The notes beneath the pieces were generated by a model that worked only from the letters and a program-made list of their open reading frames with translations, did not search any database and was not told the origin of the DNA. 64,000 bases of DNA from an archaeon (GTDB lineage Archaea > Aenigmatarchaeota > Aenigmatarchaeia > QMZP01 > JAFGSV01), in assembly GCA_028279705.1 (NCBI GenBank), contig JANQNF010000046.1:81019-145018 (forward strand), in the 5' to 3' direction. Below are positions 1 to 64,000 of this stretch, piece by piece; within the stretch, counting starts at the first letter, position 1; the number at the start of each line of letters is the position of its first letter. The position numbers and the translations under genes were made by a program.

Positions 1-982
1 CATCGTCACATACATAACCCGAAGGACAGTTCACGCTCTTCCACGTTATCTCGCCGTCCTCGCAGTATTTCTCGGTGAGCGTCCCGTCATCATTGCAGTG
101 GTCTTCAAGCCTCTGGTCCCACGTCTCGCACACACCCTTGTTGTATATGTCGAAACCGTTGTCTGACTCCCCGCACGCGCTCTTGTTCAGATCATCATCT
201 TCTTTGCATTCACCATCATCGCACCCATTTTCACAGTAATGTACCTTGCCAAGCTTGTTCCCGCACGCGTCAAACATGTAAACATGCCCGCTGTGGCATG
301 CAGTCTTGTTATACGCATTGCACTCTTCAGCATCTTCCTTTACGCAGTCACCGTCCTCACATCCATGCTCACAGTAAGCATACTTCTTCAACTTGTTTCC
401 GTCAGAATCGAACAGGTAAACGTGTCCGTCATGGCACTTCTTGTCGTAGTGCTCCTCCTCGTCGACCACCTTGCATGCGCTGTCGTGGCAACCGTGTTCA
501 CAGTAATGTACCTTGCCAAGCTTGTTCCCGCACGCGTCAAACATGTAAACATGCCCGCTGTGGCATGCAGTCTTGTTATACGCATTGCACTCCTTCTTCT
601 TCTCACCCTTCTCGAATTCTTCCTTCTCGTACTTCTCTATCTTCTCACCCGAAGACCCTTTCTTGACAGCGCACTCTACTATCTGCCTGTCCCAGTCAAG
701 CCATGCTGTAAGCGAAAGCCCGCTTTCAGCGTCAGTTATGGTTATCTTGTAATAATCCTTGGCAACGACCACTTCCTTTTCACAGTCTACCTTTATCGTG
801 TCAAGCATTTGTGCTGCTTCTGCTTCACTGTAGAATGTTGCCTTTATCTCGGCATTCGGGTAATCGGAAAGGAACTCCTGCACGACAGGGCTTGATGCTA
901 TGAGCGCTTCAGGGCTCACGGAAAGACAGCCTGATACCAAGAGTACTGCAAGAAACAGCGGGATCGTCAATGCCTTCATCAT
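1..982 (-). CDS. Secreted cysteine-rich lipoprotein, C-terminus beyond window edge
   Basis: The frame is open from the ATG at 982 to the window edge with no stop, so the gene is truncated on the left. The N-terminus is a lipoprotein signal peptide with the lipobox LVSGC (Cys about residue 19), so the protein should be anchored outside the cell. After a region of about 110 residues without cysteines come three copies of a roughly 40-residue module with the pattern C-x-x-GHVY-x-FD-x-x-GNKL ending in YCE-x-GC-x-D-x-x-C. The first and third copies are identical at DNA level and the middle one has diverged. A further cysteine-rich segment follows. The binding target is unknown. Cysteine-rich lipoproteins recur elsewhere in this window. 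There is a second ATG three bases after the first. Confidence 0.85.
   Translation of the reverse strand, partial: MMKALTIPLFLAVLLVSGCLSVSPEALIASSPVVQEFLSDYPNAEIKATFYSEAEAAQMLDTIKVDCEKEVVVAKDYYKITITDAESGLSLTAWLDWDRQIVECAVKKGSSGEKIEKYEKEEFEKGEKKKECNAYNKTACHSGHVYMFDACGNKLGKVHYCEHGCHDSACKVVDEEEHYDKKCHDGHVYLFDSDGNKLKKYAYCEHGCEDGDCVKEDAEECNAYNKTACHSGHVYMFDACGNKLGKVHYCENGCDDGECKEDDDLNKSACGESDNGFDIYNKGVCETWDQRLEDHCNDDGTLTEKYCEDGEITWKSVNCPSGYVCDD
230..325 (-). repeat. Exact 96-bp direct repeat, copy 1
   Basis: This block is base-for-base identical to 497-592, 267 bp away, inside the cysteine-rich lipoprotein gene. It encodes the GHVY/FD/GNKL module. The copy between them is clearly diverged, so the two outer copies look recently duplicated or homogenised. 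Confidence 0.9.
497..592 (-). repeat. Exact 96-bp direct repeat, copy 2
   Basis: Identical to 230-325. Both lie in the same reading frame of the lipoprotein gene, so recombination between them would remove exactly two 40-45-residue modules without shifting the frame. Confidence 0.9.
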
Positions 983-1000
983 AATACATTGACCCCATTA

Positions 1001-2074
1001 CTATAAATATTTTGGGTTTTCCTTGAGGAATTTCTCTACCCTGTCCATACCTTCCTCTATCTTCTCGACATCCAGTGGATATGAAAACCTCACATGGTCT
1101 GGTGCCCCGAACCAGTCGCCAAGATAAGTGATAAGGTCGTGCTTCTCGTACATGTTCCACACGAACTCCTTTGCGTGCTTTATTGCCGGAAGCACGTAGA
1201 ACGCGCCTTCCGGCACCTTCAGTTCAAGGCCCATGTCTGTGAGCCTCCTGTAGATTGCGTCCCTTCTTCCCCTCCACACCTTCATGCAGTCTGTGATGTA
1301 CTTCCTCGGCGAATTCAGCGCGGCAAGTGCCATCTCCTGTGCTATTATGCTCGTGTTCATCGAGGTGTGTGACTTCATCTCCACCATGGATTTGTTGAGT
1401 TCGCTGTCTATGGTCTGGCTGTATCCGACCCTGAAACCGCACATGGAATAAGTCTTGGAAAACGAGTTCAGCGTTATTATATTCGGACCTTTCATGAAGT
1501 AAGCATCTTCTGCATATACCATCTCGTCGTACACGTCGTCTGATATCACGTACACTCCAAGGTCCCTTGTAAGCTTTTCTATCTTCTTCAGCGTCTTTCT
1601 TGGCTCTATCATGCCCGTCGGGTTTGATGGGGAGTTTATCACTGCGACCTTGCACTTCCTGACCTTCTCCTCGAAATCCTCAAAGTCTATCCTGCCGCCG
1701 ACAAGGTCTGTGTAAACCGTGCCGAATCCTGAGAATTTGACAACGTGCGGGTACGAGTAGTAGTAAGGCCTCGTAAGGAGCACGTTACCCTTCCTGCCGC
1801 ACCTGTAGAATAGCGTCCTGAGCAGGAGGTCCATGGACTCAGACGCCCCGTTTCCTATGACGAAGTCTTCGGGGGCAAATCCTTTGTTCTTTTTAGAAAG
1901 GGCTTCCCTGAGCCTGATGCTTCCCTGGACGAGGTCGTACTTAAAGCCCCTGTATCCGGAAAGTGCATCGAATGCCTCCTTTGGGGGCGGAAGGTCTGGC
2001 TGTCCGGATCCAAAAGAAATAATGTTTCCTCCCATGACGCCGATGAACATGCTCGGCGAAAAGTCCGGTATCAT
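1001..2074 (-). CDS. Class I/II PLP-dependent aminotransferase
   Basis: A protein of 357 residues that should transfer an amino group between an amino acid and a 2-oxo acid using pyridoxal phosphate. Visible family marks are the N-terminal substrate region FGSGQPDLPPP, the NSPSNPTG motif, a D-x-x-Y after it (SDDVYDEM), and the cofactor lysine in NSFSKTYSM followed by the arginine stretch GFRVGY. Length fits the aspartate/aromatic aminotransferase fold; substrate cannot be read. I chose the ATG at 2074 because the fold begins there and an AT box lies about 22-30 nt upstream. Starting at 2143 would run through that promoter and into the divergent DUF116 gene. Confidence 0.85.
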   Translation of the reverse strand: MIPDFSPSMFIGVMGGNIISFGSGQPDLPPPKEAFDALSGYRGFKYDLVQGSIRLREALSKKNKGFAPEDFVIGNGASESMDLLLRTLFYRCGRKGNVLLTRPYYYSYPHVVKFSGFGTVYTDLVGGRIDFEDFEEKVRKCKVAVINSPSNPTGMIEPRKTLKKIEKLTRDLGVYVISDDVYDEMVYAEDAYFMKGPNIITLNSFSKTYSMCGFRVGYSQTIDSELNKSMVEMKSHTSMNTSIIAQEMALAALNSPRKYITDCMKVWRGRRDAIYRRLTDMGLELKVPEGAFYVLPAIKHAKEFVWNMYEKHDLITYLGDWFGAPDHVRFSYPLDVEKIEEGMDRVEKFLKENPKYL

Positions 2075-2095
2075 AAATACAATAGGAATTTCTGG

Positions 2096-2106
2096 TAAAT
2101 ATATAT
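2096..2106. promoter_or_regulatory. Shared AT box between divergent genes
   Basis: An 11-bp A/T run sits 22 nt before the aminotransferase start (2074, minus) and 30 nt before the DUF116 start (2137, plus). In archaea with short leaders this is the expected place for a TATA box, so the one box probably serves both directions or two overlap here. Confidence 0.5.
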
Positions 2107-2136
2107 GTGCTTCCCGAATTATCAAGAGGTGGGAAA

Positions 2137-2751
2137 ATGGCATATAGCTTCAACTTCGACCTTTCCAAGCTTTCCCAGTCCTTCTTCACGGATCTCGCCA
2201 GGTTCTCGGAAAGGAGGGGGGTACATAGCAAGATGGGAGGCGTGGCCCAGACGCTCATAAAGAAGTTCAAGGTCGACAAGATGACGGGTCTGCCCGTTTC
2301 AGATTCCCTCTTAATCATAGAAGACCTCATAGACGCGGAGATAAAGAACCTGGCCTGCAGGGAGGCATTCCTCAAAGCAGGAAGGAAGGCAATCATACTA
2401 CCCCATTGCTCCAGGAAGTACATGGACACCCGCTGCAAGGCATCGTTCAATGCCGGGATATCCTCTTACCAGTGTGCCCGCTGTTCACCTGACTGTCTCG
2501 TCAACCAGGCCACCGTCATGGCAGGTAAGAAGAACTACGACGTCTACATCGTCCCCGGCGGCTCCGGCATAAAGAACATATTGCAGAAAAACAAATACGA
2601 CGGCGTAGTGGGCATCGCCTGCGCAGAAGAGATAAAGCTGGGTACAAAACTCTTAGATCATCTCGGGATAGCCGGCCAGGCCGTGCCTCTCATAAAGAAC
2701 GGGTGCAGCGGCACCATGTTCAGCCTTGAAAGTCTCTCATCCACTCTTTGA
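2137..2751 (+). CDS. DUF116 family protein, copy A
   Basis: 204 residues. The C-terminal two thirds matches the archaeal/bacterial DUF116 family: PHCSRKY, a cysteine cluster C-x-x-C-x-x-x-C (CARCSPDC), a glycine-rich VPGGSG, IACAEE and a final NGCSGT. The conserved cysteines suggest metal or Fe-S binding, but no biochemical role is established to my knowledge. Start ATG at 2137 is preceded by AGAGGTGGG, a good ribosome site. The next gene is a paralogue of the same length. N-terminal residues 6-26 are identical in the two. Confidence 0.85.
   Translation: MAYSFNFDLSKLSQSFFTDLARFSERRGVHSKMGGVAQTLIKKFKVDKMTGLPVSDSLLIIEDLIDAEIKNLACREAFLKAGRKAIILPHCSRKYMDTRCKASFNAGISSYQCARCSPDCLVNQATVMAGKKNYDVYIVPGGSGIKNILQKNKYDGVVGIACAEEIKLGTKLLDHLGIAGQAVPLIKNGCSGTMFSLESLSSTL
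2155..2217 (+). repeat. 63-bp exact repeat shared by the DUF116 pair, copy A
   Basis: Identical to 2852-2914 in all 63 bases, i.e. 21 codons with no synonymous change, although the two genes have diverged strongly elsewhere. This looks like a gene-conversion tract or a strongly constrained segment. Confidence 0.9.
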
Positions 2752-2833
2752 GCCTGTGATTTGGCGGTCCCTTCCGGTCATATATAAACATTCGCCGACA
2801 TTTGTAATTTATCGTGATTTTCAGGGTGATAGC

Positions 2834-3448
2834 GTGGCGTACAACTTCAAGTTCGACCTTTCCAAGCTTTCCCAGTCCTTCTTCACGGATCTCGCCAGGT
2901 TCTCGGAAAGGAGGAAGGTTCACAGCAAGGTAGGCAGTACTGCAAGGGCCATGATAAGGAAGTTCAACGTGGAGAGGATAACCGGACTTCCGCTGTCCAG
3001 CTCACTCACGCTGGTGGAAGACATGATAGACGTTCAAGTGAAGGACGTCGCAAAAAGGGAAGAGTTCCTGAAGACAAATAGGAGGGCCATACTCTTTCCG
3101 CACTGCGCCCGTAAATACGTGGACTACCGCTGCAAGGCCGAGTTCATGCCAGACGTCTCTTCATATTCCTGCAGGAAGTGCTCACCGGACTGCCTCATAA
3201 ACAAGGCAACAGTTTTTTCTAAAAAGAAAGGCTACGACGTCTACGTGCTGCCCGGAGGCTCCGCTATCAGAAAGTCGCTCTCGAGCAACCCCTACGAAGG
3301 CGTCATATGCGTCGCCTGCGCCGAGGAGGTAAAGCTTGCCTACCGCATGCTGGAAGGCGACGGGCTAAAGCTTCAGTCAGTCCCGCTGATAAAGAATGGT
3401 TGTTCTGCCACAAAATTCAGCATAGATACGCTGACGAAAACATTGTAG
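2834..3448 (+). CDS. DUF116 family protein, copy B
   Basis: 204 residues, tandem paralogue of the preceding gene, with the same motif order: PHCARKY, C-x-x-C-x-x-x-C (CRKCSPDC), LPGGSA, VACAEE and NGCSAT. I placed the start at GTG 2834, which aligns exactly with the ATG of copy A and has GGGTGAT just upstream; the in-frame ATG at 2726 would overlap the end of copy A. A short AT box (TATATAAAC) lies about 50 nt upstream, so it may have its own promoter. Function unknown; the pair may form a hetero-oligomer. Confidence 0.8.
   Translation: MAYNFKFDLSKLSQSFFTDLARFSERRKVHSKVGSTARAMIRKFNVERITGLPLSSSLTLVEDMIDVQVKDVAKREEFLKTNRRAILFPHCARKYVDYRCKAEFMPDVSSYSCRKCSPDCLINKATVFSKKKGYDVYVLPGGSAIRKSLSSNPYEGVICVACAEEVKLAYRMLEGDGLKLQSVPLIKNGCSATKFSIDTLTKTL
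2852..2914 (+). repeat. 63-bp exact repeat shared by the DUF116 pair, copy B
   Basis: Second copy of the block at 2155-2217. Confidence 0.9.
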
Positions 3449-3476
3449 TATTTATAGTATTCTGGTCTCTATAATC

Positions 3477-4184
3477 ATGACAAAATCTCGAGGCATCCAC
3501 GTTGGTATAATACCGGACGGAAGCAGGCGCTGGGCAAAGCGTAACGGGATAAAGAACTATGACGGTGCACAGTCAGGGGAGGCTGTCGACAAGATACTCA
3601 CTCACATTTACACAAAGTGCAGTAATGTTGACGAGGTTTCCATATGGGCACTTTCCACTGAGAACGTTGGCAGAGACGCAAAGTCCAGGAAGCTCGTTTA
3701 CAACCTTATTTTATCTAAACTTGGTGACATTTTCGATAATCCGCTGATAGTCAATACGGTCAAGGTCAATATAGTAGGTTCTGCGCTCAAAGACGTTCCA
3801 AAGAGCATAAGGAACGCTGCTGAAAATGTTGTAAAGAAGTCTTCCAGCGGGAAGAAAAAGAAGAAGACCCTGAACATATGCATAGGCTACGGCGGAAAGC
3901 AGGAGATACTGGACGCCGTTATGGCGTCGTCGAGGTGGCTGAGAAAGAACCCTGCGATAGCGAAGATACACGAGAATGTCTTTGAAAATTTCCTCACGGT
4001 TCCAAGGCCCCTTGACATGGTGATAAGGACCGGCGGCGAGAAGAGGCTGTCAGGATTCATGCTTTACCAGATAGAATACGCTGAGCTGTTTTTCACGGAT
4101 ACGCTCTGGCCGGACTTCACCGTGAAGGAATTCGACCGCATCATGGAAGAATTCAGGAAAAGGGAGAGACGCTTTGGTAAATAG
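3477..4184 (+). CDS. uppS: cis-prenyltransferase (polyprenyl/undecaprenyl diphosphate synthase family)
   Basis: 235 residues. This enzyme extends an allylic diphosphate with isopentenyl diphosphate in cis to make the long lipid that carries glycans to the cell surface. Motif I is IIPDGSRRWAKR with the catalytic Asp at residue 14. Also present are SIWALSTEN (family FS.EN region), the GYGGKQEI stretch and the C-terminal RTGGEKRLSGF plus QIEYAELFF signature. Length fits the family. The start lies about 20 nt after a TTTATAG box, so the message is probably leaderless. In archaea the product would be a dolichol-like carrier, consistent with the glycan genes at the right end of the window. Confidence 0.92.
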   Translation: MTKSRGIHVGIIPDGSRRWAKRNGIKNYDGAQSGEAVDKILTHIYTKCSNVDEVSIWALSTENVGRDAKSRKLVYNLILSKLGDIFDNPLIVNTVKVNIVGSALKDVPKSIRNAAENVVKKSSSGKKKKKTLNICIGYGGKQEILDAVMASSRWLRKNPAIAKIHENVFENFLTVPRPLDMVIRTGGEKRLSGFMLYQIEYAELFFTDTLWPDFTVKEFDRIMEEFRKRERRFGK

Positions 4185-4211
4185 ATAAAAAACTTCCATA
4201 CAAAAATATGA

Positions 4212-5597
4212 ATGGACTCGGGTATTGAACCTCCGGATTCCGTTCACAGCATCTACATTCCGACTTTTTATGAAGACATGGATTTTGACCCAGGGGTATT
4301 TGTCCAGAACGCGAGAAACTGGGTCGATGACGTTGCCGGGAAGTCAAGCGTTGCCATTCCTGTGAAGAGGAACATCGCTGATTTTGCAGCGTGCCACATA
4401 ATGGAAAAAGTACTTGGGAAGAATCTCCAGAAGGTATATGTGGACGACTGGCTTGAACCTGGTCCATCCAGTACTGGTATCGGAAAAACGTTGATGAAAG
4501 AATTGTACGGCGACATCAATACAGTAAACGTCAGGGAAAATCTCCTTAAAAAACTCGAAGATGCGTTCCCCTCAGAAGAAACGCGCAGGATTTACATGGA
4601 AATCTACAGTAGTGCGCTGAAAAACAAAATAAAGCAACTGGGGACCGAGTTCGTGGCCGATTCCACAATGAATATGGGCAGGTACCCAAACATCGGGGGA
4701 ATGCATAGTGTGGGAAGTGACCCTGAATACAGTAACGTTTTGATGCCGATATACACCCTGGACACGCCGCACCTTCTGCAGGTCATCGATTATCTAATGG
4801 GGGAGCACCCTGAAACTGTCGAAAGGGTATTGAAAAGACCGGAACGTAAGGACATTACAAGAAATGTAACTAATCCCGACCGTGACAAATACGTGGAGAT
4901 AAAGAAAAGGGCACCGCTTCCCCTGACCAGCATGCTGACCGGGATATACGGGGTGTTCAGTAAGGAAAAGCTTTCAACTTCCAAGAAAGTGACGGACAAG
5001 GTGATCTCAGTTGTAGGGAAAAAGTTCACATCCGAGATGAGTGAAGATAAGTGGAAAACACCATACATCTTCACAAGCGTCATGGACCCTGGGATAAAAC
5101 GCTACACCAGTCCATTCATGCGCAAAATACTCCCCTTTGGAGCCGTAAACAAATTCTTCAAGGGCGCGAGGCAGATAGCCGACTGTGGTATAGACTTCTA
5201 CACTCTCCATGATGAATTCTCCGGCACTGACCACGAGACAATATGGATAGAAAGCGAAAAGCCCGTAGAATACCGCAATCTCATAAAACTCAGGAATTAT
5301 CTTGAACAAAACGGCTTTGAGGACATAGTTTACCAGATCCACGACAAAGCCAATGTCGTGCGAAATAAAAGTTACCAGCCAGTGTCTATTAATCTGGGTT
5401 ATGTCGAGATCGACGAGGAATCAGCAGATGCCTGTGACCCTCTCGAGATACTGGGAAAGCTTGGTGACAATTTGAAATATGAGGATTGTGCAAACTGGCC
5501 GTTTAGGAAGGATTGTAATTATTTGTTAACAAGAGCTGGCAATGTTTCGCGTGTCGGTTTCAGGATAAGTAAGATGGACCCTGGCCTCTACCTATGA
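4212..5597 (+). CDS. GMP-synthetase-like PP-ATPase homologue lacking the PP-loop
   Basis: 461 residues. Residues about 25-160 follow the ATP-pyrophosphatase domain of archaeal GMP synthetase (GuaA) in order: a helix DPGVFVQNARNWV; a strand plus loop SSVAIPVKRNIADFAACH where active enzymes have SGGVDSS; LQKVYVDDWLEPG for the VFVDTGLLRKGE strand; and a helical stretch ending GTEFVADSTM for the A-[KE]-YL-x-QGT strand. The extreme C-terminus SRVGFRISKMDP recalls the GuaA dimerisation tail R-V-x-Y-D-I-x-x-K-P-P. The nucleotide-binding SGGxDS signature is absent, so it is probably not an active GMP synthetase. The middle (residues 200-380) I do not recognise. Assignment is by eye only. Confidence 0.55.
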   Translation: MDSGIEPPDSVHSIYIPTFYEDMDFDPGVFVQNARNWVDDVAGKSSVAIPVKRNIADFAACHIMEKVLGKNLQKVYVDDWLEPGPSSTGIGKTLMKELYGDINTVNVRENLLKKLEDAFPSEETRRIYMEIYSSALKNKIKQLGTEFVADSTMNMGRYPNIGGMHSVGSDPEYSNVLMPIYTLDTPHLLQVIDYLMGEHPETVERVLKRPERKDITRNVTNPDRDKYVEIKKRAPLPLTSMLTGIYGVFSKEKLSTSKKVTDKVISVVGKKFTSEMSEDKWKTPYIFTSVMDPGIKRYTSPFMRKILPFGAVNKFFKGARQIADCGIDFYTLHDEFSGTDHETIWIESEKPVEYRNLIKLRNYLEQNGFEDIVYQIHDKANVVRNKSYQPVSINLGYVEIDEESADACDPLEILGKLGDNLKYEDCANWPFRKDCNYLLTRAGNVSRVGFRISKMDPGLYL

Positions 5598-6521
5598 TAT
5601 TTCTTTCTTTTCGAACTTGAGTACGGCGAGTGCCATGAGAAGCGCTGCTATTCCCGCCCAGATGAGAACGGACTGCACAGGAGTCGTGTAGTCCTTGGCA
5701 ACGAGTGCTGGCGGAAGTGCTCCTATGTCCATGTCGAAAAGCTTCGATATGTCGGCAGCGTCGTAGGTGCCAGTGAACATTCCCATTATGCCCTGGTATA
5801 TCGGCGCCATCCTGTACCCGGAAGACTCAAGGAAGAACAAAAACGAGTTACCAAGATGGTAGTTGACGTCCATGTAATTGATGCCGTATCCCTCGTAGAT
5901 GTTACCGAGCCATCCCCGGAGTATCATAAGCCCAAAGAACATCAGTATTGTTATCGCAGCTATTGTCATCTGCGTCTTGGTCACGCTGTTATATAGCGAC
6001 GAAAGCGCAGTTGCTATTGCACCGAATATCACCGAAACAAAGATTGCGTAAAGGAAAAGCGGGGCTATCAGGCCCAGAATGTTATTGAATATGTATGCGT
6101 CTATTGCCATCACCGAAGATATTATCAGAGCGGAAAGAAGCAGCGCCGTTATCACAAGCAGCACGCTGTTTAATATGAAGGCAAGGAACTTTCCTGCGAT
6201 TATCTCGTAGCGTCTTATGGGCTTGCTCACGAGAAGAAGCAGAGTACCGTCCTCGCCTTCCTTTGAGACGAAGCCGCCGCACGTGACACCTGCAAGGAAT
6301 ACAAGCGGTATTCCGACCATCCACATGAACGAAAGCACTATGAAAAAGCCCACGACCATCTGGTCCTGCATTGCAAGCGTCATCGATGATATGCTCGCAT
6401 TCTCGCTGAAAATGCCCGCTCCTATAAGCGGGACTATTACCATGCCTATCATGAAGAAGAGTGTCCTTTTGAAGCTGAACATGTCCTTTAGAGTCTTTAT
6501 CATTATCGCGTTCATTCTCAT
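5592..6521 (-). CDS. ABC-2 type transporter permease
   Basis: 309 residues with six predicted membrane segments. It has the ABC-2 layout: a cytoplasmic start, TM1 at about residues 18-36, a long extracytoplasmic loop before the last TM, and the amphipathic region EGEDGTLLLLVSKPIRRYEI typical of these permeases just before a TM pair. It should form the membrane channel for the ATPase encoded immediately upstream; the two genes overlap by ATGA, implying coupled translation. Substrate unknown. The 3' end overlaps by six bases the end of the convergent GuaA-like gene. Confidence 0.85.
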   Translation of the reverse strand: MRMNAIMIKTLKDMFSFKRTLFFMIGMVIVPLIGAGIFSENASISSMTLAMQDQMVVGFFIVLSFMWMVGIPLVFLAGVTCGGFVSKEGEDGTLLLLVSKPIRRYEIIAGKFLAFILNSVLLVITALLLSALIISSVMAIDAYIFNNILGLIAPLFLYAIFVSVIFGAIATALSSLYNSVTKTQMTIAAITILMFFGLMILRGWLGNIYEGYGINYMDVNYHLGNSFLFFLESSGYRMAPIYQGIMGMFTGTYDAADISKLFDMDIGALPPALVAKDYTTPVQSVLIWAGIAALLMALAVLKFEKKEIS

Positions 6522-7525
6522 TTCTTTTCCCCCTTCTTCCTGTGAAGGAACGGCAGCGTGAAATGGAAGCCTCCCTTGGCCTTCTCCATCTTCTGCTCGC
6601 TTTCCCCGACCAGCTTCATGAACACCTGCTCCAGGTCGCTTGATGCAACGCCGAACGCGTCAAGCGCCGCATTGCTGGATGCAACGACCTTTGCAACTCC
6701 CCGCTTGAAATTCATTTCGTCGCCTGCAGACACTATGTGGATAGTCTCATCCTCGTCCTTCCACACCTTGTGCACGAACTTCCTGCCACGAAGCGCCTTC
6801 ATCACCTTCTCGCTGTCCGACGTCTTGAGAAGGTACTCGTTTCCGGCATACTTTGACTCAAGCGCCTTTATGCCGCTCTCCGTGACGACCTTTCCGTGGC
6901 TTATTATGGTAACCTCGTCTACCATCTTCTCGAGTTCGGACAGAATGTGACTCGAAATGAAAACAGTCATCTTTCTCTGCTTGCAAAGCTCCCTCAGCTT
7001 CTTTATTATCGTGAGCCTTCCTGCGGGGTCAAGGTTTGCAGTCGGCTCGTCGAGTATGAGAAGCTCCGGCTCGTGTATCATGGCCTGCGCAAGGCTCAGC
7101 TTCTGGCGCATTCCCGCGCTGAATCCACCGACCTTCTTGTTCGTGAAATCCTCAAGTTCCAGCCATTTCAGTAGCTCAAGTGACCTCTCGCCGGCCTTCT
7201 GGCCGGGAAGCCCGCTGACCTTCCCTATGTAAACGAGATAATCGTACGCGTTCATGTTCTCGTAGAAGTGCGGGTGTTCTGCAGAGAACCCCATGACGCT
7301 TCTCGCCTCCAAAGAGCCGATCGGATGGCCTTTTATCGTTCCGCCACCCTCGGTCGGATGAAGCGCCCCTATCAGCATCTTCATGGTCGTGCTCTTCCCA
7401 GCGCCGTTTGGGCCTATGAACCCGTGTATGGTCCCGGGCTTGACCTTTATGTTCAGCCCGTTGACTGCCATGAGGTCGCCAAATCTCTTACTGAGTCCCT
7501 GCGTTTCTATCATGTACTCGGTCAT
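6518..7525 (-). CDS. ABC transporter ATP-binding protein
   Basis: 335 residues. The nucleotide-binding domain shows Walker A GPNGAGKST (residues 38-46), the signature FSAGMRQKLSLAQA, Walker B LLILDEPT with the D-loop NLDP, and the switch histidine in ISSHI. A C-terminal extension of about 110 residues is typical of ABC-2 exporters of the CcmA/NatA kind. It overlaps the genes on both sides by four bases (ATGA), so FG-GAP protein, ATPase and permease are one translationally coupled operon. Confidence 0.92.
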   Translation of the reverse strand: MTEYMIETQGLSKRFGDLMAVNGLNIKVKPGTIHGFIGPNGAGKSTTMKMLIGALHPTEGGGTIKGHPIGSLEARSVMGFSAEHPHFYENMNAYDYLVYIGKVSGLPGQKAGERSLELLKWLELEDFTNKKVGGFSAGMRQKLSLAQAMIHEPELLILDEPTANLDPAGRLTIIKKLRELCKQRKMTVFISSHILSELEKMVDEVTIISHGKVVTESGIKALESKYAGNEYLLKTSDSEKVMKALRGRKFVHKVWKDEDETIHIVSAGDEMNFKRGVAKVVASSNAALDAFGVASSDLEQVFMKLVGESEQKMEKAKGGFHFTLPFLHRKKGEKK

Positions 7526-10500
7526 CGTCTTACCCCCGTGAGGAATATGAGAAGCTTCGGGGAGAATAGTACCCCAAGCAGTATGAATACAAGTACGGTG
7601 ACTATCATCACGCTTGCCGAGCTCTTCTCTATCGTCACGTCAACGCTGTCGTAGACACCCTTGCCGTAGCTGTCGAATGAATAAACCGTTATCTTGTGCT
7701 TGCCGCTTAGTATCTCAAACTCAGCAAAGCTGTCGCTTGTCATGACAGTCCTTTTGGCATCCACCATGACCGTGGTCACCGCTTCGGATGCGCCGGTCCA
7801 TTCCACCCTCACAGGAGACCCTGACACGCTGTCGTCTGCAGGCGATGTTATCTGCAGTTCCTTGCTTGTGTCAAGGAAGTACACGTTACCTGAACTCCCG
7901 ACCATTCCCACAGTACCGCTTCCGAAGTTGAACATCTCCTTTCCTGCGGAGCTGAAATCCGAGACGATCTCACCGTTATGTACGTCCACAACAAACATCT
8001 TTACCCGCTTGCTGTGCTCCTCGCCAACCGCTGCGATTATGCCAAGCTCGCTGTGGCCGTCACCGTTTATGTCAGAAAGCATTTCAGCCCCGATTCCCGG
8101 CATCCATCTCGTGTCGCTCCTCCTGCTCTCGTCCGTGTCTTCTATTGTTATCGTCGAGAGCTTCTCGTTGTTCTTGACATCATATATGGCAACCTCCGCG
8201 CCAGGCTGCCAAGCCTGTGAAAGCACTATTGCTACGTCCTCGGTTCCGTCACCATTGACATCACCTGCCCCAGTCGCTGGCGTGACCGTGCTGTAACCGA
8301 ATATCTCCCGCAGCATCCATGCCTCCTCTATGCCGCTGTATCTCCATATCTCATCCCTGGTACGCCCGTCCGTGATCTTGAGTACTGGTCCTCCGCCTTC
8401 AGTCCACATCTGGAACGTGATGAAGTCGTCAAAACCGTTCCCGTTGAAGTCGCCAGCCTTTAAGTCCGCGCTCGTTCCGCTCCTTTCCGTCTCAAGTAGC
8501 GTGAAGCCGTTTCTGCCGTCGGCAAATATGAACATGGGAGAAGAATCCTCAACGTGCTTTTCGTACACAACGTCTTCTGCGCCGTTTCCGTTGAGGTCGC
8601 CTACGTTGAATACGTTGTCAGCGTTAAGCCCGTCGCTTTCCTCCTTTTCAGATGCCGCGGTGTAATCAACTTCATCTGCGGTCACCACTGAATGAATGAA
8701 CATCATGCCGTTCCAGTTTGCCATTATCATGTCGTCCTTGCCGTCATCGTTGACGTCACCGATGGTTATGTATATTGCCCTGTCGTCTGTCGTCCAGTTC
8801 ACCCGGAGTTCTTCAGGCGTTTCGCCGTCGAACGGGTGCTGGTACATGTCAGGCCTCGTCGTTCTGTTCCATATGATATCGCCTGTGACGCTGTCCATTA
8901 TGACTATGTCGTACCACAGGCTCAGAAGGAAGTCGCTGGTCCCGTCACCGCTCCTGTCGTCTATAACGTCAAGCGACGTTATCCTCTTCCTCGCCCTAAG
9001 GTCGTCCTTTCTCTCGATCACCTGGGACTTTAAGGACTCCATCTGGCTTTCAAAGTCCTTCTTCTGGGTCCATGACAGCTCCTCGTATTCCCTGTTGTTG
9101 ATGCCCCACTGGTCAAGCATTGCATCTTTTGCAGTGTCGTTGAAGAATATGCTGTCCTTAAACAGCCTGTCATAGATGCCGTAGTATTCCTCCTCGAACA
9201 CGGGAACGTTCATGAGTACCTTCCCCGTCTTCCCGCTGAATACCATGATCCTTGTCTTTTCCCCGTATTCGTCACCCCTTCCCCAGTCTCCATCGTGCTG
9301 GAGGTAGGCGACGATGTCGGATTTCCCGTCACCGTTTACGTCCGGTGCTATCTGGACTTCCGAGAGCCCCCCTGTGTCCATGAAGTCCTTTGCAGAAAGC
9401 TCATGTGACCATACAGTTTCCCTACTGGACCCATCTATGACGAAGAACATCCTTGACTGGCCTTCGTCAAATATGTTTTCGCTGTCTGCACCGTCCCTTG
9501 ACTTGATGAGAAGATCAGTCTCGCCATCTCCCGTGAAGTCCGCCTTAAGCACGGTCACGTCGTTTATCCTCGGGTATGCCCACATTATGTCGTTTGGATA
9601 TTTTGCAAGCCCCATGTCGTCGTAGCTTGATGTGTACAGTACAAGGTTTTCCCCGAGTGACTTGGTGTAAAACGTGCTGCTCCTTGAACCTGAGCTGGAA
9701 TTTATGCTCATAGTGTCATACGTGGAACCGTCTGAAGGCTTCAATAGCTTCACCTTGGACTTCCCGCCGCTCTTTCCTAGAGGAACTGCGACGTATTCCT
9801 TTCCAAGGTCCAGCGTCTCGATCGTGGAAACGTATGAAAGGTCTACGTTTTCGTCTTCCCATTTTATGTCACCTGTAGATTCGTCAAGCATGTAGATACC
9901 GCTTACGCCCTTGTATTCCCTGCCCCGCCTCGTTCCAGAAAACGTGTAGGCTATCACGCCGTCGCCGGATTCAGACACCTTCAGGTTGAAGAAGTTATAT
10001 GACATGCTGGACGTTGGGAGCGGATGGTCACCGTAATAGCTGTAAAGAAGCGAGTCGACATAATCTATGATCTCCCGCTCCCAGATGATGTCACCGCCTG
10101 AAATGTCAATGAGGTAAACATAACCGTTCTCTGCGCTCACTACCGCCCGCTCTTTCCCGTCCACGTCAACGGACATTATGTCCCATACCGATCGCTTGAC
10201 TTCCCCGACATCTGAATTTGTACTCGGATTCACGACCATATAGTTTTCAGCAATCAGCTTCTTCCACGACGTCTTTCCAGAGCCGGCGTCTATGAGGTAT
10301 ATGTATCCGTTCTGGTCGCCTGCCAGTATGCCGCTACTAGTCATCTCAAGGTCCCAGACGTTGTCAGTGCTCTTGAAGTTCCATATCATTTCACCGTCTT
10401 TTCCGCTCAGTGCATATACTGCATAGCCTGCACTCACGGCAACGTCGTCGTAGCCGTCACCGTCAACGTCGCCGATCGTTATCATGTCAAAAACCGCGGT

Positions 10501-10920
10501 CTGTTTCATCGTCCACAGTATGTAAGTGTCGTAAACCTCGATTTTTGGGGAAAAGTCCCACAGCTTGGTCCCGCCTGAAATGTCGTGGCACTGCACGTTT
10601 GGGAAGTACATGTCTCCTGTACTTATGACGACTTCCTTAGTCCCGTCTCCTGTCAGGTCGTCAATCACGACGACGTTCGTTACAGGCGATGGGGTCTGTA
10701 CATACGACTCGAGGGCACCGTCAGAATCAAGAACGTAAAGACCCGTCGACGTTCCGATCATAACCTTCTCACCGCTTCCAAGATTTTCAGTCACGATGCT
10801 TTTTGTGGAAACCGTTCCGGATATCCCGCTTTGGACCATTGTCATTGATTCGGCAGAAGCTATGCATGGTAGAATAAGAAGGATGAGTGCCAGTGCGAAT
10901 ATGCTGCCGGAACTTGGCAT
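7522..10920 (-). CDS. Large secreted FG-GAP / beta-propeller protein with C-terminal membrane anchor
   Basis: 1132 residues. An N-terminal signal peptide (ALALILLILPCIASAES) is followed by many FG-GAP/integrin-type repeats with calcium-binding loops such as DLTGDGTKEVVI, DVDGDGYDDVAV and DVNGDGKSDIV, interleaved with PQQ/WD-like blades (DIMWAYPRI, DIIWEREI). Near the C-terminus a short Ig-like segment (ITSPADDSVSGSPVRVEW) precedes one TM helix and a short basic tail. It should sit on the outer face of the membrane. The stop overlaps the start of the ABC ATPase gene, so it probably works with that exporter. I use the ATG at 10920 because the signal peptide begins there and an AATATAAG box lies about 26 nt upstream. 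Confidence 0.85.
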   Translation of the reverse strand: MPSSGSIFALALILLILPCIASAESMTMVQSGISGTVSTKSIVTENLGSGEKVMIGTSTGLYVLDSDGALESYVQTPSPVTNVVVIDDLTGDGTKEVVISTGDMYFPNVQCHDISGGTKLWDFSPKIEVYDTYILWTMKQTAVFDMITIGDVDGDGYDDVAVSAGYAVYALSGKDGEMIWNFKSTDNVWDLEMTSSGILAGDQNGYIYLIDAGSGKTSWKKLIAENYMVVNPSTNSDVGEVKRSVWDIMSVDVDGKERAVVSAENGYVYLIDISGGDIIWEREIIDYVDSLLYSYYGDHPLPTSSMSYNFFNLKVSESGDGVIAYTFSGTRRGREYKGVSGIYMLDESTGDIKWEDENVDLSYVSTIETLDLGKEYVAVPLGKSGGKSKVKLLKPSDGSTYDTMSINSSSGSRSSTFYTKSLGENLVLYTSSYDDMGLAKYPNDIMWAYPRINDVTVLKADFTGDGETDLLIKSRDGADSENIFDEGQSRMFFVIDGSSRETVWSHELSAKDFMDTGGLSEVQIAPDVNGDGKSDIVAYLQHDGDWGRGDEYGEKTRIMVFSGKTGKVLMNVPVFEEEYYGIYDRLFKDSIFFNDTAKDAMLDQWGINNREYEELSWTQKKDFESQMESLKSQVIERKDDLRARKRITSLDVIDDRSGDGTSDFLLSLWYDIVIMDSVTGDIIWNRTTRPDMYQHPFDGETPEELRVNWTTDDRAIYITIGDVNDDGKDDMIMANWNGMMFIHSVVTADEVDYTAASEKEESDGLNADNVFNVGDLNGNGAEDVVYEKHVEDSSPMFIFADGRNGFTLLETERSGTSADLKAGDFNGNGFDDFITFQMWTEGGGPVLKITDGRTRDEIWRYSGIEEAWMLREIFGYSTVTPATGAGDVNGDGTEDVAIVLSQAWQPGAEVAIYDVKNNEKLSTITIEDTDESRRSDTRWMPGIGAEMLSDINGDGHSELGIIAAVGEEHSKRVKMFVVDVHNGEIVSDFSSAGKEMFNFGSGTVGMVGSSGNVYFLDTSKELQITSPADDSVSGSPVRVEWTGASEAVTTVMVDAKRTVMTSDSFAEFEILSGKHKITVYSFDSYGKGVYDSVDVTIEKSSASVMIVTVLVFILLGVLFSPKLLIFLTGVRR

Positions 10921-10985
10921 ATGATATATGATTCGTCGGTCTCGCTTATATTGTTGGTTTAAAAAACTACTATTCAGATCAATGT

Positions 10986-11537
10986 ATGTCAAAATTGATA
11001 ATCTTTGATCTTTACGGGACTATACTGAAATCTGACAAGCACGACGGTATTGTCAGGCCCGGGCTCTACGAGATCATGGACCATTACGGGGAATCCAGTA
11101 AAGCCATATTCACGGACGGTGTGGCAGAGACCGTGGAATTCAGTCTGGAATGTGCAGGGCTTGCCGGAAAATTCGACAAAGTCTACTGCTGGGACCACTG
11201 TGTCAGCGAGCATGCATATTCGACAAAAGTCGAAAAATTCAAGAAATATCTCCTTCAGGGTGGTACGGGAAACGTGAAGAATCTCAGCCTTGCATGCAGC
11301 GACTTTTCAGTCAGTGAATTAGACGCAGTGTTCATAGGGGACGATTATCTCGGAAGGGACAGTAAATCGGCAAAACTAAATGGTGTCAGGTTCATAAAAG
11401 TCCCTCAGTTCAGGGACGCACCGCCTGGATGGGAAGAACGCGAAGATTACGGCCACTACGTGGATTACGAAGATCCAAAAAATCCATTCTCTTTAGTTTC
11501 GCTGATTCCGATAATTGAATGTTCTAAGAACGTCTAG
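10986..11537 (+). CDS. HAD-superfamily hydrolase-like protein
   Basis: 183 residues. Motif I is IIFDLYGT with the nucleophile Asp at residue 8; motif II is the FTDG stretch after strand 2; motif III is a lysine after YSTKVEKF; motif IV is VFIGDDYLGRD. These are the marks of a small HAD phosphatase. It lacks the usual second Asp two residues after the nucleophile (D-x-Y instead of D-x-D), which is a departure for phosphatases, so activity is uncertain. Its 3' end overlaps the convergent NAD kinase by four bases. Confidence 0.65.
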   Translation: MSKLIIFDLYGTILKSDKHDGIVRPGLYEIMDHYGESSKAIFTDGVAETVEFSLECAGLAGKFDKVYCWDHCVSEHAYSTKVEKFKKYLLQGGTGNVKNLSLACSDFSVSELDAVFIGDDYLGRDSKSAKLNGVRFIKVPQFRDAPPGWEEREDYGHYVDYEDPKNPFSLVSLIPIIECSKNV

Positions 11538-12289
11538 GAACTGAACTTCTCCTTGAAGCCGATGAGCTTTACGGGGCACTTACACTTCCTGACAGTCACG
11601 ACGTCGCCCCTCTTGATCTCCTGAAGCTCCACTTCGCTTCCGTCTATGCACACTTCACCTTCGCGGCTGAGGCACCCGACTTTAACCTCACCGTCCTCTA
11701 TGATCACTTCACCGCCCTTAAGCTTGCCCTTGTGCGGCGCAAGTGAAGTCACACCCATCACCTTCCAGTCGTATCCTATGCTCTTTGCCCCCGCAGAATG
11801 CGCAAACGCCGTGGATCCTGTCGGTGTATATATTATTATGCCTGAGCTTATCTCTTTGCTCTCGCTCCCGTCGATTTCAAGCGTGGTTTTCAACGCCCTT
11901 CTCACATATATAGGACTTACAAGCACCTCGTTTAGCGCAGTCCCCTTCATCCTCTTTCCGTTGACGAAGGCTTCCAGTCTCACAAGGTCGTATATGAAAT
12001 AGTCCTTTCCGGCCTTGCCATCGACCAGCTTCGTAAGGTTCTCCTCGAAATCAAGATCAGTTGCCCTCATGTAGTATCCGACGCTGTGGCCGGGGTTTAT
12101 CCCCAGAATCGGACATTTAAGCATGTAATTGTACCTGAGCAGTGTTCCGTCGCCTCCTATTATCACTGCAAAGTCTGCATCATCATCTATCTTGTCCGTC
12201 CACTCGATGCCACGCTTCTCAAGAATCGATATCACTTTCTTCTCTATCGTGTCGTCGAGCTTGTCCTTTCGCTTGACTATGAATCTCAT
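11534..12289 (-). CDS. nadK: NAD kinase
   Basis: 251 residues. It phosphorylates NAD to NADP with ATP or polyphosphate. The catalytic GGDGT is at residues 45-49, then GINPGHSVGYY, the NEVLVSP motif, and the glycine-rich YTPTGSTAFAHSAG that binds the nucleotide; the C-terminal beta domain is complete. Length is within the range for archaeal and bacterial NAD kinases. GAGGT lies seven bases upstream of the ATG and an AT box (ATTTAAAT) lies further upstream. Confidence 0.93.
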   Translation of the reverse strand: MRFIVKRKDKLDDTIEKKVISILEKRGIEWTDKIDDDADFAVIIGGDGTLLRYNYMLKCPILGINPGHSVGYYMRATDLDFEENLTKLVDGKAGKDYFIYDLVRLEAFVNGKRMKGTALNEVLVSPIYVRRALKTTLEIDGSESKEISSGIIIYTPTGSTAFAHSAGAKSIGYDWKVMGVTSLAPHKGKLKGGEVIIEDGEVKVGCLSREGEVCIDGSEVELQEIKRGDVVTVRKCKCPVKLIGFKEKFSS

Positions 12290-12321
12290 ATCAATACCTC
12301 AGAGGATTCATTTAAATAGGT

Positions 12322-12738
12322 TCACACGATCTCAACGGCATTGCCCGTATTTCTGAGTGTGTTCACGCCGCCTATAGTGAAATTTCCTGTCACGTTCTCC
12401 GTTATTATTCCCCTTATGTAATGATTCCCGCTCACGGTCATTATCACGAAATTGGAAGTCACGTTTATCTCGTAGTCAGAGTTTGCCACGCGGACGGGAA
12501 GCGTGACGTTCGTACTGAACCCTTCGCCTTCTATCCAGGCGGTGTTTATCTTTTCAGTGACTTTGAGAAGAAGGTCGTCTATCAGAAGGTTCCTGTTGTA
12601 TTCGCTTATCTCGGCAGTCTTTGTGGACGACACCCACATGCCAACGACCAGTGCTGACAGGAATATCCCGAATATGAAGATGAACTCAAAGGCGCTCTGC
12701 GCCTTATGCTTCCTGTATGTCGACGTCGTAGCTTGCAT
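12322..12738 (-). CDS. Pilin-like secreted protein with class III signal peptide
   Basis: 138 residues. The N-terminus has a basic stretch followed by KAQSAFEF and a hydrophobic helix, the archaeal class III signal pattern in which a prepilin-type peptidase cuts just before the Gln and the Glu at mature position 5 aids assembly. The rest is a beta-rich domain with several N-x-S/T sequons. The start overlaps the end of the preceding pilin-like gene by 35 bases; no other in-frame ATG is available that keeps the signal peptide. It probably forms a surface filament or pseudopilus with its neighbour. Confidence 0.75.
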   Translation of the reverse strand: MQATTSTYRKHKAQSAFEFIFIFGIFLSALVVGMWVSSTKTAEISEYNRNLLIDDLLLKVTEKINTAWIEGEGFSTNVTLPVRVANSDYEINVTSNFVIMTVSGNHYIRGIITENVTGNFTIGGVNTLRNTGNAVEIV

Positions 12739-13117
12739 GGTCGATCGCCCTTATCTCCATGATGTGAGTCCCCTTTGACGTAGGCAGCGTTCCGTTCAGC
12801 CTCGCCTTTGATGTTGAGAAGATGCCCGTTATCCCGGCATTGTACGAAACCTTGTATATGACGGTCTGGTTTGTTATGTTGCCCTCGTCCACGCTTCCCG
12901 GGACGTACACACTTATCCTCACCTTGGCTGGCGGCCCCTGCGAATAGACAAGATCGGCAGCAGACGTTATGCTCTCGACAGCGTTCTTTGCATAAGAAAG
13001 GGTAAGCTCGTCTGTGGCATCGTTATTGACAGTCATTGTGTATACCCACAGCGGGATGAGCAGTGCAAGAACTATGATGACCACGAGCATGTATTCGAAC
13101 GCAGCCTGCGCTTTCAT
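12704..13117 (-). CDS. Pilin-like secreted protein with class III signal peptide
   Basis: 137 residues. The sequence begins MKAQAAFEYML and continues into a hydrophobic helix, the classic archaeal prepilin motif with Gln at mature position 1 and Glu at position 5. A beta-rich domain follows. I use the ATG at 13117, directly ahead of the KAQ motif; the upstream in-frame ATG at 13162 would bury the short signal. It is first of a two-gene unit with the following pilin-like gene, with which it overlaps. Confidence 0.8.
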   Translation of the reverse strand: MKAQAAFEYMLVVIIVLALLIPLWVYTMTVNNDATDELTLSYAKNAVESITSAADLVYSQGPPAKVRISVYVPGSVDEGNITNQTVIYKVSYNAGITGIFSTSKARLNGTLPTSKGTHIMEIRAIDHASYDVDIQEA

Positions 13118-13158
13118 GATTAATAGTATGTGCGTGGTAGAATAAAAACGGTTTTTCG

Positions 13159-13785
13159 TCATTCAGCTGCCGGGCGCTTTTCCACGTATTGCTTCATACC
13201 ATACAGTGTCCCGTCGGGAAGTTTTGAAAATGTCTCCTCGAACATCATGACAATTTCAATGCCGATTGGGGACAAACCTTCACTATTGATCCTATCATGC
13301 GTATCACTTTTTATCTTGATTTTGTGACGTTCACAAAACGCTTCGAAGTCATTTGCAGTCGGGGGAGGCTGGGTTTCATCAACGTACTTGCCGAAATAGT
13401 AATTGGCTACCTGTGTTGCAATCTTCATTTTTTCAGATGATGGCGCATCATTCGGTGTGAAATCGTTCACATCCATTTTTTCTTCTATGTAATTAGCTTT
13501 TCCTTTATTCCACATCCTGTTGAACTCTTTCATACCGACGCCTCTGAATACGAGGTATTCTTTCTCACTTATTCTGCCGGATTCTTTCAGCTTAACAAGC
13601 TTTGAATCGAGTGCGCGCGAGAAAGCAGTAATCGGGTTATCGGCATCAACCTGCACTGACATAGAATCACCGCCGTATTTTAAGAGGTCATTGACCTCAT
13701 AAATGCAGTTGTTTTTCCTATAAACGCATGATTTCTGTACTGCAGACACGAATTTTCCAAGATCCACATCGTATGAAGGTGGCAT
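13159..13785 (-). CDS. Hypothetical soluble protein
   Basis: 208 residues, no signal peptide or membrane segment, predicted mostly helical. I recognise no family. There are two cysteines close together near the N-terminus (KSCVYRKNNCIY) and a helical region around EKEYLVFRGVGMKEFNRM. A GTGAT sequence precedes the ATG. It stands between the pilin-like pair and the exonuclease gene on the same strand, but gaps of about 40-50 bp suggest separate transcription. Confidence 0.6.
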   Translation of the reverse strand: MPPSYDVDLGKFVSAVQKSCVYRKNNCIYEVNDLLKYGGDSMSVQVDADNPITAFSRALDSKLVKLKESGRISEKEYLVFRGVGMKEFNRMWNKGKANYIEEKMDVNDFTPNDAPSSEKMKIATQVANYYFGKYVDETQPPPTANDFEAFCERHKIKIKSDTHDRINSEGLSPIGIEIVMMFEETFSKLPDGTLYGMKQYVEKRPAAE

Positions 13786-13833
13786 ATTATCACTGTTAAT
13801 TTGTTACTATCCAGTATTTAAAAAGATTTCTTT

Positions 13834-14502
13834 TCACCTGTGCTTTGTCCTCTCTATATTTTTCACTAACTTCCGTCTTTTAATTTCTTTGTACACCTCA
13901 AGGCACGCCCAGGCGTCAGTTGCAGCGTAGCGTTTCTGCTTTTCCGACAGCCTTCCGCGCTCCCAGTTTGTAACCTGCATGCTCTTAAGTATCCTTATGC
14001 CGAGGAACAGTGCCGCCATCCCCCTCACGCTTCTTGGGCTGCAGTCGAGAGTGAATCCTATGTCGAGCAGGTCCACAAAGCCATGGCCTTTTACTTTCAG
14101 CTCCTTTTCCATGGTCTTCAGCTCATGCTTCATGGCCTGTCCTATCTTCAGTATTTCCGGACTTTCTATTATCTTTCTCAGCCCCGGTGTCATTCCGGTC
14201 TCGTTCACCCTGAAGAGATATGCCGTCCTTTCTGTTGAAAGCTGTATGAGCGCTATAGGGTTCTGTTTTTGCCCTTTCTTGAAGACGGGTTTGGTCTCTG
14301 TGTCAAAGCCGAGCACGTCGTGCCTCAGCAGGTTCTCGGCAGCTTCCTCAGCTTTTGCCCTCGTATACACTGTGTATATCTTCCCGCTGAACCCACCAAC
14401 CGGAAGCTCCATTATCTGCTCTTTCTCCATCGTGTACGGGGACTTAGGCTTCTCCTCTTTCTTTTCCCCGCTTTCCTCCGGCTTTTTCTCTTCCATAAAC
14501 AT
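13834..14502 (-). CDS. 3'-5' exonuclease, RNase D / WRN-type DEDDy domain
   Basis: 222 residues. After a lysine- and glutamate-rich N-terminal tail of about 25 residues, the DnaQ-like exonuclease fold shows Exo I GFDTET, Exo II in LLDIGFTLD and Exo III YAATDAW with the tyrosine of the DEDDy subclass. It should degrade RNA or DNA from the 3' end with two metal ions. No HRDC domain is attached. A second in-frame ATG two codons downstream is an equally possible start. It is divergent from the PH-domain gene with only 27 bp between the starts. Confidence 0.85.
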   Translation of the reverse strand: MFMEEKKPEESGEKKEEKPKSPYTMEKEQIMELPVGGFSGKIYTVYTRAKAEEAAENLLRHDVLGFDTETKPVFKKGQKQNPIALIQLSTERTAYLFRVNETGMTPGLRKIIESPEILKIGQAMKHELKTMEKELKVKGHGFVDLLDIGFTLDCSPRSVRGMAALFLGIRILKSMQVTNWERGRLSEKQKRYAATDAWACLEVYKEIKRRKLVKNIERTKHR

Positions 14503-14529
14503 TATTTAACCCGAACCTAACATATATTC

Positions 14530-15111
14530 ATGAAAAAATCCACAGCAAAGCTCGGTGAGGAATTCAAGCCGGCATCTCAGCTGAGGAGCCTGTATTTCAT
14601 ATACTTACTCGGTGGTATAGTAATAGGCGTACTTACATGGATGACACCTGTTGCACTCTTTGCACAGCCAATCGTGACGATCGTAATATCATCTTTCATT
14701 GCGCCGATCATACTCTTCATCATGTACTGGATACCGAAGTACTACGCCACCATAACCTACAAGCTCAGTGGCGACGAGATGACGTGGAGAAGGGGTGTAT
14801 GGTTCAAAAACACCGGGATCGTTCCCTACAACAGGATAACGAACGTTGACATAATACAGGGGCCGGTTTCAAGGAAATTCGGGATAGGGACGCTCAAGAT
14901 ACAGACTGCAGGCTATTCGGGAAACAACCAGAACTCTTCTGAGATAAGGCTTGAAGGCATCCACGAATTCGAGGATCTTCGTGAGTTCATCATGAAGCTT
15001 GTGCGCGGCAGGAAGCCTGTTGCGGTGGAAGCATACGAAAGCGAACCGGATTCTGATACTGACGTAGTCAAGGAACTTGTGAAGATAAGAAAACTTCTTG
15101 AGAAGAAGTGA
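14530..15111 (+). CDS. Membrane protein with bacterial PH-like domain (YdbT/DUF304 type)
   Basis: 193 residues. Two membrane helices (about residues 20-42 and 48-72) are followed by a bPH2 domain with the family signature WRRGVWFKNTGIVPYNRI, the VDIIQGPVSRKFGIG stretch and LKIQTAG. The C-terminal tail is charged and probably helical. Such proteins are thought to act at membranes in assembly or stress; the precise role is not known. The gene ends one base before the convergent small gene at 15113. Confidence 0.8.
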   Translation: MKKSTAKLGEEFKPASQLRSLYFIYLLGGIVIGVLTWMTPVALFAQPIVTIVISSFIAPIILFIMYWIPKYYATITYKLSGDEMTWRRGVWFKNTGIVPYNRITNVDIIQGPVSRKFGIGTLKIQTAGYSGNNQNSSEIRLEGIHEFEDLREFIMKLVRGRKPVAVEAYESEPDSDTDVVKELVKIRKLLEKK

Positions 15112-15112
15112 T

Positions 15113-15250
15113 TCAGTTGCCGGTCTTCTTCCTGACGACCTCTTCCAGCCACTTGCCTTTCGGTTCCTCGTCCATTTCGTAAAGCTTGTCAACCATCAGG
15201 GAAAAATTCCTTTCTTTAACCTGCGGCGTGCCCCTTTCTGAAAACTCCAT
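15113..15250 (-). CDS. Small hypothetical protein of 45 residues
   Basis: A charged, helical small protein ending in KGKWLEEVVRKKTGN. I chose the ATG at 15250 because an AATTATATAA box lies about 27-30 nt upstream, the leaderless spacing used by neighbouring genes; a longer in-frame reading from 15316 would translate through that promoter. It is convergent with the PH-domain gene, one base away. No family recognised. Confidence 0.5.
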   Translation of the reverse strand: MEFSERGTPQVKERNFSLMVDKLYEMDEEPKGKWLEEVVRKKTGN

Positions 15251-15314
15251 AAGTATGGAATTCGCAATTGTGCGGTTATATAATTTCGCTATGTAAAGTA
15301 TATAGCAAAATAAC

Positions 15315-15323
15315 ATTTATATA
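15315..15323 (+). promoter_or_regulatory. TATA box of the PhoU-like gene
   Basis: ATTTATATA ends 21 nt before the ATG at 15345, which fits a leaderless archaeal message. It is one of the clearest TATA boxes in the window. Confidence 0.65.
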
Positions 15324-15344
15324 CTCCCTTATGAACTTGTAAAT

Positions 15345-16253
15345 ATGGAAGTGAGAAAGCTTCAGAAAGTGGGGAACAGGTCGTATTCACTCTGCCTTCC
15401 AAAGACGTGGATACAGGCACATGGCCTGAAGGAAAAGGACAGCGTTTTCATAGAGGAAAACAGCAGAAACGAGCTCCTTGTCAAGTCATCGGACACTGCG
15501 TCCAGGAGGCCGTCGCATATCTCCGTCGACGTGTCCAAGGTAGAAGACATAATGGAGTTCATGGTCTTCTGCTACGTGAGAAACGTCGACGTGATCAACC
15601 TCACCACGTCAAAAGCCGATTACAAGAAGATAACGAAGCTGAAAAAGACCCTTAAGTACCTTGACGGCTACGACATAACGGCAGAGGACGAGAACAAGAT
15701 AGTGGTGTCCTTCCTTTTCAAGGACGTCAGCATAAATCTCAACAACATACGAAGGCGTATGTTGTACCTGCTTTCGCAGATGCTGGAATCCATTGGGAAG
15801 GACGAAGAGGGCATCATAGAGGAGATAGAGACCAATATAGACAAGCTCTACCATCTCTCAAAGAGGATAATATTCTCATGCATCGGCAATGCAAAGGCAA
15901 AGGAAGAAAACGGAGTTCAGTCCGACGAGGACCTGTTCTTCCTGACACTCATCTTCAAAAAGATCGAAAACGTCGCAGACACCGTGTTCATGCTTTCCAG
16001 ATCTGACGTGAAGCCTTCAGAGATGAAGGACATAAGGAACATGATAGGCGTGATAAACGGGCTCTTTGCCGGAAAGGAGAGCACAACCGCAGTAAAGGCT
16101 TTACTTCGGGAAATGCTGAAAAAGTACTCTGGTGGCAACGAAAATTCCGGCGCTTCCATCTACGAGATCGCAGACCTGTGCAAGGACATAACCGAAAATA
16201 TCATATCGCTGAGGTTCGACCTTGAATACTTCAAGCATGGGAATGAAGAGTAA
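15345..16253 (+). CDS. PhoU-domain regulator with AbrB/SpoVT-like N-terminus
   Basis: 302 residues. Residues 1-50 form a swapped-hairpin DNA-binding-like domain (RKLQKVGNRSYSLCLPKTWI followed by a GLKEKDSVFIEE strand) as seen in archaeal phosphate-uptake regulators. The remainder is two helical PhoU repeats, recognisable by NIDKLYHLSKRIIF and the second block FKKIENVADTVFML. Such proteins act as phosphate-responsive regulators, but no Pst transporter genes are next to it here. Leaderless promoter just upstream. Confidence 0.82.
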   Translation: MEVRKLQKVGNRSYSLCLPKTWIQAHGLKEKDSVFIEENSRNELLVKSSDTASRRPSHISVDVSKVEDIMEFMVFCYVRNVDVINLTTSKADYKKITKLKKTLKYLDGYDITAEDENKIVVSFLFKDVSINLNNIRRRMLYLLSQMLESIGKDEEGIIEEIETNIDKLYHLSKRIIFSCIGNAKAKEENGVQSDEDLFFLTLIFKKIENVADTVFMLSRSDVKPSEMKDIRNMIGVINGLFAGKESTTAVKALLREMLKKYSGGNENSGASIYEIADLCKDITENIISLRFDLEYFKHGNEE

Positions 16254-16284
16254 ACTCTTTAACACCCGGTTGCAATAACATTTA

Positions 16285-17802
16285 ATGAAGCTTTTGGCAC
16301 TGATATTACCGATAATTTTGCTTGCCAGTGGATGCACGTCAAATGAACCAGTAAAAACGGACCTAACTGCCCACGAGTTCTCGTCGTCAGCGCCGCCTGA
16401 CGCCTCTCCCATGGAAACCCTGAAGATAGCTTATCCCAAGTGGGACGAGAAGGAATCAAGTGACCCTCTTACTGTCGTTGCCATGCAGAGGCCCGACGGC
16501 ATATGCAGCTTCCACTTAAACGCGATCGAGGCACCGCTTGACTGGTACAGGAATGCCCTTATAAAGTACGTGGAGGATAGTGGCGGTGAGATTCTGGATG
16601 AGGGGGAACTTATAGACTATCGCATGGAAACAGAAGACGGAAATTACACCTTCTACTCCCAGACAAAAGGAGTGTTCTGTGCAGACAAGAGCTACTACGT
16701 CATATACTCCTGCCTTGAGGACAAGTACGACATCAACACCGGCGAGGAGATATTCGATTCCATGTACTGCGTCAGGGACTGGGAGGTCAGGCAGAGCGAG
16801 AACCGAAAACTTGGCCTGACCGTCAATCCAGGCGGGGAAAAGACAAACCTTTCGCTCTATTACAATGCATACAATATCGCCAGGAACAGCGGCGTCCAGC
16901 ACGTGCACAGCTACGTCCAGTGGGGGGATGTGGAGGAAAGGAAAGGCTACTTCAACTGGACTGTGTCAGACTTCCTGTTCAGCCTCATACGCGGCAAGGG
17001 CTTCACGACTTCCGTGTCCTTCAGCGACATTCACTCTTCTGTTAAAGGTGAGTTCCCTTCAGACTTCACGTTCAGGGGATGGGACGATCCCGTCATGATA
17101 GAGAGGTTCAGCGATTTCGTCATAACGTTTCTTGACCGCCACGGCGACGTCATAACGCATGTTGAGATAGGAAACGAAGTTGACATATACATGCACATGC
17201 ATCCCGATGAGCTGAACGATTATGCAGTCTTCTATCAGGGAGTTTACGACAGGGTGAAGAAGGCATATCCTGACGTCAAGGTAGGTATAATCTTTGCCTA
17301 CCACGACATGATGCACAACGGCGAGGTGCGAGTCTACGAAAAGCTCGCACACATAGGCGACTTCGACGCATTCACACTCTACATCTACAACCGTCCCGGA
17401 TTCATATTCGACCGCGACCCTTCAGAATTCCTGGAGCACATGGAGGAGATAGAGGAGCTCACGGGAAACAGAACGTTTGCAATGGAGGAGATCGGCTGGA
17501 ATACTGACCCCGGCCTTAAAGGAAAGGAATCGGACCAGGTAAAGCACGTTGGATACTTTTTCGACTACCTCGAAAGCGCCCCTGAGCGTGTGGACTACAT
17601 GAACTACTTCATGCTCCACGACGGGGCAAAAGATAATTGTATAGAGCAGGGGAAGAGTTTCCTTGAGGACGACAGTCCGTATCTTGAGAACGAGGAGTTC
17701 ATGGACACGTTTTCGGACTTCCTGTGCTATCTGGGCATGATAAATAACGACGGCACCCCGAAGGCCGCCTGGGAAGAATGGACGAAGCGAACGGGAAATT
17801 AA
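16285..17802 (+). CDS. Lipoprotein with glycosidase-like TIM barrel
   Basis: 505 residues. The lipobox ILLASGC places it on the outer membrane face. An N-terminal region of about 170 residues, unrecognised, is followed by a (beta/alpha)8 barrel of the GH-A clan kind: HVHSYVQWGDVEERKGYFNW is the entry strand, EIGNEVDIY has the usual Asn-Glu acid/base pair, and FAMEEIGWNTD supplies a Glu at the nucleophile position. This resembles GH39/GH42/GH5-type enzymes, so it likely cleaves a polysaccharide or glycoprotein glycan. The substrate is not readable. It starts 31 bp after the PhoU-like gene. Confidence 0.7.
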   Translation: MKLLALILPIILLASGCTSNEPVKTDLTAHEFSSSAPPDASPMETLKIAYPKWDEKESSDPLTVVAMQRPDGICSFHLNAIEAPLDWYRNALIKYVEDSGGEILDEGELIDYRMETEDGNYTFYSQTKGVFCADKSYYVIYSCLEDKYDINTGEEIFDSMYCVRDWEVRQSENRKLGLTVNPGGEKTNLSLYYNAYNIARNSGVQHVHSYVQWGDVEERKGYFNWTVSDFLFSLIRGKGFTTSVSFSDIHSSVKGEFPSDFTFRGWDDPVMIERFSDFVITFLDRHGDVITHVEIGNEVDIYMHMHPDELNDYAVFYQGVYDRVKKAYPDVKVGIIFAYHDMMHNGEVRVYEKLAHIGDFDAFTLYIYNRPGFIFDRDPSEFLEHMEEIEELTGNRTFAMEEIGWNTDPGLKGKESDQVKHVGYFFDYLESAPERVDYMNYFMLHDGAKDNCIEQGKSFLEDDSPYLENEEFMDTFSDFLCYLGMINNDGTPKAAWEEWTKRTGN

Positions 17803-17821
17803 TGCTTCCATGAACGGCTTT

Positions 17822-18070
17822 TCACGCGCTTCCTGTGCGAAAAAGCGAAAACGACATCCCGTACTCTTCGCCGCATTCGCCGTTATAAAAGTCCCAGGAA
17901 TCACACGTCTCGCCGGGAAGCACGCAGACAGAGTCCGTGCCATTTGCGGTTTCGACCTTCATGTACGTGAAACCGGACTCCTCGCAGTAGAGCGCTGCCG
18001 GGTTCGGCAGGGCCGCTGCGAAGGGAATGATCAGTAAGAAAACGAGGGAAAACACCGCAAACTTCTTCAT
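17822..18070 (-). CDS. Small secreted DUF333 protein
   Basis: 82 residues with a signal peptide (FSLVFLLIIPFAAA). The mature part has the DUF333 pattern LPNPAALYCEESGF, then CVLPGETCDSWDFYNGEC, with the family's conserved cysteines. DUF333 proteins are small periplasmic or secreted proteins, sometimes labelled hemolysin-like without good evidence. Function unknown. Confidence 0.75.
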   Translation of the reverse strand: MKKFAVFSLVFLLIIPFAAALPNPAALYCEESGFTYMKVETANGTDSVCVLPGETCDSWDFYNGECGEEYGMSFSLFRTGSA

Positions 18071-18172
18071 AATATATTATAGTTGGAAAATTTATATTAA
18101 CCGGTTCCAATCAACCCGGTCCGGCCCTGCCCGTAATCATAATATTTAAATCTTATCAACATATCTTAACCA

Positions 18173-19132
18173 ATGAACAGGTCAGTGCTCTTTTTGATCG
18201 GGATCGTGGCAGTTTTATTCGTGTCTGGATGCACACAGACCGGGCAGATAACAAACATAGAGATCGACACGGGTTCTGATGTGCAAAAAGAATGTCCTGC
18301 TTCATGTGACGATTCAAATGAGTGTACTGCAGACCTGTGTGACGATAAGTCAGATTTCAAGTGCAGGAACGTTCCCAGGTGGGGACAGGAATGCGGGGAC
18401 ATCGGCGTCTGCCAAAACGGCGTGTGCGTTGAGATGACTGACAACTGCTCCCAGATAGTCGCAAGCAGCGATGCGATGCACTGCTACTGGAAGGAATACT
18501 TCATACCGGCAGCTGAGCAAGAAAGCGTTCTTCTTTGTGATGAGATAGTGGGCGACTCCTACCACGCGATGTGCTATGCTTCTGTTGGGCTTGAACTGGA
18601 CGAACCCGTCATCTGCGAAGGGATAGCTGACCAGGCATCAAGGGACGTCTGCTACGAATATTATGCAGAAGGCAAGGCGGACATATACATATTCGCAGGA
18701 GATGCGTGCGAAAAGATATCGGACGCGGAGATGAAAAGCGATTGCATGATGCTTGAGGAGGTCGTGATAGCTCCTGTCGGGATAAGGGAATTTGAGGTCA
18801 ACATAAACTACGGAAAGATTTATTCCTACCTGACGCTCAAGGACAGGAGGGGAAGGATCACCGTGTCCGACGGAACCGTGAGGATCACGATAATGCAGTC
18901 CGATGACGAAGGGGAGAACACAAAGATACTCTACTCCGAGACGTATGATGTCGAGGAAGAAGACTTTGAGCCATCCCCAGAGTTCGGAAAGGACGACCTT
19001 TCATTCATAATACCTACAATAACCGCTGACGACATGGTATCATACCCGACGGAAAACAACGGCATGTTCTATCTCACGTTCAATGCTGATAACGGCCTGT
19101 CCTTCACAAGGCAGGAAGAACTGGAATTCTGA
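18173..19132 (+). CDS. Cysteine-rich lipoprotein
   Basis: 319 residues. The lipobox LFVSGC is followed by a spacer and a 12-cysteine region with the pattern CPASCDDSNECTADLCDD and ECGDIGVCQNGVCVE, seen in many secreted proteins of uncultured archaea and myxobacteria. A second cysteine-containing domain (residues 90-195) and a C-terminal beta domain without cysteines follow. A TATTTAAAT box lies 21 nt before the ATG. Role unknown; by position it belongs to the surface-protein group around the glycosidase-like lipoprotein. Confidence 0.8.
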   Translation: MNRSVLFLIGIVAVLFVSGCTQTGQITNIEIDTGSDVQKECPASCDDSNECTADLCDDKSDFKCRNVPRWGQECGDIGVCQNGVCVEMTDNCSQIVASSDAMHCYWKEYFIPAAEQESVLLCDEIVGDSYHAMCYASVGLELDEPVICEGIADQASRDVCYEYYAEGKADIYIFAGDACEKISDAEMKSDCMMLEEVVIAPVGIREFEVNINYGKIYSYLTLKDRRGRITVSDGTVRITIMQSDDEGENTKILYSETYDVEEEDFEPSPEFGKDDLSFIIPTITADDMVSYPTENNGMFYLTFNADNGLSFTRQEELEF

Positions 19133-19172
19133 ACCCGTTAGCATTTTTAAACTGTAAATTCAATTTCAATGA

Positions 19173-19709
19173 ATGAACAGGCACTCAATTCTGGTACCAG
19201 TTTTTCTTGCAGTCTTGCTGGTTTCCGGGTGTGCATCGGTCAACGTCCCTGAAGAGCCATCTGTCAAGCCGACGATAGACGCGTACACGCTTATAAGTGA
19301 GCACGAGGCCCGCCTTGGCGAGGACCACGTCGCAGAGCTCACTTTCAGGAAATATTCTGAACCGGGAATTTTCAAAAGTTACGTCGAGGCCTTGAATGGA
19401 AGCAGTGCCGCAAGGATCGACGCAAACTACAGCGGGCCGGAATGTAGCGGGTGCCTTTTCAACGTTTCGGTCGGGAAGGTTTCCATGTGCGAATGCGAGA
19501 CCGCTTCGTGCAGTGACAGGAAGTGTAATGTGACTGAAGACGGCTCGTGGGAGGCCGTAGACGAAAGGTTCGTAGAAGACTGCGACGATGTCAGTAAGTA
19601 CGTAGTCCTTGGAGCGCTCTGGAAAGGAAACGTTTTCAGGTGCGTAGAGGGAAGTTACAGCGACGTCTTCTATCTTCAGGTCGATGGAATCGCCCTTGAC
19701 ACGCGCTGA
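19173..19709 (+). CDS. Lipoprotein of unknown function
   Basis: 178 residues with lipobox LLVSGC. The mature part contains eight or more cysteines in two groups (ECSGCLFN and SMCECETASCSDRKC). A TTTTTAAAC box lies about 20 nt upstream, like that of the preceding lipoprotein gene, so the two probably have separate but similar promoters. No family recognised. Confidence 0.75.
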   Translation: MNRHSILVPVFLAVLLVSGCASVNVPEEPSVKPTIDAYTLISEHEARLGEDHVAELTFRKYSEPGIFKSYVEALNGSSAARIDANYSGPECSGCLFNVSVGKVSMCECETASCSDRKCNVTEDGSWEAVDERFVEDCDDVSKYVVLGALWKGNVFRCVEGSYSDVFYLQVDGIALDTR

Positions 19710-19756
19710 AACATATTCGTATTTTAATTTTGCCTCACAATAATATAGTGATAGAT

Positions 19757-19939
19757 ATGCCGGTGTGGACATGCAACAAATGCGGACAGAAGGTCGAAAG
19801 CTTCAGCTTCGACGAAAAGCCCTGGAACGACCACGCCTGCAGTGACACAGGAAAGGAAGTTGAGCTCGCTGTGCCAGAAATGGGAAAAGATCCACTCCCG
19901 CCACGGGAGAAGAAGCAGAACCTGATGGATTTCTTCTGA
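19757..19939 (+). CDS. Small zinc-ribbon-like protein with PIP-box-like tail
   Basis: 60 residues. It begins MPVWTCNKCGQKVES, a C-x-x-C pair, and continues to HAC, so one knuckle of a zinc site is clear and the rest could come from His/Cys downstream. The C-terminus ends KKQNLMDFF, close to the clamp-binding PIP box (Q-x-x-L-x-x-F-F) but with the Gln one place off. I chose ATG 19757, directly ahead of the ribbon; an in-frame start at 19730 would add nine residues. Confidence 0.55.
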   Translation: MPVWTCNKCGQKVESFSFDEKPWNDHACSDTGKEVELAVPEMGKDPLPPREKKQNLMDFF

Positions 19940-19943
19940 GAGT

Positions 19944-20717
19944 CTACATGTAGCTGAGTAAATCATTCATGAGCGAGATGTACAACATTTGTTCTTTTTC
20001 CCGCATATCATGGTAATTGGTCACAACGGCGCCTCGTATGTCAGAGGGGCGCCTTTTTTCATACGGCTGGTCAGAGGTTTTGACAGTAGGTTCTCCTATT
20101 ATGGAGGTACTGTTATTCTTCCCCGAAACTTCCATGTCGGGGTTTACCTTCACGTACCTGCCGGGCCGGATGTTTGCCATGTTCAGGTGCTGGTCTGCGA
20201 CGCCGAGTTTCCCCTTACAATCTCTCCTGTTTGCAGTCACCCGCTCATCCGATTGCCCAACGAACGGAACGTGGCCGACATCGGCAAACCAGTCGAAATC
20301 CTCCTCGTAGAGACGGTCTATGAGCACGCCGAATCCTCTGTAGTTGTGACCTTGATCATAGAAACCGAAAGTGCCATCATTCCAGCCCTTGCCGACGAGT
20401 ACCGTGACATTGAAATGCTTCCCCTTGTCATGTATCTTGAGCGTGTATCCGATGTCACCGTTCATTTCCTTGTGGTTTACTACAGCCTCGTTGAAGAGCT
20501 TCCCGTTCTTGTAAAGCGGGATACCGCTTTTCTTCACAGCTTCGACCACTTCCAGCGCAGTGCCTTCGTAATCGAGCTGGTCGGCTGCAGCTATTCTTTC
20601 CTGGTATCCCCGAATTCCGCTTCTGCATCCAGAAAACATGATATGCGGAACCGCGGCTGTTGCTGCAGCGCCCACTGGTAACAATTGAGCAAATTTCCTT
20701 CTTGTCATCTTTCTCAT
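19944..20717 (-). CDS. Tat-type lipoprotein, unknown function
   Basis: 257 residues. The N-terminus has a twin-arginine motif TRRKFAQLL, a hydrophobic stretch and the lipobox-like MFSGC, so it should be exported folded through the Tat pathway and lipid-anchored. The mature domain is not one I know; it has the aromatic stretch FGFYDQGHNYRGFGVLIDR. A second in-frame ATG lies three codons in. A similarly built but unrelated-looking Tat lipoprotein is at 29486-30547. Confidence 0.65.
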   Translation of the reverse strand: MRKMTRRKFAQLLPVGAAATAAVPHIMFSGCRSGIRGYQERIAAADQLDYEGTALEVVEAVKKSGIPLYKNGKLFNEAVVNHKEMNGDIGYTLKIHDKGKHFNVTVLVGKGWNDGTFGFYDQGHNYRGFGVLIDRLYEEDFDWFADVGHVPFVGQSDERVTANRRDCKGKLGVADQHLNMANIRPGRYVKVNPDMEVSGKNNSTSIIGEPTVKTSDQPYEKRRPSDIRGAVVTNYHDMREKEQMLYISLMNDLLSYM

Positions 20718-20863
20718 GAATCATCACTTTTGTTCCTTCGGTAACGGGCTTTGTATTATAATGAAGTGCAAAAATCTTTAAAAGAGTGGTATGGACATTT
20801 CGGTAACTTTTCACGGAAATCGTAAGTCATGCGGTTAAAAAAGTTACTGCATTAGTTTACACC

Positions 20864-21358
20864 ATGAATAAGAGAGAGTTGATGCTGGAATATCCGGATA
20901 TTTACATTGCGATGAAAAATTTCACCCATCTCATGTCAATAGAAGACAAGAATTTCATCCAGCAAGTGAAGGATAATAAGAAAATAGTCTCATTCCACGG
21001 GAAAGGAATCTTCGTCGCGAGGCAGGATTATGATAATGGACCAGAGGCACGAAAACAGCGGTTTGCATACAAATGCATACCGGATTTTTACGATCTTGAT
21101 GAAAAAATCCACGACATGATGTCAATGGAGTTTCTTGACGAAATCATCTTCAGCGAGCGTTATGATGGCCTTAATGCGGGGTTTCCCACGGCATTCATTA
21201 CCAGTAATGTGAAATTGTACGATAAAATGAGATCGCTTTCTGCAGGAGTCACTCAAAATCAATACTGCTACGAACTGGATTACATAGGACTGCGCATGAA
21301 CGGCGGTGACGGGAAAATACGGGTTTACACCCCGGACCAGGTACCCGGACTTACCTGA
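20864..21358 (+). CDS. Hypothetical soluble protein
   Basis: 164 residues, no signal peptide or membrane helix. I recognise no domain. Features are an aromatic- and methionine-rich N-terminal half and the stretch GFPTAFITSNVKLYDKM. It is monocistronic and convergent with the small gene at 21380. Confidence 0.55.
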   Translation: MNKRELMLEYPDIYIAMKNFTHLMSIEDKNFIQQVKDNKKIVSFHGKGIFVARQDYDNGPEARKQRFAYKCIPDFYDLDEKIHDMMSMEFLDEIIFSERYDGLNAGFPTAFITSNVKLYDKMRSLSAGVTQNQYCYELDYIGLRMNGGDGKIRVYTPDQVPGLT

Positions 21359-21379
21359 GCATTTTGACAGCCGCCTGCA

Positions 21380-21658
21380 TCAGAGCACCGGTAGTATCCT
21401 GTGGAGCATTGCTGAATAATTTTTTGCCAGCTCGCCATATCCCCTGCATTTAGCGTCCTTTATGCCGTATATTATCATTTTTCTGATAATATCCACTTTT
21501 CCGTCATTGTTTGCAAGGGAATCCTTCCCTGCATCGAGAAGTGAGTTGATGTGATTTTCGTAGTCTTTTTCGCAGTCGAGTTTTATAACCTCTTTGATAG
21601 GTATGCCTGGCACTGAAACCATGTACCAATTATCCGAGTCCACTTCATCCCATTCCAT
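21380..21658 (-). CDS. Small hypothetical protein
   Basis: 92 residues, acidic N-terminus, helical C-terminal half. The ATG at 21658 lies five bases after the stop of the gene at 21664, so the two are probably co-transcribed; the longer in-frame start overlaps that gene. No family recognised. Confidence 0.5.
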   Translation of the reverse strand: MEWDEVDSDNWYMVSVPGIPIKEVIKLDCEKDYENHINSLLDAGKDSLANNDGKVDIIRKMIIYGIKDAKCRGYGELAKNYSAMLHRILPVL

Positions 21659-21663
21659 GATTA

Positions 21664-21996
21664 TCACGCGCAAGTACCACCCATCACGTTTGTTGCATAC
21701 GTTGTATGCCCGGTCACCGGTCTCTTAAGCGGGCTGTATACGAAGTTTTCGCCAAATTCTATGCCCCTGAGATCAAATAATTCTTTTCCTGACTTTATAA
21801 GCATTCGGTTGCCTTCCATTTCGACGAGCTTGCCGTCTATTACCTTCATTCTGGGGTCCGCATAAGCTTTTCCTGCACACGGATTGTAGAAATGCATCGA
21901 AGCCAGTACGTCGTTTCCGTGCACGTTCACTGCTCCTACGACACATCTACTATTACCGTTTCCTGACAGCGTCCCGTCTAGTGTATACATTACCAT
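21664..21996 (-). CDS. Small hypothetical protein
   Basis: 110 residues, predicted beta-rich (RCVVGAVNVHGNDVLASM, then KVIDGKLVEMEGNRMLIK). It has no signal peptide. GTGAT precedes the ATG. It forms a two-gene unit with the following small gene. An alternative start two codons later (MYTLDG) is possible. No family recognised. Confidence 0.5.
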   Translation of the reverse strand: MVMYTLDGTLSGNGNSRCVVGAVNVHGNDVLASMHFYNPCAGKAYADPRMKVIDGKLVEMEGNRMLIKSGKELFDLRGIEFGENFVYSPLKRPVTGHTTYATNVMGGTCA

Positions 21997-22121
21997 AATA
22001 TCACATTAAAGAGATGTTTTCATGCTTTATAAAGGTATGTATTTTTATAACTCCAAAGTGGTGAATAAATTCAAACACCTTGCACGAAACGATATTAGGA
22101 AGCTTTGCAATAATATCATGC

Positions 22122-22325
22122 ATGATGGACCATAAACTGGCTGTTGAGCACATAAGAAAGCGGAAGAAGATGGTGATCGCAACGTTACTGCTTCTGTTCA
22201 TAGCGTTTCTTGAAAGCTACTACTTAAGCTGCATGAAGGAAGTGTCACCTCTTTGCCCGCTTTCATGGATATATGTGGTCCTTGCAGCTGTTGTCCTCTT
22301 CGTCTTGTGGCATTATAGGAAGTGA
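22122..22325 (+). CDS. Small membrane protein with two TM helices
   Basis: 67 residues. A short basic N-terminus (VEHIRKRKK) leads into TM1, a short loop with two cysteines (LSCMKEVSPLCPLSW) and TM2, ending HYRK. Two adjacent ATGs at 22122 and 22125 are the likely start. Topology predicts both ends inside. Function unknown. Confidence 0.5.
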   Translation: MMDHKLAVEHIRKRKKMVIATLLLLFIAFLESYYLSCMKEVSPLCPLSWIYVVLAAVVLFVLWHYRK

Positions 22326-22336
22326 ATGTGACGTAC

Positions 22337-22344
22337 GTTTAAAC
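22337..22344 (+). promoter_or_regulatory. GTTTAAAC box upstream of PAS gene 1
   Basis: The perfect 8-bp palindrome GTTTAAAC lies 36 nt before the ATG at 22381. The same palindrome occurs 35-36 nt before three other starts in this window (22810, 25480, 53535). It could be an operator or a TATA box for a message with a short leader. Confidence 0.5.
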
Positions 22345-22380
22345 ATAAATTATTCAAATAGGAAAGCAAAAATAATACTC

Positions 22381-22737
22381 ATGAAAGAAAAACTACTCGA
22401 AGAAGCAAGGAAGAAAATGAAGAATCCTGACTACATCATAAACATTTTCGACCTTTCGCCTGAATGGGCAAGCGAGAAGATGTTAAAGGTACTTGAATAT
22501 GAGAAGGCATCGGATGTGACGCAGGTAACGGATGTCATCGCACTGGAAAGTGAAGAGGAGAGACGGGAGCTTGCAACCGAAGTGCTTGAAGTTGAAGGTA
22601 CGAAAGTAAGTAAGTTCAAGCTCCGTTCACGTAAGGGAAAGATAATCATAATAGAGGCAGAGATTACGAGGCTGGACTTTGAGAGGACACCGTACGAGGT
22701 CGGGAGGCTTCTAAGCTATAGCGAAGAGAAGAAATAA
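22381..22737 (+). CDS. Stand-alone PAS domain protein, copy 1
   Basis: 118 residues, a single PAS-like domain with nothing attached: a helix and strand PDYIINIFDLSPEWAS, a GY/EY-turn, a helix with EEERRELATE, then strands GTKVSKFKLRSRKGKIII and RLDFERTPYEVGRLL. This matches the PAS layout of a ligand-sensing pocket closed by a K-x-G-x hairpin. Two paralogues lie at 25480 and 27724, all sharing the P-EWAS motif. With no output domain it must act through a partner. Confidence 0.65.
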   Translation: MKEKLLEEARKKMKNPDYIINIFDLSPEWASEKMLKVLEYEKASDVTQVTDVIALESEEERRELATEVLEVEGTKVSKFKLRSRKGKIIIIEAEITRLDFERTPYEVGRLLSYSEEKK

Positions 22738-22765
22738 CGCCTTTCTGAAATGGATTGAAGTCCAT

Positions 22766-22773
22766 GTTTAAAC
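22766..22773 (+). promoter_or_regulatory. GTTTAAAC box upstream of the YadA-like gene
   Basis: Perfect palindrome 36 nt before the ATG at 22810, the same spacing as in front of PAS gene 1. Confidence 0.5.
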
Positions 22774-22809
22774 CTCCTTTTTTAGGGGAACGTCGACAAA
22801 ATATGAAAT

Positions 22810-24087
22810 ATGCACACGGTTCCTTCATCTTCTGAAAGCAAAGGAACAAAAGTGTACATGTCCCTTCTGGCAGTCATGGTTTCATTCCTGCTGTTTTCTG
22901 CGAGCGCAGAATCCGTAAGACTTCCCGTGGTCGGTGCCGACACTAACGCGTGGGGTGACATATTCAACGCCTACCTTGCATACCTCGCAGGGCCGAACGC
23001 AACGGCACTGAACATGACGGTCGTGAATGCGGACAACATCAACACATCAGCCGTCAACACCACACACATACTTGACAACAACATAACAAGTGATGACCTG
23101 GCTGCAAGCTCGGTTGGAAATTCCGAACTGGCAGACAACGCCGTCACGACTGAAAAGATACTCAATGGTACCATAGCATCGGGGGACCTGGGTACGGACT
23201 CCGTGACAAACGAGAAAATAGCGGATGGTGCTGTCACTTCTGCGGAAATAAACGACAGCTCGATAACTGGTGACGATATTGATAACACAACATCGATTGT
23301 ATTATACAACCTAGATGCAACAATAAGTGCGGAGATCGGCCAGACTCTTGAGGTAGGTACCGGTAACACACCTGCAAGCTATTCAGTCGCATTTGGTACT
23401 TCATGCTCTACAGGATATGATGGTGCTCTTGCTGTAGGAATAAACGCAGCCGCTATGTCTGGCTCGACAGGGCCCTCATTTGCCATGGGACGCGACGTAA
23501 CGGCTGATGATCCATACTCATTTGCCATGGGACACGACTTATTGGCCGATGCGCCATACTCATTTGCGTATGGGAGATATTCAAATACTACATCTAGCGC
23601 TGACTACGGAATCGCTATGGGATACGCATGCACTGTTTTTGGCAATGACTATGCCACGGCAATAGGATACAGTTCATATGCAAACGGGACTGGTTCTTTT
23701 GCAATCGGCTATGGTCCACATGCACGTGGAGACTACTCTGCGGCAATCGGCCGTTATACGATTGCAAGCGGCATGAACTCGTTTGCGATGGGACGCGAGA
23801 TAGAGGCAGCTGGAAACTACACCATTGCAGTTTCACTGAATGATTCCAATGGTATGGTGGTTTCCCAGAACAATTCCATGGTCATAATGGGCGGCTATCT
23901 CGGTGTCGGTAACGTCACGCCTTCAAGGCCCGTGCACATAAGCGATGTCATGAGGCTCGATCCGCGTGCTACTGCTCCCTTGAGCCCCGCTGCCGGGGAC
24001 GTATACTACGATTCTACATCAAACGATCTCTGCATTTACAATTCCACTGCATGGGTTGAAGTGACCAAAGGTGGAACCTGTGCATGA
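22810..24087 (+). CDS. Secreted protein with YadA-head-like beta-roll repeats
   Basis: 425 residues. After a signal peptide (LLAVMVSFLLFSASAES) comes a stretch of short repeats with the rhythm N-x-x-L-x-D-x-x-V-T-x-x-K-I (residues about 70-165), then a run of 14-residue left-handed beta-roll repeats such as FAMGRDVTADDPYS, FAIGYGPHARGDYS and FAMGREIEAAGNYT. These fit the Hep_Hag/YadA head motif with A-x-G at fixed spacing. A C-terminal domain ends in WVEVTKGGTCA. Such heads form trimeric adhesins in bacteria. No beta-barrel anchor is present; the next gene, which overlaps, carries a TM helix. Start has a GTTTAAAC box. Confidence 0.7.
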   Translation: MHTVPSSSESKGTKVYMSLLAVMVSFLLFSASAESVRLPVVGADTNAWGDIFNAYLAYLAGPNATALNMTVVNADNINTSAVNTTHILDNNITSDDLAASSVGNSELADNAVTTEKILNGTIASGDLGTDSVTNEKIADGAVTSAEINDSSITGDDIDNTTSIVLYNLDATISAEIGQTLEVGTGNTPASYSVAFGTSCSTGYDGALAVGINAAAMSGSTGPSFAMGRDVTADDPYSFAMGHDLLADAPYSFAYGRYSNTTSSADYGIAMGYACTVFGNDYATAIGYSSYANGTGSFAIGYGPHARGDYSAAIGRYTIASGMNSFAMGREIEAAGNYTIAVSLNDSNGMVVSQNNSMVIMGGYLGVGNVTPSRPVHISDVMRLDPRATAPLSPAAGDVYYDSTSNDLCIYNSTAWVEVTKGGTCA

Positions 24088-24928
24088 TATACGCCTGGTT
24101 GCCCTGGTTTTCTGCATATTTTCAATAATGTTTGGAGTTCCCGCAACCGCTTATGACTACGGAGAAGGAGTCTACGGGTCAGGGGACTTTGACAGCGACA
24201 GCGACCCTCCCCAGGTAATCAACGTAACTACGCAGACGATCAACGCAACGGCAACGTTGGTCACCTTCAATATCAGCGAGTACGTCAACACCACGATATA
24301 CTATGGTGAGGACCAGAACCTAACGCTTAATGCAACGAACCTGACGTTTTATTCGCTGCCTTCGTTTGCACTTTCCGGTCTCAACCAGACGACGCTTTAC
24401 TACTTCAATGCGACCTTCTGTGACCATTATTACCAGTGCAACAATTCAGAGCTTAGGAATTTCACTACAGTGAACCCGCCTCCTGCTCCAGACCCGGACC
24501 CTGATGACCCCGGCGGATCGTCCCCATCGGGCAGCTCGTCTTCGTTTGTGCCGCCGCCGGAATGTACCGAAGATGAGAACTGCACGTCTTCACAGGCGTG
24601 TACTTCCGGAAGCTGTCAAGACATAAATTGCACGTGCGGTTACATACAAAACCGGACATGCATTTCATACGAGTGCTGTGATAATTCTTCGTGTTCCGAA
24701 GGGATGACTTGCGAGGATCATGCATGCCTCACCGTGGAAGATGATGCGGAAGTCACCAAAGAGCAGTCCAGTCAAACAGATGTGCAGGACGTTCCTGACG
24801 AAAGCGCTCCAGACTTTTCATTACCAATCGCAGTGGCAGGTATTGCGACAGCGGTGGTCGTGGCCGTCTCATACGTAAAGAAAGACAAACTTCTGAAGAT
24901 GATTGGTAAACATACAAAATCGCAATGA
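24080..24928 (+). CDS. Secreted cysteine-rich protein with FN3-like domain and C-terminal TM helix
   Basis: 282 residues from GTG 24080, which overlaps the end of the YadA-like gene and has AGGTGG seven bases upstream. The order is: signal peptide, FN3-like beta domain rich in N-x-S/T sequons, a Pro/Asp and Ser linker, a cysteine-rich region (CTEDENCTSSQACTSGSCQD and CCDNSSCSEGMTCEDHAC), a spacer, and a TM helix (LPIAVAGIATAVVVAVSYV) with a basic tail. It is probably the membrane partner of the YadA-like protein. GTG at 24071 is a possible earlier start. Confidence 0.7.
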   Translation: MHDIRLVALVFCIFSIMFGVPATAYDYGEGVYGSGDFDSDSDPPQVINVTTQTINATATLVTFNISEYVNTTIYYGEDQNLTLNATNLTFYSLPSFALSGLNQTTLYYFNATFCDHYYQCNNSELRNFTTVNPPPAPDPDPDDPGGSSPSGSSSSFVPPPECTEDENCTSSQACTSGSCQDINCTCGYIQNRTCISYECCDNSSCSEGMTCEDHACLTVEDDAEVTKEQSSQTDVQDVPDESAPDFSLPIAVAGIATAVVVAVSYVKKDKLLKMIGKHTKSQ

Positions 24929-24952
24929 CACGTTACCCTGAAAGGTCCAGTT

Positions 24953-25363
24953 TCACAGCTCCCTTAACTTATTTTTCACTACCTTGTCAAGCAGCGCTTC
25001 GGGTTCGCCATCGGTGACGACTCCGTCTTTTGGGTCAACATCAGAATTCTTTATCGCCCACCAGAGATCAAGATAATTCTTTCCAGGGTCTCTCTCGAAG
25101 CCGTCTTCCTTGTAGAGCGTGTACCCGCTTTTCGTGAGCGCCGGGCGGACTTCTATTAAACCCTTTCTGATACCGGTTATTATTTCGAAAATATCGATCT
25201 GGTCAGCCTCTATCACATAGGACTTGTTTTTCTTCGTTACTGTTATAGTTTCCTGGGGGTAAGAATTCAGCGAAGCGCCGTCTATAGTCGCATTGAGCGC
25301 CAATACTGACGAGAGAAAGGATACGTATTTTCCTGCTTTGCTGTCCCTTATGTAGTTGAGCAT
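24953..25363 (-). CDS. Hypothetical soluble protein
   Basis: 136 residues with mixed alpha/beta character and a conserved-looking core IEADQIDIFEIITGIRKG. No signal peptide, no family recognised. It lies divergently from PAS gene 2. Confidence 0.5.
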   Translation of the reverse strand: MLNYIRDSKAGKYVSFLSSVLALNATIDGASLNSYPQETITVTKKNKSYVIEADQIDIFEIITGIRKGLIEVRPALTKSGYTLYKEDGFERDPGKNYLDLWWAIKNSDVDPKDGVVTDGEPEALLDKVVKNKLREL

Positions 25364-25436
25364 AATATTAGAATGATATTTGAATTTTTAAGCATTTCGG
25401 AAAATGTGGATGCTCCTTGAGGACATCACAATTCAT

Positions 25437-25444
25437 GTTTAAAC
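25437..25444 (+). promoter_or_regulatory. GTTTAAAC box upstream of PAS gene 2
   Basis: Perfect palindrome 35 nt before the ATG at 25480. Confidence 0.5.
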
Positions 25445-25479
25445 ATAGATTAATTTAATCGTTATCCCAATTATGACTT

Positions 25480-25836
25480 ATGAACGAAAGCTTGCTTGAG
25501 GCTGCACGTGAAATGTTGCCCGAAATTGATTACATTTTCAACCTCTATGACCTGACCCCGGAATGGGCAAGTGACGAACTCTTGAGACTGCTGGAATATG
25601 ACGACATCTCAGACATAAGAAGAGTCACCGAAATCCTTGACTTTGAGACAGAGGATGAAAAGAGGACGGCTGCAACGGAAGCCGTGATTCTTACGGGAAC
25701 GAAGATAAGCAACGGACGCTTCAGGACGCGCACGGGAAGGAAACTTTTAGTCAAGCTCAAGCTGATGCGGTTCGAATTCGAGGGAACGCCCTACGAGATC
25801 GGGAAGGTTCTCGAATGCGCCGAAAAGAAAAAGTAA
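25480..25836 (+). CDS. Stand-alone PAS domain protein, copy 2
   Basis: 118 residues. Paralogue of the genes at 22381 and 27724: IDYIFNLYDLTPEWASDEL, a TEDEKRTAATE helix, GTKISNGRFRTRTGRKLLV and FEGTPYEIGKVL align across the three. Single domain with no effector attached. Its promoter region shares the GTTTAAAC box with copy 1. Confidence 0.65.
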   Translation: MNESLLEAAREMLPEIDYIFNLYDLTPEWASDELLRLLEYDDISDIRRVTEILDFETEDEKRTAATEAVILTGTKISNGRFRTRTGRKLLVKLKLMRFEFEGTPYEIGKVLECAEKKK

Positions 25837-25881
25837 GAGAAATTCAGGAATTATTTTGAAAGACTGCGCGCAAAGTTCATT

Positions 25882-26295
25882 TCAGTTCATTTCTGTGTTG
25901 ACGTATCCTGAAGTGGCGACGAAAATGAATTCCCTTATTTCCGGATCTCCAATTCCCCTGGGAAAAAACCCCTCCACGTTTCCGGAGAAATACACATCAG
26001 ATGCCACGGCCTTTCCCATGAATCTCATCATGTCGGGATATTCAAAGTCCGATGGAATCCCCTCATTTTCTATATTTGACACAATTTCGAATTTCTTTCC
26101 GCCTATCATTCCGGCGAATTCGTATTCGTTGCCGAGCCTGTCCTTTAATGTGCCCTTGAGAAACCTTTCCCCAGGAGCAATAGTGCCTTCAAGATCGACA
26201 AAGAGTGAGAATGGCATTACCCAGGGGTCTTTCCCGGAAGGCTCCCCCATTATGTAAAAGCCACTGTAGTCAGGTTTTCTTTCAACGTACTTCAT
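25882..26295 (-). CDS. Hypothetical soluble protein
   Basis: 137 residues, beta-rich, with FSLFVDLEGTIAPGERFLKG and FAGMIGGKKFEIVSN. The length and strand pattern suggest a small beta-barrel fold, which is inference. No signal peptide, no family recognised. Confidence 0.5.
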   Translation of the reverse strand: MKYVERKPDYSGFYIMGEPSGKDPWVMPFSLFVDLEGTIAPGERFLKGTLKDRLGNEYEFAGMIGGKKFEIVSNIENEGIPSDFEYPDMMRFMGKAVASDVYFSGNVEGFFPRGIGDPEIREFIFVATSGYVNTEMN

Positions 26296-26386
26296 GATTC
26301 AATGTTGCTTGTTTATTATTAAATAAGTACTGATGGGAATCGTGTGGCCCGTCATGCGCTGCATGTGCAGTTAACGTTTGCGGCTC

Positions 26387-26806
26387 TCAGATGTCAAGCA
26401 TCTTCCTGGAAACAAGCCTTTTCACGTTCTTTATCATTTCAGGCTGGGCTGCGATGATATCACTTGAAGTCAGTATTCCAACGAGCTTCTCGTCTATCAC
26501 TGGAAGCTTCTTTATCTTGTTTTCTGTCAGTAGCTTCACCGCGCTCTCAATGGTGCTGGTCGACGTGATAGAGATTATGAACTTCGTCATGGCGTCATTG
26601 ACGGTTTTTGAGACCATCTCGTTGTCCTGGGAGGCTGCAAGGCAGCATATTATGTCCCTTTCCGTCAGTACGCCTATTGCATTGTCATTCTTCGTCACAA
26701 CGAGGCATCCTATGTTGTTATCAGCCATCACCTTGGCAGCCTCTTTGATACTTGTTTCAGGATCAGTCGTGATAACACTTTTTCTCATCACGTCTCTGAC
26801 AAGCAT
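26387..26806 (-). CDS. Protein with two CBS domains
   Basis: 139 residues from the ATG at 26806. Two CBS units follow each other: VRDVMRKSVITTDPETSIKE to GVLTERDII, then VNDAMTKFIISITSTSTIES to GILTSSDII. Stand-alone CBS pairs bind adenine nucleotides such as AMP, ATP or SAM and regulate a partner. An in-frame earlier start (26842) gives 12 more residues without CBS features. No partner is evident nearby. Confidence 0.88.
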   Translation of the reverse strand: MLVRDVMRKSVITTDPETSIKEAAKVMADNNIGCLVVTKNDNAIGVLTERDIICCLAASQDNEMVSKTVNDAMTKFIISITSTSTIESAVKLLTENKIKKLPVIDEKLVGILTSSDIIAAQPEMIKNVKRLVSRKMLDI

Positions 26807-26915
26807 AACAATGCTTTGGCCCACCCGCTTAAAAATAAGCATGTTTCACGCCTGAATTGCAGCACGTGAGCATCGCTTTGATCCAAATTTAAAACTTACT
26901 CCCGAGAATATTACT

Positions 26916-27230
26916 ATGGATGCTGAAAAGAGGCTAGAAACGGGAAAACTCCTAGAAATAAATAGAAAACCGTATGCAGGCGCTGCAGATTTCATGTATA
27001 TAGGAAAAATTGCAGAAGGAAATGTTTATGTTGCTGAATTTTTTGACAAAAATTTCCACATGTTTAAAAAATACAGCCTTGATGATCCGGCCGTCACTGG
27101 TCTGGATGAAAGGTCAGACATTGTCGAGTCATTCGAGAGGACAAAAAACATCGTGGACCGGGTCCAGGAAAACATCATGCCCTTCCCAGAAAAATACACG
27201 AAAAAAATTCCGGCTAAAGCCAGTGCATGA
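26916..27230 (+). CDS. Small hypothetical protein
   Basis: 104 residues, with an alpha/beta N-terminal half (DFMYIGKIAEGNVYVAEFFD) and a helical C-terminal half. No domain recognised. It is convergent with the DUF1801 gene. Confidence 0.5.
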   Translation: MDAEKRLETGKLLEINRKPYAGAADFMYIGKIAEGNVYVAEFFDKNFHMFKKYSLDDPAVTGLDERSDIVESFERTKNIVDRVQENIMPFPEKYTKKIPAKASA

Positions 27231-27263
27231 AAGAGAGAAATATGTAAGAAGCCGCAGTTCTTT

Positions 27264-27611
27264 CTAGCATTCGGGGCAAGTCGCTTTCTTCTTGACAAGC
27301 TTGAGAAGCTTTACGAGCTTTTTTTCATCTATGTCGTCGATCGAACGGACTTTGATGTGTCTTGCAGTCTTTCCGCCGCCCTCAAACAACTTGACCTCTT
27401 CTTCGGAAAGGCCTAATATTGCAAATCCGACATTCACCTTGTCCCTCAGCGCGGCAAGGTAATACCTCCCGCCGTCATATGCAATGACGCCCCATTTACT
27501 CTCCTCTTTCATGCCAGGAAAGGTCTTAAAGATGATCTTTCTTACCCTTTCTATGATCTCCTTTTGCGGGGACTTTTGTTTTTGAATATACTCACTGACT
27601 TTTTTGTCCAT
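27264..27611 (-). CDS. DUF1801 (YdhG-like) protein
   Basis: 115 residues from the ATG at 27611. It has the DUF1801 pattern: an N-terminal helix VSEYIQKQKSPQKEIIERVR, the E-x-x-KWG-x-x-AY core (EESKWGVIAYD), ALRDKVNVGFA and the C-terminal helix. The family is widespread, small and iron-chaperone-like in fold, with no firm function. It ends in a C-x-x-C pair (ATCPEC), which may bind metal. Confidence 0.75.
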   Translation of the reverse strand: MDKKVSEYIQKQKSPQKEIIERVRKIIFKTFPGMKEESKWGVIAYDGGRYYLAALRDKVNVGFAILGLSEEEVKLFEGGGKTARHIKVRSIDDIDEKKLVKLLKLVKKKATCPEC

Positions 27612-27723
27612 GATAATTATCAGCACGCGTGATAAAAAACCTTTTCGGACAAACTTTCACTTCAAAGTGTGTGATTTTTAGCAACGAAATTTATAATAAT
27701 GCACGATGCTAGTATAATAAATA

Positions 27724-28089
27724 ATGAAAGAAAAAGTCTTTGAGGAAACGAAAAAGATTTTTCCAAAACCAGATTATATTGTCAACCTATACGACATGAC
27801 TCCTGAGTGGGCAAGTAAGAGAGTGCTCAATATCCTTGGATACAATGAATTTTCTGAGATAAAGGGCAAAAGCATAGTTGACATGCTGGCATTTGAGACT
27901 GATGAGCAGAAAAGGGCTGCTATTTCAGAAGCCATCGGGCTCGTTGGGACAAAGGTCAGTGAAGGCCCGTTCAAATCAAAAAATGGCAGTATAGTGATGA
28001 TGAAATTCAAGCTTACGAGAATCGATGTCGATGGCGAACCATACGAGATAGCCACACTCGTAGATTACAGGAAAGTCGATAAGAAATAG
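27724..28089 (+). CDS. Stand-alone PAS domain protein, copy 3
   Basis: 121 residues. Third paralogue: PDYIVNLYDMTPEWASKRV, LGYNEFSEIKGKSIVDMLAF (the clearest PAS core of the three), TDEQKRAAISEAI, KSKNGSIVMMKFKLTRID and GEPYEIATLVDY. Unlike copies 1 and 2 it lacks a GTTTAAAC box and has an ATTTATAAT box about 26-35 nt upstream, so it may be regulated differently. Confidence 0.68.
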   Translation: MKEKVFEETKKIFPKPDYIVNLYDMTPEWASKRVLNILGYNEFSEIKGKSIVDMLAFETDEQKRAAISEAIGLVGTKVSEGPFKSKNGSIVMMKFKLTRIDVDGEPYEIATLVDYRKVDKK

Positions 28090-28146
28090 CGTCATGTACC
28101 ATTTTTAAAATTATCTGGCAACACTGTCACAGAGAGGCTATACGCT

Positions 28147-28167
28147 AAAATGGCCGCTGCCCATTTT
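28147..28167 (+). promoter_or_regulatory. Inverted repeat upstream of acetate kinase
   Basis: AAAATGG and CCATTTT are perfectly complementary with a seven-base loop, 42 nt before the acetate kinase start and 58 nt after the end of PAS gene 3. It could be an operator for the kinase gene or a hairpin for the upstream message. Confidence 0.35.
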
Positions 28168-28208
28168 GTCAGGATTACTCTAAAAAACCACACTGTCAAA
28201 TATAATGG

Positions 28209-29408
28209 ATGGATAGAGGGAAAATCCTGGTAATAAACTGTGGCAGTTCATCCATAAAATACAGGGTATACGACATGCCGGGTGAAACCGTCCTTGCTGG
28301 CGGTATCCTGGAAAAGGTGGGTGAAGGCAGGTCTTTTCTTGCATGTCGAGGCAATGAAAAGACAGAAGTTTCTGCACCTGGCCATGAACAGGGCCTGAAA
28401 CTCATAATGAAGACCATCACGGATGAAAAAACCGGTGTTGTGAAAGGTCCCTCCGGGATAAGTGCCATAGGTCACAGGGTTGTCCACGGCGGGGAATCAT
28501 TCTCTGCCCCTGCCAGAATAACAGGTGACATCATCCGTGCAATAGAAGAGTGTTCCGGCCTTGCTCCTTTGCATAACCCGCCTAATCTGGCCGGGATAAA
28601 GGCTACCATGGCTCTTTTCCCAAACATCCCTCAAGTAGCATGTTTCGATACATCATTCCACCAGACCATCCCCGAACATGCCTACATGTATGCACTGCCT
28701 TACGAATTGTACGAAAAGTTCAAGATAAGGCGATATGGCTTCCACGGAACCTCTCACCACCATGTCGCAAGGAGGGCTGCCGAGCTCATGGGTAAAGACG
28801 GGTATGAAGCCAATATAATCACCTGCCATCTGGGAAACGGCTGCAGCATGGCTGCTGTAAAAGAAGGCAAATCAGTTGATACCAGCATGGGACTCACTCC
28901 TTTGGAAGGCCTCGTCATGGGAACGCGTTCAGGTGACATCGACCCTGCCATAATAGTCTATCTGGAAGAGAAGCTTGGGATGCCGGGCAAAGAAATCAAT
29001 GCACTGCTTAACAGGAAAAGCGGACTTTTGGGAATCTCAGGTACCAGCAACGACATGAGAACCATAATCGAAGAGGCGGAAAAAGGAAACGCCCGGGCAA
29101 AGCTTGCCGTGGACATCTTCTCATACAGGGTAAAGAAATACATAGGTGCCTACGCTGCCGTTCTTGGTTCCCTGGACGCTGTTGTCTTTACCGGAGGAAT
29201 AGGTGAGAATGCCCCAACAGTGCGAAAAAATATACTAAGCGGTCTCCAATCTCTGGGCATAACTCTTGATACCGGAAAGAATGAAGAGAGTTCCAACAAG
29301 GAAAGAGTGATCACATCAGATGATTCAAAAGTTCAGGTATTTGTCATCCCGGCAGATGAGGAAGCCTGCATAGCACGTGACACTTACGAAGTTTGCAGAA
29401 AAGATTGA
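28209..29408 (+). CDS. ackA: Acetate kinase
   Basis: 399 residues, full length for the family. It interconverts acetyl phosphate plus ADP with acetate plus ATP. Visible signatures are the N-terminal phosphate loop INCGSSSIKYRVYD, GFHGTSHHHV, HLGNGCSMAA, the DTSMGLTPLEG signature and FTGGIGENAP. No phosphotransacetylase gene is adjacent, unlike in many bacteria. The ATG at 28209 overlaps a non-frame ATG four bases earlier. Confidence 0.95.
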   Translation: MDRGKILVINCGSSSIKYRVYDMPGETVLAGGILEKVGEGRSFLACRGNEKTEVSAPGHEQGLKLIMKTITDEKTGVVKGPSGISAIGHRVVHGGESFSAPARITGDIIRAIEECSGLAPLHNPPNLAGIKATMALFPNIPQVACFDTSFHQTIPEHAYMYALPYELYEKFKIRRYGFHGTSHHHVARRAAELMGKDGYEANIITCHLGNGCSMAAVKEGKSVDTSMGLTPLEGLVMGTRSGDIDPAIIVYLEEKLGMPGKEINALLNRKSGLLGISGTSNDMRTIIEEAEKGNARAKLAVDIFSYRVKKYIGAYAAVLGSLDAVVFTGGIGENAPTVRKNILSGLQSLGITLDTGKNEESSNKERVITSDDSKVQVFVIPADEEACIARDTYEVCRKD

Positions 29409-29485
29409 TGAAAAAACAATGAAGAATGCAGGAGTTGTGAGTGCGGCACCCTGGATATTCCCTGACTTTACAGTATCTTTAATGG

Positions 29486-30547
29486 TCATTTGTAGTTATG
29501 TATTGCCCTGAAACACTTCATGGGATTTTCAGCCCACATGTCATGGACCCTCTGGATTCCGTTTTCATTGCCACTGATGTAATTGATCGCGGAAGGAACA
29601 AATCTATACTCACTTCTGCCGGAATTAATCAGACTATGTAACCTTTCATCTACACGGGAAGTTCCGTCGGGTATGTTCAACTCCTTTGCTATTTTATGTC
29701 CAAGATGATACGCCATTCCTTCTGTGACGGTCTCCATCGCGACGTTAAAGTTATCATGCCCGACTTCATTCATGATGTCGAACGTATCATCTCCCATGGC
29801 AACCGGAAGAAGTTCTGCGAAAGGTGCTTGGATTGCAGTATTATTACTTGAAATCGTTATATACCATTTCTGTTCACCGTCACTTTCAGTTTTCATTGTA
29901 GAGGCAGTACCATTGCCCAGATAATCCCACTTGGAAGTACTTGCAGACTTGCTCTCATCATTAATATCCGTAGCGACGACCCTTGTTACGCCATAACGCC
30001 CATGTCCCACTATGACTGAATGATTGTGGCTTTCGTGTTCGCTGAGATCATCACCGCTTTGTACTGCAATGTAATTAATATCATCGATTTTGTTGAGACC
30101 TTCAATCTCATTGTATAGGAAATCAAAAGCTGCCTTAAAGTATTCTATTGCCTGTTCCCCGTACATCATTTTGTCGGGAACTACGAAAGCCTGGAAATCG
30201 GCCCCTATATTATATTGGGCATTCGTATCAAGATTATTCTTAAGGATTTCCTGCTTGAGCTGAGGCAGGGCTTCCCTGTACATATTTCCAATGCCTTCAC
30301 CCCTGAAGAAATAGACAGGACCAACGGGTGGGTATCCCATCTCTTCTATTTTTACGTTATAAATGGGATGATTTTTTCCAATGAAATCGCTGTGGGGCTT
30401 TAGAAACCCCCATTTGGAAAAATCTGTTGAATTCTTTTTATCTTGTGTTTCCTTTTCACTGTTACCGGAACCAACACAATTTATCAATAATGGAGAGCCA
30501 ACTGCCGCTAGTGCCAAGTTTTTAAGGACCTTTCTCCTGCTTACCAT
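29486..30547 (-). CDS. Tat-type lipoprotein, unknown function
   Basis: 353 residues. The N-terminus SRRKVLKNLALAAVG is a good twin-arginine motif followed by the lipobox-like LLINC. The mature domain has GYPPVGPVYFFRGEGIGN, a histidine-rich EHESHNHSVIVGHGRYGVTR and METVTEGMAYHLGHKIAKEL. The histidines could bind metal, but there is no HExxH and I recognise no family. The start follows a GGTGGGAG ribosome site. Confidence 0.65.
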   Translation of the reverse strand: MVSRRKVLKNLALAAVGSPLLINCVGSGNSEKETQDKKNSTDFSKWGFLKPHSDFIGKNHPIYNVKIEEMGYPPVGPVYFFRGEGIGNMYREALPQLKQEILKNNLDTNAQYNIGADFQAFVVPDKMMYGEQAIEYFKAAFDFLYNEIEGLNKIDDINYIAVQSGDDLSEHESHNHSVIVGHGRYGVTRVVATDINDESKSASTSKWDYLGNGTASTMKTESDGEQKWYITISSNNTAIQAPFAELLPVAMGDDTFDIMNEVGHDNFNVAMETVTEGMAYHLGHKIAKELNIPDGTSRVDERLHSLINSGRSEYRFVPSAINYISGNENGIQRVHDMWAENPMKCFRAIHNYK

Positions 30548-30680
30548 TCTCCCACCTTATACACAGATAAGAAAATGATGAAGTTTTATAAAGGGCTGTA
30601 GTAAGTAACGCCCATACTATTCTCTTTTGTCAAGGTAAATTTTCCAGATACAGTTATTATCCACCTGGGACACACGTAAG

Positions 30681-30690
30681 GTATTTATAG
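30681..30690 (+). promoter_or_regulatory. TATA box of the Asp-box propeller gene
   Basis: GTATTTATAG ends 21 nt before the ATG at 30712, the leaderless spacing seen for other genes here. Confidence 0.55.
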
Positions 30691-30711
30691 TTGCAGTCAC
30701 ATAGCCACCGT

Positions 30712-33700
30712 ATGAAGAAATCTTCATGTAGTGTCATTGTGTGCACATTGCTCATTCTAAGTTTTGGAATGAGCGCAGATTTTGTCTCAGCTGCCGGCGA
30801 CACTGCCAAATATATTTATACTTATGATTCGGGCACTTCGACACTTTACAGGTCGGCCGACTTCGGAAATTCATTTCATTCAATGAGTTCTTATTTCTCA
30901 TCGGTAAGAGATGTTAAGGTGTCAGATGACGGCAGGTACGTCTTCGTCCTGGACGGTACTAATCTGGAGATCTCTAACGATTATGGCATTTCATTCAGCT
31001 CAAGTATGACGGGAGTCAATTCCTTCTGGATAAACGGAAACGGTCAGTACGTTGTCGCTTCAGAGGGCGCGTCGTACAGCAGCGGAAATGCCTACTTTTC
31101 AAACGACTATGGTGATACATACACTCAGGTCTGTTCTACCCATTGCAGGATGCCATGGGTTTCAAATAACGGCAAGTACATGACGATTTCAGACATTAAC
31201 TTCAATTCAAATCCCGCAAAATTCACGTATTCAACTGATTTCGGAAATACATGGTCAACCAAGAACATACCGGAAAGCCGGTACGAGTCTGATTTTATTA
31301 CCGCATCTGAAGATGGCCAGAAATGGTTGATGACCACCTCGAGAAGGGGAATTCATGTATCAGTTGATGGTTTGTCAACTATAACCAGAAAAGTGACCGG
31401 GTGGTTGGCGCGCTATCACCCAAGCGGCATGAGTGAAGATGGCCAGGTTTCGATTGCATCATCGAATGGAGCTTCTTACGTATCCGGTGATGGTCTGAAT
31501 AATTTCGACCAGATTGCCACAGACCGTGTGGGTACCAGTCCCGCTCTTTTTTCTGCTGATGGCAGCATAACCGCATACAGTTATAGTGGTGAAGGGTATC
31601 TGAGCACTAATTATGGCGCTTCCTATACCTCAGTTGGTTCCAACAATTATATCAGGTCCATTTCTCGTGACGGTTCATCGCTGATTGCTGTTGATGTTTC
31701 TTCTGGAACTGTGTCCTTGTCTTCTGACAGGGGAAGCCAGTTTGATACGATTTATACCCTCAGCGGACTTGATAATGCTGCATTTAACAGGGGAGACCAT
31801 GGAACTGTAAATCCTGAACCGGAAGCCGCAAGTGAAGCCGCAAATTACATTTATGCGTTTGACGCTGGAACTTCGAATATTCAAAGATCTGACAATTTCG
31901 GAGAAACATTCTCCCCTGTAAGCGGCTTCTCTTCTGTTAAAGATGTCAAGGTTTCTGATAACGGAGAATACGTCTTTGTACTGGACGGTACTGACCTATA
32001 CATTTCCAATAACTTTGGCCTTTCTTTTGCTGCTTATAAATCCGGTATTAATTCTTTTTGGGTTAGTGGCAGTGGCAGGTACGTCGTGGCTTCTGAAGGA
32101 AAGTCACACAACGGTGGTATGGCATATGTATCCACTGATTATGGACGTTCCTACAGTGTAGCCTGCTTTTTCTCTTATTGTAGTGTTCCCTGGGTTTCCA
32201 ATAACGGAAAATATATGACGGTTTCGGATTATAACATCCATTCCAATCCTTCTACATTCAAATATTCTACTGATTACGGCAGCACATGGTCAACTAAACA
32301 TATTCCAAATAGTGGCGGTGAAACAGCATTCATAACTTCTTCTGAAGATGGCCAGAATTGGTTGATGACAACTTACAGAAGGGGAATTCATGTCTCAACT
32401 GACAGTCTATCCACTATCACACGGAAGAAAACCGGAAGTTCTGCACATTATTACTCCAACGGTATGAGTGAGGACGCTTCGGTCTCAATTGCCGCGTCTA
32501 ACGGCGTCACATATGGATCTGATGACGGATTATCCACATTTGATGCCCTGGTGTCGGGTCGTGCCTCCACCACGCCTTTACTTTTTTCTGCTGACGGAAA
32601 AGTATCTGGTTATAATTACGGCGGTTATGGATACCTGAGCACGAACGACGGTGCTTCTTATTCCTCTCTGGGTGCCAGCAATTATGTTCGTGCAGTCTCT
32701 CGTGACGGATCCAGTATACTGAAGGTGAATACTAATAATGGGGACGTGTCTCTATCTGTTGATCAGGGAACCGGTTTTGATACGATTCTTTCTGTTTCGG
32801 GAATTGATAGTGCTGCAATTAATAGGGGATACATACCTTTTGTCCCGGCAGAGTATATTTATCTTTTCGATTATGATACTTCAGTTGTTCGCAGGACAGC
32901 AGATTACGGTGAATCATTTTCAAGCGTAAGCGGCTTCTCGTCCGTGAAAAACATCAAGGTCTCTGATGAAGGTGAGTACGTCTATGTCCTTGATGGTACG
33001 ACATTGAAAGCGTCTGATGATTATGGTGCATCATTCAGTACGATCAAGACCGGTATAAACACTTTCTGGATAAGTGGCAGTGGGCAGTTTGTAGCTGCAT
33101 CCGAAGGTAAGCCTTGGGGTAAGGGTGACGCATTCTTCTCAAGTGACTTTGGTGATAGTTTCACACAGGTCTGTTCTGACAATTGCAGCGTCCCGTGGAT
33201 TTCTAACAAAGGAAAATATGCGACCATCTCACATTACCATTCATACGAAAAGGGCCAGACCAGTTTCCCTGCAAGGTTTTCATATTCTACTGATTATGGG
33301 GCCACATGGTCTGTTAAATCCATTAACGGAACCATGCCAGAAACAAGTTTCATCACCGCTTCCGAGGACGGTCAGAATTGGCTGATAACAACCTGTAGAA
33401 GGGGAATATATGTTTCCACTGACGGTTTGTCATCCTTTGTAAAAAAGGCAGATGGTTCCGCAGTCAGATATTACCCGAATGGTATGAGTGAAAATGGCAG
33501 AGTTTCCATATCCACTACCCGTTGGAGACATTCTTATCTTTCCAAAGATTATTTATCGACATTTAATGAAATTGAAGAAGATCTTAGCGTCCCTCATGTT
33601 AGCACTGGCCCCCTTCTTTTCTCTGCTGATGGAAGAGTGTCTGCATATAATCATGCAGGGAAGGGGCATATGAGTAACAATTATGGTGATTCGTATACTT

Positions 33701-33876
33701 CTTTTACATCATCTAATAATTATATCAGAGCAGTCTCCCGGGACTCATCCACAATACTTGCAATAGATTCTGATAACGGTCAAGCGACCCTGTCTGTCGA
33801 TGGTGGGGACAGCTTTGACACGATCCATACACTCAGCGGGCTCGATCATGGGGCTTTCAACAGAGGACAAATATGA
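30712..33876 (+). CDS. Secreted protein of three tandem Asp-box beta-propellers
   Basis: 1054 residues. A signal peptide (LLILSFGMSADFVSAAG) is followed by three homologous modules of about 330-345 residues, each opening Y-x-Y-x-x-D/F-x-x-x-TS and containing Asp boxes of the sialidase/BNR kind: STDFGNTWS, STDYGSTWS and STDYGATWS. Each module repeats W-x-S-N-N/K-GKY and SEDGQ-x-W-L-x-TT. The modules should fold as propellers. No lipobox, TM helix or sorting tail is visible, so it is probably released or held by partners. It has no catalytic signature of sialidases, so a binding role is more likely. I use ATG 30712, which begins the signal peptide. Confidence 0.8.
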   Translation: MKKSSCSVIVCTLLILSFGMSADFVSAAGDTAKYIYTYDSGTSTLYRSADFGNSFHSMSSYFSSVRDVKVSDDGRYVFVLDGTNLEISNDYGISFSSSMTGVNSFWINGNGQYVVASEGASYSSGNAYFSNDYGDTYTQVCSTHCRMPWVSNNGKYMTISDINFNSNPAKFTYSTDFGNTWSTKNIPESRYESDFITASEDGQKWLMTTSRRGIHVSVDGLSTITRKVTGWLARYHPSGMSEDGQVSIASSNGASYVSGDGLNNFDQIATDRVGTSPALFSADGSITAYSYSGEGYLSTNYGASYTSVGSNNYIRSISRDGSSLIAVDVSSGTVSLSSDRGSQFDTIYTLSGLDNAAFNRGDHGTVNPEPEAASEAANYIYAFDAGTSNIQRSDNFGETFSPVSGFSSVKDVKVSDNGEYVFVLDGTDLYISNNFGLSFAAYKSGINSFWVSGSGRYVVASEGKSHNGGMAYVSTDYGRSYSVACFFSYCSVPWVSNNGKYMTVSDYNIHSNPSTFKYSTDYGSTWSTKHIPNSGGETAFITSSEDGQNWLMTTYRRGIHVSTDSLSTITRKKTGSSAHYYSNGMSEDASVSIAASNGVTYGSDDGLSTFDALVSGRASTTPLLFSADGKVSGYNYGGYGYLSTNDGASYSSLGASNYVRAVSRDGSSILKVNTNNGDVSLSVDQGTGFDTILSVSGIDSAAINRGYIPFVPAEYIYLFDYDTSVVRRTADYGESFSSVSGFSSVKNIKVSDEGEYVYVLDGTTLKASDDYGASFSTIKTGINTFWISGSGQFVAASEGKPWGKGDAFFSSDFGDSFTQVCSDNCSVPWISNKGKYATISHYHSYEKGQTSFPARFSYSTDYGATWSVKSINGTMPETSFITASEDGQNWLITTCRRGIYVSTDGLSSFVKKADGSAVRYYPNGMSENGRVSISTTRWRHSYLSKDYLSTFNEIEEDLSVPHVSTGPLLFSADGRVSAYNHAGKGHMSNNYGDSYTSFTSSNNYIRAVSRDSSTILAIDSDNGQATLSVDGGDSFDTIHTLSGLDHGAFNRGQI

Positions 33877-33901
33877 CAGCCGGGCAAAGTCAGCTAAAGT
33901 G

Positions 33902-33918
33902 ACACTCTGGCTATTCTC
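33902..33918 (+). repeat. 17-bp intergenic motif, site 1
   Basis: ACACTCTGGCTATTCTC, between the propeller gene and the DUF1284 gene. The identical 17 bases occur at 35045-35061; related versions are at 35917-35933 and at both outer ends of the 65-bp inverted repeat. Confidence 0.6.
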
Positions 33919-33988
33919 GTGCAATACTGTAATACTTGACCTGCAACGTTACGTTCCACTTCTTAAAACTTTCATTGATTATTTTTTC

Positions 33989-34387
33989 ATGGCAATTGAA
34001 ATTCGTGCACACCATCTCAGCAAGATTTATCCGTATATAAAGAGATTTCAAATCAAAGGACTTGGCGGAAGTCAAGAGATGACAGAAGATATCAATCAAG
34101 TATTGAAAGATATAACAGAAAACAATGATACAGCCGTAATCACAAATTCAGAGGATGTGATGTGCTCTCGTTGCCCACATCTTGGTAATTATGATTGCGA
34201 GAACAAAAACCCAGTCCAGAAAGATAAGTTCTATGCAGAATTGTATGGAGTAGAAATCGGAAGAGAATACAACTCAGGCGAACTTGTTGATACTGTCATT
34301 AGGAACGGTAGGGGAATTCGCGGATTAATCAGGGAAAGAATTGCTGCCTACAAAACTGGATTTAAATTCGCAGATTATGGATTATAG
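33989..34387 (+). CDS. DUF1284 family protein
   Basis: 132 residues from the ATG at 33989. It begins IEIRAHHLSKI and continues with EDVMCSRCPHLGNYDCEN and a helical C-terminus IRGLIRERIAAYKTGF, matching the DUF1284 layout (R-x-HH-L near the start, then C-x-x-CP in the middle). The conserved His and Cys suggest a metal or Fe-S cluster. A longer in-frame reading from 33800 overlaps the propeller gene and has no family match. Confidence 0.7.
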   Translation: MAIEIRAHHLSKIYPYIKRFQIKGLGGSQEMTEDINQVLKDITENNDTAVITNSEDVMCSRCPHLGNYDCENKNPVQKDKFYAELYGVEIGREYNSGELVDTVIRNGRGIRGLIRERIAAYKTGFKFADYGL

Positions 34388-34458
34388 AATAACTATCATC
34401 TTACAATAATGTAATTAGTGACTGAGAACTATAACGTATTTCATGAAGAGACGAAAGT

Positions 34459-34944
34459 TCAGAAAACGTGCTTTGAGAAATAAACCGGCATGCAGTAGTC
34501 ATTTCTATCTTTGTAACTTTTCCCGTCCGGTGATAAGTCGACACGTTCCACGTAACCCATTTTGTTTAATAGGCCCAGTGTTTCAGGTTTAGTATTTGTA
34601 TCGATCGTGATGATTGTACGTATGCCCCTCTTCTGTGCTATCCGTTCCAGCTTCTTCATCATAGCAGTTCCGGCCCCACGACGGCCGTATTCTGGATTCA
34701 CCTCTATATTACAAAGAGAAATATACCCATCTTCCCATTTTTCGGCACCGGCTCTTTTATCATCAAATAAGGGATAATTGTCCTGGGAAAAATCCAATTT
34801 ACCAATTTTACCAGTGCGCCAGGACCCTCCGTCATTTATTGAATAATCATTGACACTTTTACCAGCTATTATCCTTTCAGTGTCACTCACAAACCTATCG
34901 CCAAATGCACTTTTTCTTTTCCCGATATTCCGAACATGTGTCAT
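34459..34944 (-). CDS. GNAT family N-acetyltransferase
   Basis: 161 residues. The acetyl-CoA binding motif is NIEVNPEYGRRGAGTAMMKK, with the R-x-x-G-x-G/A turn, followed by a helix and the C-terminal strand LLNKMGYVERVD. Substrate unknown. Transcribed toward the DUF1284 gene (convergent). Confidence 0.8.
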   Translation of the reverse strand: MTHVRNIGKRKSAFGDRFVSDTERIIAGKSVNDYSINDGGSWRTGKIGKLDFSQDNYPLFDDKRAGAEKWEDGYISLCNIEVNPEYGRRGAGTAMMKKLERIAQKRGIRTIITIDTNTKPETLGLLNKMGYVERVDLSPDGKSYKDRNDYCMPVYFSKHVF

Positions 34945-35044
34945 AATATCACTATATAGTAGTTAATTTAGTTCTTTATAAAGCTCACTGTTGATCGCTT
35001 GATGCACTTTTTAGTGCTTTGGGCTCCTAAAAATTAAGAAAGAA

Positions 35045-35061
35045 ACACTCTGGCTATTCTC
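35045..35061 (+). repeat. 17-bp intergenic motif, site 2
   Basis: Exact copy of 33902-33918, between the GNAT and VIT1-like genes. Confidence 0.6.
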
Positions 35062-35079
35062 TATCGAAATCAAGTACAC

Positions 35080-35589
35080 CTAAATCATGGTTTCTATTAA
35101 TATACAAACTGTTGCGGTCAAACCGGCAAAAATAGCCATCTTTGCTCCTGCAAACACGAGATTTTCTCTTGCAAGAGTTCCTGTGTAAGCACCGATTATT
35201 CCCATAAGCAATGCAACAGATGCAATTGAAATGTACATTGCCTCTAAACCACTGAAGAATAGAAACGGAATTATTGGTATGGCTCCGCCGGCAATTGTTG
35301 AGATCCCGTCCATTACTCCCCTTTTCATAACCTTTGTGTTCATGTGTTTTTCATGTTTTGTTCCCTTTAGTGTTGTAAACATCTTTTCTTCCAGTTCCTG
35401 AATCTTTTGATACCCAGCTGTTCTTTCTGCAGAAAACGCTGCTAAAATGTTTGAAAATCCATTAGCTACTGCTCCAGAAAATGCAGCAGATATTATTAGC
35501 ATAGCAGAAGGGGCACTGATAGCACCGATTACGACACCAAGAGTCGAAAGTGCACCATCAATTGATCCCCTCATGAGGGACTTGATCAT
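35080..35589 (-). CDS. VIT1/CCC1-like membrane protein
   Basis: 169 residues with five predicted membrane segments. The start RGSIDGALSTLGVVIGAISAP resembles the VIT1/CCC1 (DUF125) iron/manganese transporter family entry helix, and the second half repeats the idea with KRGVMDGISTIAGGAIP. This gives a cation transporter role by family, but the length is short. The gene directly follows the DUF211 gene with no spacer. Confidence 0.68.
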   Translation of the reverse strand: MIKSLMRGSIDGALSTLGVVIGAISAPSAMLIISAAFSGAVANGFSNILAAFSAERTAGYQKIQELEEKMFTTLKGTKHEKHMNTKVMKRGVMDGISTIAGGAIPIIPFLFFSGLEAMYISIASVALLMGIIGAYTGTLARENLVFAGAKMAIFAGLTATVCILIETMI

Positions 35590-35865
35590 TTAAACCCTTT
35601 TCCTTTTGGGTTTACCAGCAAATACCTTATCTATTGAATGTACGCTACCACCCATGTCCCTTAATGCATCTTCAATCTTTGAGAAATTAAGACGCTTTCC
35701 TTCTATTATTAGCTTTACGCTTTCAGTCTTCTCATCCATTTCTTCTACTTCCATCTCAGCACTGTCAACACCATCCATTTTCGCTATTTCACTGACGAAT
35801 TCAATTATGCTGGGCTTGTGTGGTTTGAGTATATCAAGCACAAGATGCCTTATTGGGACTTTCAT
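35590..35865 (-). CDS. DUF211 family protein
   Basis: 91 residues. It begins PIRHLVLDILKPHKPSIIEF, then MDGVDSAEMEVEEMDEKTES and IEDALRDMGGSVHSIDKV, the standard order for archaeal DUF211, a ferredoxin-fold family that forms rings and has been reported to bind metal ions. The stop abuts the VIT1-like membrane protein, so a joint metal-handling role is reasonable but inferred. Confidence 0.88.
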   Translation of the reverse strand: MKVPIRHLVLDILKPHKPSIIEFVSEIAKMDGVDSAEMEVEEMDEKTESVKLIIEGKRLNFSKIEDALRDMGGSVHSIDKVFAGKPKRKRV

Positions 35866-35916
35866 AATACTTCTTTGTTGACGTTTCTTATAAGCTTAAG
35901 GTCAGTAAAATTCGTG

Positions 35917-35933
35917 GCACTCTAACTATTATC
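35917..35933 (+). repeat. 17-bp intergenic motif, site 3 (diverged)
   Basis: GCACTCTAACTATTATC, 13 of 17 positions the same as the motif at 33902; it lies between the DUF211 and alpha/beta hydrolase genes. Confidence 0.4.
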
Positions 35934-35942
35934 TGAGACCTT

Positions 35943-36815
35943 TCATTTTTCAATATATTTTTCAAAGAACTCCACAATCTTCTCTTCATATTTAGAAGAA
36001 AGTGTATATGCAACTACATGGGGAGCGTTCTGAACCAGCCATATCTCTTTGGGTTCCTTCGCTGTATCGTATAGAAGCTGAGCATCCTCCACGTCCACCA
36101 GGTGATCCCTGTCTCCCTGTATTATCATCAGAGCAGCCGGGCTGACCTTCCCTGCGTAGTCAGAAGGATTCTCATCCATGCTTATTCCCCACATTTGTGC
36201 GAACCAGGACGTCAGGTAGCCGAAAGAGGGCGGAAGACCGCTTCTGGAGGCCTTCTCAATAAGCTTGCCCCTGTCAGCGAACGCACTGTCTGAGATAACT
36301 GCTCTTATGTCACCTGTCTGGCCTGCGGTCATTATGGCTGTCGCTCCTCCAAGCGAAAAGCCTATCACTCCTATACTTTTCGGACTCAGTCGCTCCCTCG
36401 CATATCCGATCGCTGCCATGAGGTCATTAGCCTCAAGCCTCCCGAGAGTGGCGAAGCTGCCTTCGCTCTCACCATGTGCCCTGAAATCGAAAAGAAGCGT
36501 ACTAAAACCATTCCTGTGGAGCATCTCAGCTACATGGACAACCTCTCCCTTGTTGGATCCATGTCCGTGACATAGTATAATCACCGAACCTGACTCGTTG
36601 TTCGGTATGAACCATCCGTAAAGTTTCAGGTCGTCTGAAGTGGTGATGACCACGGTTTCATACTCCAACCCGTATTGAGACGGTGTTGTGGCGGGAAGTC
36701 TTCTTAGCGGATGGGAGATACCATATGAACGAAAAAGCGGGATCGCAATCACGAAAATCAAGATCACCGCCAGGACAATCAGTAATTTCCTTAAAGTATA
36801 CCTGGAATTCATCAT
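35943..36815 (-). CDS. Membrane-anchored alpha/beta hydrolase
   Basis: 290 residues. An N-terminal TM helix (LLIVLAVILIFVIAIPL) leads into an alpha/beta hydrolase fold: oxyanion region LCHGHGSNKG, nucleophile elbow GFSLGG, acid in QGDRDHLVD and a late histidine in NAPHVVAY. The catalytic domain probably lies outside the membrane. Related proteins are annotated as BEM46/YqkD-like esterases or peptidases; substrate unknown. It is the last ordinary gene before the first inverted-repeat island. Confidence 0.85.
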   Translation of the reverse strand: MMNSRYTLRKLLIVLAVILIFVIAIPLFRSYGISHPLRRLPATTPSQYGLEYETVVITTSDDLKLYGWFIPNNESGSVIILCHGHGSNKGEVVHVAEMLHRNGFSTLLFDFRAHGESEGSFATLGRLEANDLMAAIGYARERLSPKSIGVIGFSLGGATAIMTAGQTGDIRAVISDSAFADRGKLIEKASRSGLPPSFGYLTSWFAQMWGISMDENPSDYAGKVSPAALMIIQGDRDHLVDVEDAQLLYDTAKEPKEIWLVQNAPHVVAYTLSSKYEEKIVEFFEKYIEK

Positions 36816-36904
36816 CGATTATTCAATTCTGAAACATACTTAATATTATTGTCGGACGTAATGGATGATCTCGTGGAAGAGAAGATTTAGAAGTGAAGTG
36901 AGAT

Positions 36905-36969
36905 TCTAACTATTCTGTTTCTAAGTGGTGTCCGATATCGGTTATAAACGGACAGGTTGAAGTGTCGAT
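36905..36969 (+). repeat. Left copy of perfect 65-bp inverted repeat
   Basis: Exactly the reverse complement of 42147-42211 over all 65 bases; the next base on each side differs. It contains the palindrome CCGATATCGG (36932-36941) and TGTCCG...CGGACA (36929-36934, 36949-36954), so each copy could itself fold or bind a dimer. The outermost bases carry a version of the 17-bp motif found at 33902. Confidence 0.95.
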
Positions 36970-37040
36970 GCAATACACACTATTTCTGAAAGTGAGTAAA
37001 TACATTATATAATTAAAAGATTTGCATAATAGTGAATTAT

Positions 37041-37814
37041 ATGAGAGATTTTAGAGTATTTTTCTTTAGGGTTGGTGATGGACACTGTTCCTATGTTGAA
37101 TTTCCGAATGGCGAAAATGCTATTGTAGATTTATACGTCACGGATGAGGACAAACACGATAATATCATTGAAATACTCAAAAATGCTAAAATTGATAAAA
37201 TCGATTATTTAATCTTGACACATCCACATCGAGACCACATACAGGGTCTATCGGAATTAGTGCAATCATTTGAAATAGGCGAATTTATTTGCTCCCCTGT
37301 TAATTTCACGCCAGATCCTATATACGAAGACTGGGAAGTATACGAGGAAATGAGAAAGGGAAAACACTGCGATAAAGTGTACGAAGTGACTGAAGGGTGG
37401 TTTTCCCATATTGGAGACGATACAAAAATTGATTTTATTGCACCTATTAAATCAATACTGAGTGACTATCCTGGGGACGTTAACAATAATGGTATTGTAT
37501 TGACTATCACTTCTCGTGGGCATACAATTATTATTCCTGGCGATATGGAAACTCCGGGGTGGAGTTATATAGAAGACGATAAAATAAGGGATTCTACTTT
37601 GCTACTATCTTCTCATCATGGAAATAAATCAGGATACCACAAAGAAAAAACAGATGTGAAAAACCCCGCATTTATTGTCATATCAGCTGGTAAAAAAACA
37701 GAACACGACGCCGATAGGCGCTATAGTGAACATGCAAGGAAGAAGTTATATACAACAAGAAATGATAGGGTAGTCGCTAGAATAAACGAACAGCATGTCT
37801 TGAGTATATCATGA
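37041..37814 (+). CDS. Metallo-beta-lactamase fold hydrolase
   Basis: 257 residues from ATG 37041, 28 nt after a TTATATAA box; GTG 37032 is the alternative. The fold starts at once with FRVGDGHCSYVEFPNG, then the metal motif LTHPHRDHIQG (H-x-H-x-D-H), a VLTITSRGHTIIIPGDME strand supplying the next Asp, and a late SSHHGNKSGY. The D-G-H-C start and S-x-HHG resemble the ComEC C-terminal/MBL hydrolases often found in mobile or defence contexts. It probably acts on a phosphodiester; substrate unknown. Confidence 0.85.
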   Translation: MRDFRVFFFRVGDGHCSYVEFPNGENAIVDLYVTDEDKHDNIIEILKNAKIDKIDYLILTHPHRDHIQGLSELVQSFEIGEFICSPVNFTPDPIYEDWEVYEEMRKGKHCDKVYEVTEGWFSHIGDDTKIDFIAPIKSILSDYPGDVNNNGIVLTITSRGHTIIIPGDMETPGWSYIEDDKIRDSTLLLSSHHGNKSGYHKEKTDVKNPAFIVISAGKKTEHDADRRYSEHARKKLYTTRNDRVVARINEQHVLSIS

Positions 37815-37834
37815 AATCAGAAGGTGTATGAATT

Positions 37835-38302
37835 TTATTTTTTTGAAAATAATGTTGAAGACAACTCTTCCAACTTATCAGCAAACTGTGTGAATGAAAA
37901 TCCCGATAAGAAGGCAACCGCACAATAGAACATAATACCCCTCGAATAACTTAAATTGCATACTGAACCCAAACTGATTATCCCGCCTACTATAAGGAAA
38001 TATACAAAAACGCCTATAACAATACTAATGAATGGTCTAAAAATGTACCACCAAGTCCAGTTTAATTTGAACATATTATCAGCTAAATTCTTGTAGAATC
38101 CCCTCATACAATATATCGTTCCACCCAAACCTCCTGAAATCCCAACATATATTAGAGATTTTATCAACGTATCATCGATATCGGAGTGATATGTCCATAT
38201 TGAAATGGCCACGAGTGCAACCATAAACGCAAGAAGATAAGCACCTATCAATGATATCTTAATTGTGTAAAATTTAGTCTTACCTGTCGTTCCTGATCTC
38301 AT
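37835..38302 (-). CDS. Membrane protein with four TM helices
   Basis: 155 residues. Predicted TM helices lie at about 15-37, 47-66, 80-105 and 115-135, and the protein ends in a charged tail. The glycine-rich second helix ISGGLGGTIYCMRGFYKN is distinctive. No family recognised. It lies convergent with the MBL gene inside the island. Confidence 0.65.
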   Translation of the reverse strand: MRSGTTGKTKFYTIKISLIGAYLLAFMVALVAISIWTYHSDIDDTLIKSLIYVGISGGLGGTIYCMRGFYKNLADNMFKLNWTWWYIFRPFISIVIGVFVYFLIVGGIISLGSVCNLSYSRGIMFYCAVAFLSGFSFTQFADKLEELSSTLFSKK

Positions 38303-38426
38303 GAAATGATGTTAAATTCCAAGTTTATAAATTCAAATTTTGTTACCACTTAACTGATAGTCCTACAGATTCATATCTATAAATTAACAGAAAACTTCAG
38401 AACGTCTATAGTTCACGCGAAGATCT

Positions 38427-38900
38427 TCATTTAGATCTTCTGACCTTCTTTCTGATACGTCTAAATAGTGGCTTCAGGGCAGAGTCTGAAACGGCTTGAA
38501 CTATGAGTATGAACATTGTCAGTAAAAAAATCCCCCATATGATGTTCCACCCATTCTCTATAAACAATTTTGCTGCATCTTGACCATAAACAAAACTTAT
38601 TGTCTGGATAATGGAACCTATAGCAACAAGTGACGTTGCGAGTATCATTAGTTGTTCATGAGTTTTTCTTGATGCTTCCTCTTTAAGATGCCTCAATTCC
38701 AACAGACCGTCCGGTATTAATCTAACATCACCATTGTCTGTTTCATTAGCGAGCGCTTTACCACAACCCATAGAAAATTTCTCAAAATCTTTGTAGGAAT
38801 CATCACCGAATTTTTTTATCAACTCACCTTTTTTTGCGTGTGGAGTACCCTCGTTTTCATACACATGTTCCATTATTTCAAGAATTTTACCCATGTCCAT
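38427..38900 (-). CDS. Protein with HTH-like N-terminus and two TM helices
   Basis: 157 residues. The first 75 residues look like a small winged-helix-type domain (helix, then DNGDVRLIPDGLLELRHL as a wing-like strand), followed by a helix and two TM segments (about 85-105 and 117-137) and a strongly basic tail RRIRKKVRRSK. This layout would suit a membrane sensor, but that is inference. Confidence 0.55.
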   Translation of the reverse strand: MDMGKILEIMEHVYENEGTPHAKKGELIKKFGDDSYKDFEKFSMGCGKALANETDNGDVRLIPDGLLELRHLKEEASRKTHEQLMILATSLVAIGSIIQTISFVYGQDAAKLFIENGWNIIWGIFLLTMFILIVQAVSDSALKPLFRRIRKKVRRSK

Positions 38901-38944
38901 TTATTTCATCTCCCATTTTAGTTATCTACTCACTCCACATTAAT

Positions 38945-39496
38945 TTAGTATTCTTTTCCGTTGATGTCGTTCCATATTCTAAGTTCCCACTCGGCTATTG
39001 ATTCTTTCGTATTTTTAGCTTTTTTCGCGGCTTCAACAAGTTTAAGATAATCATCTACATCTTCCATTGAAGTCCACTTAAGGTCACTGACTTCATTGCC
39101 CATCTTTTCTATAATCAAAGAATCGAATGGGCAATGAGGAGGTTGAGTACACATTAATCCCAACACCCATAAATACTTCAGATAAAGATTCATAAGTTTC
39201 TGAGAACGTCCAAATCTTAGTTTGCCACCCAAGAGAATATCTCCGTATTTAGTTGACACAACTTCACCAAATTTTTTGATATTTTTGGTATGGTCTCTAC
39301 TACTGACGGGTTTTTCATAGAGCTTTGAATAATCTTTTAGTTTTTTTCGTATGAAAAGCCTGAATTTTTCTTTTGAAACATCATCAACTTTCTTATATAT
39401 CTTGTTGCCTCTCCCCAAACCCCCATTTATTGTTAATGTCAATATCTCGCCATCTATATATTTTGACTTCAATTTCTCCAAATACGTGTTTTCCAT
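38945..39496 (-). CDS. Hypothetical soluble protein
   Basis: 183 residues, basic N-terminal half (KKLKDYSKLYEKPVSSRDH) and a C-terminal acidic/helical part. It has two cysteines in CTQPPHCPF. No signal peptide, no family recognised. It is one of seven same-strand genes in the island. Confidence 0.5.
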   Translation of the reverse strand: MENTYLEKLKSKYIDGEILTLTINGGLGRGNKIYKKVDDVSKEKFRLFIRKKLKDYSKLYEKPVSSRDHTKNIKKFGEVVSTKYGDILLGGKLRFGRSQKLMNLYLKYLWVLGLMCTQPPHCPFDSLIIEKMGNEVSDLKWTSMEDVDDYLKLVEAAKKAKNTKESIAEWELRIWNDINGKEY

Positions 39497-39587
39497 TTTT
39501 TCACCAACTCGTCATTGTTGTGAAATCGTAGAAGTACACGAGCCCGCCAAAGATGAAGCAGAAGTTAATCTGTATGGATGCTACCAT

Positions 39588-40121
39588 TCAATTCACCTTT
39601 CTCGTGGAGTTGGCAGTTATTTCCCTTCTGTTTCCACTTTTCGTATGCTTCTCGATCTCTCTATGTTTCTTCTTTATGTCAGCTACGACTCCAGATCTCA
39701 TAGCTTCGGGGAAGTTCCTTATGGCATCAAGAGACTTGTCGAGTAGTTTTTTCTGGTATTCGATCTCCTTTGCTCTTATTTCCAACTCCTTCTCCTTTTC
39801 CATCATTTCCATCCTGAAACTTCCGTCAAGTGAACCGAGATAATTAATTGCAACCGATATTTTTTGTAGAATTGAAAGTAGTTTACTATCAGTCTGATGA
39901 ACATTATCGTATGGGGCCCATATATATCTGCTTTCTTCTAACAAGTAGCTATTAGCCGATCTTCCGAGTTTTCCCGAGACATCGCCTCGAATTTTGTTGT
40001 AAGATTCAACTATACTATTAAGGTCATTTTTTTCCATGTTCCTACCGATACAAAGTTTTACATGAGAAGAGAGTGCCTCTAATGCCTTCAACGCAGGATA
40101 TATTCCATCTTTCATAGTCAT
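39588..40121 (-). CDS. Coiled-coil protein
   Basis: 177 residues. Residues about 100-150 form a charged coiled coil (MEMMEKEKELEIRAKEIEYQ). The N-terminal half is helical. No signal peptide or membrane helix. It follows the lipoprotein gene by seven bases, so the two are likely co-transcribed. Confidence 0.55.
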   Translation of the reverse strand: MTMKDGIYPALKALEALSSHVKLCIGRNMEKNDLNSIVESYNKIRGDVSGKLGRSANSYLLEESRYIWAPYDNVHQTDSKLLSILQKISVAINYLGSLDGSFRMEMMEKEKELEIRAKEIEYQKKLLDKSLDAIRNFPEAMRSGVVADIKKKHREIEKHTKSGNRREITANSTRKVN

Positions 40122-40128
40122 GCACCAA

Positions 40129-40557
40129 TCACCGATTAATCGTCAAATGAGACTTCGAATACCAGCACTTGCAACCAACTTCATCTTCTAATGACACATA
40201 TTCTATTATGCAGAACTCGGAAACTTCCTCTCCCGTATAGAATTGGCTTGTATATGATGTCATGTTCTGAAATATTGTTGCACAGTAATCCGCTGTCACC
40301 ATTCGATTTATCGTATCTTTTCTTACATCAAGTGGAACAGTGAAAGTGAACTCTCCTACAGGTTTTCTCATCTCTATCAGACAACTCTGGTTACACTTTA
40401 TTCCAATTTCCTTAACACAATTTACTCTACACTCATCGTCCACTGGGCATCTACATGGTGTATCATCGTTGGGCTCCCCCAACCCTGAAATACACCCAGA
40501 TGCGAGCAATATTAAAACGAACCAGAATATGAGCATACCATTTTTCAAAGGCTTCAT
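40129..40557 (-). CDS. Cysteine-rich lipoprotein
   Basis: 142 residues with lipobox ILLASGC. The mature part starts with a cysteine cluster (CRCPVDDECRVNCVKEIGIKC) and continues as a beta-type domain with sequons. It resembles the chromosomal cysteine-rich lipoproteins only in style. Role unknown. Confidence 0.65.
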   Translation of the reverse strand: MKPLKNGMLIFWFVLILLASGCISGLGEPNDDTPCRCPVDDECRVNCVKEIGIKCNQSCLIEMRKPVGEFTFTVPLDVRKDTINRMVTADYCATIFQNMTSYTSQFYTGEEVSEFCIIEYVSLEDEVGCKCWYSKSHLTINR

Positions 40558-40690
40558 ATTCGAAAATTGGAATTGTGATTTATAAAGAACGATAAAATAC
40601 GCGCGGTGTGCTTACTCTGTCCGATACGCATAATCGATGCGTACAAATATTCCGTTAAGGAAGTAGGATACTCATTCTCAACGATATCAC

Positions 40691-40924
40691 TTAAGTGCAA
40701 TCTTCTTCATACTTAATATCTTGATGTATAATTTTCCCATTTTTTCTTACTCGGTGGGTAACTCTTTTCAATTTTTTGGTCTTTAAATCTCTCTCCTTTA
40801 CAATTTCTGATAGTGCGTCATCATCAGTATTCTTCGATTTATACGTATACTTTTTCTTTGACCAGCCGGGAGGGCGTGCCTTTAGTATCGTCCTCTTTTT
40901 CACACTATTCACATGGGTTTTCAA
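40691..40924 (-). CDS. Small basic protein
   Basis: 77 residues, about a third Lys/Arg, with KPK/KKYTYKSK stretches and a predicted beta tail RVRKNGKIIHQDIKYEED. It may bind nucleic acid, which is inference. Its start overlaps the end of the gene at 40905 by 20 bases, so the two are likely one transcript. Confidence 0.45.
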   Translation of the reverse strand: MKTHVNSVKKRTILKARPPGWSKKKYTYKSKNTDDDALSEIVKERDLKTKKLKRVTHRVRKNGKIIHQDIKYEEDCT

Positions 40925-41348
40925 ATGAAAGTCTACAATCGTAACTTTCTATGACTAAACCGCAATCGTGGTATATATTCATATTGACAGCTTCCCTCTC
41001 CTGGGACCCAAGAGAATTAATGATTTTATATTTGCTTGCCGCGATCATGCCATCATTGGTTTTGATGTCGCAGTCAATTTTGACTCTCGGCGTTTCAAGT
41101 TTTCCTTGATTGTCCACTTGAACCTGAATGAAATGATAACATCTTGTTACAAAAAACCAGTCAGTTCCGGGATAACTGGCAGTCACCTCAGCTTTAACGT
41201 CTGGACACCTGCCCTGTACCTGTAGAATCCAGCTATTGACACCAGAAGCAATCGTTGTGATCGGCTCTATGAAAGGTGCTGCAAGCGACCAGATTGTCAT
41301 AGCTCCCAATATCACGACAATTGAGATTACAATAACGACTTGAACCAT
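40905..41348 (-). CDS. Membrane-anchored extracytoplasmic protein
   Basis: 147 residues: one N-terminal TM helix (VVIVISIVVILGAMTIWSL), then a beta domain with cysteines spaced as in RCPDVKAE, TRCYHF, VKIDCDIK and YHDC/YDCRLSFENPC. Probably a disulfide-stabilised domain outside the cell. No family recognised. Confidence 0.55.
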   Translation of the reverse strand: MVQVVIVISIVVILGAMTIWSLAAPFIEPITTIASGVNSWILQVQGRCPDVKAEVTASYPGTDWFFVTRCYHFIQVQVDNQGKLETPRVKIDCDIKTNDGMIAASKYKIINSLGSQEREAVNMNIYHDCGLVIESYDCRLSFENPCE

Positions 41349-41405
41349 ACTTAACAGTTTCTTATTGTAACGGTGTTTTAAAAAACAAAATTCGAATGTT
41401 TATTA

Positions 41406-42065
41406 ATGGATAGTCTTGATAGAATTTGGGAAAGCTGGAGAAGTCTTATAATCAAAAATCCCAGAGTGGATGCTTACTGGTTTTACTCTTCAATATCGAT
41501 TTTTTCTGTGATGGCTGGTTTATTCGTCGGATCGATGGGTTTTTTGAGTGTTCCATTTTTTTTGTCATTCCTGAACCTATTATTTTACATCTATATTCTT
41601 CAGAAATATAGCTTGATTAAGGCGGGCAACAAGCTCAAAAAACTTAGTACGATAAGAACTAGAGACCCCGAAAAAAGGAGAATTTCCACGATAGAGGCAG
41701 TTAAGAATTCAAAACGTCATATTTCAGTAGAATATTTAATTGGGCATCATGAAAGAAAAGAACTTATAAATTCAATTAATTTCATTTTCGGCAACCTTCC
41801 TAAATATATCAATTTTGCATCACCTGTCCAAGTTACTGCTATAAAGAGCGACTTACAGGAAATGTCAAGATGCATGTATGAATATGATTATGAAGGTATG
41901 CGAAACAGAGTCAGAAAGTTATTTAATCACATGAAAGAAATTCAGGGAAATTTCGATATTCTGCTTGAGCTTCGTTCAAAGCACTATCTAATGTGGTATA
42001 ATTGGGTGTTGTTCATAATAGCAATCTTTACACTTTTATTTAGCATGGCAGACATCTTTAGTTGA
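41406..42065 (+). CDS. Membrane protein with cytoplasmic central domain
   Basis: 219 residues. Two TM helices near the start (about 27-45 and 47-67), a charged helical middle of about 120 residues, and one C-terminal TM helix (YNWVLFIIAIFTLLFSMA). This hairpin-domain-helix layout occurs in several mobile-element proteins, but I cannot name the family. It reads toward the right inverted repeat. Confidence 0.6.
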   Translation: MDSLDRIWESWRSLIIKNPRVDAYWFYSSISIFSVMAGLFVGSMGFLSVPFFLSFLNLLFYIYILQKYSLIKAGNKLKKLSTIRTRDPEKRRISTIEAVKNSKRHISVEYLIGHHERKELINSINFIFGNLPKYINFASPVQVTAIKSDLQEMSRCMYEYDYEGMRNRVRKLFNHMKEIQGNFDILLELRSKHYLMWYNWVLFIIAIFTLLFSMADIFS

Positions 42066-42122
42066 TATTGCTTCGTGTCGTCAATGTTGTCTTTTTGGTT
42101 ATCTTGAATGAATATTTCCAAC

Positions 42123-42153
42123 TGTCGATACTAGCGCTCAACGCTAATCGACA
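42123..42153 (+). terminator. Hairpin after the island's last gene
   Basis: TGTCGAT + TAGCG (42123-42136, two-base bulge) pairs with CGCTA + ATCGACA (42142-42153) around a five-base loop. It follows the 41406 gene by 57 bases and its right arm runs into the right inverted repeat, so it may be a terminator or part of the recombination end. Confidence 0.4.
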
Positions 42154-42211
42154 CTTCAACCTGTCCGTTTATAACCGATATCGGACACCACTTAGAAACA
42201 GAATAGTTAGA
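42147..42211 (-). repeat. Right copy of perfect 65-bp inverted repeat
   Basis: Reverse complement of 36905-36969. Its outer end reads, on the minus strand, ACACTCTAACTATTCTG (42215-42199), matching 14 of 17 positions of the intergenic motif at 33902. Confidence 0.95.
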
Positions 42212-42223
42212 GTGTTACGTTTT

Positions 42224-42799
42224 CTACCCAAACTTCACATTCTCACGTACTCGTCTTACGACTTCCTCCACACGCTTCTTCTTGGTCTCTTCCATTACAG
42301 CTCTCTCTATTGACCATATGTAATGTCTCCTGTAGGAGGGAGCCATCTTCTCGAAGTTCTCCCTGGCCTTCTTGTCCTTCGCAAGGGCTTTCGCAAGTAT
42401 CTCAGGAATTTCGGGGTTCCTCGGAAGTCCGTGGTCTATGGTAGGCTTTTTGAGACCTTCCTTGTACTTCAGGATACCCTCAGGACTCATCTTTCCCTCT
42501 TTCAGCAGCCTTTTCGCATAGCTTATGGTGTTGTTGCTCCATCTGGCGTTTCTGCCCCGTCTCACGAAGCACTGGGCATACCTCTCATCATCTACCCTGT
42601 TGACAGTAGTATCGATCCATCCGAAGCAGATGGCCTCTTCCATGGCTTCTTTTGGAGTGAAAGTGGGTTTTCCTGTATGTTTCTTATAGCGTACCAGATA
42701 CACCTTATCCTCTTTCAGATGGTTCTTCTCCAGCCAAGAACGCCATTCTTCCCTAGTTTTTGCATGGAATTCTTTTCGTTGGATTGGATTATTGTTCAT
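42224..42799 (-). CDS. YdeI/OmpD-associated family protein
   Basis: 191 residues. The family marks are visible: EFHAKTREEWRSWLEKNH, YLVRYKKHTGKPTFT, EEAICFGWIDT, then RNARWSNNTISYAKRL and the C-terminal S-x-R-R-x-Y-x-x-W-I helix (PSYRRHYIWSIERA). These proteins are widespread, small and without a proven role. Codon use looks like the main chromosome, so it marks a return from the island. Confidence 0.85.
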   Translation of the reverse strand: MNNNPIQRKEFHAKTREEWRSWLEKNHLKEDKVYLVRYKKHTGKPTFTPKEAMEEAICFGWIDTTVNRVDDERYAQCFVRRGRNARWSNNTISYAKRLLKEGKMSPEGILKYKEGLKKPTIDHGLPRNPEIPEILAKALAKDKKARENFEKMAPSYRRHYIWSIERAVMEETKKKRVEEVVRRVRENVKFG

Positions 42800-42907
42800 A
42801 TGGAAATTTCTACTTTGGTTGTTAAAAGTATGAAAGGACTGTAATTGTGTTTGTATATTTACTAGATTCGATAATCTAACATTTTCACTTAAAAGCGGAC
42901 ATAAAAA

Positions 42908-42931
42908 TTAGATTGTTAGATTATTAGACTG
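42908..42931 (+). repeat. Three tandem 8-bp iteron-like repeats
   Basis: TTAGATTG, TTAGATTA and TTAGACTG follow each other directly. An 11-bp inverted repeat joins them to the left (42871-42881 with 42914-42924). They lie about 130 bp before the winged-helix/ATPase operon, where a replication initiator or repressor would bind. Confidence 0.45.
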
Positions 42932-43057
42932 CTATATTTTTAAGAAGGTGTTGGAAAGATTAATCAGGAGAAGGGAATAGACCAATATTATCACTTTTTA
43001 CAAATGTTTCCCAAAACGTTTGGAAATGAAATTTATGAATAGCATAGGCTCGATAAA

Positions 43058-43339
43058 ATGGATAGAAGAAGGGCGGCATCAACAAGAGAAGGGGATTTGT
43101 TGACGCCTAGAAATATATTACAATTTGATACTTTTACTAACGACCCTGCTGAAACTAATGACGATCTAATATATTCGTGTATTCTCAATCATGGTCCCAT
43201 AAGCCCAATGGGAATTTCCATTATAACTGACATCAATAAAGGGCATGTTTGTCAGCGCTTAAAGAAAATGGAAAAGCTCGGCATTGTTAGGCTCTCCACG
43301 AGGAAAATGACAACATTCTGGGAGGTGACACGCAAATGA
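43058..43339 (+). CDS. Winged-helix DNA-binding protein
   Basis: 93 residues. Residues 33-90 form a winged helix: YSCILNHGPISPMGISII for helices 1-2, TDINKGHVCQRLKKMEKLG as the recognition helix and LSTRKMTTFWEVT as the wing. The gene overlaps the ATPase gene by ATGA, so the two proteins are made together and it may guide the ATPase to DNA or repress the operon through the nearby iterons. Confidence 0.75.
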   Translation: MDRRRAASTREGDLLTPRNILQFDTFTNDPAETNDDLIYSCILNHGPISPMGISIITDINKGHVCQRLKKMEKLGIVRLSTRKMTTFWEVTRK

Positions 43340-44646
43340 GTAGCATTATAGATCAAACTATAAGAAAAGTAGAACTTTGGGGTGGGGTAATAGATAACGT
43401 TATCTCGGAAGATGAAAAGAAAGAATTGTCTCCAGAGGAAATTTCCAATATACTTAGTCTAACAGTCAAAGGCGATGACACGAATAAAATAATCACGTTC
43501 ATATGCATGCTAAACGCGTACACAGATAACTCACAATTCAATATTTCATTCAGATCACCATCATCAACAGGTAAATCATATATACCGCTCGAAATATCAT
43601 CACTTTTCCCTAAAGAGGATTTAATGAAAATTGCATATTCAAGTCCGTCATCTTTCTACCATGATGGTGGTACTTGGGATGATGAAAACGAAATCGTGAG
43701 AGTTGATTTGGAAAGAAAGATAATGATATTCATTGACCAGCCACACGACGAACTTCTAAAAAGGTTAAGACCACTACTATCCCACGATGAACGAGAGTTA
43801 ATTTATAAAATCACAGATAAGCGTGAACGAAAGGGGCTTCGTACAAAAAATGTTTTAATAAGAGGATATCCATCAGTAATTTTCTGTACAGCGAAAATGA
43901 AGAATGATGAACAGGAATCAACTAGGAGCTTTATACTGAGTCCAGAAACGTCGTCCGAGAAAATAAAGGATTCGATATACTTAAAATCACTAAAACTTGG
44001 CAATCCGTCAAGTTTTAATAAAATGCTTGTAAGCGACAGCAAAAGGAGAGCGCTAAAAAATAGAATAAGAAATATAAAAACTGCCAAAATCAATGATGTG
44101 ATAATTGAAAACCCAGAGGAAATAGCCAAAAAGTTCATGAACAATTATCCCAGGCTTAAACCGCGCTATTCAAGAGATTTCGAAAGACTGTTTTCTCTAA
44201 TCAAGGGATTTGCACTAATAAATTTTTTGAATAGGAGAGTCGAAAACGAAAGGGATGTGGCAGCGAATGAGACGGATGTAAAAAATGCGTTCGAGATATG
44301 GAAATCAATATCAGAAAGCCAAGAGCTGGGAATACCTCCTTACATATACAGGATATATACAGATGTAATTCTACATCTATTCAGAGAAAATAACAAGAAG
44401 AATGATGACATCTTAGGGCTGAGTAGAAAGGATATAATGTCTGTCTATTTAGACGTATACGGCAGGCCAATAAACGAATGGCAGTTGAAAAACGAGATTA
44501 TACCAGTACTTGAATCTTCTGGCCTAATAGTACAAGAAAAGGATCCAGATGACGGAAGAAAGTTATTGGTATATGTCACGTACCCCACCCCTTCAGAATA
44601 CATAGATAATGAAAATGATGAAAACAGTGAGGAGGTGATACCATAA
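43336..44646 (+). CDS. Plasmid/virus-type replication ATPase (P-loop)
   Basis: 436 residues. A Walker A-like SPSSTGKSYIP (about residues 75-85) and Walker B IMIFIDQPH are followed by a sensor-like FCTAK strand, and a C-terminal winged-helix-like part (GLSRKDIMSVYLDVYGRPIN). This arrangement resembles helicase/initiator-type ATPases of archaeal plasmids and viruses, but I cannot name a family. Together with the winged-helix gene and iterons it looks like a relic or integrated replication module. Confidence 0.65.
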   Translation: MSSIIDQTIRKVELWGGVIDNVISEDEKKELSPEEISNILSLTVKGDDTNKIITFICMLNAYTDNSQFNISFRSPSSTGKSYIPLEISSLFPKEDLMKIAYSSPSSFYHDGGTWDDENEIVRVDLERKIMIFIDQPHDELLKRLRPLLSHDERELIYKITDKRERKGLRTKNVLIRGYPSVIFCTAKMKNDEQESTRSFILSPETSSEKIKDSIYLKSLKLGNPSSFNKMLVSDSKRRALKNRIRNIKTAKINDVIIENPEEIAKKFMNNYPRLKPRYSRDFERLFSLIKGFALINFLNRRVENERDVAANETDVKNAFEIWKSISESQELGIPPYIYRIYTDVILHLFRENNKKNDDILGLSRKDIMSVYLDVYGRPINEWQLKNEIIPVLESSGLIVQEKDPDDGRKLLVYVTYPTPSEYIDNENDENSEEVIP

Positions 44647-44804
44647 TAGAAAATATTATATACCAAGAGCTGTGGCAAAGATGTTTTACATGCGGCAAAG
44701 ACATATTCCTAAAAGACAATCATGCGCTACTTTACGGACAGAGATACTGTCAAATATGCCTTAAAAATTTTTACCAAGGCACATTCGTTAATAATCACGA
44801 TTAA
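44643..44804 (+). CDS. Small zinc-finger protein lacking a standard start codon
   Basis: An open frame of 53 codons with two C-x-x-C pairs, QRCFTCGKD and RYCQICLKN, a good four-cysteine zinc site. No ATG, GTG or TTG lies in frame between the upstream stop (44628-44630) and the first cysteine. The only candidate is ATA at 44643 or 44646, 7-10 bases after a strong GGAGG ribosome site (44631-44635). Either a non-standard start is used, or a base is wrong. It overlaps the end of the ATPase gene. Confidence 0.45.
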   Translation: MIENIIYQELWQRCFTCGKDIFLKDNHALLYGQRYCQICLKNFYQGTFVNNHD

Positions 44805-45029
44805 ACATATTTTTACAATTTCATTCGAGCACTAATTCACACTCACCCACGGATACAGTATAATAATTATATTTTCATTTACCCGAATGAAGTCCACATG
44901 TGGCATATCGCATGGAAAATATGCACGTAAACGGTACGCACAGGCTTTATTATTATATGCTTCCGGAAATGGCTATTATCGGACATATAATTCATTCGAT
45001 ACGTGATATTTGCCACAGGAATACATTAA

Positions 45030-46058
45030 CTATTCTTCATTATATTCATCTGCAGTGTACCAACTCATTGTTGTATAAGAGTCGAAGCAATCGACATCAG
45101 TGAACGTCACCGGAAATTCCTTTCCTGATATCTGTATTGAGTATCCGAAGAAATTGATATATTTTGCCGGATTGGAACACACAGGGTCTATCCTGAGCCA
45201 TTTTGAGTCTACGTTTACTGCTGTCCAACAATGTCCTCCAGTCGTGACGGTTCCGCATTCCACTCTTGCTTTATCGTGAGGAACACCAGCAGCATAGAGC
45301 ATTCCAACGAAAAGATGTGCATAGTCGTCGCAGTCTCCGCATATCACAGCTCTTTCTCCATACTGTGTTATTTCATCCGGAGAGAAGTAGTGAAGGACGT
45401 AGCAATCATCACCAATGCAGAAACCCTTGTCGGAGCAATAAGCGAAGTTATTACCTAGCCAGTTGTATACATCAGTTACTTTCGACCATAATTGCACGTC
45501 ATCCGTAACCAGTGATGTGTCAGTGAATGTATGTACTATTTCTGCTGTTTTTTCGTATCTGCTAAGCAATTCGTGTGCCTTTCCTCTGTCCAGACCCTGG
45601 ATTACCCGCTCTTCGAATTTCTTGGCCTTGTTGAGAAGCATTACGTTCTCGTCCAGCTCGGTGGTCGTCAGCTTCAGTTCTTCATCTATCCTGTCAAGTT
45701 CGTTAGCCTTCACTGTAACAAGAAATTGCATATATGTCACGTTAGCTCTCAGTATGGAATTGATTTCATTGAGTTTTTCGTAATCTTCTTTCAGCCACGA
45801 AAATTCCGCATTGACGTTCGAAAGCGTCTGGTTGAGGTTTCTTATGACCATCTTCTGCGATTCTATAGTGGATTTGAATTCTTTCAGCTCGCCTGTCTGA
45901 TACTCATTTATACTCTTTCCTGATGCGATATCGTAGCTTCCATATGTCTGACGCATCACATCGACCTCAATTGATTTGCTATAGAAAAGTATGGAAACAA
46001 TGCAGACGATTATCATAAGAACTAAAAGTAATATTCTGAGCGACTTTTCTTGCTCCAT
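45030..46058 (-). CDS. Membrane-anchored transglutaminase-like protein
   Basis: 342 residues. One N-terminal TM helix, a long coiled coil (about residues 55-165), then a papain-like transglutaminase core: Cys in ICGDCDDYAHLFVGML, His in GTVTTGGHCWTAV and Asp in KWLRIDPV, the full triad. Such archaeal proteins probably act outside the cell as peptidases or cross-linkers. Six or more further cysteines suggest disulfides (FAYCSDKGFCIGDDC). Confidence 0.8.
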   Translation of the reverse strand: MEQEKSLRILLLVLMIIVCIVSILFYSKSIEVDVMRQTYGSYDIASGKSINEYQTGELKEFKSTIESQKMVIRNLNQTLSNVNAEFSWLKEDYEKLNEINSILRANVTYMQFLVTVKANELDRIDEELKLTTTELDENVMLLNKAKKFEERVIQGLDRGKAHELLSRYEKTAEIVHTFTDTSLVTDDVQLWSKVTDVYNWLGNNFAYCSDKGFCIGDDCYVLHYFSPDEITQYGERAVICGDCDDYAHLFVGMLYAAGVPHDKARVECGTVTTGGHCWTAVNVDSKWLRIDPVCSNPAKYINFFGYSIQISGKEFPVTFTDVDCFDSYTTMSWYTADEYNEE

Positions 46059-46151
46059 GGAATTTCATTGACGTTATGACTTATAAAATGGTACATATAT
46101 GGTAACTATTTGGTCGTTTAAGACAAATTAAATGGTCTCTTTCTGTTATAT

Positions 46152-46412
46152 ATGGAATGGGAAGATTATAGCTTCATTATACGAGGTAAGACAAGACGTG
46201 AGATTTTCCTCAGTTTGCAGAAACCAAAAACACCATCTCAGATATCAAGAGAGCTTAAAATATCAACTACACACGTAAGTAGGGCTCTCAAGGAGTTTTC
46301 AGACAAAAACCTAGTGAAATGCCTAACTCCTAAAGAGAAATCAGGAAGAGTCTACAAATTGACCGGCAGCGGAGAGAAGATACTCGATACACTGAAAAAC
46401 TCAGGGAATTAG
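46152..46412 (+). CDS. Winged-helix transcription regulator
   Basis: 86 residues. A complete ArsR/MarR-like winged helix: GKTRREIFLSL for helix 1, TPSQISRELKISTTHVSRAL for the helix-turn-helix, and KEKSGRVYKLT for the wing. It is convergent with the left recombinase gene, overlapping its end by four bases, and may belong to the same mobile segment. The start lies after a TATATATGG-like region at the ATG, leaderless. Confidence 0.78.
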   Translation: MEWEDYSFIIRGKTRREIFLSLQKPKTPSQISRELKISTTHVSRALKEFSDKNLVKCLTPKEKSGRVYKLTGSGEKILDTLKNSGN

Positions 46413-46978
46413 GGACTTCCCATTATTCGGTCGTAACTACTTTGCACACTTTCCATACCAGGAGTGCCATACACATCTATTGTTGTTTTGATGCTGGAAT
46501 GCCCAAGAATATTTTGGACAATTTCCATTCTCATACCCTTCTCAAGTGCCATGCGAGCGAATGAGTGCCTGAAAAGGTGTGGGTTTAAATTGTTTTTTCT
46601 TGGATTTGGATGTCTTACACCTGCCACTTTTCCGGCCTTTATGCACACTTCATTTATCTGCTTGAGTGATATCGATTCTGCCTTGTTGCTCTGTATCAAT
46701 TTTCCCTCTTTTCTCTCACCCAGATAAAACCGGACATCCTGCAGCGTGTCCTGATCTACCGGAACGGTCCTGCTCTTGTTACCTTTGCCGTTTCTTATGT
46801 ATATCCTTCTCTTATAGAAGTCTATATCAGTGACTTCAATGTTCCTCAATTCAGCACGTCTCATTCCCGTCTGTGCCAGAATCTTGATTATTATTCTGTC
46901 TCTAAGTGACCCGGCCACAGATATTACCTTTCTTATATCATCTCTCGAAAGATGATATGCAGATTCATTCTCTGACAT
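46409..46978 (-). CDS. Minimal tyrosine recombinase (left)
   Basis: 189 residues, catalytic domain only, without the usual 100-residue core-binding domain. The catalytic set is complete: Arg in TGMRRAEL (about R40), Lys in RNGKGNKSR (about K65), HLFRH (H134, R137), LGHSS (H160) and the nucleophile Tyr in DVYGTP (Y170). The size matches the simple recombinases FimB/FimE that flip promoters. It is about 80% identical by eye to the recombinase at 51774. GAGGTG lies a few bases before the ATG. Its start is 76 bp from the left 58-bp repeat and it reads away from it. Confidence 0.9.
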   Translation of the reverse strand: MSENESAYHLSRDDIRKVISVAGSLRDRIIIKILAQTGMRRAELRNIEVTDIDFYKRRIYIRNGKGNKSRTVPVDQDTLQDVRFYLGERKEGKLIQSNKAESISLKQINEVCIKAGKVAGVRHPNPRKNNLNPHLFRHSFARMALEKGMRMEIVQNILGHSSIKTTIDVYGTPGMESVQSSYDRIMGSP

Positions 46979-47054
46979 ATTTTCACCTCACTTTTGACAA
47001 AAAGTCACATCAATGAAACACTATGCTCATTATGTAACGTTATTGGCAATAGTG

Positions 47055-47112
47055 TATCCATTATGTTACCAAAACGTGACCTTTTGCGCTGTTTAGTAGT
47101 TGAACGCGCTCC
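47055..47112 (+). repeat. Left copy of perfect 58-bp inverted repeat
   Basis: Reverse complement of 51639-51696 with no mismatch. The minus-strand reading contains GTCACGTTTTGGTAAC, an imperfect version of the palindromic site at 51729-51752 next to the right recombinase. Confidence 0.97.
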
Positions 47113-47184
47113 ACACAGAATATAAATCTATATCAAACGTATTAACGATAGATTTATAAGTAATATACCAGATAATAATAGATT

Positions 47185-47418
47185 ATGGTTAAAATAAAAG
47201 TTAGAAATGAAACTAAAAAGGATAGGTTCAAGCGACTTGCAGCAGAAAGAACACAGAAAGTCATAGAAAGAATACGCGTTCTGTCACACTGCTCGAATCC
47301 TTCTCTATACGAATATAGTCAAGACGATGTAAGGAAAATGTTCTGTGTCATAGATAAAGAGTTGAAGATTACAAAATCCAAATTCACCAAACCTCAAAAG
47401 GAGCAATTCAACTTTTAG
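47185..47418 (+). CDS. Small basic protein preceding the GHKL ATPase
   Basis: 77 residues, helical, with KKDRFKRLAAERTQKVIERI and YEYSQDDVRKMFCVIDKELK. No domain I can name with certainty, though the pattern recalls small proteins often found ahead of restriction-modification-type genes. It is eight bases ahead of the ATPase gene, which has its own GGTGAT ribosome site, so they form one operon. A TTTATAAG box lies about 25-32 nt before the ATG, inside the invertible segment. Confidence 0.65.
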   Translation: MVKIKVRNETKKDRFKRLAAERTQKVIERIRVLSHCSNPSLYEYSQDDVRKMFCVIDKELKITKSKFTKPQKEQFNF

Positions 47419-47426
47419 GTGATATT

Positions 47427-50114
47427 ATGAACGAAAAGGAAATACTTGAAAGGCTTTTGGATGTCAAAAAGCAGTCTGAGATAGAGGACATTCTCAATAA
47501 GCTCGATATTGCCGATTCGTCCGGGAGGCCAGATGGTAAGAAGTACATGTGGAGATTTTTGGGTGAAAGTATGAGCAATGCGGCCAACGTTCATACAACA
47601 TCAGTGACAATTGCACCAATAATAGAGAGAATAACAAACTCATTCGATGCACAGATACAGCTCAAAGAACTTTTGGATAACAAAGGAAAGCCGTTAGAAA
47701 AGGGGAAACAACCAAAATCTCCTAGAAAATCTGTTGAAAAGTGGTTCAATATACCTGAAGGCGACACAGCCATAGCTGGGAAACTCATGAAGCCTGCAGA
47801 AAGAACCAGACTCGCAGAAGATATTGTATCGGTAGAGCTCTATAATTCTGATATACCGAAATATCCTACAATCGTAGTAAAGGACTCTGGTATAGGTCAA
47901 CACCCGAGTAACTTCAAAGAGACGCTATTGAGTCTCGGAAGAAGTAATAAGTTTACTTCGCCTCATCTACATGGAACATTTGGTCACGGTGGATCATCAA
48001 CCTACAGGTTCAGTAAGTACACAATCATCTTATCACGTAGAGCAAGCGGTACTGGAGAAGATAATGACGACATAGGTTGGACAATTGTCAGAAAAGATGA
48101 ATCAATGAACGTATGGGACTATATGAACAAAAGAGTAGAAGAAATAGCACAACCGCCAGTCTATGAATATCTTTGTGGGTCGGACGGTGAGATTCCGAGA
48201 ATATCAGGAAAATACGGTAGAGATTTCACGAGAGGAACTTATGTAGCACATATAGAATATAATGCAAAGGAGTGGGAAAATTTGTCCAGGGGTCTGGGAT
48301 TCAGACTCTTTAGAAATTATCTTTTTGATCCAGTTTTGCCATTCAGACTTGTAGACATGAGAGAGGATACACAAGAATTTGCCAGAAACATGTTCGGTGA
48401 CCGATCGATACTGCATGAAGCAGACTATGTAAAATACAATAATGTCGCTGATATGAAGTGGCCAAATGGAGGAAATTTAAAAGTAAGATACTGGCTATTA
48501 CATGACGATAAAAATCCCGCAAATAGACCACTCAAGCTACACTTGGAAAGGGAAAATTCGAGAAACACCATAATAGTTACGCTAAATGGTCAACGACACG
48601 GGTCACTTGAAAGAAATATAATATCAAAGAAATCGAGACTGCCACGTGTTTCTGAGTCACTTTTGGTTCAAGTGGTACTCGATGATCTGCCGAGGGAAGT
48701 CAAAGGTAAGCTTTTTACTTCAGGAAGAGACAAGATGGTCGAAGAGGGAGACGAAATTGAATTACTTGAAAGAAAGCTCATTGATTGTTTTACTGAAGAT
48801 GACAAACTATCTGAATGGGAAGAAAGACTTGGAGACATTAGGATAGAAGAGGACGAGAGTATAAAGCAAGTAAAAACTATGCTAGATAGACTGATAACTA
48901 TTGGAAACGAAGCTGGGATAGGTGGATCAGAAGAGGTAGAAATGCCCGGTGGTACAGGAAAAAAGAAAGAATATATTCCACAGGATCCACCAACGTCCCT
49001 TAGAATGAAAGTTTCCAGTTACCCGATAGAGATAAGGAAAAATGATAAAAAGGTAATACATGTAGAAGTTAACGGTCCAGATGATGTTTTCAGAAGAAGA
49101 AAAAATAGAGGTAACATAGCCGCACTTCTCGATGAAGAACCAGGAATTGAGGTATCGGTACAAACTAGTAAGTTCAAGGACGGGATATTACCCATAACAA
49201 TATTCACTAAAAGAGACGCGGTAGAGTACGATGTTAAAAAAATTAAACTTGTGTTTGAGGCGGATAATCTCCCTAACAAACTGGAATGTGAAGGGAGCTA
49301 TATTGTAACACCAGAAGATACTTATGTCCCTGTAGATCCACCAACAGAATTCAAAATCATGCGTAGCTCGCCTGTAAGACTCAGGATAGGAAAGAATAAC
49401 ACAATTCCGATCTCATTTAATGGACCTAATGATATACTATACAGAACGAAAGAAAAGGCCCAATTCGAAGTTACTTTCGATTACAACTATGCGAAATACG
49501 TAACAAGGCTGGGTCCATATAACGGAAAAATACAAATAGCAATACAAGTCGACGAAAATGCTAAAAATGATGACAAATTTGACTTGTATTGCAAAATGTT
49601 TCTTTCAAATGGAACAGTACTTTCAGATAGAAGGGAATGTATTTTAGTCAAGGAAGATCCAAAAGAAGAGCAGAAAAAAGGCGATATGACTTCCGTTTCT
49701 AGACCTAATTATGATATCAAAAGGATAAGAAGAGATAATTGGGGGCCACTATCCTGGACAGAAGAAAATGTCGGAAAATTTGAAGTAAAGCGTGACGAAG
49801 AAGGAAAAGATAAGTTAATACTTTACATAAATGCGGACAATTACAACATAGACGATGAGAGAAATCGGCGTAAAAGACTTTCAATGGCAGAAAAAACAAT
49901 ACAGCTGCTGGAGAATAAATATGTTGCATATATTGCATTCCACCTTTATCAGCAATTCGAATCGCAAAAATATGAATATCTGGACGATGAAGAAACTCCT
50001 AAGCATGATGAGGATGGTAAGAAATTCACAGAAGATCAACAAGAAGACGAAAGAAGAAGACTATCAAAAACTTTGATACTGTCACTGAGGAGTATGAAGG
50101 ATTTGGAAGATTGA
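47427..50114 (+). CDS. GHKL ATPase of MutL/MORC type
   Basis: 895 residues. The Bergerat ATP fold is near the N-terminus: motif I IIERITNSFDA (Glu67, Asn71), motif II VVKDSGIG (Asp153), motif III GTFGHGGSSTY (about residues 183-193). A transducer-like region and at least two beta domains with the repeated phrase DPPTSLRM / DPPTEFKIM follow (about residues 510 and 635), then a helical C-terminus with a charged coiled coil. MORC/MutL-like ATPases are known partners in prokaryotic restriction-modification systems, where ATP binding closes a clamp on DNA. No nuclease motif is evident to me. It ends one base from the convergent methyltransferase. Confidence 0.8.
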   Translation: MNEKEILERLLDVKKQSEIEDILNKLDIADSSGRPDGKKYMWRFLGESMSNAANVHTTSVTIAPIIERITNSFDAQIQLKELLDNKGKPLEKGKQPKSPRKSVEKWFNIPEGDTAIAGKLMKPAERTRLAEDIVSVELYNSDIPKYPTIVVKDSGIGQHPSNFKETLLSLGRSNKFTSPHLHGTFGHGGSSTYRFSKYTIILSRRASGTGEDNDDIGWTIVRKDESMNVWDYMNKRVEEIAQPPVYEYLCGSDGEIPRISGKYGRDFTRGTYVAHIEYNAKEWENLSRGLGFRLFRNYLFDPVLPFRLVDMREDTQEFARNMFGDRSILHEADYVKYNNVADMKWPNGGNLKVRYWLLHDDKNPANRPLKLHLERENSRNTIIVTLNGQRHGSLERNIISKKSRLPRVSESLLVQVVLDDLPREVKGKLFTSGRDKMVEEGDEIELLERKLIDCFTEDDKLSEWEERLGDIRIEEDESIKQVKTMLDRLITIGNEAGIGGSEEVEMPGGTGKKKEYIPQDPPTSLRMKVSSYPIEIRKNDKKVIHVEVNGPDDVFRRRKNRGNIAALLDEEPGIEVSVQTSKFKDGILPITIFTKRDAVEYDVKKIKLVFEADNLPNKLECEGSYIVTPEDTYVPVDPPTEFKIMRSSPVRLRIGKNNTIPISFNGPNDILYRTKEKAQFEVTFDYNYAKYVTRLGPYNGKIQIAIQVDENAKNDDKFDLYCKMFLSNGTVLSDRRECILVKEDPKEEQKKGDMTSVSRPNYDIKRIRRDNWGPLSWTEENVGKFEVKRDEEGKDKLILYINADNYNIDDERNRRKRLSMAEKTIQLLENKYVAYIAFHLYQQFESQKYEYLDDEETPKHDEDGKKFTEDQQEDERRRLSKTLILSLRSMKDLED

Positions 50115-50115
50115 C

Positions 50116-51228
50116 CTACTTTTCAAGTACGAGTATTCGATCAGTTTCAGTTGCTCTCCCTTTCGTTTCTCCCCATATTCTCGATACTTTACTAGAGTCT
50201 CTAATACGGTCTTCCAGTATAGGTGACGATAAACCAAAACCGACTTTTTTTGCGCAATTTTCCCAAACGAATTCTGCAAGATTGTACACGACATCGCCCT
50301 TATCTCTGCTTTTTACGTCACCAATTATGTACACTGCCTTTGAATTATCTTTTAGAATCCTATAATTCTCCTTTAGTACATCTGTCATGAATTTTTCATA
50401 CTCTGAAAGTGACCCAGAGCAGAAGAGTCTCTTGTCTATATCCTTTCCGTCCTCGCCAAGAAGCCAAAGCCTTATCCAGTTGAAATCACCGTATCTTATT
50501 ACTCTCGTATATGGAGGTGACGTTATTGATAGGTCTATTTCATCGTTATCTATCATATCTAGATTTCTTGCGTCTGAGAGGTAAACTTTACCTTTTACTC
50601 TCACAACTTGATAACATCTATCAAGCTTTTTGTGGAGGAGCTCGAAAGCGTTTCTATTAGGTTTTTCAAGATTGTTTTTTTCTATGTAATTTTTTACATA
50701 ATTGGGTGACATAGAGAATGTGTTCGGCATAGAGATTGAAAGATACCCATTCGAATGACCGTGCATTATACCTAGTAATAGTGCAGTTATGAAAGCGTCT
50801 ACCGAATCTTCCCTCCATTTCAGTTCGTCTTTAAGAAACAAAATTTGACTCAATGTATAATCACTATAAAGCATTCTTATTTTCCAATCAACAGATTCTA
50901 AGTCACATGAATCAGCAGTGTCACCACTGTGCATATTCCATAACTCGTTTATTCTATTCACTATTTCTTGCCTTTCTGGTGTTTCAACTTTAGATTTAGT
51001 GAGTATATAAGCCAAAGGATTCTTATCTATACCAATACCATTTCTTCCCAAAAGGCAAGATTCGAGTGTAGTTGTTCCTCTTCCAGAAAACTGATCCAAA
51101 ACATTCTGTCCCTTCTCGGAATATTTTTTTATGTAGTAATTCGGAATGCATGGGGGGAACATGGCCATATAGCTACATATAGTATGTAGTCTATTTCCCA
51201 TGTTCTTATTTGTGTCACTCCATGCCAT
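50116..51228 (-). CDS. DNA methyltransferase (TSPPY type)
   Basis: 370 residues from the ATG at 51228, which lies just after the zinc-ribbon stop; a longer reading would overlap that gene in another frame. SAM-binding motif I is NVLDQFSGRGTT (about 42-53) followed by GIDKNPLAY; the catalytic motif is SITSPPY (about 234-240). The 180-residue gap between them can hold target recognition. TSPPY enzymes make N4-methylcytosine or N6-methyladenine. With the GHKL ATPase it suggests a methylation-guided defence or regulation system. No classical restriction nuclease is seen. Confidence 0.85.
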   Translation of the reverse strand: MAWSDTNKNMGNRLHTICSYMAMFPPCIPNYYIKKYSEKGQNVLDQFSGRGTTTLESCLLGRNGIGIDKNPLAYILTKSKVETPERQEIVNRINELWNMHSGDTADSCDLESVDWKIRMLYSDYTLSQILFLKDELKWREDSVDAFITALLLGIMHGHSNGYLSISMPNTFSMSPNYVKNYIEKNNLEKPNRNAFELLHKKLDRCYQVVRVKGKVYLSDARNLDMIDNDEIDLSITSPPYTRVIRYGDFNWIRLWLLGEDGKDIDKRLFCSGSLSEYEKFMTDVLKENYRILKDNSKAVYIIGDVKSRDKGDVVYNLAEFVWENCAKKVGFGLSSPILEDRIRDSSKVSRIWGETKGRATETDRILVLEK

Positions 51229-51232
51229 TTCA

Positions 51233-51385
51233 TTACGAGTCAGAATTACCACCGTTTTTTGGTCTATCCCAATAAGGATTCTTGCATTTTGGACACACAC
51301 GCGGATATTCCTTTGATCTGGGTACCCATTCGTGATCACATCTTTCACATTTGTAACCATCGAGCGTTATTTTTGCCATTGCCAT
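51233..51385 (-). CDS. Small zinc-ribbon protein
   Basis: 50 residues. It carries YKCERCDHEWVPR and RVCPKCKNPYWD, two C-x-x-C knuckles (Cys13, 16, 31, 34), the layout of a widespread zinc-ribbon family. A strong GGGAGGT ribosome site lies about nine bases upstream. It directly precedes the methyltransferase gene (four bases between stop and ATG), so the two are co-translated; it may assist target binding. Confidence 0.85.
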   Translation of the reverse strand: MAMAKITLDGYKCERCDHEWVPRSKEYPRVCPKCKNPYWDRPKNGGNSDS

Positions 51386-51638
51386 ATAATTACCTCCCAT
51401 AAGTTAAATATAGATATATTATCTTTAATAATATACATATAATATTATACAATTAATAATATACTATTAGTATTTATAAAGTTTTGCTTTTCTACGCTAA
51501 TTGTGAGCTCGGTATATATGGTAAGAGACCAAAATTGGCTAACTGAACGCATTTTTATTTGGAAATGTAACGCATGTTATCGTTTTTATCAAAATTATTC
51601 ATATCTTTATTCAGATATTCGGACATCAAAATTATTAA

Positions 51639-51696
51639 GGAGCGCGTTCAACTACTAAACAGCGCAAAAGGTCACGTTTTGGTAACATAATGGATA
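51639..51696 (-). repeat. Right copy of perfect 58-bp inverted repeat
   Basis: Reverse complement of 47055-47112; ends 77 bp before the right recombinase start. Confidence 0.97.
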
Positions 51697-51728
51697 TTTT
51701 GTGTCATTATTCGTTACAACTTTAAAGA

Positions 51729-51752
51729 AAAAGTAACGTTTTGGTTACTTTT
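51729..51752 (+). promoter_or_regulatory. Palindromic recombinase-type site upstream of the right recombinase
   Basis: AAAAGTAAC and GTTACTTTT are perfect 9-bp inverted arms around the 6-bp centre GTTTTG. This is the geometry of a tyrosine-recombinase core site, and the same centre occurs inside both 58-bp repeats. It overlaps the probable TATA region of the recombinase gene (CTTTTATTTA), so it may also be an operator through which recombinase controls its own gene. Confidence 0.55.
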
Positions 51753-51773
51753 ATTTAAGGGCGTAACCTAAAT

Positions 51774-52355
51774 ATGTATATGGGAACCACGGAAAACGAG
51801 TCAGTGTATTATCTGACCCGGGAGGAAGTTAAGAAAATTATAACCGTCGCCGGATCTCTCAGGGATAGGGTGATTCTGAAAATCCTTGCAAGAACTGGGA
51901 TGAGACGCGGAGAACTCAGGGATCTTGAAGTGAGGGATTTAGATTTCGAGAAAAGAAGATTGTACATAAGAAGCGGGAAAGGTGATAAGAGTAGAACAGT
52001 TCCCGTAGATTCTGATACGCTACAGGATGTCCGCTTTTACTTGGGTGAACGAAAAGACGGTAAATTGATACAGAGTAATAAGGCAGAATCAATATCACTC
52101 AAGCAAATAAACGAGATATGTGCCAAAACTGGCAAAATGGCTAGGGTAAAGCATCCAAATCCTGCCAAAGAAGAGGTAAATCCACACCTTTTCAGGCATT
52201 CATTTGCACGCTTCATGCTGGAAAAAGGTATGAGAATGGAAGAAGTTCAGAAGGTCCTTGGTCATTCCAGTATCAAGACCACGATGGACGTTTATGGTAC
52301 TCCCGGCATGGAAAGTGTTCAATCTAGTTATGACAGAATTATGGACGAATTGTAA
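51774..52355 (+). CDS. Minimal tyrosine recombinase (right)
   Basis: 193 residues, paralogue of 46409-46978, with the same complete active site: TGMRRGEL, RSGKGDKSR, HLFRHSF, LGHSS and DVYGTPG. The block from TLQDVRFYLGERK to SLKQINE is almost unchanged between the two. Like its partner it lacks the N-terminal core-binding domain. Starts at 51774 or two codons later. It reads outward from the inverted-repeat segment. Confidence 0.9.
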   Translation: MYMGTTENESVYYLTREEVKKIITVAGSLRDRVILKILARTGMRRGELRDLEVRDLDFEKRRLYIRSGKGDKSRTVPVDSDTLQDVRFYLGERKDGKLIQSNKAESISLKQINEICAKTGKMARVKHPNPAKEEVNPHLFRHSFARFMLEKGMRMEEVQKVLGHSSIKTTMDVYGTPGMESVQSSYDRIMDEL

Positions 52356-52446
52356 ATTACCACTGACAATAAACTTCAGAATTACTTGAAACATGACGCG
52401 TAATGACCTGCCAATTTAATAGTGTTCACCATCATAATATTTCTAC

Positions 52447-52842
52447 ATGGATCGTGATACCACTTTTAGGATATTTCTGAAAAAAGGGTATATTAAGGAT
52501 TTACTTGAAAATTATGACAAACTGGATAAATTATATGGAGAACTCGGGTGCGTACAAGAAAGCGTCGGTTCAAATATCAGCAAGATTTCTTATATTGATG
52601 TGATTCCCACCAGCAGTGACGGTCTTCTGAATGAAATCGATCTTAAAGATGATAAATACGGATTCATAGAGAAAATAGTGAAATTTGAGCCTGAAATTAA
52701 AAAATCAAGAATCGGTCTTGATGATGCCATGGAAGTATCGAAGACGACTTTAAATGAACATGGCGGGGAGACAAAATCAGATAGATTAGGTGATAATATC
52801 AAAAAACTTATCAGAAAGACCAGCAAATATGCTGCTTTGTGA
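52447..52842 (+). CDS. Hypothetical soluble protein
   Basis: 131 residues, charged and mostly helical, with YIKDLLENYDKLDKLYGELG. No family recognised. It lies just outside the recombinase region and is convergent with the next gene. Confidence 0.5.
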   Translation: MDRDTTFRIFLKKGYIKDLLENYDKLDKLYGELGCVQESVGSNISKISYIDVIPTSSDGLLNEIDLKDDKYGFIEKIVKFEPEIKKSRIGLDDAMEVSKTTLNEHGGETKSDRLGDNIKKLIRKTSKYAAL

Positions 52843-52853
52843 AAACTAATTGA

Positions 52854-53423
52854 TCAGTTAAGTCCGAGAACGCTGCTCCCATTGACCCGCTTCATGATTT
52901 GGGGATAATAAACTCTTATTTCATCCATCACGGAATCGGGTTCCCCGGCTTTGTATACATAGTCCAATACACCGACGTCTTTGAAGTCTTCACAATTCCT
53001 GGGATCTCCCAATTTTATAAGCTGTATGATGTGATCAGGATCGGCCAGGACCAGTCCCATCGGCAGACCGTGTGGTTCAACCTCGCCTATGAGAAAATCC
53101 ACGAATTTCCTGTCAATTTTATAGTCAGTAACACCCGGCGTGTCAAGATGGATTTTCCTGCAGCAATAATTATATTCCACAGACCTGTTACCAACAACAG
53201 AACCTTCGGGCACAAAGATATGACTTCCCGCGCCTTCAGCGTGATCGGTGTACTTGAATTCTGTGGCAACTACCAGACAGTCTTTATTGATTACAGACAC
53301 TTTTTTGTTCGTCTTAAAATGATCCTCGAAATTCCTGTCACCGTAGTGTATCATGGCTACGTTCCATAGGTACATCTGGGTTTCTTCTATTAACCTGTCA
53401 AAATAGCCCGGATTTCCACTCAT
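52854..53423 (-). CDS. Hypothetical soluble protein
   Basis: 189 residues, alpha/beta. Notable stretches are CLVVATEFKYTDHAEGAG, GSVVGNRSVEYNYCCRKIH and EPHGLPMGLVLADPDH. The aspartate/lysine pattern in the middle strands recalls nuclease-like folds but is not enough to assign one. No signal peptide. Confidence 0.5.
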   Translation of the reverse strand: MSGNPGYFDRLIEETQMYLWNVAMIHYGDRNFEDHFKTNKKVSVINKDCLVVATEFKYTDHAEGAGSHIFVPEGSVVGNRSVEYNYCCRKIHLDTPGVTDYKIDRKFVDFLIGEVEPHGLPMGLVLADPDHIIQLIKLGDPRNCEDFKDVGVLDYVYKAGEPDSVMDEIRVYYPQIMKRVNGSSVLGLN

Positions 53424-53491
53424 ATTTCTACATTGGTGGAAAATAATTTAAGTCAATTTGAAGGGAAAATTCATTTTTATCGCATGTGTAT

Positions 53492-53499
53492 GTTTAAAC
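53492..53499 (+). promoter_or_regulatory. GTTTAAAC box upstream of the giant cysteine-rich gene
   Basis: Perfect palindrome 35 nt before the ATG at 53535, the same element and spacing as before two PAS genes and the YadA-like gene. Confidence 0.5.
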
Positions 53500-53534
53500 A
53501 TCCTTTAATTAACTGGTATAGAAAATAATATTAT

Positions 53535-56500
53535 ATGAGTATAGGGCACTCCTCGTGTATACTATTTACTTTTTTCATTTCAGCGCTCCTCATCTTCTCA
53601 TGCACGGTTTCTGCCAAGTCCGATTCTGACGTAAACATAGATCTCGACGACATAAAGGATAAGATAGAGTCTATAGCCCATTACGCAGAGGAGTACGAGA
53701 TAGGAAACATCAACTACCTGCAGCTTAACGTGTACGGTCACCAGATAAGGGCAGACCTAAACGTCATGCTCGGGGGAAGCATTGGTGAAGAGTGGGGAAG
53801 GATACCCCCAGAAAGCATAAAGAAGGTTTTCGGTGAACCAACAGACTACACACACTGGATATGGGTGGAAAACGCCCACCACGACAAAAGGCTTGACGAA
53901 GCAATGCCCTGGTGGGAGAGGGTGGTTTTTGATGGCAGGAAGGTCCAGATCATGTTCAACGCGTTTCCGCACCTGATAGAAAAGGATGGAAAAGAGCACC
54001 TGTTCTACTCGGTAGACCTGAACGTAAAGTTCAAAAAGAGGTTTGAGTTCAATCTGGAGAGCATGCTTTCCGAGATAGCCGACCTTGCTGAAGTCCACAA
54101 CAGGACAAGAAGCCAGGGCAGCGCTGAGACGTTCGTTGAGAAGATGATAGAGTATGAGAGACTTCTCAGGTTCTTCATGGAAAGCAACCTCGAAAACTGC
54201 GTCGAGGTGGTAGGCGATCTTTTCGAGCCAGAGGAGAAGTGGCCAAAGCAGAAGATGGTGCAGTGGGAATTTTCAGTCTACAGCGGCGGGAACCTGGAGA
54301 TTATGGGAAGGATCGACTTCTGCGAGGACTGTGAGTGGCGCTGGATGCACATGGAGCTCAGGCCCGAGTTCAGGGGCCCTGTGAAGATGGACATGTGGAA
54401 GTCCGAATACACGGAATTCGAAAAGGAGTTTGACGAGAAGGAGTATGATAAGTATACTATATACGAGCTTAACGGGCTGCTTGAGAAGGCCGTAAGTGAC
54501 ATGAAGAGATATGCCAGGGAATTCGAGGACAATGAAGATGAAAACGCGATAAAGGAATTGTTCAGGAAAAGGCAGGAAATAGAGATGGTCAACAGGGTGC
54601 TTGACAGGAAGCACAACGAAATGCATGATTTCGACAAGGGGGTGGCAGAAGACATAGAATCCGGCAAGCTTGATGGTCCCGGAGACTGCGAGAACCTTGA
54701 GCGGTGCAGGAAATACTGCGATTTCTATGAGAATCATGAAGAATGCAGGGACTTCATGTACGAACTGCGCGTGGACTACCTCGACGAGCTGTTCGGCGAA
54801 TATGACGTCAACAAGATAGTGCTCGAGCAGGTCGAGTGGGAGAAGAGGCTTTTTGAGGAGGTCGAGACCCATCAGGAGAGCTGGTGCAGGCACGCAAGGG
54901 ACATCCAGTGCGAGGACGATGAGGGATGCGTAGACGCCAAGTGTGTACCGGCGCTTGGAGGCGATGAGACGTGCGACAATGGTATGGATGACGACGGTGA
55001 CAACGTTGTTGACTGCCAGGACCCGGACTGCTGGGAAGAAAGACACTGCGGCAAGCTGTGCGAGGGAGTGTGCGACCGTGACGGTGGATGCTGGGAAACC
55101 GTGCACGAAACGTGCTCTGGCAAGTGCAGTGAATGCTGGGAATGCCACGAGACCGGCGACGGTGAGAAGTGCCATGAGATATGTGAAAAGGAATGCCACC
55201 CATGCCACGACAGCGACACCATACGAAACGCCTGTGAGGATTGCTGGACCTGCGAGGATGAGGCCTATGGCGGATGCCACGTCGCCTGTAAGCCATGTGA
55301 GGAATGCAGCCGCAAAAGGGACGCAACAGTCGAGAGCATATTCGCCGAAGTAAGGAGCGGAAACATTGAGACTCCGGGTAACTGCATGTCCGAAGATGAG
55401 TGCCACAGGTTCTGCCATGAGAACAACTTCGGGGACTGCTGGGAGATGCTTGAAAAGATAGGGCTCACTGGGGAAGACCTTGACTGCGGCCAGGATTGCA
55501 AGGAATGCACGATATGTAACTATGAAAACGGGGACTTCCAGTGCATGCCAAACCAGGCGTTCAACATGGAAGAAGGATACTGCGAATGTGAGAGCGCCAC
55601 ATTCGACTGCGACGGTATCTGGGACAATGGCTGCGAGTCGATAGCGCCATGCGAAGGCGGGCCCTGCATGGAGGAGTGCAAGGAATGCGACAAATGCTGG
55701 CAGGACAACGAGTGCGACTACCACCTGGACGAGTGCATGGCCAAGTGCGACAGCGAGGACAGGACTTGCACTGAGGTGTGCGAAACTGCAAGGAACGAGT
55801 GTCACAACGAGTGTAATGAGCTCTGCCCGCAGTGCAACATCTGCAGGAACCCTGACCTTCCAACATACATCTGCGACGGCGTCGAGCAGCTGGAGCCATG
55901 TCAGGTCGAATACATATGTAACGGCGTCAGGCAGTTCAAGCCCTGTGAGATATACATCTGTGACGGAAAGGAGTACACTGAACCGTGCGACGAGATAAAC
56001 GTCACCTGCGGCGAGAACCAGGTGCTGGACGGGGACAACACGTGCGTCTGCGAGGAGGGCTACAAGGACTGCGACAACGATGGCAACTGCGAGCCGACCA
56101 TTTCATGCGGCTATGAGATATGTAACGACAACGAGGACAATAATGACGACGGTCTCATCGACTGCATGGATTCCACCTGTAACAACGTGATATGCGGCTC
56201 TGACGAGAGCACAGGTAAGATGCTGGTATGCATAGAAAGGAGGTGTTCTGACCCGGAAACTGTTATTATACCAATAGAAGTGTCCGTGTGCGGAAACCAT
56301 ATATGCGAGAACGATGAAAGTGAGGAATCCTGCCCAGAGGACTGCGTAATCTGCGAGGTACACCACCCGCCTGACTGCCCGAATGGTAAGATCATATGGA
56401 AAGGCAAGGACCAGTTCGGCTGCCATTTCCCGCCCATATGCGTGGTAACTGAGGAAATGTGCGAGGTGGACGATGACTGCCCGCAGCCGCCCTGCGGGGT

Positions 56501-59153
56501 TTCTCAGTGTATCGGTGGTGAGTGTAAGGTTACGGAACTGACAGCAGACTGCGAGGAAGGATGCACTGAAGGCAAGAAGAAAAAGAGGCAGTGCAGCGAC
56601 GGGTCCGAAATAACGACAGCCATATGTTCATCACACAGGTGGATAGAAACAGGCCACGACTGCGCTGAGGCCGGGGCCGCGCCGATACCGTCTCCAGTCA
56701 CAGGCGGTTCTTCTTCTACGCCTTCTGCACCCGCTCCAGAAGAGCCAGCTGCAGGAGAACCTGAGGAACCTGCCGCACCGGAAGAGCCTGACGAGGAGCC
56801 CGAACCAGAAGTGACCGAGGACGAGACTGTCGAGCCAGAAGAAGAACCGGAAACCCCGGAAGAGCCGCCCGAAGGTGAGGTGAGCGAGGCTGAAGAGGAA
56901 GTCGCAGGAGAGGAAGATGTTACTGAAGAGGATGTAGCAGCAGAACCCGAAGAGGAGGAAGAGGAACCGGAAGCTACGGAACCTGAGATTGCGCCCGAAG
57001 TGGAAGAGGAAGATGAGGAAATAGAGGATGAATGCAGGCTGGCATCAGACTGCGGCGGTCCGCAGGACGTGTGCTCAAACGGCAACTGCGTTACCCTGCC
57101 GATAAAAGTCGAGGAGGAACCGGAGCATACGCCTGAACCGGTACCAGAACCCGAACCTGAGCCAGAGCCTGAAGTGGTCGAAGCTGAGCCGGAAGTAGAA
57201 GAGCCCGAGCAGCCCGAGACTGAGGAAGCACCTGCTCCTGAAGAACCAGAAGAAGAACCCGTTGCTGCACCTGAACCGGAACCCGAGCCGGAGCCTGAAC
57301 CTGAGCCAGAGCCGGAACCAGCACCTGAACCGGAACCCGAGCCCGAACCTGAAGGGCCACCCACGGGACAGATCACAGGGCAGGCTGTATCACTTTTCGA
57401 CGTGTTTTCCGGATGGTTCACCGGACTTGCCGCCGGTGATGATGAGAGGGAGGAGATCAAGCACAAGTGCGACGACGAGTGCGAACCCTGCTGGAACTGC
57501 TGGGAAGACTTCAACATGCTAATGGATGATATAGAAAACGGAAAAGTTGACGGTCCAAACGATTGCTCCGAAAGGATGGAATGCGAAGAATATTGCCACA
57601 AGTGGGAGAACCAGGGAGATTGTAACGACTTTGCGAAAGATCACGGCATGGAAGTTTGGAACTGCTGGGACACGTTCTGCCAGCCATGTGAGATATGCAG
57701 GTACGAAAGTGGCGAGATGAAATGCAACGCCAACCAGTATTTTGATTTCGAACAGGCCCACTGCGACTGCGAAGAGGGATGGTCTGATTGCGACGGTGAC
57801 TGGGACAACGGGTGCGAAAAGTCCGGAGATGACTGCACGGGATGCCAGAGCAAGTCAGACTGTGCATCAGACAGGTGCGCTCCCTGGGGAAACGTCATCC
57901 AGCAGTTCGACTGCGAGAAGGGTGAGGAATGGACCCATGAGAAATCCATGGTAAGCTTCAGGGCAACGTGCAGGATGTACCCAGGAAAGCGCACCGAAGG
58001 ATGGGCACACTTTGACATGTGGGGCGAGGAAGCGTTTGAGGACCTAAGGCGCCTGTGGGAAGAAAAGGAAAGGGAATTTGGAGACGAATGGTGCCTTTAC
58101 GATCTTGAAAACGCGATAAAGAAGAGGCATGAGATACAGGAATCGTTCGACGAGGAGTTCGTGAAATGGTTCTTTGAGGACCACGTGCCTTCATCGCCCG
58201 ATGAATGGGACAAGCAGATGGGCGGCATCTTCGACTCGTACTGGAGGATAGTTGACACAAACAGGGAGACTGCAGAAAGGATGCTTTGTGCCGGACTGAC
58301 CGATATACCTGAAGGTTATGAACCCATTGACATAAGCTACGACACAGAATACGGTTCTGTGAGGATATGGGAAGTGGAGACCACCACAAGCATGTTCGGC
58401 GAACCCGTAAGGATATTCTCACCTTACATGCAAATATGGATATTCCCAACAAAGGAGTTCATGAAACAGGAATTCCAGGATGCCATGGAAAAGGGTATGA
58501 TGCCAGGGCCTGAAGGAAAGGAGAAACCCGAGATGTCGCCAAGCGACATAGAGAAGATGAGGAAAGATCCGACTGCTATGGGTACGCTGAGTTCCATAAT
58601 GGACAAGTACGGCGGAGAAGGCACTTTCTTGTTCAGGGTAGTGGACGGGCAGGAGACGGTCTTCAACGCGCTCGTCACGGTAAATGATGAAGTGCTACTC
58701 AAGATGGAGCCAATGGAAGAGTACGGTGGAGATTATGACGCCATGATGGAAGTGGATTTCGACTTCTTCTACGACCTCATACAGACAGTTGAAAAAGACA
58801 TGCAGGGAGGTCACACCGAATACCCGCCATGGGAACGGGACAATTTCAGGGTCGGTGATGTGTTCAAGGGGACGGTGGACGGCCTGAGGATATGGTGGTT
58901 TATCAATTCCGGCATAATGAGCGGGAAGATACGTGCAGAACCTTCTGATGCCCTCGGTGACGGCCTTTCGATAATGCAGATGATGTTTGAGCGCGGCGGT
59001 CCGGATGACCGTGAAGGTGGAAAGGACCGCGGTGAAGGAAAGGGTATGGAAGAAGGTGGTCATGGTGAAGGAGAAGGTCCCGGCGGCGGGGAAGGACGAG
59101 GCGAAGGCGGCCAGGAAAAACAGGGAGACGGTAAGGGACCAAGACCGTTCTGA
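53535..59153 (+). CDS. Giant cysteine-rich secreted surface protein
   Basis: 1872 residues. Signal peptide ([12 protein letters not shown]), then a charged N-terminal domain; from about residue 375 cysteines are very dense. There are three copies of a module D-I/V-x-x-G-x-x-D-G-P-x-D/N-C (near 54660, 55350 and 57530), two DNDGD-type calcium loops ending V/I-DC-x-D-x-x-C (near residues 480 and 865), an acidic Glu/Pro linker (about 1055-1273), a short hydrophobic segment with [10 protein letters not shown], a second cysteine-rich part, and a C-terminal domain that echoes the N-terminal one ([15 protein letters not shown] versus [17 protein letters not shown]). The end is Gly/Glu-rich. It is probably a cell-surface or matrix protein; binding partner unknown. 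Confidence 0.75.
57139..57354 (+). repeat. Low-complexity Glu-Pro coding repeat
   Basis: Codons alternate Glu (GAA/GAG) and Pro (CCN) in runs of up to ten pairs, with Ala and Val breaks. This codes an extended acidic linker within the giant protein. On the other strand it opens long false frames. Confidence 0.8.
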
Positions 59154-59753
59154 TCAGGCAGTCAATTTACCACTGTTGTAAACAAAATATATGTAATTCT
59201 TATGGTGTTTCACCATTTTCTCAAAGTCATATATTGTAGGGATGTTTGAATCCGGGTGGTCTTCGATGTACGTCGTCCTCCATTCACCGAGCACTTCATC
59301 GGGTATCCTCGCAAAACGCATGATGTCACCATAATCAGTCAGTATATCAGGAAAATTGTGAATGAACGTGGGCGAAGTTCCCCATTTGGACATTATCATA
59401 CCGTTCTTCTGAAGAATGCCGCTATGGACGAGGTCATCTCCCGGTTTCTTTTTCGTATCGTAATAAAGTGCGATATCACCAGGGGCAGGCGAATCGCCTT
59501 CGAGCAAAAGATACGTTTCCAGCTTCTCGCCATCCACGTAGCCCATCGAGTATGCATGGCAATTATAACCTTCAGTTGATGGCCCGACTACAATTAACCC
59601 GCTTGGCATCTTGCTGAATATGAAGTCAAAGAAAGGGAGAACCATGTCTCCTGATAAATAGCTGGATCGTGCTTCATCCCAGACATCGTTGATCTCAATT
59701 CTCCTGTCAAAGTTTCTCGTTGTTTCAACTTCGAATAGTTTTCCTGCTCCCAT
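59154..59753 (-). CDS. Papain-like (NlpC/P60- or CHAP-type) protein
   Basis: 199 residues from the ATG at 59753, which follows a CTTATAAAA box by about 25 nt. The order Cys in TEGYNCHAYSMGYVDG, a P-G-D-I-A turn (APGDIALYYDT), His in DLVHSGILQKNG and a final SKWG strand is that of NlpC/P60 or CHAP cysteine peptidases/amidases. No signal peptide is present, so it may act in the cytoplasm or on a partner. A longer frame upstream is antisense to the radical SAM gene and is not coding. Confidence 0.65.
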   Translation of the reverse strand: MGAGKLFEVETTRNFDRRIEINDVWDEARSSYLSGDMVLPFFDFIFSKMPSGLIVVGPSTEGYNCHAYSMGYVDGEKLETYLLLEGDSPAPGDIALYYDTKKKPGDDLVHSGILQKNGMIMSKWGTSPTFIHNFPDILTDYGDIMRFARIPDEVLGEWRTTYIEDHPDSNIPTIYDFEKMVKHHKNYIYFVYNSGKLTA

Positions 59754-59855
59754 TAAAATCTTGGTGACAAAAATTTTATAAGGAGATACTATAGCGGAAT
59801 AGCGGAAAGCTACCCTCCCGTTCGGTTTATAACAGCGGTGATTGAATCCTGAATA

Positions 59856-60947
59856 ATGAACACCGCCGAGAAGGTTAAAATTCTGGGGGAGGCCGGCCGG
59901 TACGACAGTTGTGGTCCTAAGTCGTGCGAGGTGAGGGTTAAGAAGGGTCTCGGCGGTGTCTATGTTGCCAAGGCGGAGAGGAATGACTGCCGCATATTCA
60001 AGACACTCATGAAGAACACCTGCACACACGACTGCGGATATTGTGCCAATTCCGCATCGTGCAAAAAAGGGGGCAAAAAGGCCGAATACAAGCCCCGCGA
60101 GCTTGCAGACGTCTTCTCGTACATGAGAAAGAAAATGCAGGTAGACGGCCTTTTTCTGAGTTCTGCCGTGACGGGCGATCCCGACAAGGTCACAGAGGAC
60201 ATGGTAGAGGCGCTTGAGATAATACGAAACGAGCGCCGTTTTCGCGGCTACGTCCACTTCAAGGTGCTCCCGGGAACTTCCAGGCACCTCATAGACCAGG
60301 CAGCCGTACTTTCTTCAAGGATGAGCATAAACATAGAGGCACCGAACGGAAGCGTCATGGGAGAGATGTCAACTACAAAGGACTTCAGGACGGACATACT
60401 GAAGAGGCAGCGGTGGATAAGCAGGTTAAAGCTTCCCGGGGGCCAGTCCACGCAGGTGATACTAAACAGGCTTTCAACCGACAGGGAAGTTCTAAGGATG
60501 GCTTCATGGGAATACAGGGAGATGGACCTGAGGCGCGTCTATTATTCGGGATTCAAGCCGGTTTCCGGAACCCCGCTTGGGAAGGAAAGAGAAGAACCGC
60601 AGAGCAGGCAAAACCGGCTCTATAACGCTGATTTCCTGTTGAGAGACTACGGATATGCCCCAAAGGAGATATTCTCCATAATGGACGATGGGATGCTTCC
60701 TTTCGGCGATCCCAAGATGGAGATAGCAAAAGCCTCGTTCGACGGTCCCCTCGACATAAACGAGGCCTCATATGAGGAACTGATAAGGGTACCAGGCATA
60801 GGACCGAGAACTGCAAGAAAGATTCTTGATAACGGTAATGTCCAGAAATTGGGAGACCTCCACAGGCTCGGTGGCTGGACAAAGAGGGCAGAACCATTCA
60901 TAAAGATCAACGGCAGGCACCAGTCAATGCTGTGCGACTTTCGTTAG
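59856..60947 (+). CDS. Radical SAM protein with C-terminal helix-hairpin-helix (putative DNA modification/repair)
   Basis: 363 residues. The [4Fe-4S] motif is CTHDCGYC (Cys56, 60, 63); extra cysteines lie near the N-terminus and after the motif. GLFLSSAVTGDPD, HFKVLPGTSRHLIDQA, NIEAPNG and YYSGFKPV follow the family of radical SAM proteins usually paired with a uracil-DNA-glycosylase-like protein. The C-terminus has a helix-hairpin-helix RVPGIGPRTARKIL that should touch DNA. The usual glycosylase partner gene is not beside it here. Confidence 0.88.
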   Translation: MNTAEKVKILGEAGRYDSCGPKSCEVRVKKGLGGVYVAKAERNDCRIFKTLMKNTCTHDCGYCANSASCKKGGKKAEYKPRELADVFSYMRKKMQVDGLFLSSAVTGDPDKVTEDMVEALEIIRNERRFRGYVHFKVLPGTSRHLIDQAAVLSSRMSINIEAPNGSVMGEMSTTKDFRTDILKRQRWISRLKLPGGQSTQVILNRLSTDREVLRMASWEYREMDLRRVYYSGFKPVSGTPLGKEREEPQSRQNRLYNADFLLRDYGYAPKEIFSIMDDGMLPFGDPKMEIAKASFDGPLDINEASYEELIRVPGIGPRTARKILDNGNVQKLGDLHRLGGWTKRAEPFIKINGRHQSMLCDFR

Positions 60948-61162
60948 GTACTCGCATTATTGGGTATCAGCATAGGGTCTTTCTTGATATAATCCTTGAG
61001 CCCGCAACTTACAATTTTACTGGTCCCTGAAAGGTTGCCTTCGTTATGGCATACCTTTTCTTTGTATTCGAGAGACAATGCGTCAAAATCAAAAGACGAG
61101 TTTCCAGTATTAGAATTATAAAATGAGCAAAAATCACTCCAAATGCACCGATTTACTTCCAT
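60944..61162 (-). CDS. Small cysteine-containing protein
   Basis: 72 residues with four cysteines: RCIWSDFCSFYN, EKVCHNEG and IVSCGLKDY. The spacing could hold zinc. An ACATTATA box lies about 25 nt before the ATG, fitting a leaderless start. It overlaps the end of the radical SAM gene by four bases. No family recognised; moderate doubt that it is coding. Confidence 0.45.
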   Translation of the reverse strand: MEVNRCIWSDFCSFYNSNTGNSSFDFDALSLEYKEKVCHNEGNLSGTSKIVSCGLKDYIKKDPMLIPNNAST

Positions 61163-61268
61163 GTCTTCACAATGGAATATAATGTAAAAAGTTTTTTAAG
61201 CTTTGATGTATCACTGCATGAACGCAGTTGTCCCCTAATTTATATGTAATGACATTTTTTAACATCTT

Positions 61269-61847
61269 ATGAAGGGTGCCCGATATAATGTCACAGCCAG
61301 CGACGAAGACAGGTTTGTCTGGTTCAGGGTAGCAAAGGTAGGGACGAGGACGATACTGGACATACTGAAAAAACATTCAAGACTGAGCATGGTTCACGCA
61401 TCTGACGTGCGTTACGATCACCGCCTGTATAGAAACTACTTTAAATTTGCGTTTGTCCGCAATCCGTGGGACAGGGTAGTGTCATGCTTTGAGGATAAGG
61501 TATCGGGACCAAAGACCATGCCGTTTTATAAAGAATGCGCTGGAAAGGATTTTGGGCATTTCGTAAGGTTCATCGAGGGAAAGGACCTGACGAAATCCGA
61601 TAGGCACATAATGCCGCAGAGCCGTCTTTTTCCGGTAAATGGTGTTGACTTCATCGGGCACTTTGAGAATTTCAGCCCTGACCTGAAATTCGTGCTGAAC
61701 AAGATAGGGATAAACGTGAAAGATATCCCGGTAAAGAATAAATCGGACAGGAAGGCCGATTATCGGGATTATTACGACAAGGAAACGAGGGAGATAATCC
61801 GGAAAAAATACGCAGATGACATAGCGGCATTCAAATACTCTTTTTAG
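61269..61847 (+). CDS. Carbohydrate sulfotransferase (family 2)
   Basis: 192 residues. PAPS-binding elements are visible: the 5' phosphosulfate loop FRVAKVGTRTI and the 3' phosphate motif FAFVRNPWDRVVSCFED. DFIGHFENFSPD is the usual downstream stretch. It should move sulfate from PAPS to a sugar hydroxyl. It opens a run of four same-strand genes for sugar transfer and sulfation. Confidence 0.82.
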   Translation: MKGARYNVTASDEDRFVWFRVAKVGTRTILDILKKHSRLSMVHASDVRYDHRLYRNYFKFAFVRNPWDRVVSCFEDKVSGPKTMPFYKECAGKDFGHFVRFIEGKDLTKSDRHIMPQSRLFPVNGVDFIGHFENFSPDLKFVLNKIGINVKDIPVKNKSDRKADYRDYYDKETREIIRKKYADDIAAFKYSF

Positions 61848-61923
61848 AATTCCGCACATCATTGCCTGGTCCGGTGCCCGTAATTCTAACAGATTTTTAT
61901 ATCTGGGAACATTTTAACAATTC

Positions 61924-62664
61924 ATGAATGAGGGTTACATGTACATCGCGAAGGGAAAGGATTATTGCAGCGAGGCGGAGGAATCTGCAAAAAGACTGAG
62001 AAAAGTGGACGGAAAGGCCCACATAACCCTGGTGACCGACGAAAAAGGGAACGTGACGTCTGGAGTCTTCGACAACGTCGTCATCAGGCCTTCGGACACT
62101 CGTGGCTGGTACGCTGGACTGTTCTACAAGGCCCGGTACATGTATGAGTGCTCTCCTTACAAAAAGACGTTCTTCATAGACACGGATACCTATTTCTGCG
62201 ACAGCTGCAGGGAGCTTTTTGAAATCCTTAATTTCTACGACCTGTGCATTTCCCACGCGCCCAGGGATACCGAAGAAGTGACGTTACCAGGCAACAGGAC
62301 ACTCGGTGGTTATTATCCGTATAACAGCGGTGTCGTGCTGTTCCGAAAGAGCGGGGAGAATGAAAAGCTGTTCAGGAACTGGCACGCTATATATAAAAAG
62401 AAGTCAGGCGAGTACGAAAAGGACCAGATAGCCCTGATGGAAGCTCTTCTTCATTCCGGATCAAGGGTCTACGTGCTGCAGAACATTTACAATGCCAGGA
62501 CGCCGTTCCAGATAAGCTTTGTGAAGAAGCCGGTCAAGATCATACATGGAAAGCACGGCGAATTCTCTGGCTTCGAAAAAATATGTTCAATAATCAACGC
62601 GAGTTCGTGCAACAGGTCGTGGAACCCTGACAAAAAGAAAATAACGGTCAACAGGAACGGATAG
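61924..62664 (+). CDS. Glycosyltransferase (GT-A, DxD)
   Basis: 246 residues. The nucleotide-sugar domain shows a strand/turn FYKARYMYECSPYKKTFFID followed by the metal motif DTDTYF, then NSGVVLFRKS and a C-terminal WNPDKKK. This fits a family 8- or similar GT-A transferase. Donor and acceptor are unknown. It sits between a sulfotransferase and a second glycosyltransferase-like gene. Confidence 0.75.
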   Translation: MNEGYMYIAKGKDYCSEAEESAKRLRKVDGKAHITLVTDEKGNVTSGVFDNVVIRPSDTRGWYAGLFYKARYMYECSPYKKTFFIDTDTYFCDSCRELFEILNFYDLCISHAPRDTEEVTLPGNRTLGGYYPYNSGVVLFRKSGENEKLFRNWHAIYKKKSGEYEKDQIALMEALLHSGSRVYVLQNIYNARTPFQISFVKKPVKIIHGKHGEFSGFEKICSIINASSCNRSWNPDKKKITVNRNG

Positions 62665-62721
62665 CGTGTTAGTATGCATGTCAGCGGACAACGCATAAAA
62701 GGCCGCTTCTGAATTATTTAG

Positions 62722-63696
62722 ATGGTCGATTTAACAGTGGTCAACAATTCCGGCGGATTCCATGGCCACCAGCTGAAAGACGTGCTGGGTGGCATAGCGA
62801 TTGCAAAGATTTTTGGTTTCAATTACGTTCGCAGGAAGAACCCTTACCTGGACTTCTTCGGTGTGGGCTGTGACAGGCCGGTTGCGAGTCCGCTCAGGTA
62901 CTTGTTCCATAAGAAAATCAGGATCAACGGTCCCGTGTGGAACGGCCTTGACTACAAAAAGGCGAACAAGATTTTCGGTGACATTAATAAGAAGTACGGG
63001 AACAGGAAATGCCTGTTAATGCTGGGAAACGCCATGCGGGTCCATCCATGCCAGACAATAAAATGGTACGAAGACGGTCTCATAAAAAGGAACGTGTTCC
63101 AGGAAATAGTGGACGAGACGAGCAGGGACTTCATGCACAAGAACTCAGAAATGGTCTCGACCATTTCAGAGAAAGGGTGCGTAAACGTAACAGTCTACAT
63201 CAACAGGGGAACATGGTATGACATCGCCCGCAGGCGCAATCTAAAGTGCCTGAAAGACCCAAAGGTGCCGAGATACTTTTTTCCCATGAGCTATTACAAA
63301 AGGATACTGGAACAGCTGAGGAAATCCTTCCACGGAAGGAAAATGCATGTCCACATATACACGGAAAAAACTAATTCCGGGGAGATATTCGAGGCTTTCA
63401 GTAAAGAAAAGGACGTTACTGTCCACGCGGAATGTGACCGGGCTGAAAGAAAGCACGACAATGTGTACCAGATTTTCTATAACATGGTGGAAAGTGACGT
63501 CATGGTTACCTGCAGCAGTGCATTCAGCGTGGTCGCGACGTATTTCCGGAAGGATGGGATGGTCATATATCACCCGCACATGCACCTTTTTGATCTGCCC
63601 GAAGACAGGTATTTTGCAACTGACCTGAAAGGGAATTTCGACTACAGGAAACTGAGAAAACGGTTCGAGAAGATCGAGAGCATGAAGAATGGATGA
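62722..63696 (+). CDS. Glycosyltransferase-like protein, possibly GT-B/fucosyltransferase-like
   Basis: 324 residues. It begins with a Rossmann-like strand and a glycine-rich turn (VNNSGGFHGHQLKDVLGGIA). A later VTVYINRGTWYD and a C-terminal ESDVMVTCSSAFSVVATYF have the pattern of the nucleotide-sugar half of GT-B enzymes such as GT10/GT11/GT23-type transferases. I cannot confirm the family. Its position in the sulfation/glycan run supports a sugar-transfer role. Confidence 0.6.
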   Translation: MVDLTVVNNSGGFHGHQLKDVLGGIAIAKIFGFNYVRRKNPYLDFFGVGCDRPVASPLRYLFHKKIRINGPVWNGLDYKKANKIFGDINKKYGNRKCLLMLGNAMRVHPCQTIKWYEDGLIKRNVFQEIVDETSRDFMHKNSEMVSTISEKGCVNVTVYINRGTWYDIARRRNLKCLKDPKVPRYFFPMSYYKRILEQLRKSFHGRKMHVHIYTEKTNSGEIFEAFSKEKDVTVHAECDRAERKHDNVYQIFYNMVESDVMVTCSSAFSVVATYFRKDGMVIYHPHMHLFDLPEDRYFATDLKGNFDYRKLRKRFEKIESMKNG

Positions 63697-63748
63697 CGAC
63701 GGAATCTGACATGTCGGCATATTTTAGTAAAGGAACGAATCTTGTAAA

Positions 63749-64000
63749 ATGGGCAAATACAAGTACTTCATGGTTTGCACCACCGGACGTTCAGGAAGCA
63801 CTTACTTGTGCGACCTGCTCAGGAACACAAAAGTTGCAGGGATGTCAGCGAATCGTCGTTCGCACAAGAACGCCAACAGGCACTTCGAAAAGCTTTTCAT
63901 CAACAGGAGCCCCATAAGATCGCTGGACTGGAACAAAGAAGACCTTTCCAGAGTCATAGAGAAGCTGTTCAGGGAGACTGCAAGCGACAACGGGGTATGC
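63749..64000 (+). CDS. Sulfotransferase, C-terminus beyond window edge
   Basis: The frame from ATG 63749 is open to the edge (84 codons). It begins MGKYKYFMVCTTGRSGSTYL, where TGRSGST is the 5' phosphosulfate-binding loop of PAPS-dependent sulfotransferases of the Stf0 kind, then CDLLRNTKVAGMS. It differs from the sulfotransferase at 61269, so two sulfation steps may be encoded here. Confidence 0.78.
   Translation, partial: MGKYKYFMVCTTGRSGSTYLCDLLRNTKVAGMSANRRSHKNANRHFEKLFINRSPIRSLDWNKEDLSRVIEKLFRETASDNGVC

Follow-up and report, generated by a model that had tools for sequence, protein, structure and literature searches.

We identified a locus in the genome of an uncultivated archaeon of the Aenigmatarchaeota (1.9 Mb in 88 contigs) in which four cargo genes lie between perfect inverted repeats, with a recombinase gene outside each repeat. 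On balance, and with moderate confidence, we read this locus as an archaeal cargo cassette resembling a dif module, exchangeable and able in principle to invert. This reading has direct support in a core site, in repeats that end at the spacer of that site, in a different cargo in a genome of the same genus, in promoter motifs internal to the block and in purifying selection on the recombinases; from these we infer recombination between the two sites, and activity today. The features of the locus in the window (the whole 64,000-nucleotide stretch of DNA that was analysed) are as follows.

46409 to 46978, minus strand: recombinase L, a 189-aa catalytic-only XerA-like tyrosine recombinase, reading outward
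46979 to 47054, minus strand: leader of recombinase L, with a degenerate outer arm CACTATTGC and a half-site GTTACATAA, lacking a TATA box
47055 to 47112, minus strand: left 58-bp inverted repeat, its outer end carrying the spacer TATCCA and the inner arm TTATGTTAC of a dif-like core
47153 to 47159, plus strand: predicted TATA box, internal to the repeats, for the operon of small protein and GHKL ATPase
47185 to 47418, plus strand: 77-aa basic protein, lacking a Pfam match
47427 to 50114, plus strand: 895-aa paraMORC-like GHKL ATPase, with N-box and DxGxG intact
50116 to 51225, minus strand: amino-DNA methyltransferase of the TSPPY type, in which motif I (FSGRGTT) precedes TSPPY
51233 to 51400, minus strand: 55-aa zinc-ribbon protein
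51474 to 51480, minus strand: predicted TATA box of the zinc-ribbon/methyltransferase operon, inside the repeats
51639 to 51696, plus strand: right 58-bp inverted repeat
51682 to 51705, plus strand: right dif-like core GTAACATAA-TGGATA-TTTTGTGTC, whose spacer closes with the final base of the repeat
51728 to 51759, plus strand: second palindrome GTAACGTTTTGGTTAC and TATA TTTTATTTAAG before recombinase R, conserved in relatives
51774 to 52355, plus strand: recombinase R, a 193-aa catalytic-only XerA-like tyrosine recombinase

The two arms of the repeat are 58 nt long, 100% complementary and 4526 nt apart, a match that is far beyond chance, and the repeat occurs in just two copies in the whole 1.9-Mb genome. 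Its identity breaks off sharply at either end. Both recombinase ORFs are directed away from the repeats, with starts at distances of 76 and 77 bp from them. In these respects our analysis confirms the preliminary description, which had reported a perfect 58-bp inverted repeat with outward-reading recombinases at that distance; its account of the cargo (a small basic protein, a GHKL ATPase, a TSPPY methyltransferase and a zinc ribbon) holds as well, with the refinements given below.

Upstream of recombinase R and of its counterparts in five relatives, 91-99 bp from the start codon in these six genomes, lies a 9-6-9 core of inverted arms, GTTACAAAA-TGnATA-TTTTGTAAC. The right repeat terminates in GTAACATAA-TGGATA, after which a good outer arm, TTTTGTGTC, completes the core on that side. 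The left repeat carries the same inner arm and the identical spacer, followed by the degenerate outer arm CACTATTGC. The repeats are thus identical through the spacer, with the first mismatch at the next base, and beyond it the leaders of recombinases L and R have little in common; on the inner side they run 43 bp past arm and spacer. By analogy with dif, the repeat ends appear to coincide with the crossover point expected of a tyrosine recombinase. The repeats, bounded by this inferred crossover, are younger than the recombinase pair, because they are 100% identical over 58 bp, whereas the two proteins share 77% of their residues and their genes 43% of third codon positions. As first and second positions together are 86% identical, the pattern of divergence is that of an old split under purifying selection. 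We read the repeat boundary as the mark of a site-specific joining rather than of a single event that duplicated gene and site together, with gene conversion as a possible alternative source of the identity between the repeats.

Perfect, long terminal repeats bounding a cargo are also what a DNA transposon would show had it come by chance to lie between two recombinase genes. The block, however, contains no transposase, its flanks show no target duplication (the left ends CAATAGTG, the right begins TTTTGTGT), the outer end of the repeat is the recombinase core itself and the genome holds two copies only, so that we regard a transposon as extremely improbable. A DDE transposon was rejected for its missing transposase and target-site duplication, and an integron because the genome has two repeats (no attC array) and the match to XerA is stronger than that to integron integrase.

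Both recombinases match Phage_integrase at about 1e-31 to 1e-34 and retain the catalytic residues R..K..HxxR..H..Y, and at 189 and 193 aa they comprise hardly more than the catalytic domain of a tyrosine recombinase. The best curated family for both is archaeal XerA (E values of 3e-45 and 5e-44), matched over the catalytic half only: against the XerA model NF040815 they score 154.7 and 150.9 bits, below its cut-off of 220, over model positions of about 90-263. The Fim-type analogy drawn in the preliminary description does not fit these proteins, as Fim-type invertases score about 1e-11 to 1e-12 against them. The host genome also encodes a 322-aa XerA-like protein that is apparently full-length. 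Recombinase R is nearer to the copy in a genome of the same genus, G002 (89% identity), than to recombinase L. The recombinase tree gives no firm branching order for R, L and the G002 copies. The palindrome GTAACGTTTTGGTTAC and TATA TTTTATTTAAG upstream of recombinase R probably constitute an autoregulated promoter.

This recombinase clade occurs in 6 of 156 genomes of the phylum. In the five relatives (G002, G033, G007, G025 and G010) the gene is single-copy and accompanied by one core; identities are 81-89% for G002 and G033, 73% for G007 and G025, and 59% for the partial G010 protein. The four nearest recombinase relatives come from genomes labelled Candidatus Aenigmatarchaeota, one of them in the genus of the host. 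Across nine genomes, a search for the core at one mismatch or fewer returned no match beyond the recombinase-linked sites, and at three or fewer it returned the known sites and a few weak extras, with zero hits for the reversed control in both cases. Two candidates were discarded: a second core in the host's own genome (C35:156158, two mismatches) that lies inside a small ORF, and a single match in viral contigs, inside an unrelated ORF, which we attribute to chance. The right core agrees with E. coli dif at 18 of 28 positions, a level reached by 3 of the 63,972 28-mers of the window.

More distant minimal recombinases in the same order have a core of their own, GTCCGAAAA-N6-TTTTCGGAC, one per genome, which sits just upstream of the recombinase gene where examined (L155:6310-6333, L156, L158 and others). 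Since two core families lie beside minimal recombinases, a small Xer-like gene paired with a site of its own recurs as a module, in the manner of XerS/difSL and XerH/difH. Several further observations concern the surroundings of these modules. The winged-helix gene that precedes the GTTAC-type core often precedes the GTCCGAAAA-N6-TTTTCGGAC core too. A single half-site of the second core type, CGGACAT, lies upstream of the GTTAC-type core at 51620-51626 of the window, L039:9882, L041:334 and L144:6739, as if one recombinase-site module had been replaced by, or inserted beside, one of the other type. Among the loci compared, the 12-mer AAAGTGAGACTT is found near these recombinases only (L040:3117-3128 and 4843-4854, L041:1264 and L144:6712), and in L040 it forms an inverted pair around the unit. 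Two genomes encode a fusion of a tyrosine recombinase with a protein that looks PD-ExK-like by eye, and in two others this protein is separate and sits just downstream of the minimal recombinase (L006:1444-2820, on contig C35 of the host's own genome; L039:16866-18239; L042:10590-11165; L041:1161-1652).

The same site adjoins other cargo in G002. Next to the same core and a recombinase 89% identical to R, this genome has a Dam-type D12 adenine methyltransferase together with an HNH/Mrr_N nuclease; both lie inward of the core, as the cargo of the window does. Downstream follow a HEPN protein and a nucleotidyltransferase and then the 3' remnant of a second recombinase; the HEPN/nucleotidyltransferase pair (L039:10577-11717), lying between the intact recombinase and the remnant, is a second case of small-gene cargo. 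The gene before the core in G025, G010 and G033 is instead one for a winged-helix protein. No second inverted site is present in G002. The preliminary description had named a single orientation in all reads and relatives, together with repeats that also flank unrelated cargo, as signs of a fixed composite element; the second of these signs holds in part, with unrelated cargo accompanying the same core and recombinase in G002, beside one site rather than between two. It counts against an exchangeable cassette that different defence cargo is seen in just this one relative, and that the difference between two genomes could reflect ordinary gene turnover.

The preliminary description proposed that the block inverts as a whole and thereby switches the expression of a methylation-linked defence module. 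Inversion itself is mechanically plausible, given the inverse sites, their identical 6-bp spacers and two intact recombinases adjoining them, and inversion by tyrosine recombinases is known in archaeal viruses, from the tail fibres of phiCh1/phiH1 (PMC6471424). It is the switching that our results do not support. The TATA motifs of both cargo operons, at 47153 (plus strand) and 51480 (minus strand), lie inside the repeats, and neither a gene nor a promoter, whole or partial, straddles either repeat. A flip would leave the cargo operons intact because both TATA boxes are inside; it would carry promoters and genes together and by itself would not switch the cargo. Of the features that define invertons, the locus has flanking inverted repeats and a site-specific recombinase, whereas an inversion that reconnects a promoter or swaps coding ends is absent at the level of motifs. 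As the recombinases are also XerA-like rather than Fim-like, and G002 combines a single intact recombinase and a single site with different cargo, we disfavour an on-off switch of the methyltransferase/GHKL module and consider it quite improbable.

Recombinase L is the sole gene whose expression might plausibly, if weakly, depend on a flip. No TATA box lies between the left repeat and its start, where relatives have one between core and start. A TATA-like TTTATAT at 47126 (minus strand) would start transcription inside the repeat and read through into the gene, and there is no equivalent motif near the right repeat, so the left end of the block could supply a promoter that flipping removes. 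This is, however, one weak motif in AT-rich DNA, and a switch for recombinase L only is very improbable. A broader version, which we consider unlikely, is a chromosomal archaeal inversion system: two divergent Xer recombinases of the catalytic-only type would flip and exchange whole defence-type blocks, using one dif-like site apiece, and inversion would set the expression of recombinase L.

The main rival to the cassette is a fixed or fossil composite, in which site-specific recombination in the past brought modules and cargo together, the left site then decayed and the whole is now immobile. The degenerate left outer arm would fit such decay, as would the loss of the conserved TATA promoter of recombinase L, and both repeats lie within one continuous 145-kb contig, a weak argument against a mixed population flipping at high frequency. 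Yet both recombinases are intact, with all catalytic residues and a divergence shaped by purifying selection, and the 58-bp repeats remain perfect; we think a fixed composite somewhat unlikely. In the genomes compared, we saw no excised, empty or flipped form of the block, a point against the cassette.

Turning to the cargo, the two operons converge in the middle of the block, the small protein and GHKL ATPase on the plus strand meeting the zinc ribbon and methyltransferase on the minus strand. The methyltransferase ORF was listed with a start at 51360, which makes it overlap the zinc-ribbon gene; the likely start is 51225, so that zinc ribbon and methyltransferase form one operon. The enzyme matches PF01555 at 9.7e-18 and the PADLOC type II MTase at 1e-36; its homologues occur on plasmids and in prophages of mycoplasmas. 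The GHKL protein has a weak Pfam match (4.7e-4), with its N-box and DxGxG motifs intact in an alignment with six homologues, and over its N-terminal half it is locally 24-27% identical to plasmid proteins of bacteria and haloarchaea. We found no such gene in the other 155 genomes of the phylum searched, no relatives in IMG/VR or in phages and no match of its profile to solved structures. In the records examined, plasmid homologues of the GHKL protein or of the methyltransferase do not have the other nearby. This locus, together with the general association of GHKL ATPases with restriction-modification (PMC2292703, PMC8011034), suggests that the two proteins are partners, and the cargo may be defensive. 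Bacterial plasmid homologues of the GHKL protein (L034, L035 and L037) lie near genes annotated as PAPS reductase, DndB or sensor histidine kinase, surroundings that point to DNA modification or defence.

The cargo block was likely, if unproven, acquired from elsewhere. GC content here is 36.8%, whereas equal-length stretches of the window outside the locus average 45.9% (s.d. 4.6); composition is weak evidence of acquisition, because the left flank, at 38.4%, is nearly as low. A search for a tRNA target at the locus found none. Just downstream, at 53535-59153 of the window, lies a gene of 53% GC for an 1872-aa cysteine-rich, repeat-laden protein with a signal-like N terminus.

For the cassette we envisage the following mechanism. 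Each recombinase gene and the dif-like core just upstream of it would form a self-contained module, like xerS-difSL, and two such modules of different age and opposite orientation would enclose the methyltransferase/GHKL block, itself acquired laterally. A crossover at the 6-bp spacer would join new cargo to the same recombinase-proximal half-site and so exchange the cargo, and the inversely oriented pair with its identical spacers could also invert the block, whose cargo would be transcribed from promoters within it whichever way it lies. Provided that binding to the degenerate outer arm of the left site persists, inversion is to be expected, because identical inverse spacers let Acinetobacter dif modules invert and rearrange (PMC13141974); the state of that arm also means that the site pair may recombine poorly. 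If the mechanism is true, the cargo exchange typical of dif modules, described mainly on Acinetobacter plasmids, would extend to a DPANN archaeon and be linked to methylation or defence genes. The small recombinase-plus-site modules defined here, of about 190 aa with a 24-bp core, in two sequence types and with one core per genome, would be simple to assay in vitro and might find use as compact recombination tools for archaea.

Among known systems, the haloviruses phiCh1, phiH1 and ChaoS9 have tail-fibre modules in which a tyrosine recombinase inverts an archaeal gene segment (PMC6471424). There, the recombinase is central and tail-fibre gene sequence is exchanged, whereas in the window the recombinases lie outside and whole operons are enclosed with their promoters. 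These tail-fibre inversions are the only archaeal invertible systems in the literature covered, which included few subscription papers. In MORC/paraMORC restriction-modification neighbourhoods (PMC2292703, PMC8011034), as in the window, a GHKL ATPase with intact motifs adjoins a DNA methyltransferase in a laterally mobile context; the window differs in that no helicase or endonuclease was recognised among its four cargo genes, and its GHKL protein, about 20-25% identical to bacterial relatives, carries no paraMORC subfamily assignment.

Archaeal XerA/dif (PMC2958812, PMC8371274) is the closest protein family and shares the two arms and 6-bp dif-like spacer, but in the window the catalytic half alone matches, the site lies beside the gene and the distribution is accessory; archaeal families that consist of the integrase domain alone had already been noted in a FEMS review. 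XerS/difSL and XerH/difH (PMC5357621) resemble the window in that a recombinase gene adjoins its own inverted-arm site, here in six genomes, and one type of recombinase serves both arms. Those proteins, however, are about 355 aa long and resolve chromosome dimers, whereas the type found here is about 190 aa, lacks the N-terminal domain, is sporadic and is not the sole Xer of the host genome.

The closest likeness is to the pdif modules of Acinetobacter (PMC13141974, PMC6449649), in which accessory genes, such as those for resistance or toxin-antitoxin functions, lie between inverse Xer sites with 6-bp spacers. There, inverse dif sites that share the same spacer are documented to recombine with inversion (PMC13141974), and exchange also occurs between sites with the same spacer; the two spacers of the window are identical. 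As in pdif modules, different cargo is found at equivalent sites, on the evidence of one relative (G002). Of the two sites in the window, the right one is complete, and the left one has an inner arm and spacer with a degenerate outer arm. The pdif sites are 28 bp long, lie on plasmids and are mobilised in trans by XerC/XerD; the window, in an archaeal host, has 58-bp repeats, which run 43 bp past arm and spacer, and two catalytic-only recombinases encoded at the sites and flanking the module. We consider that the locus works like a dif module and do not class it as a member, because it carries its own recombinases at its sites.
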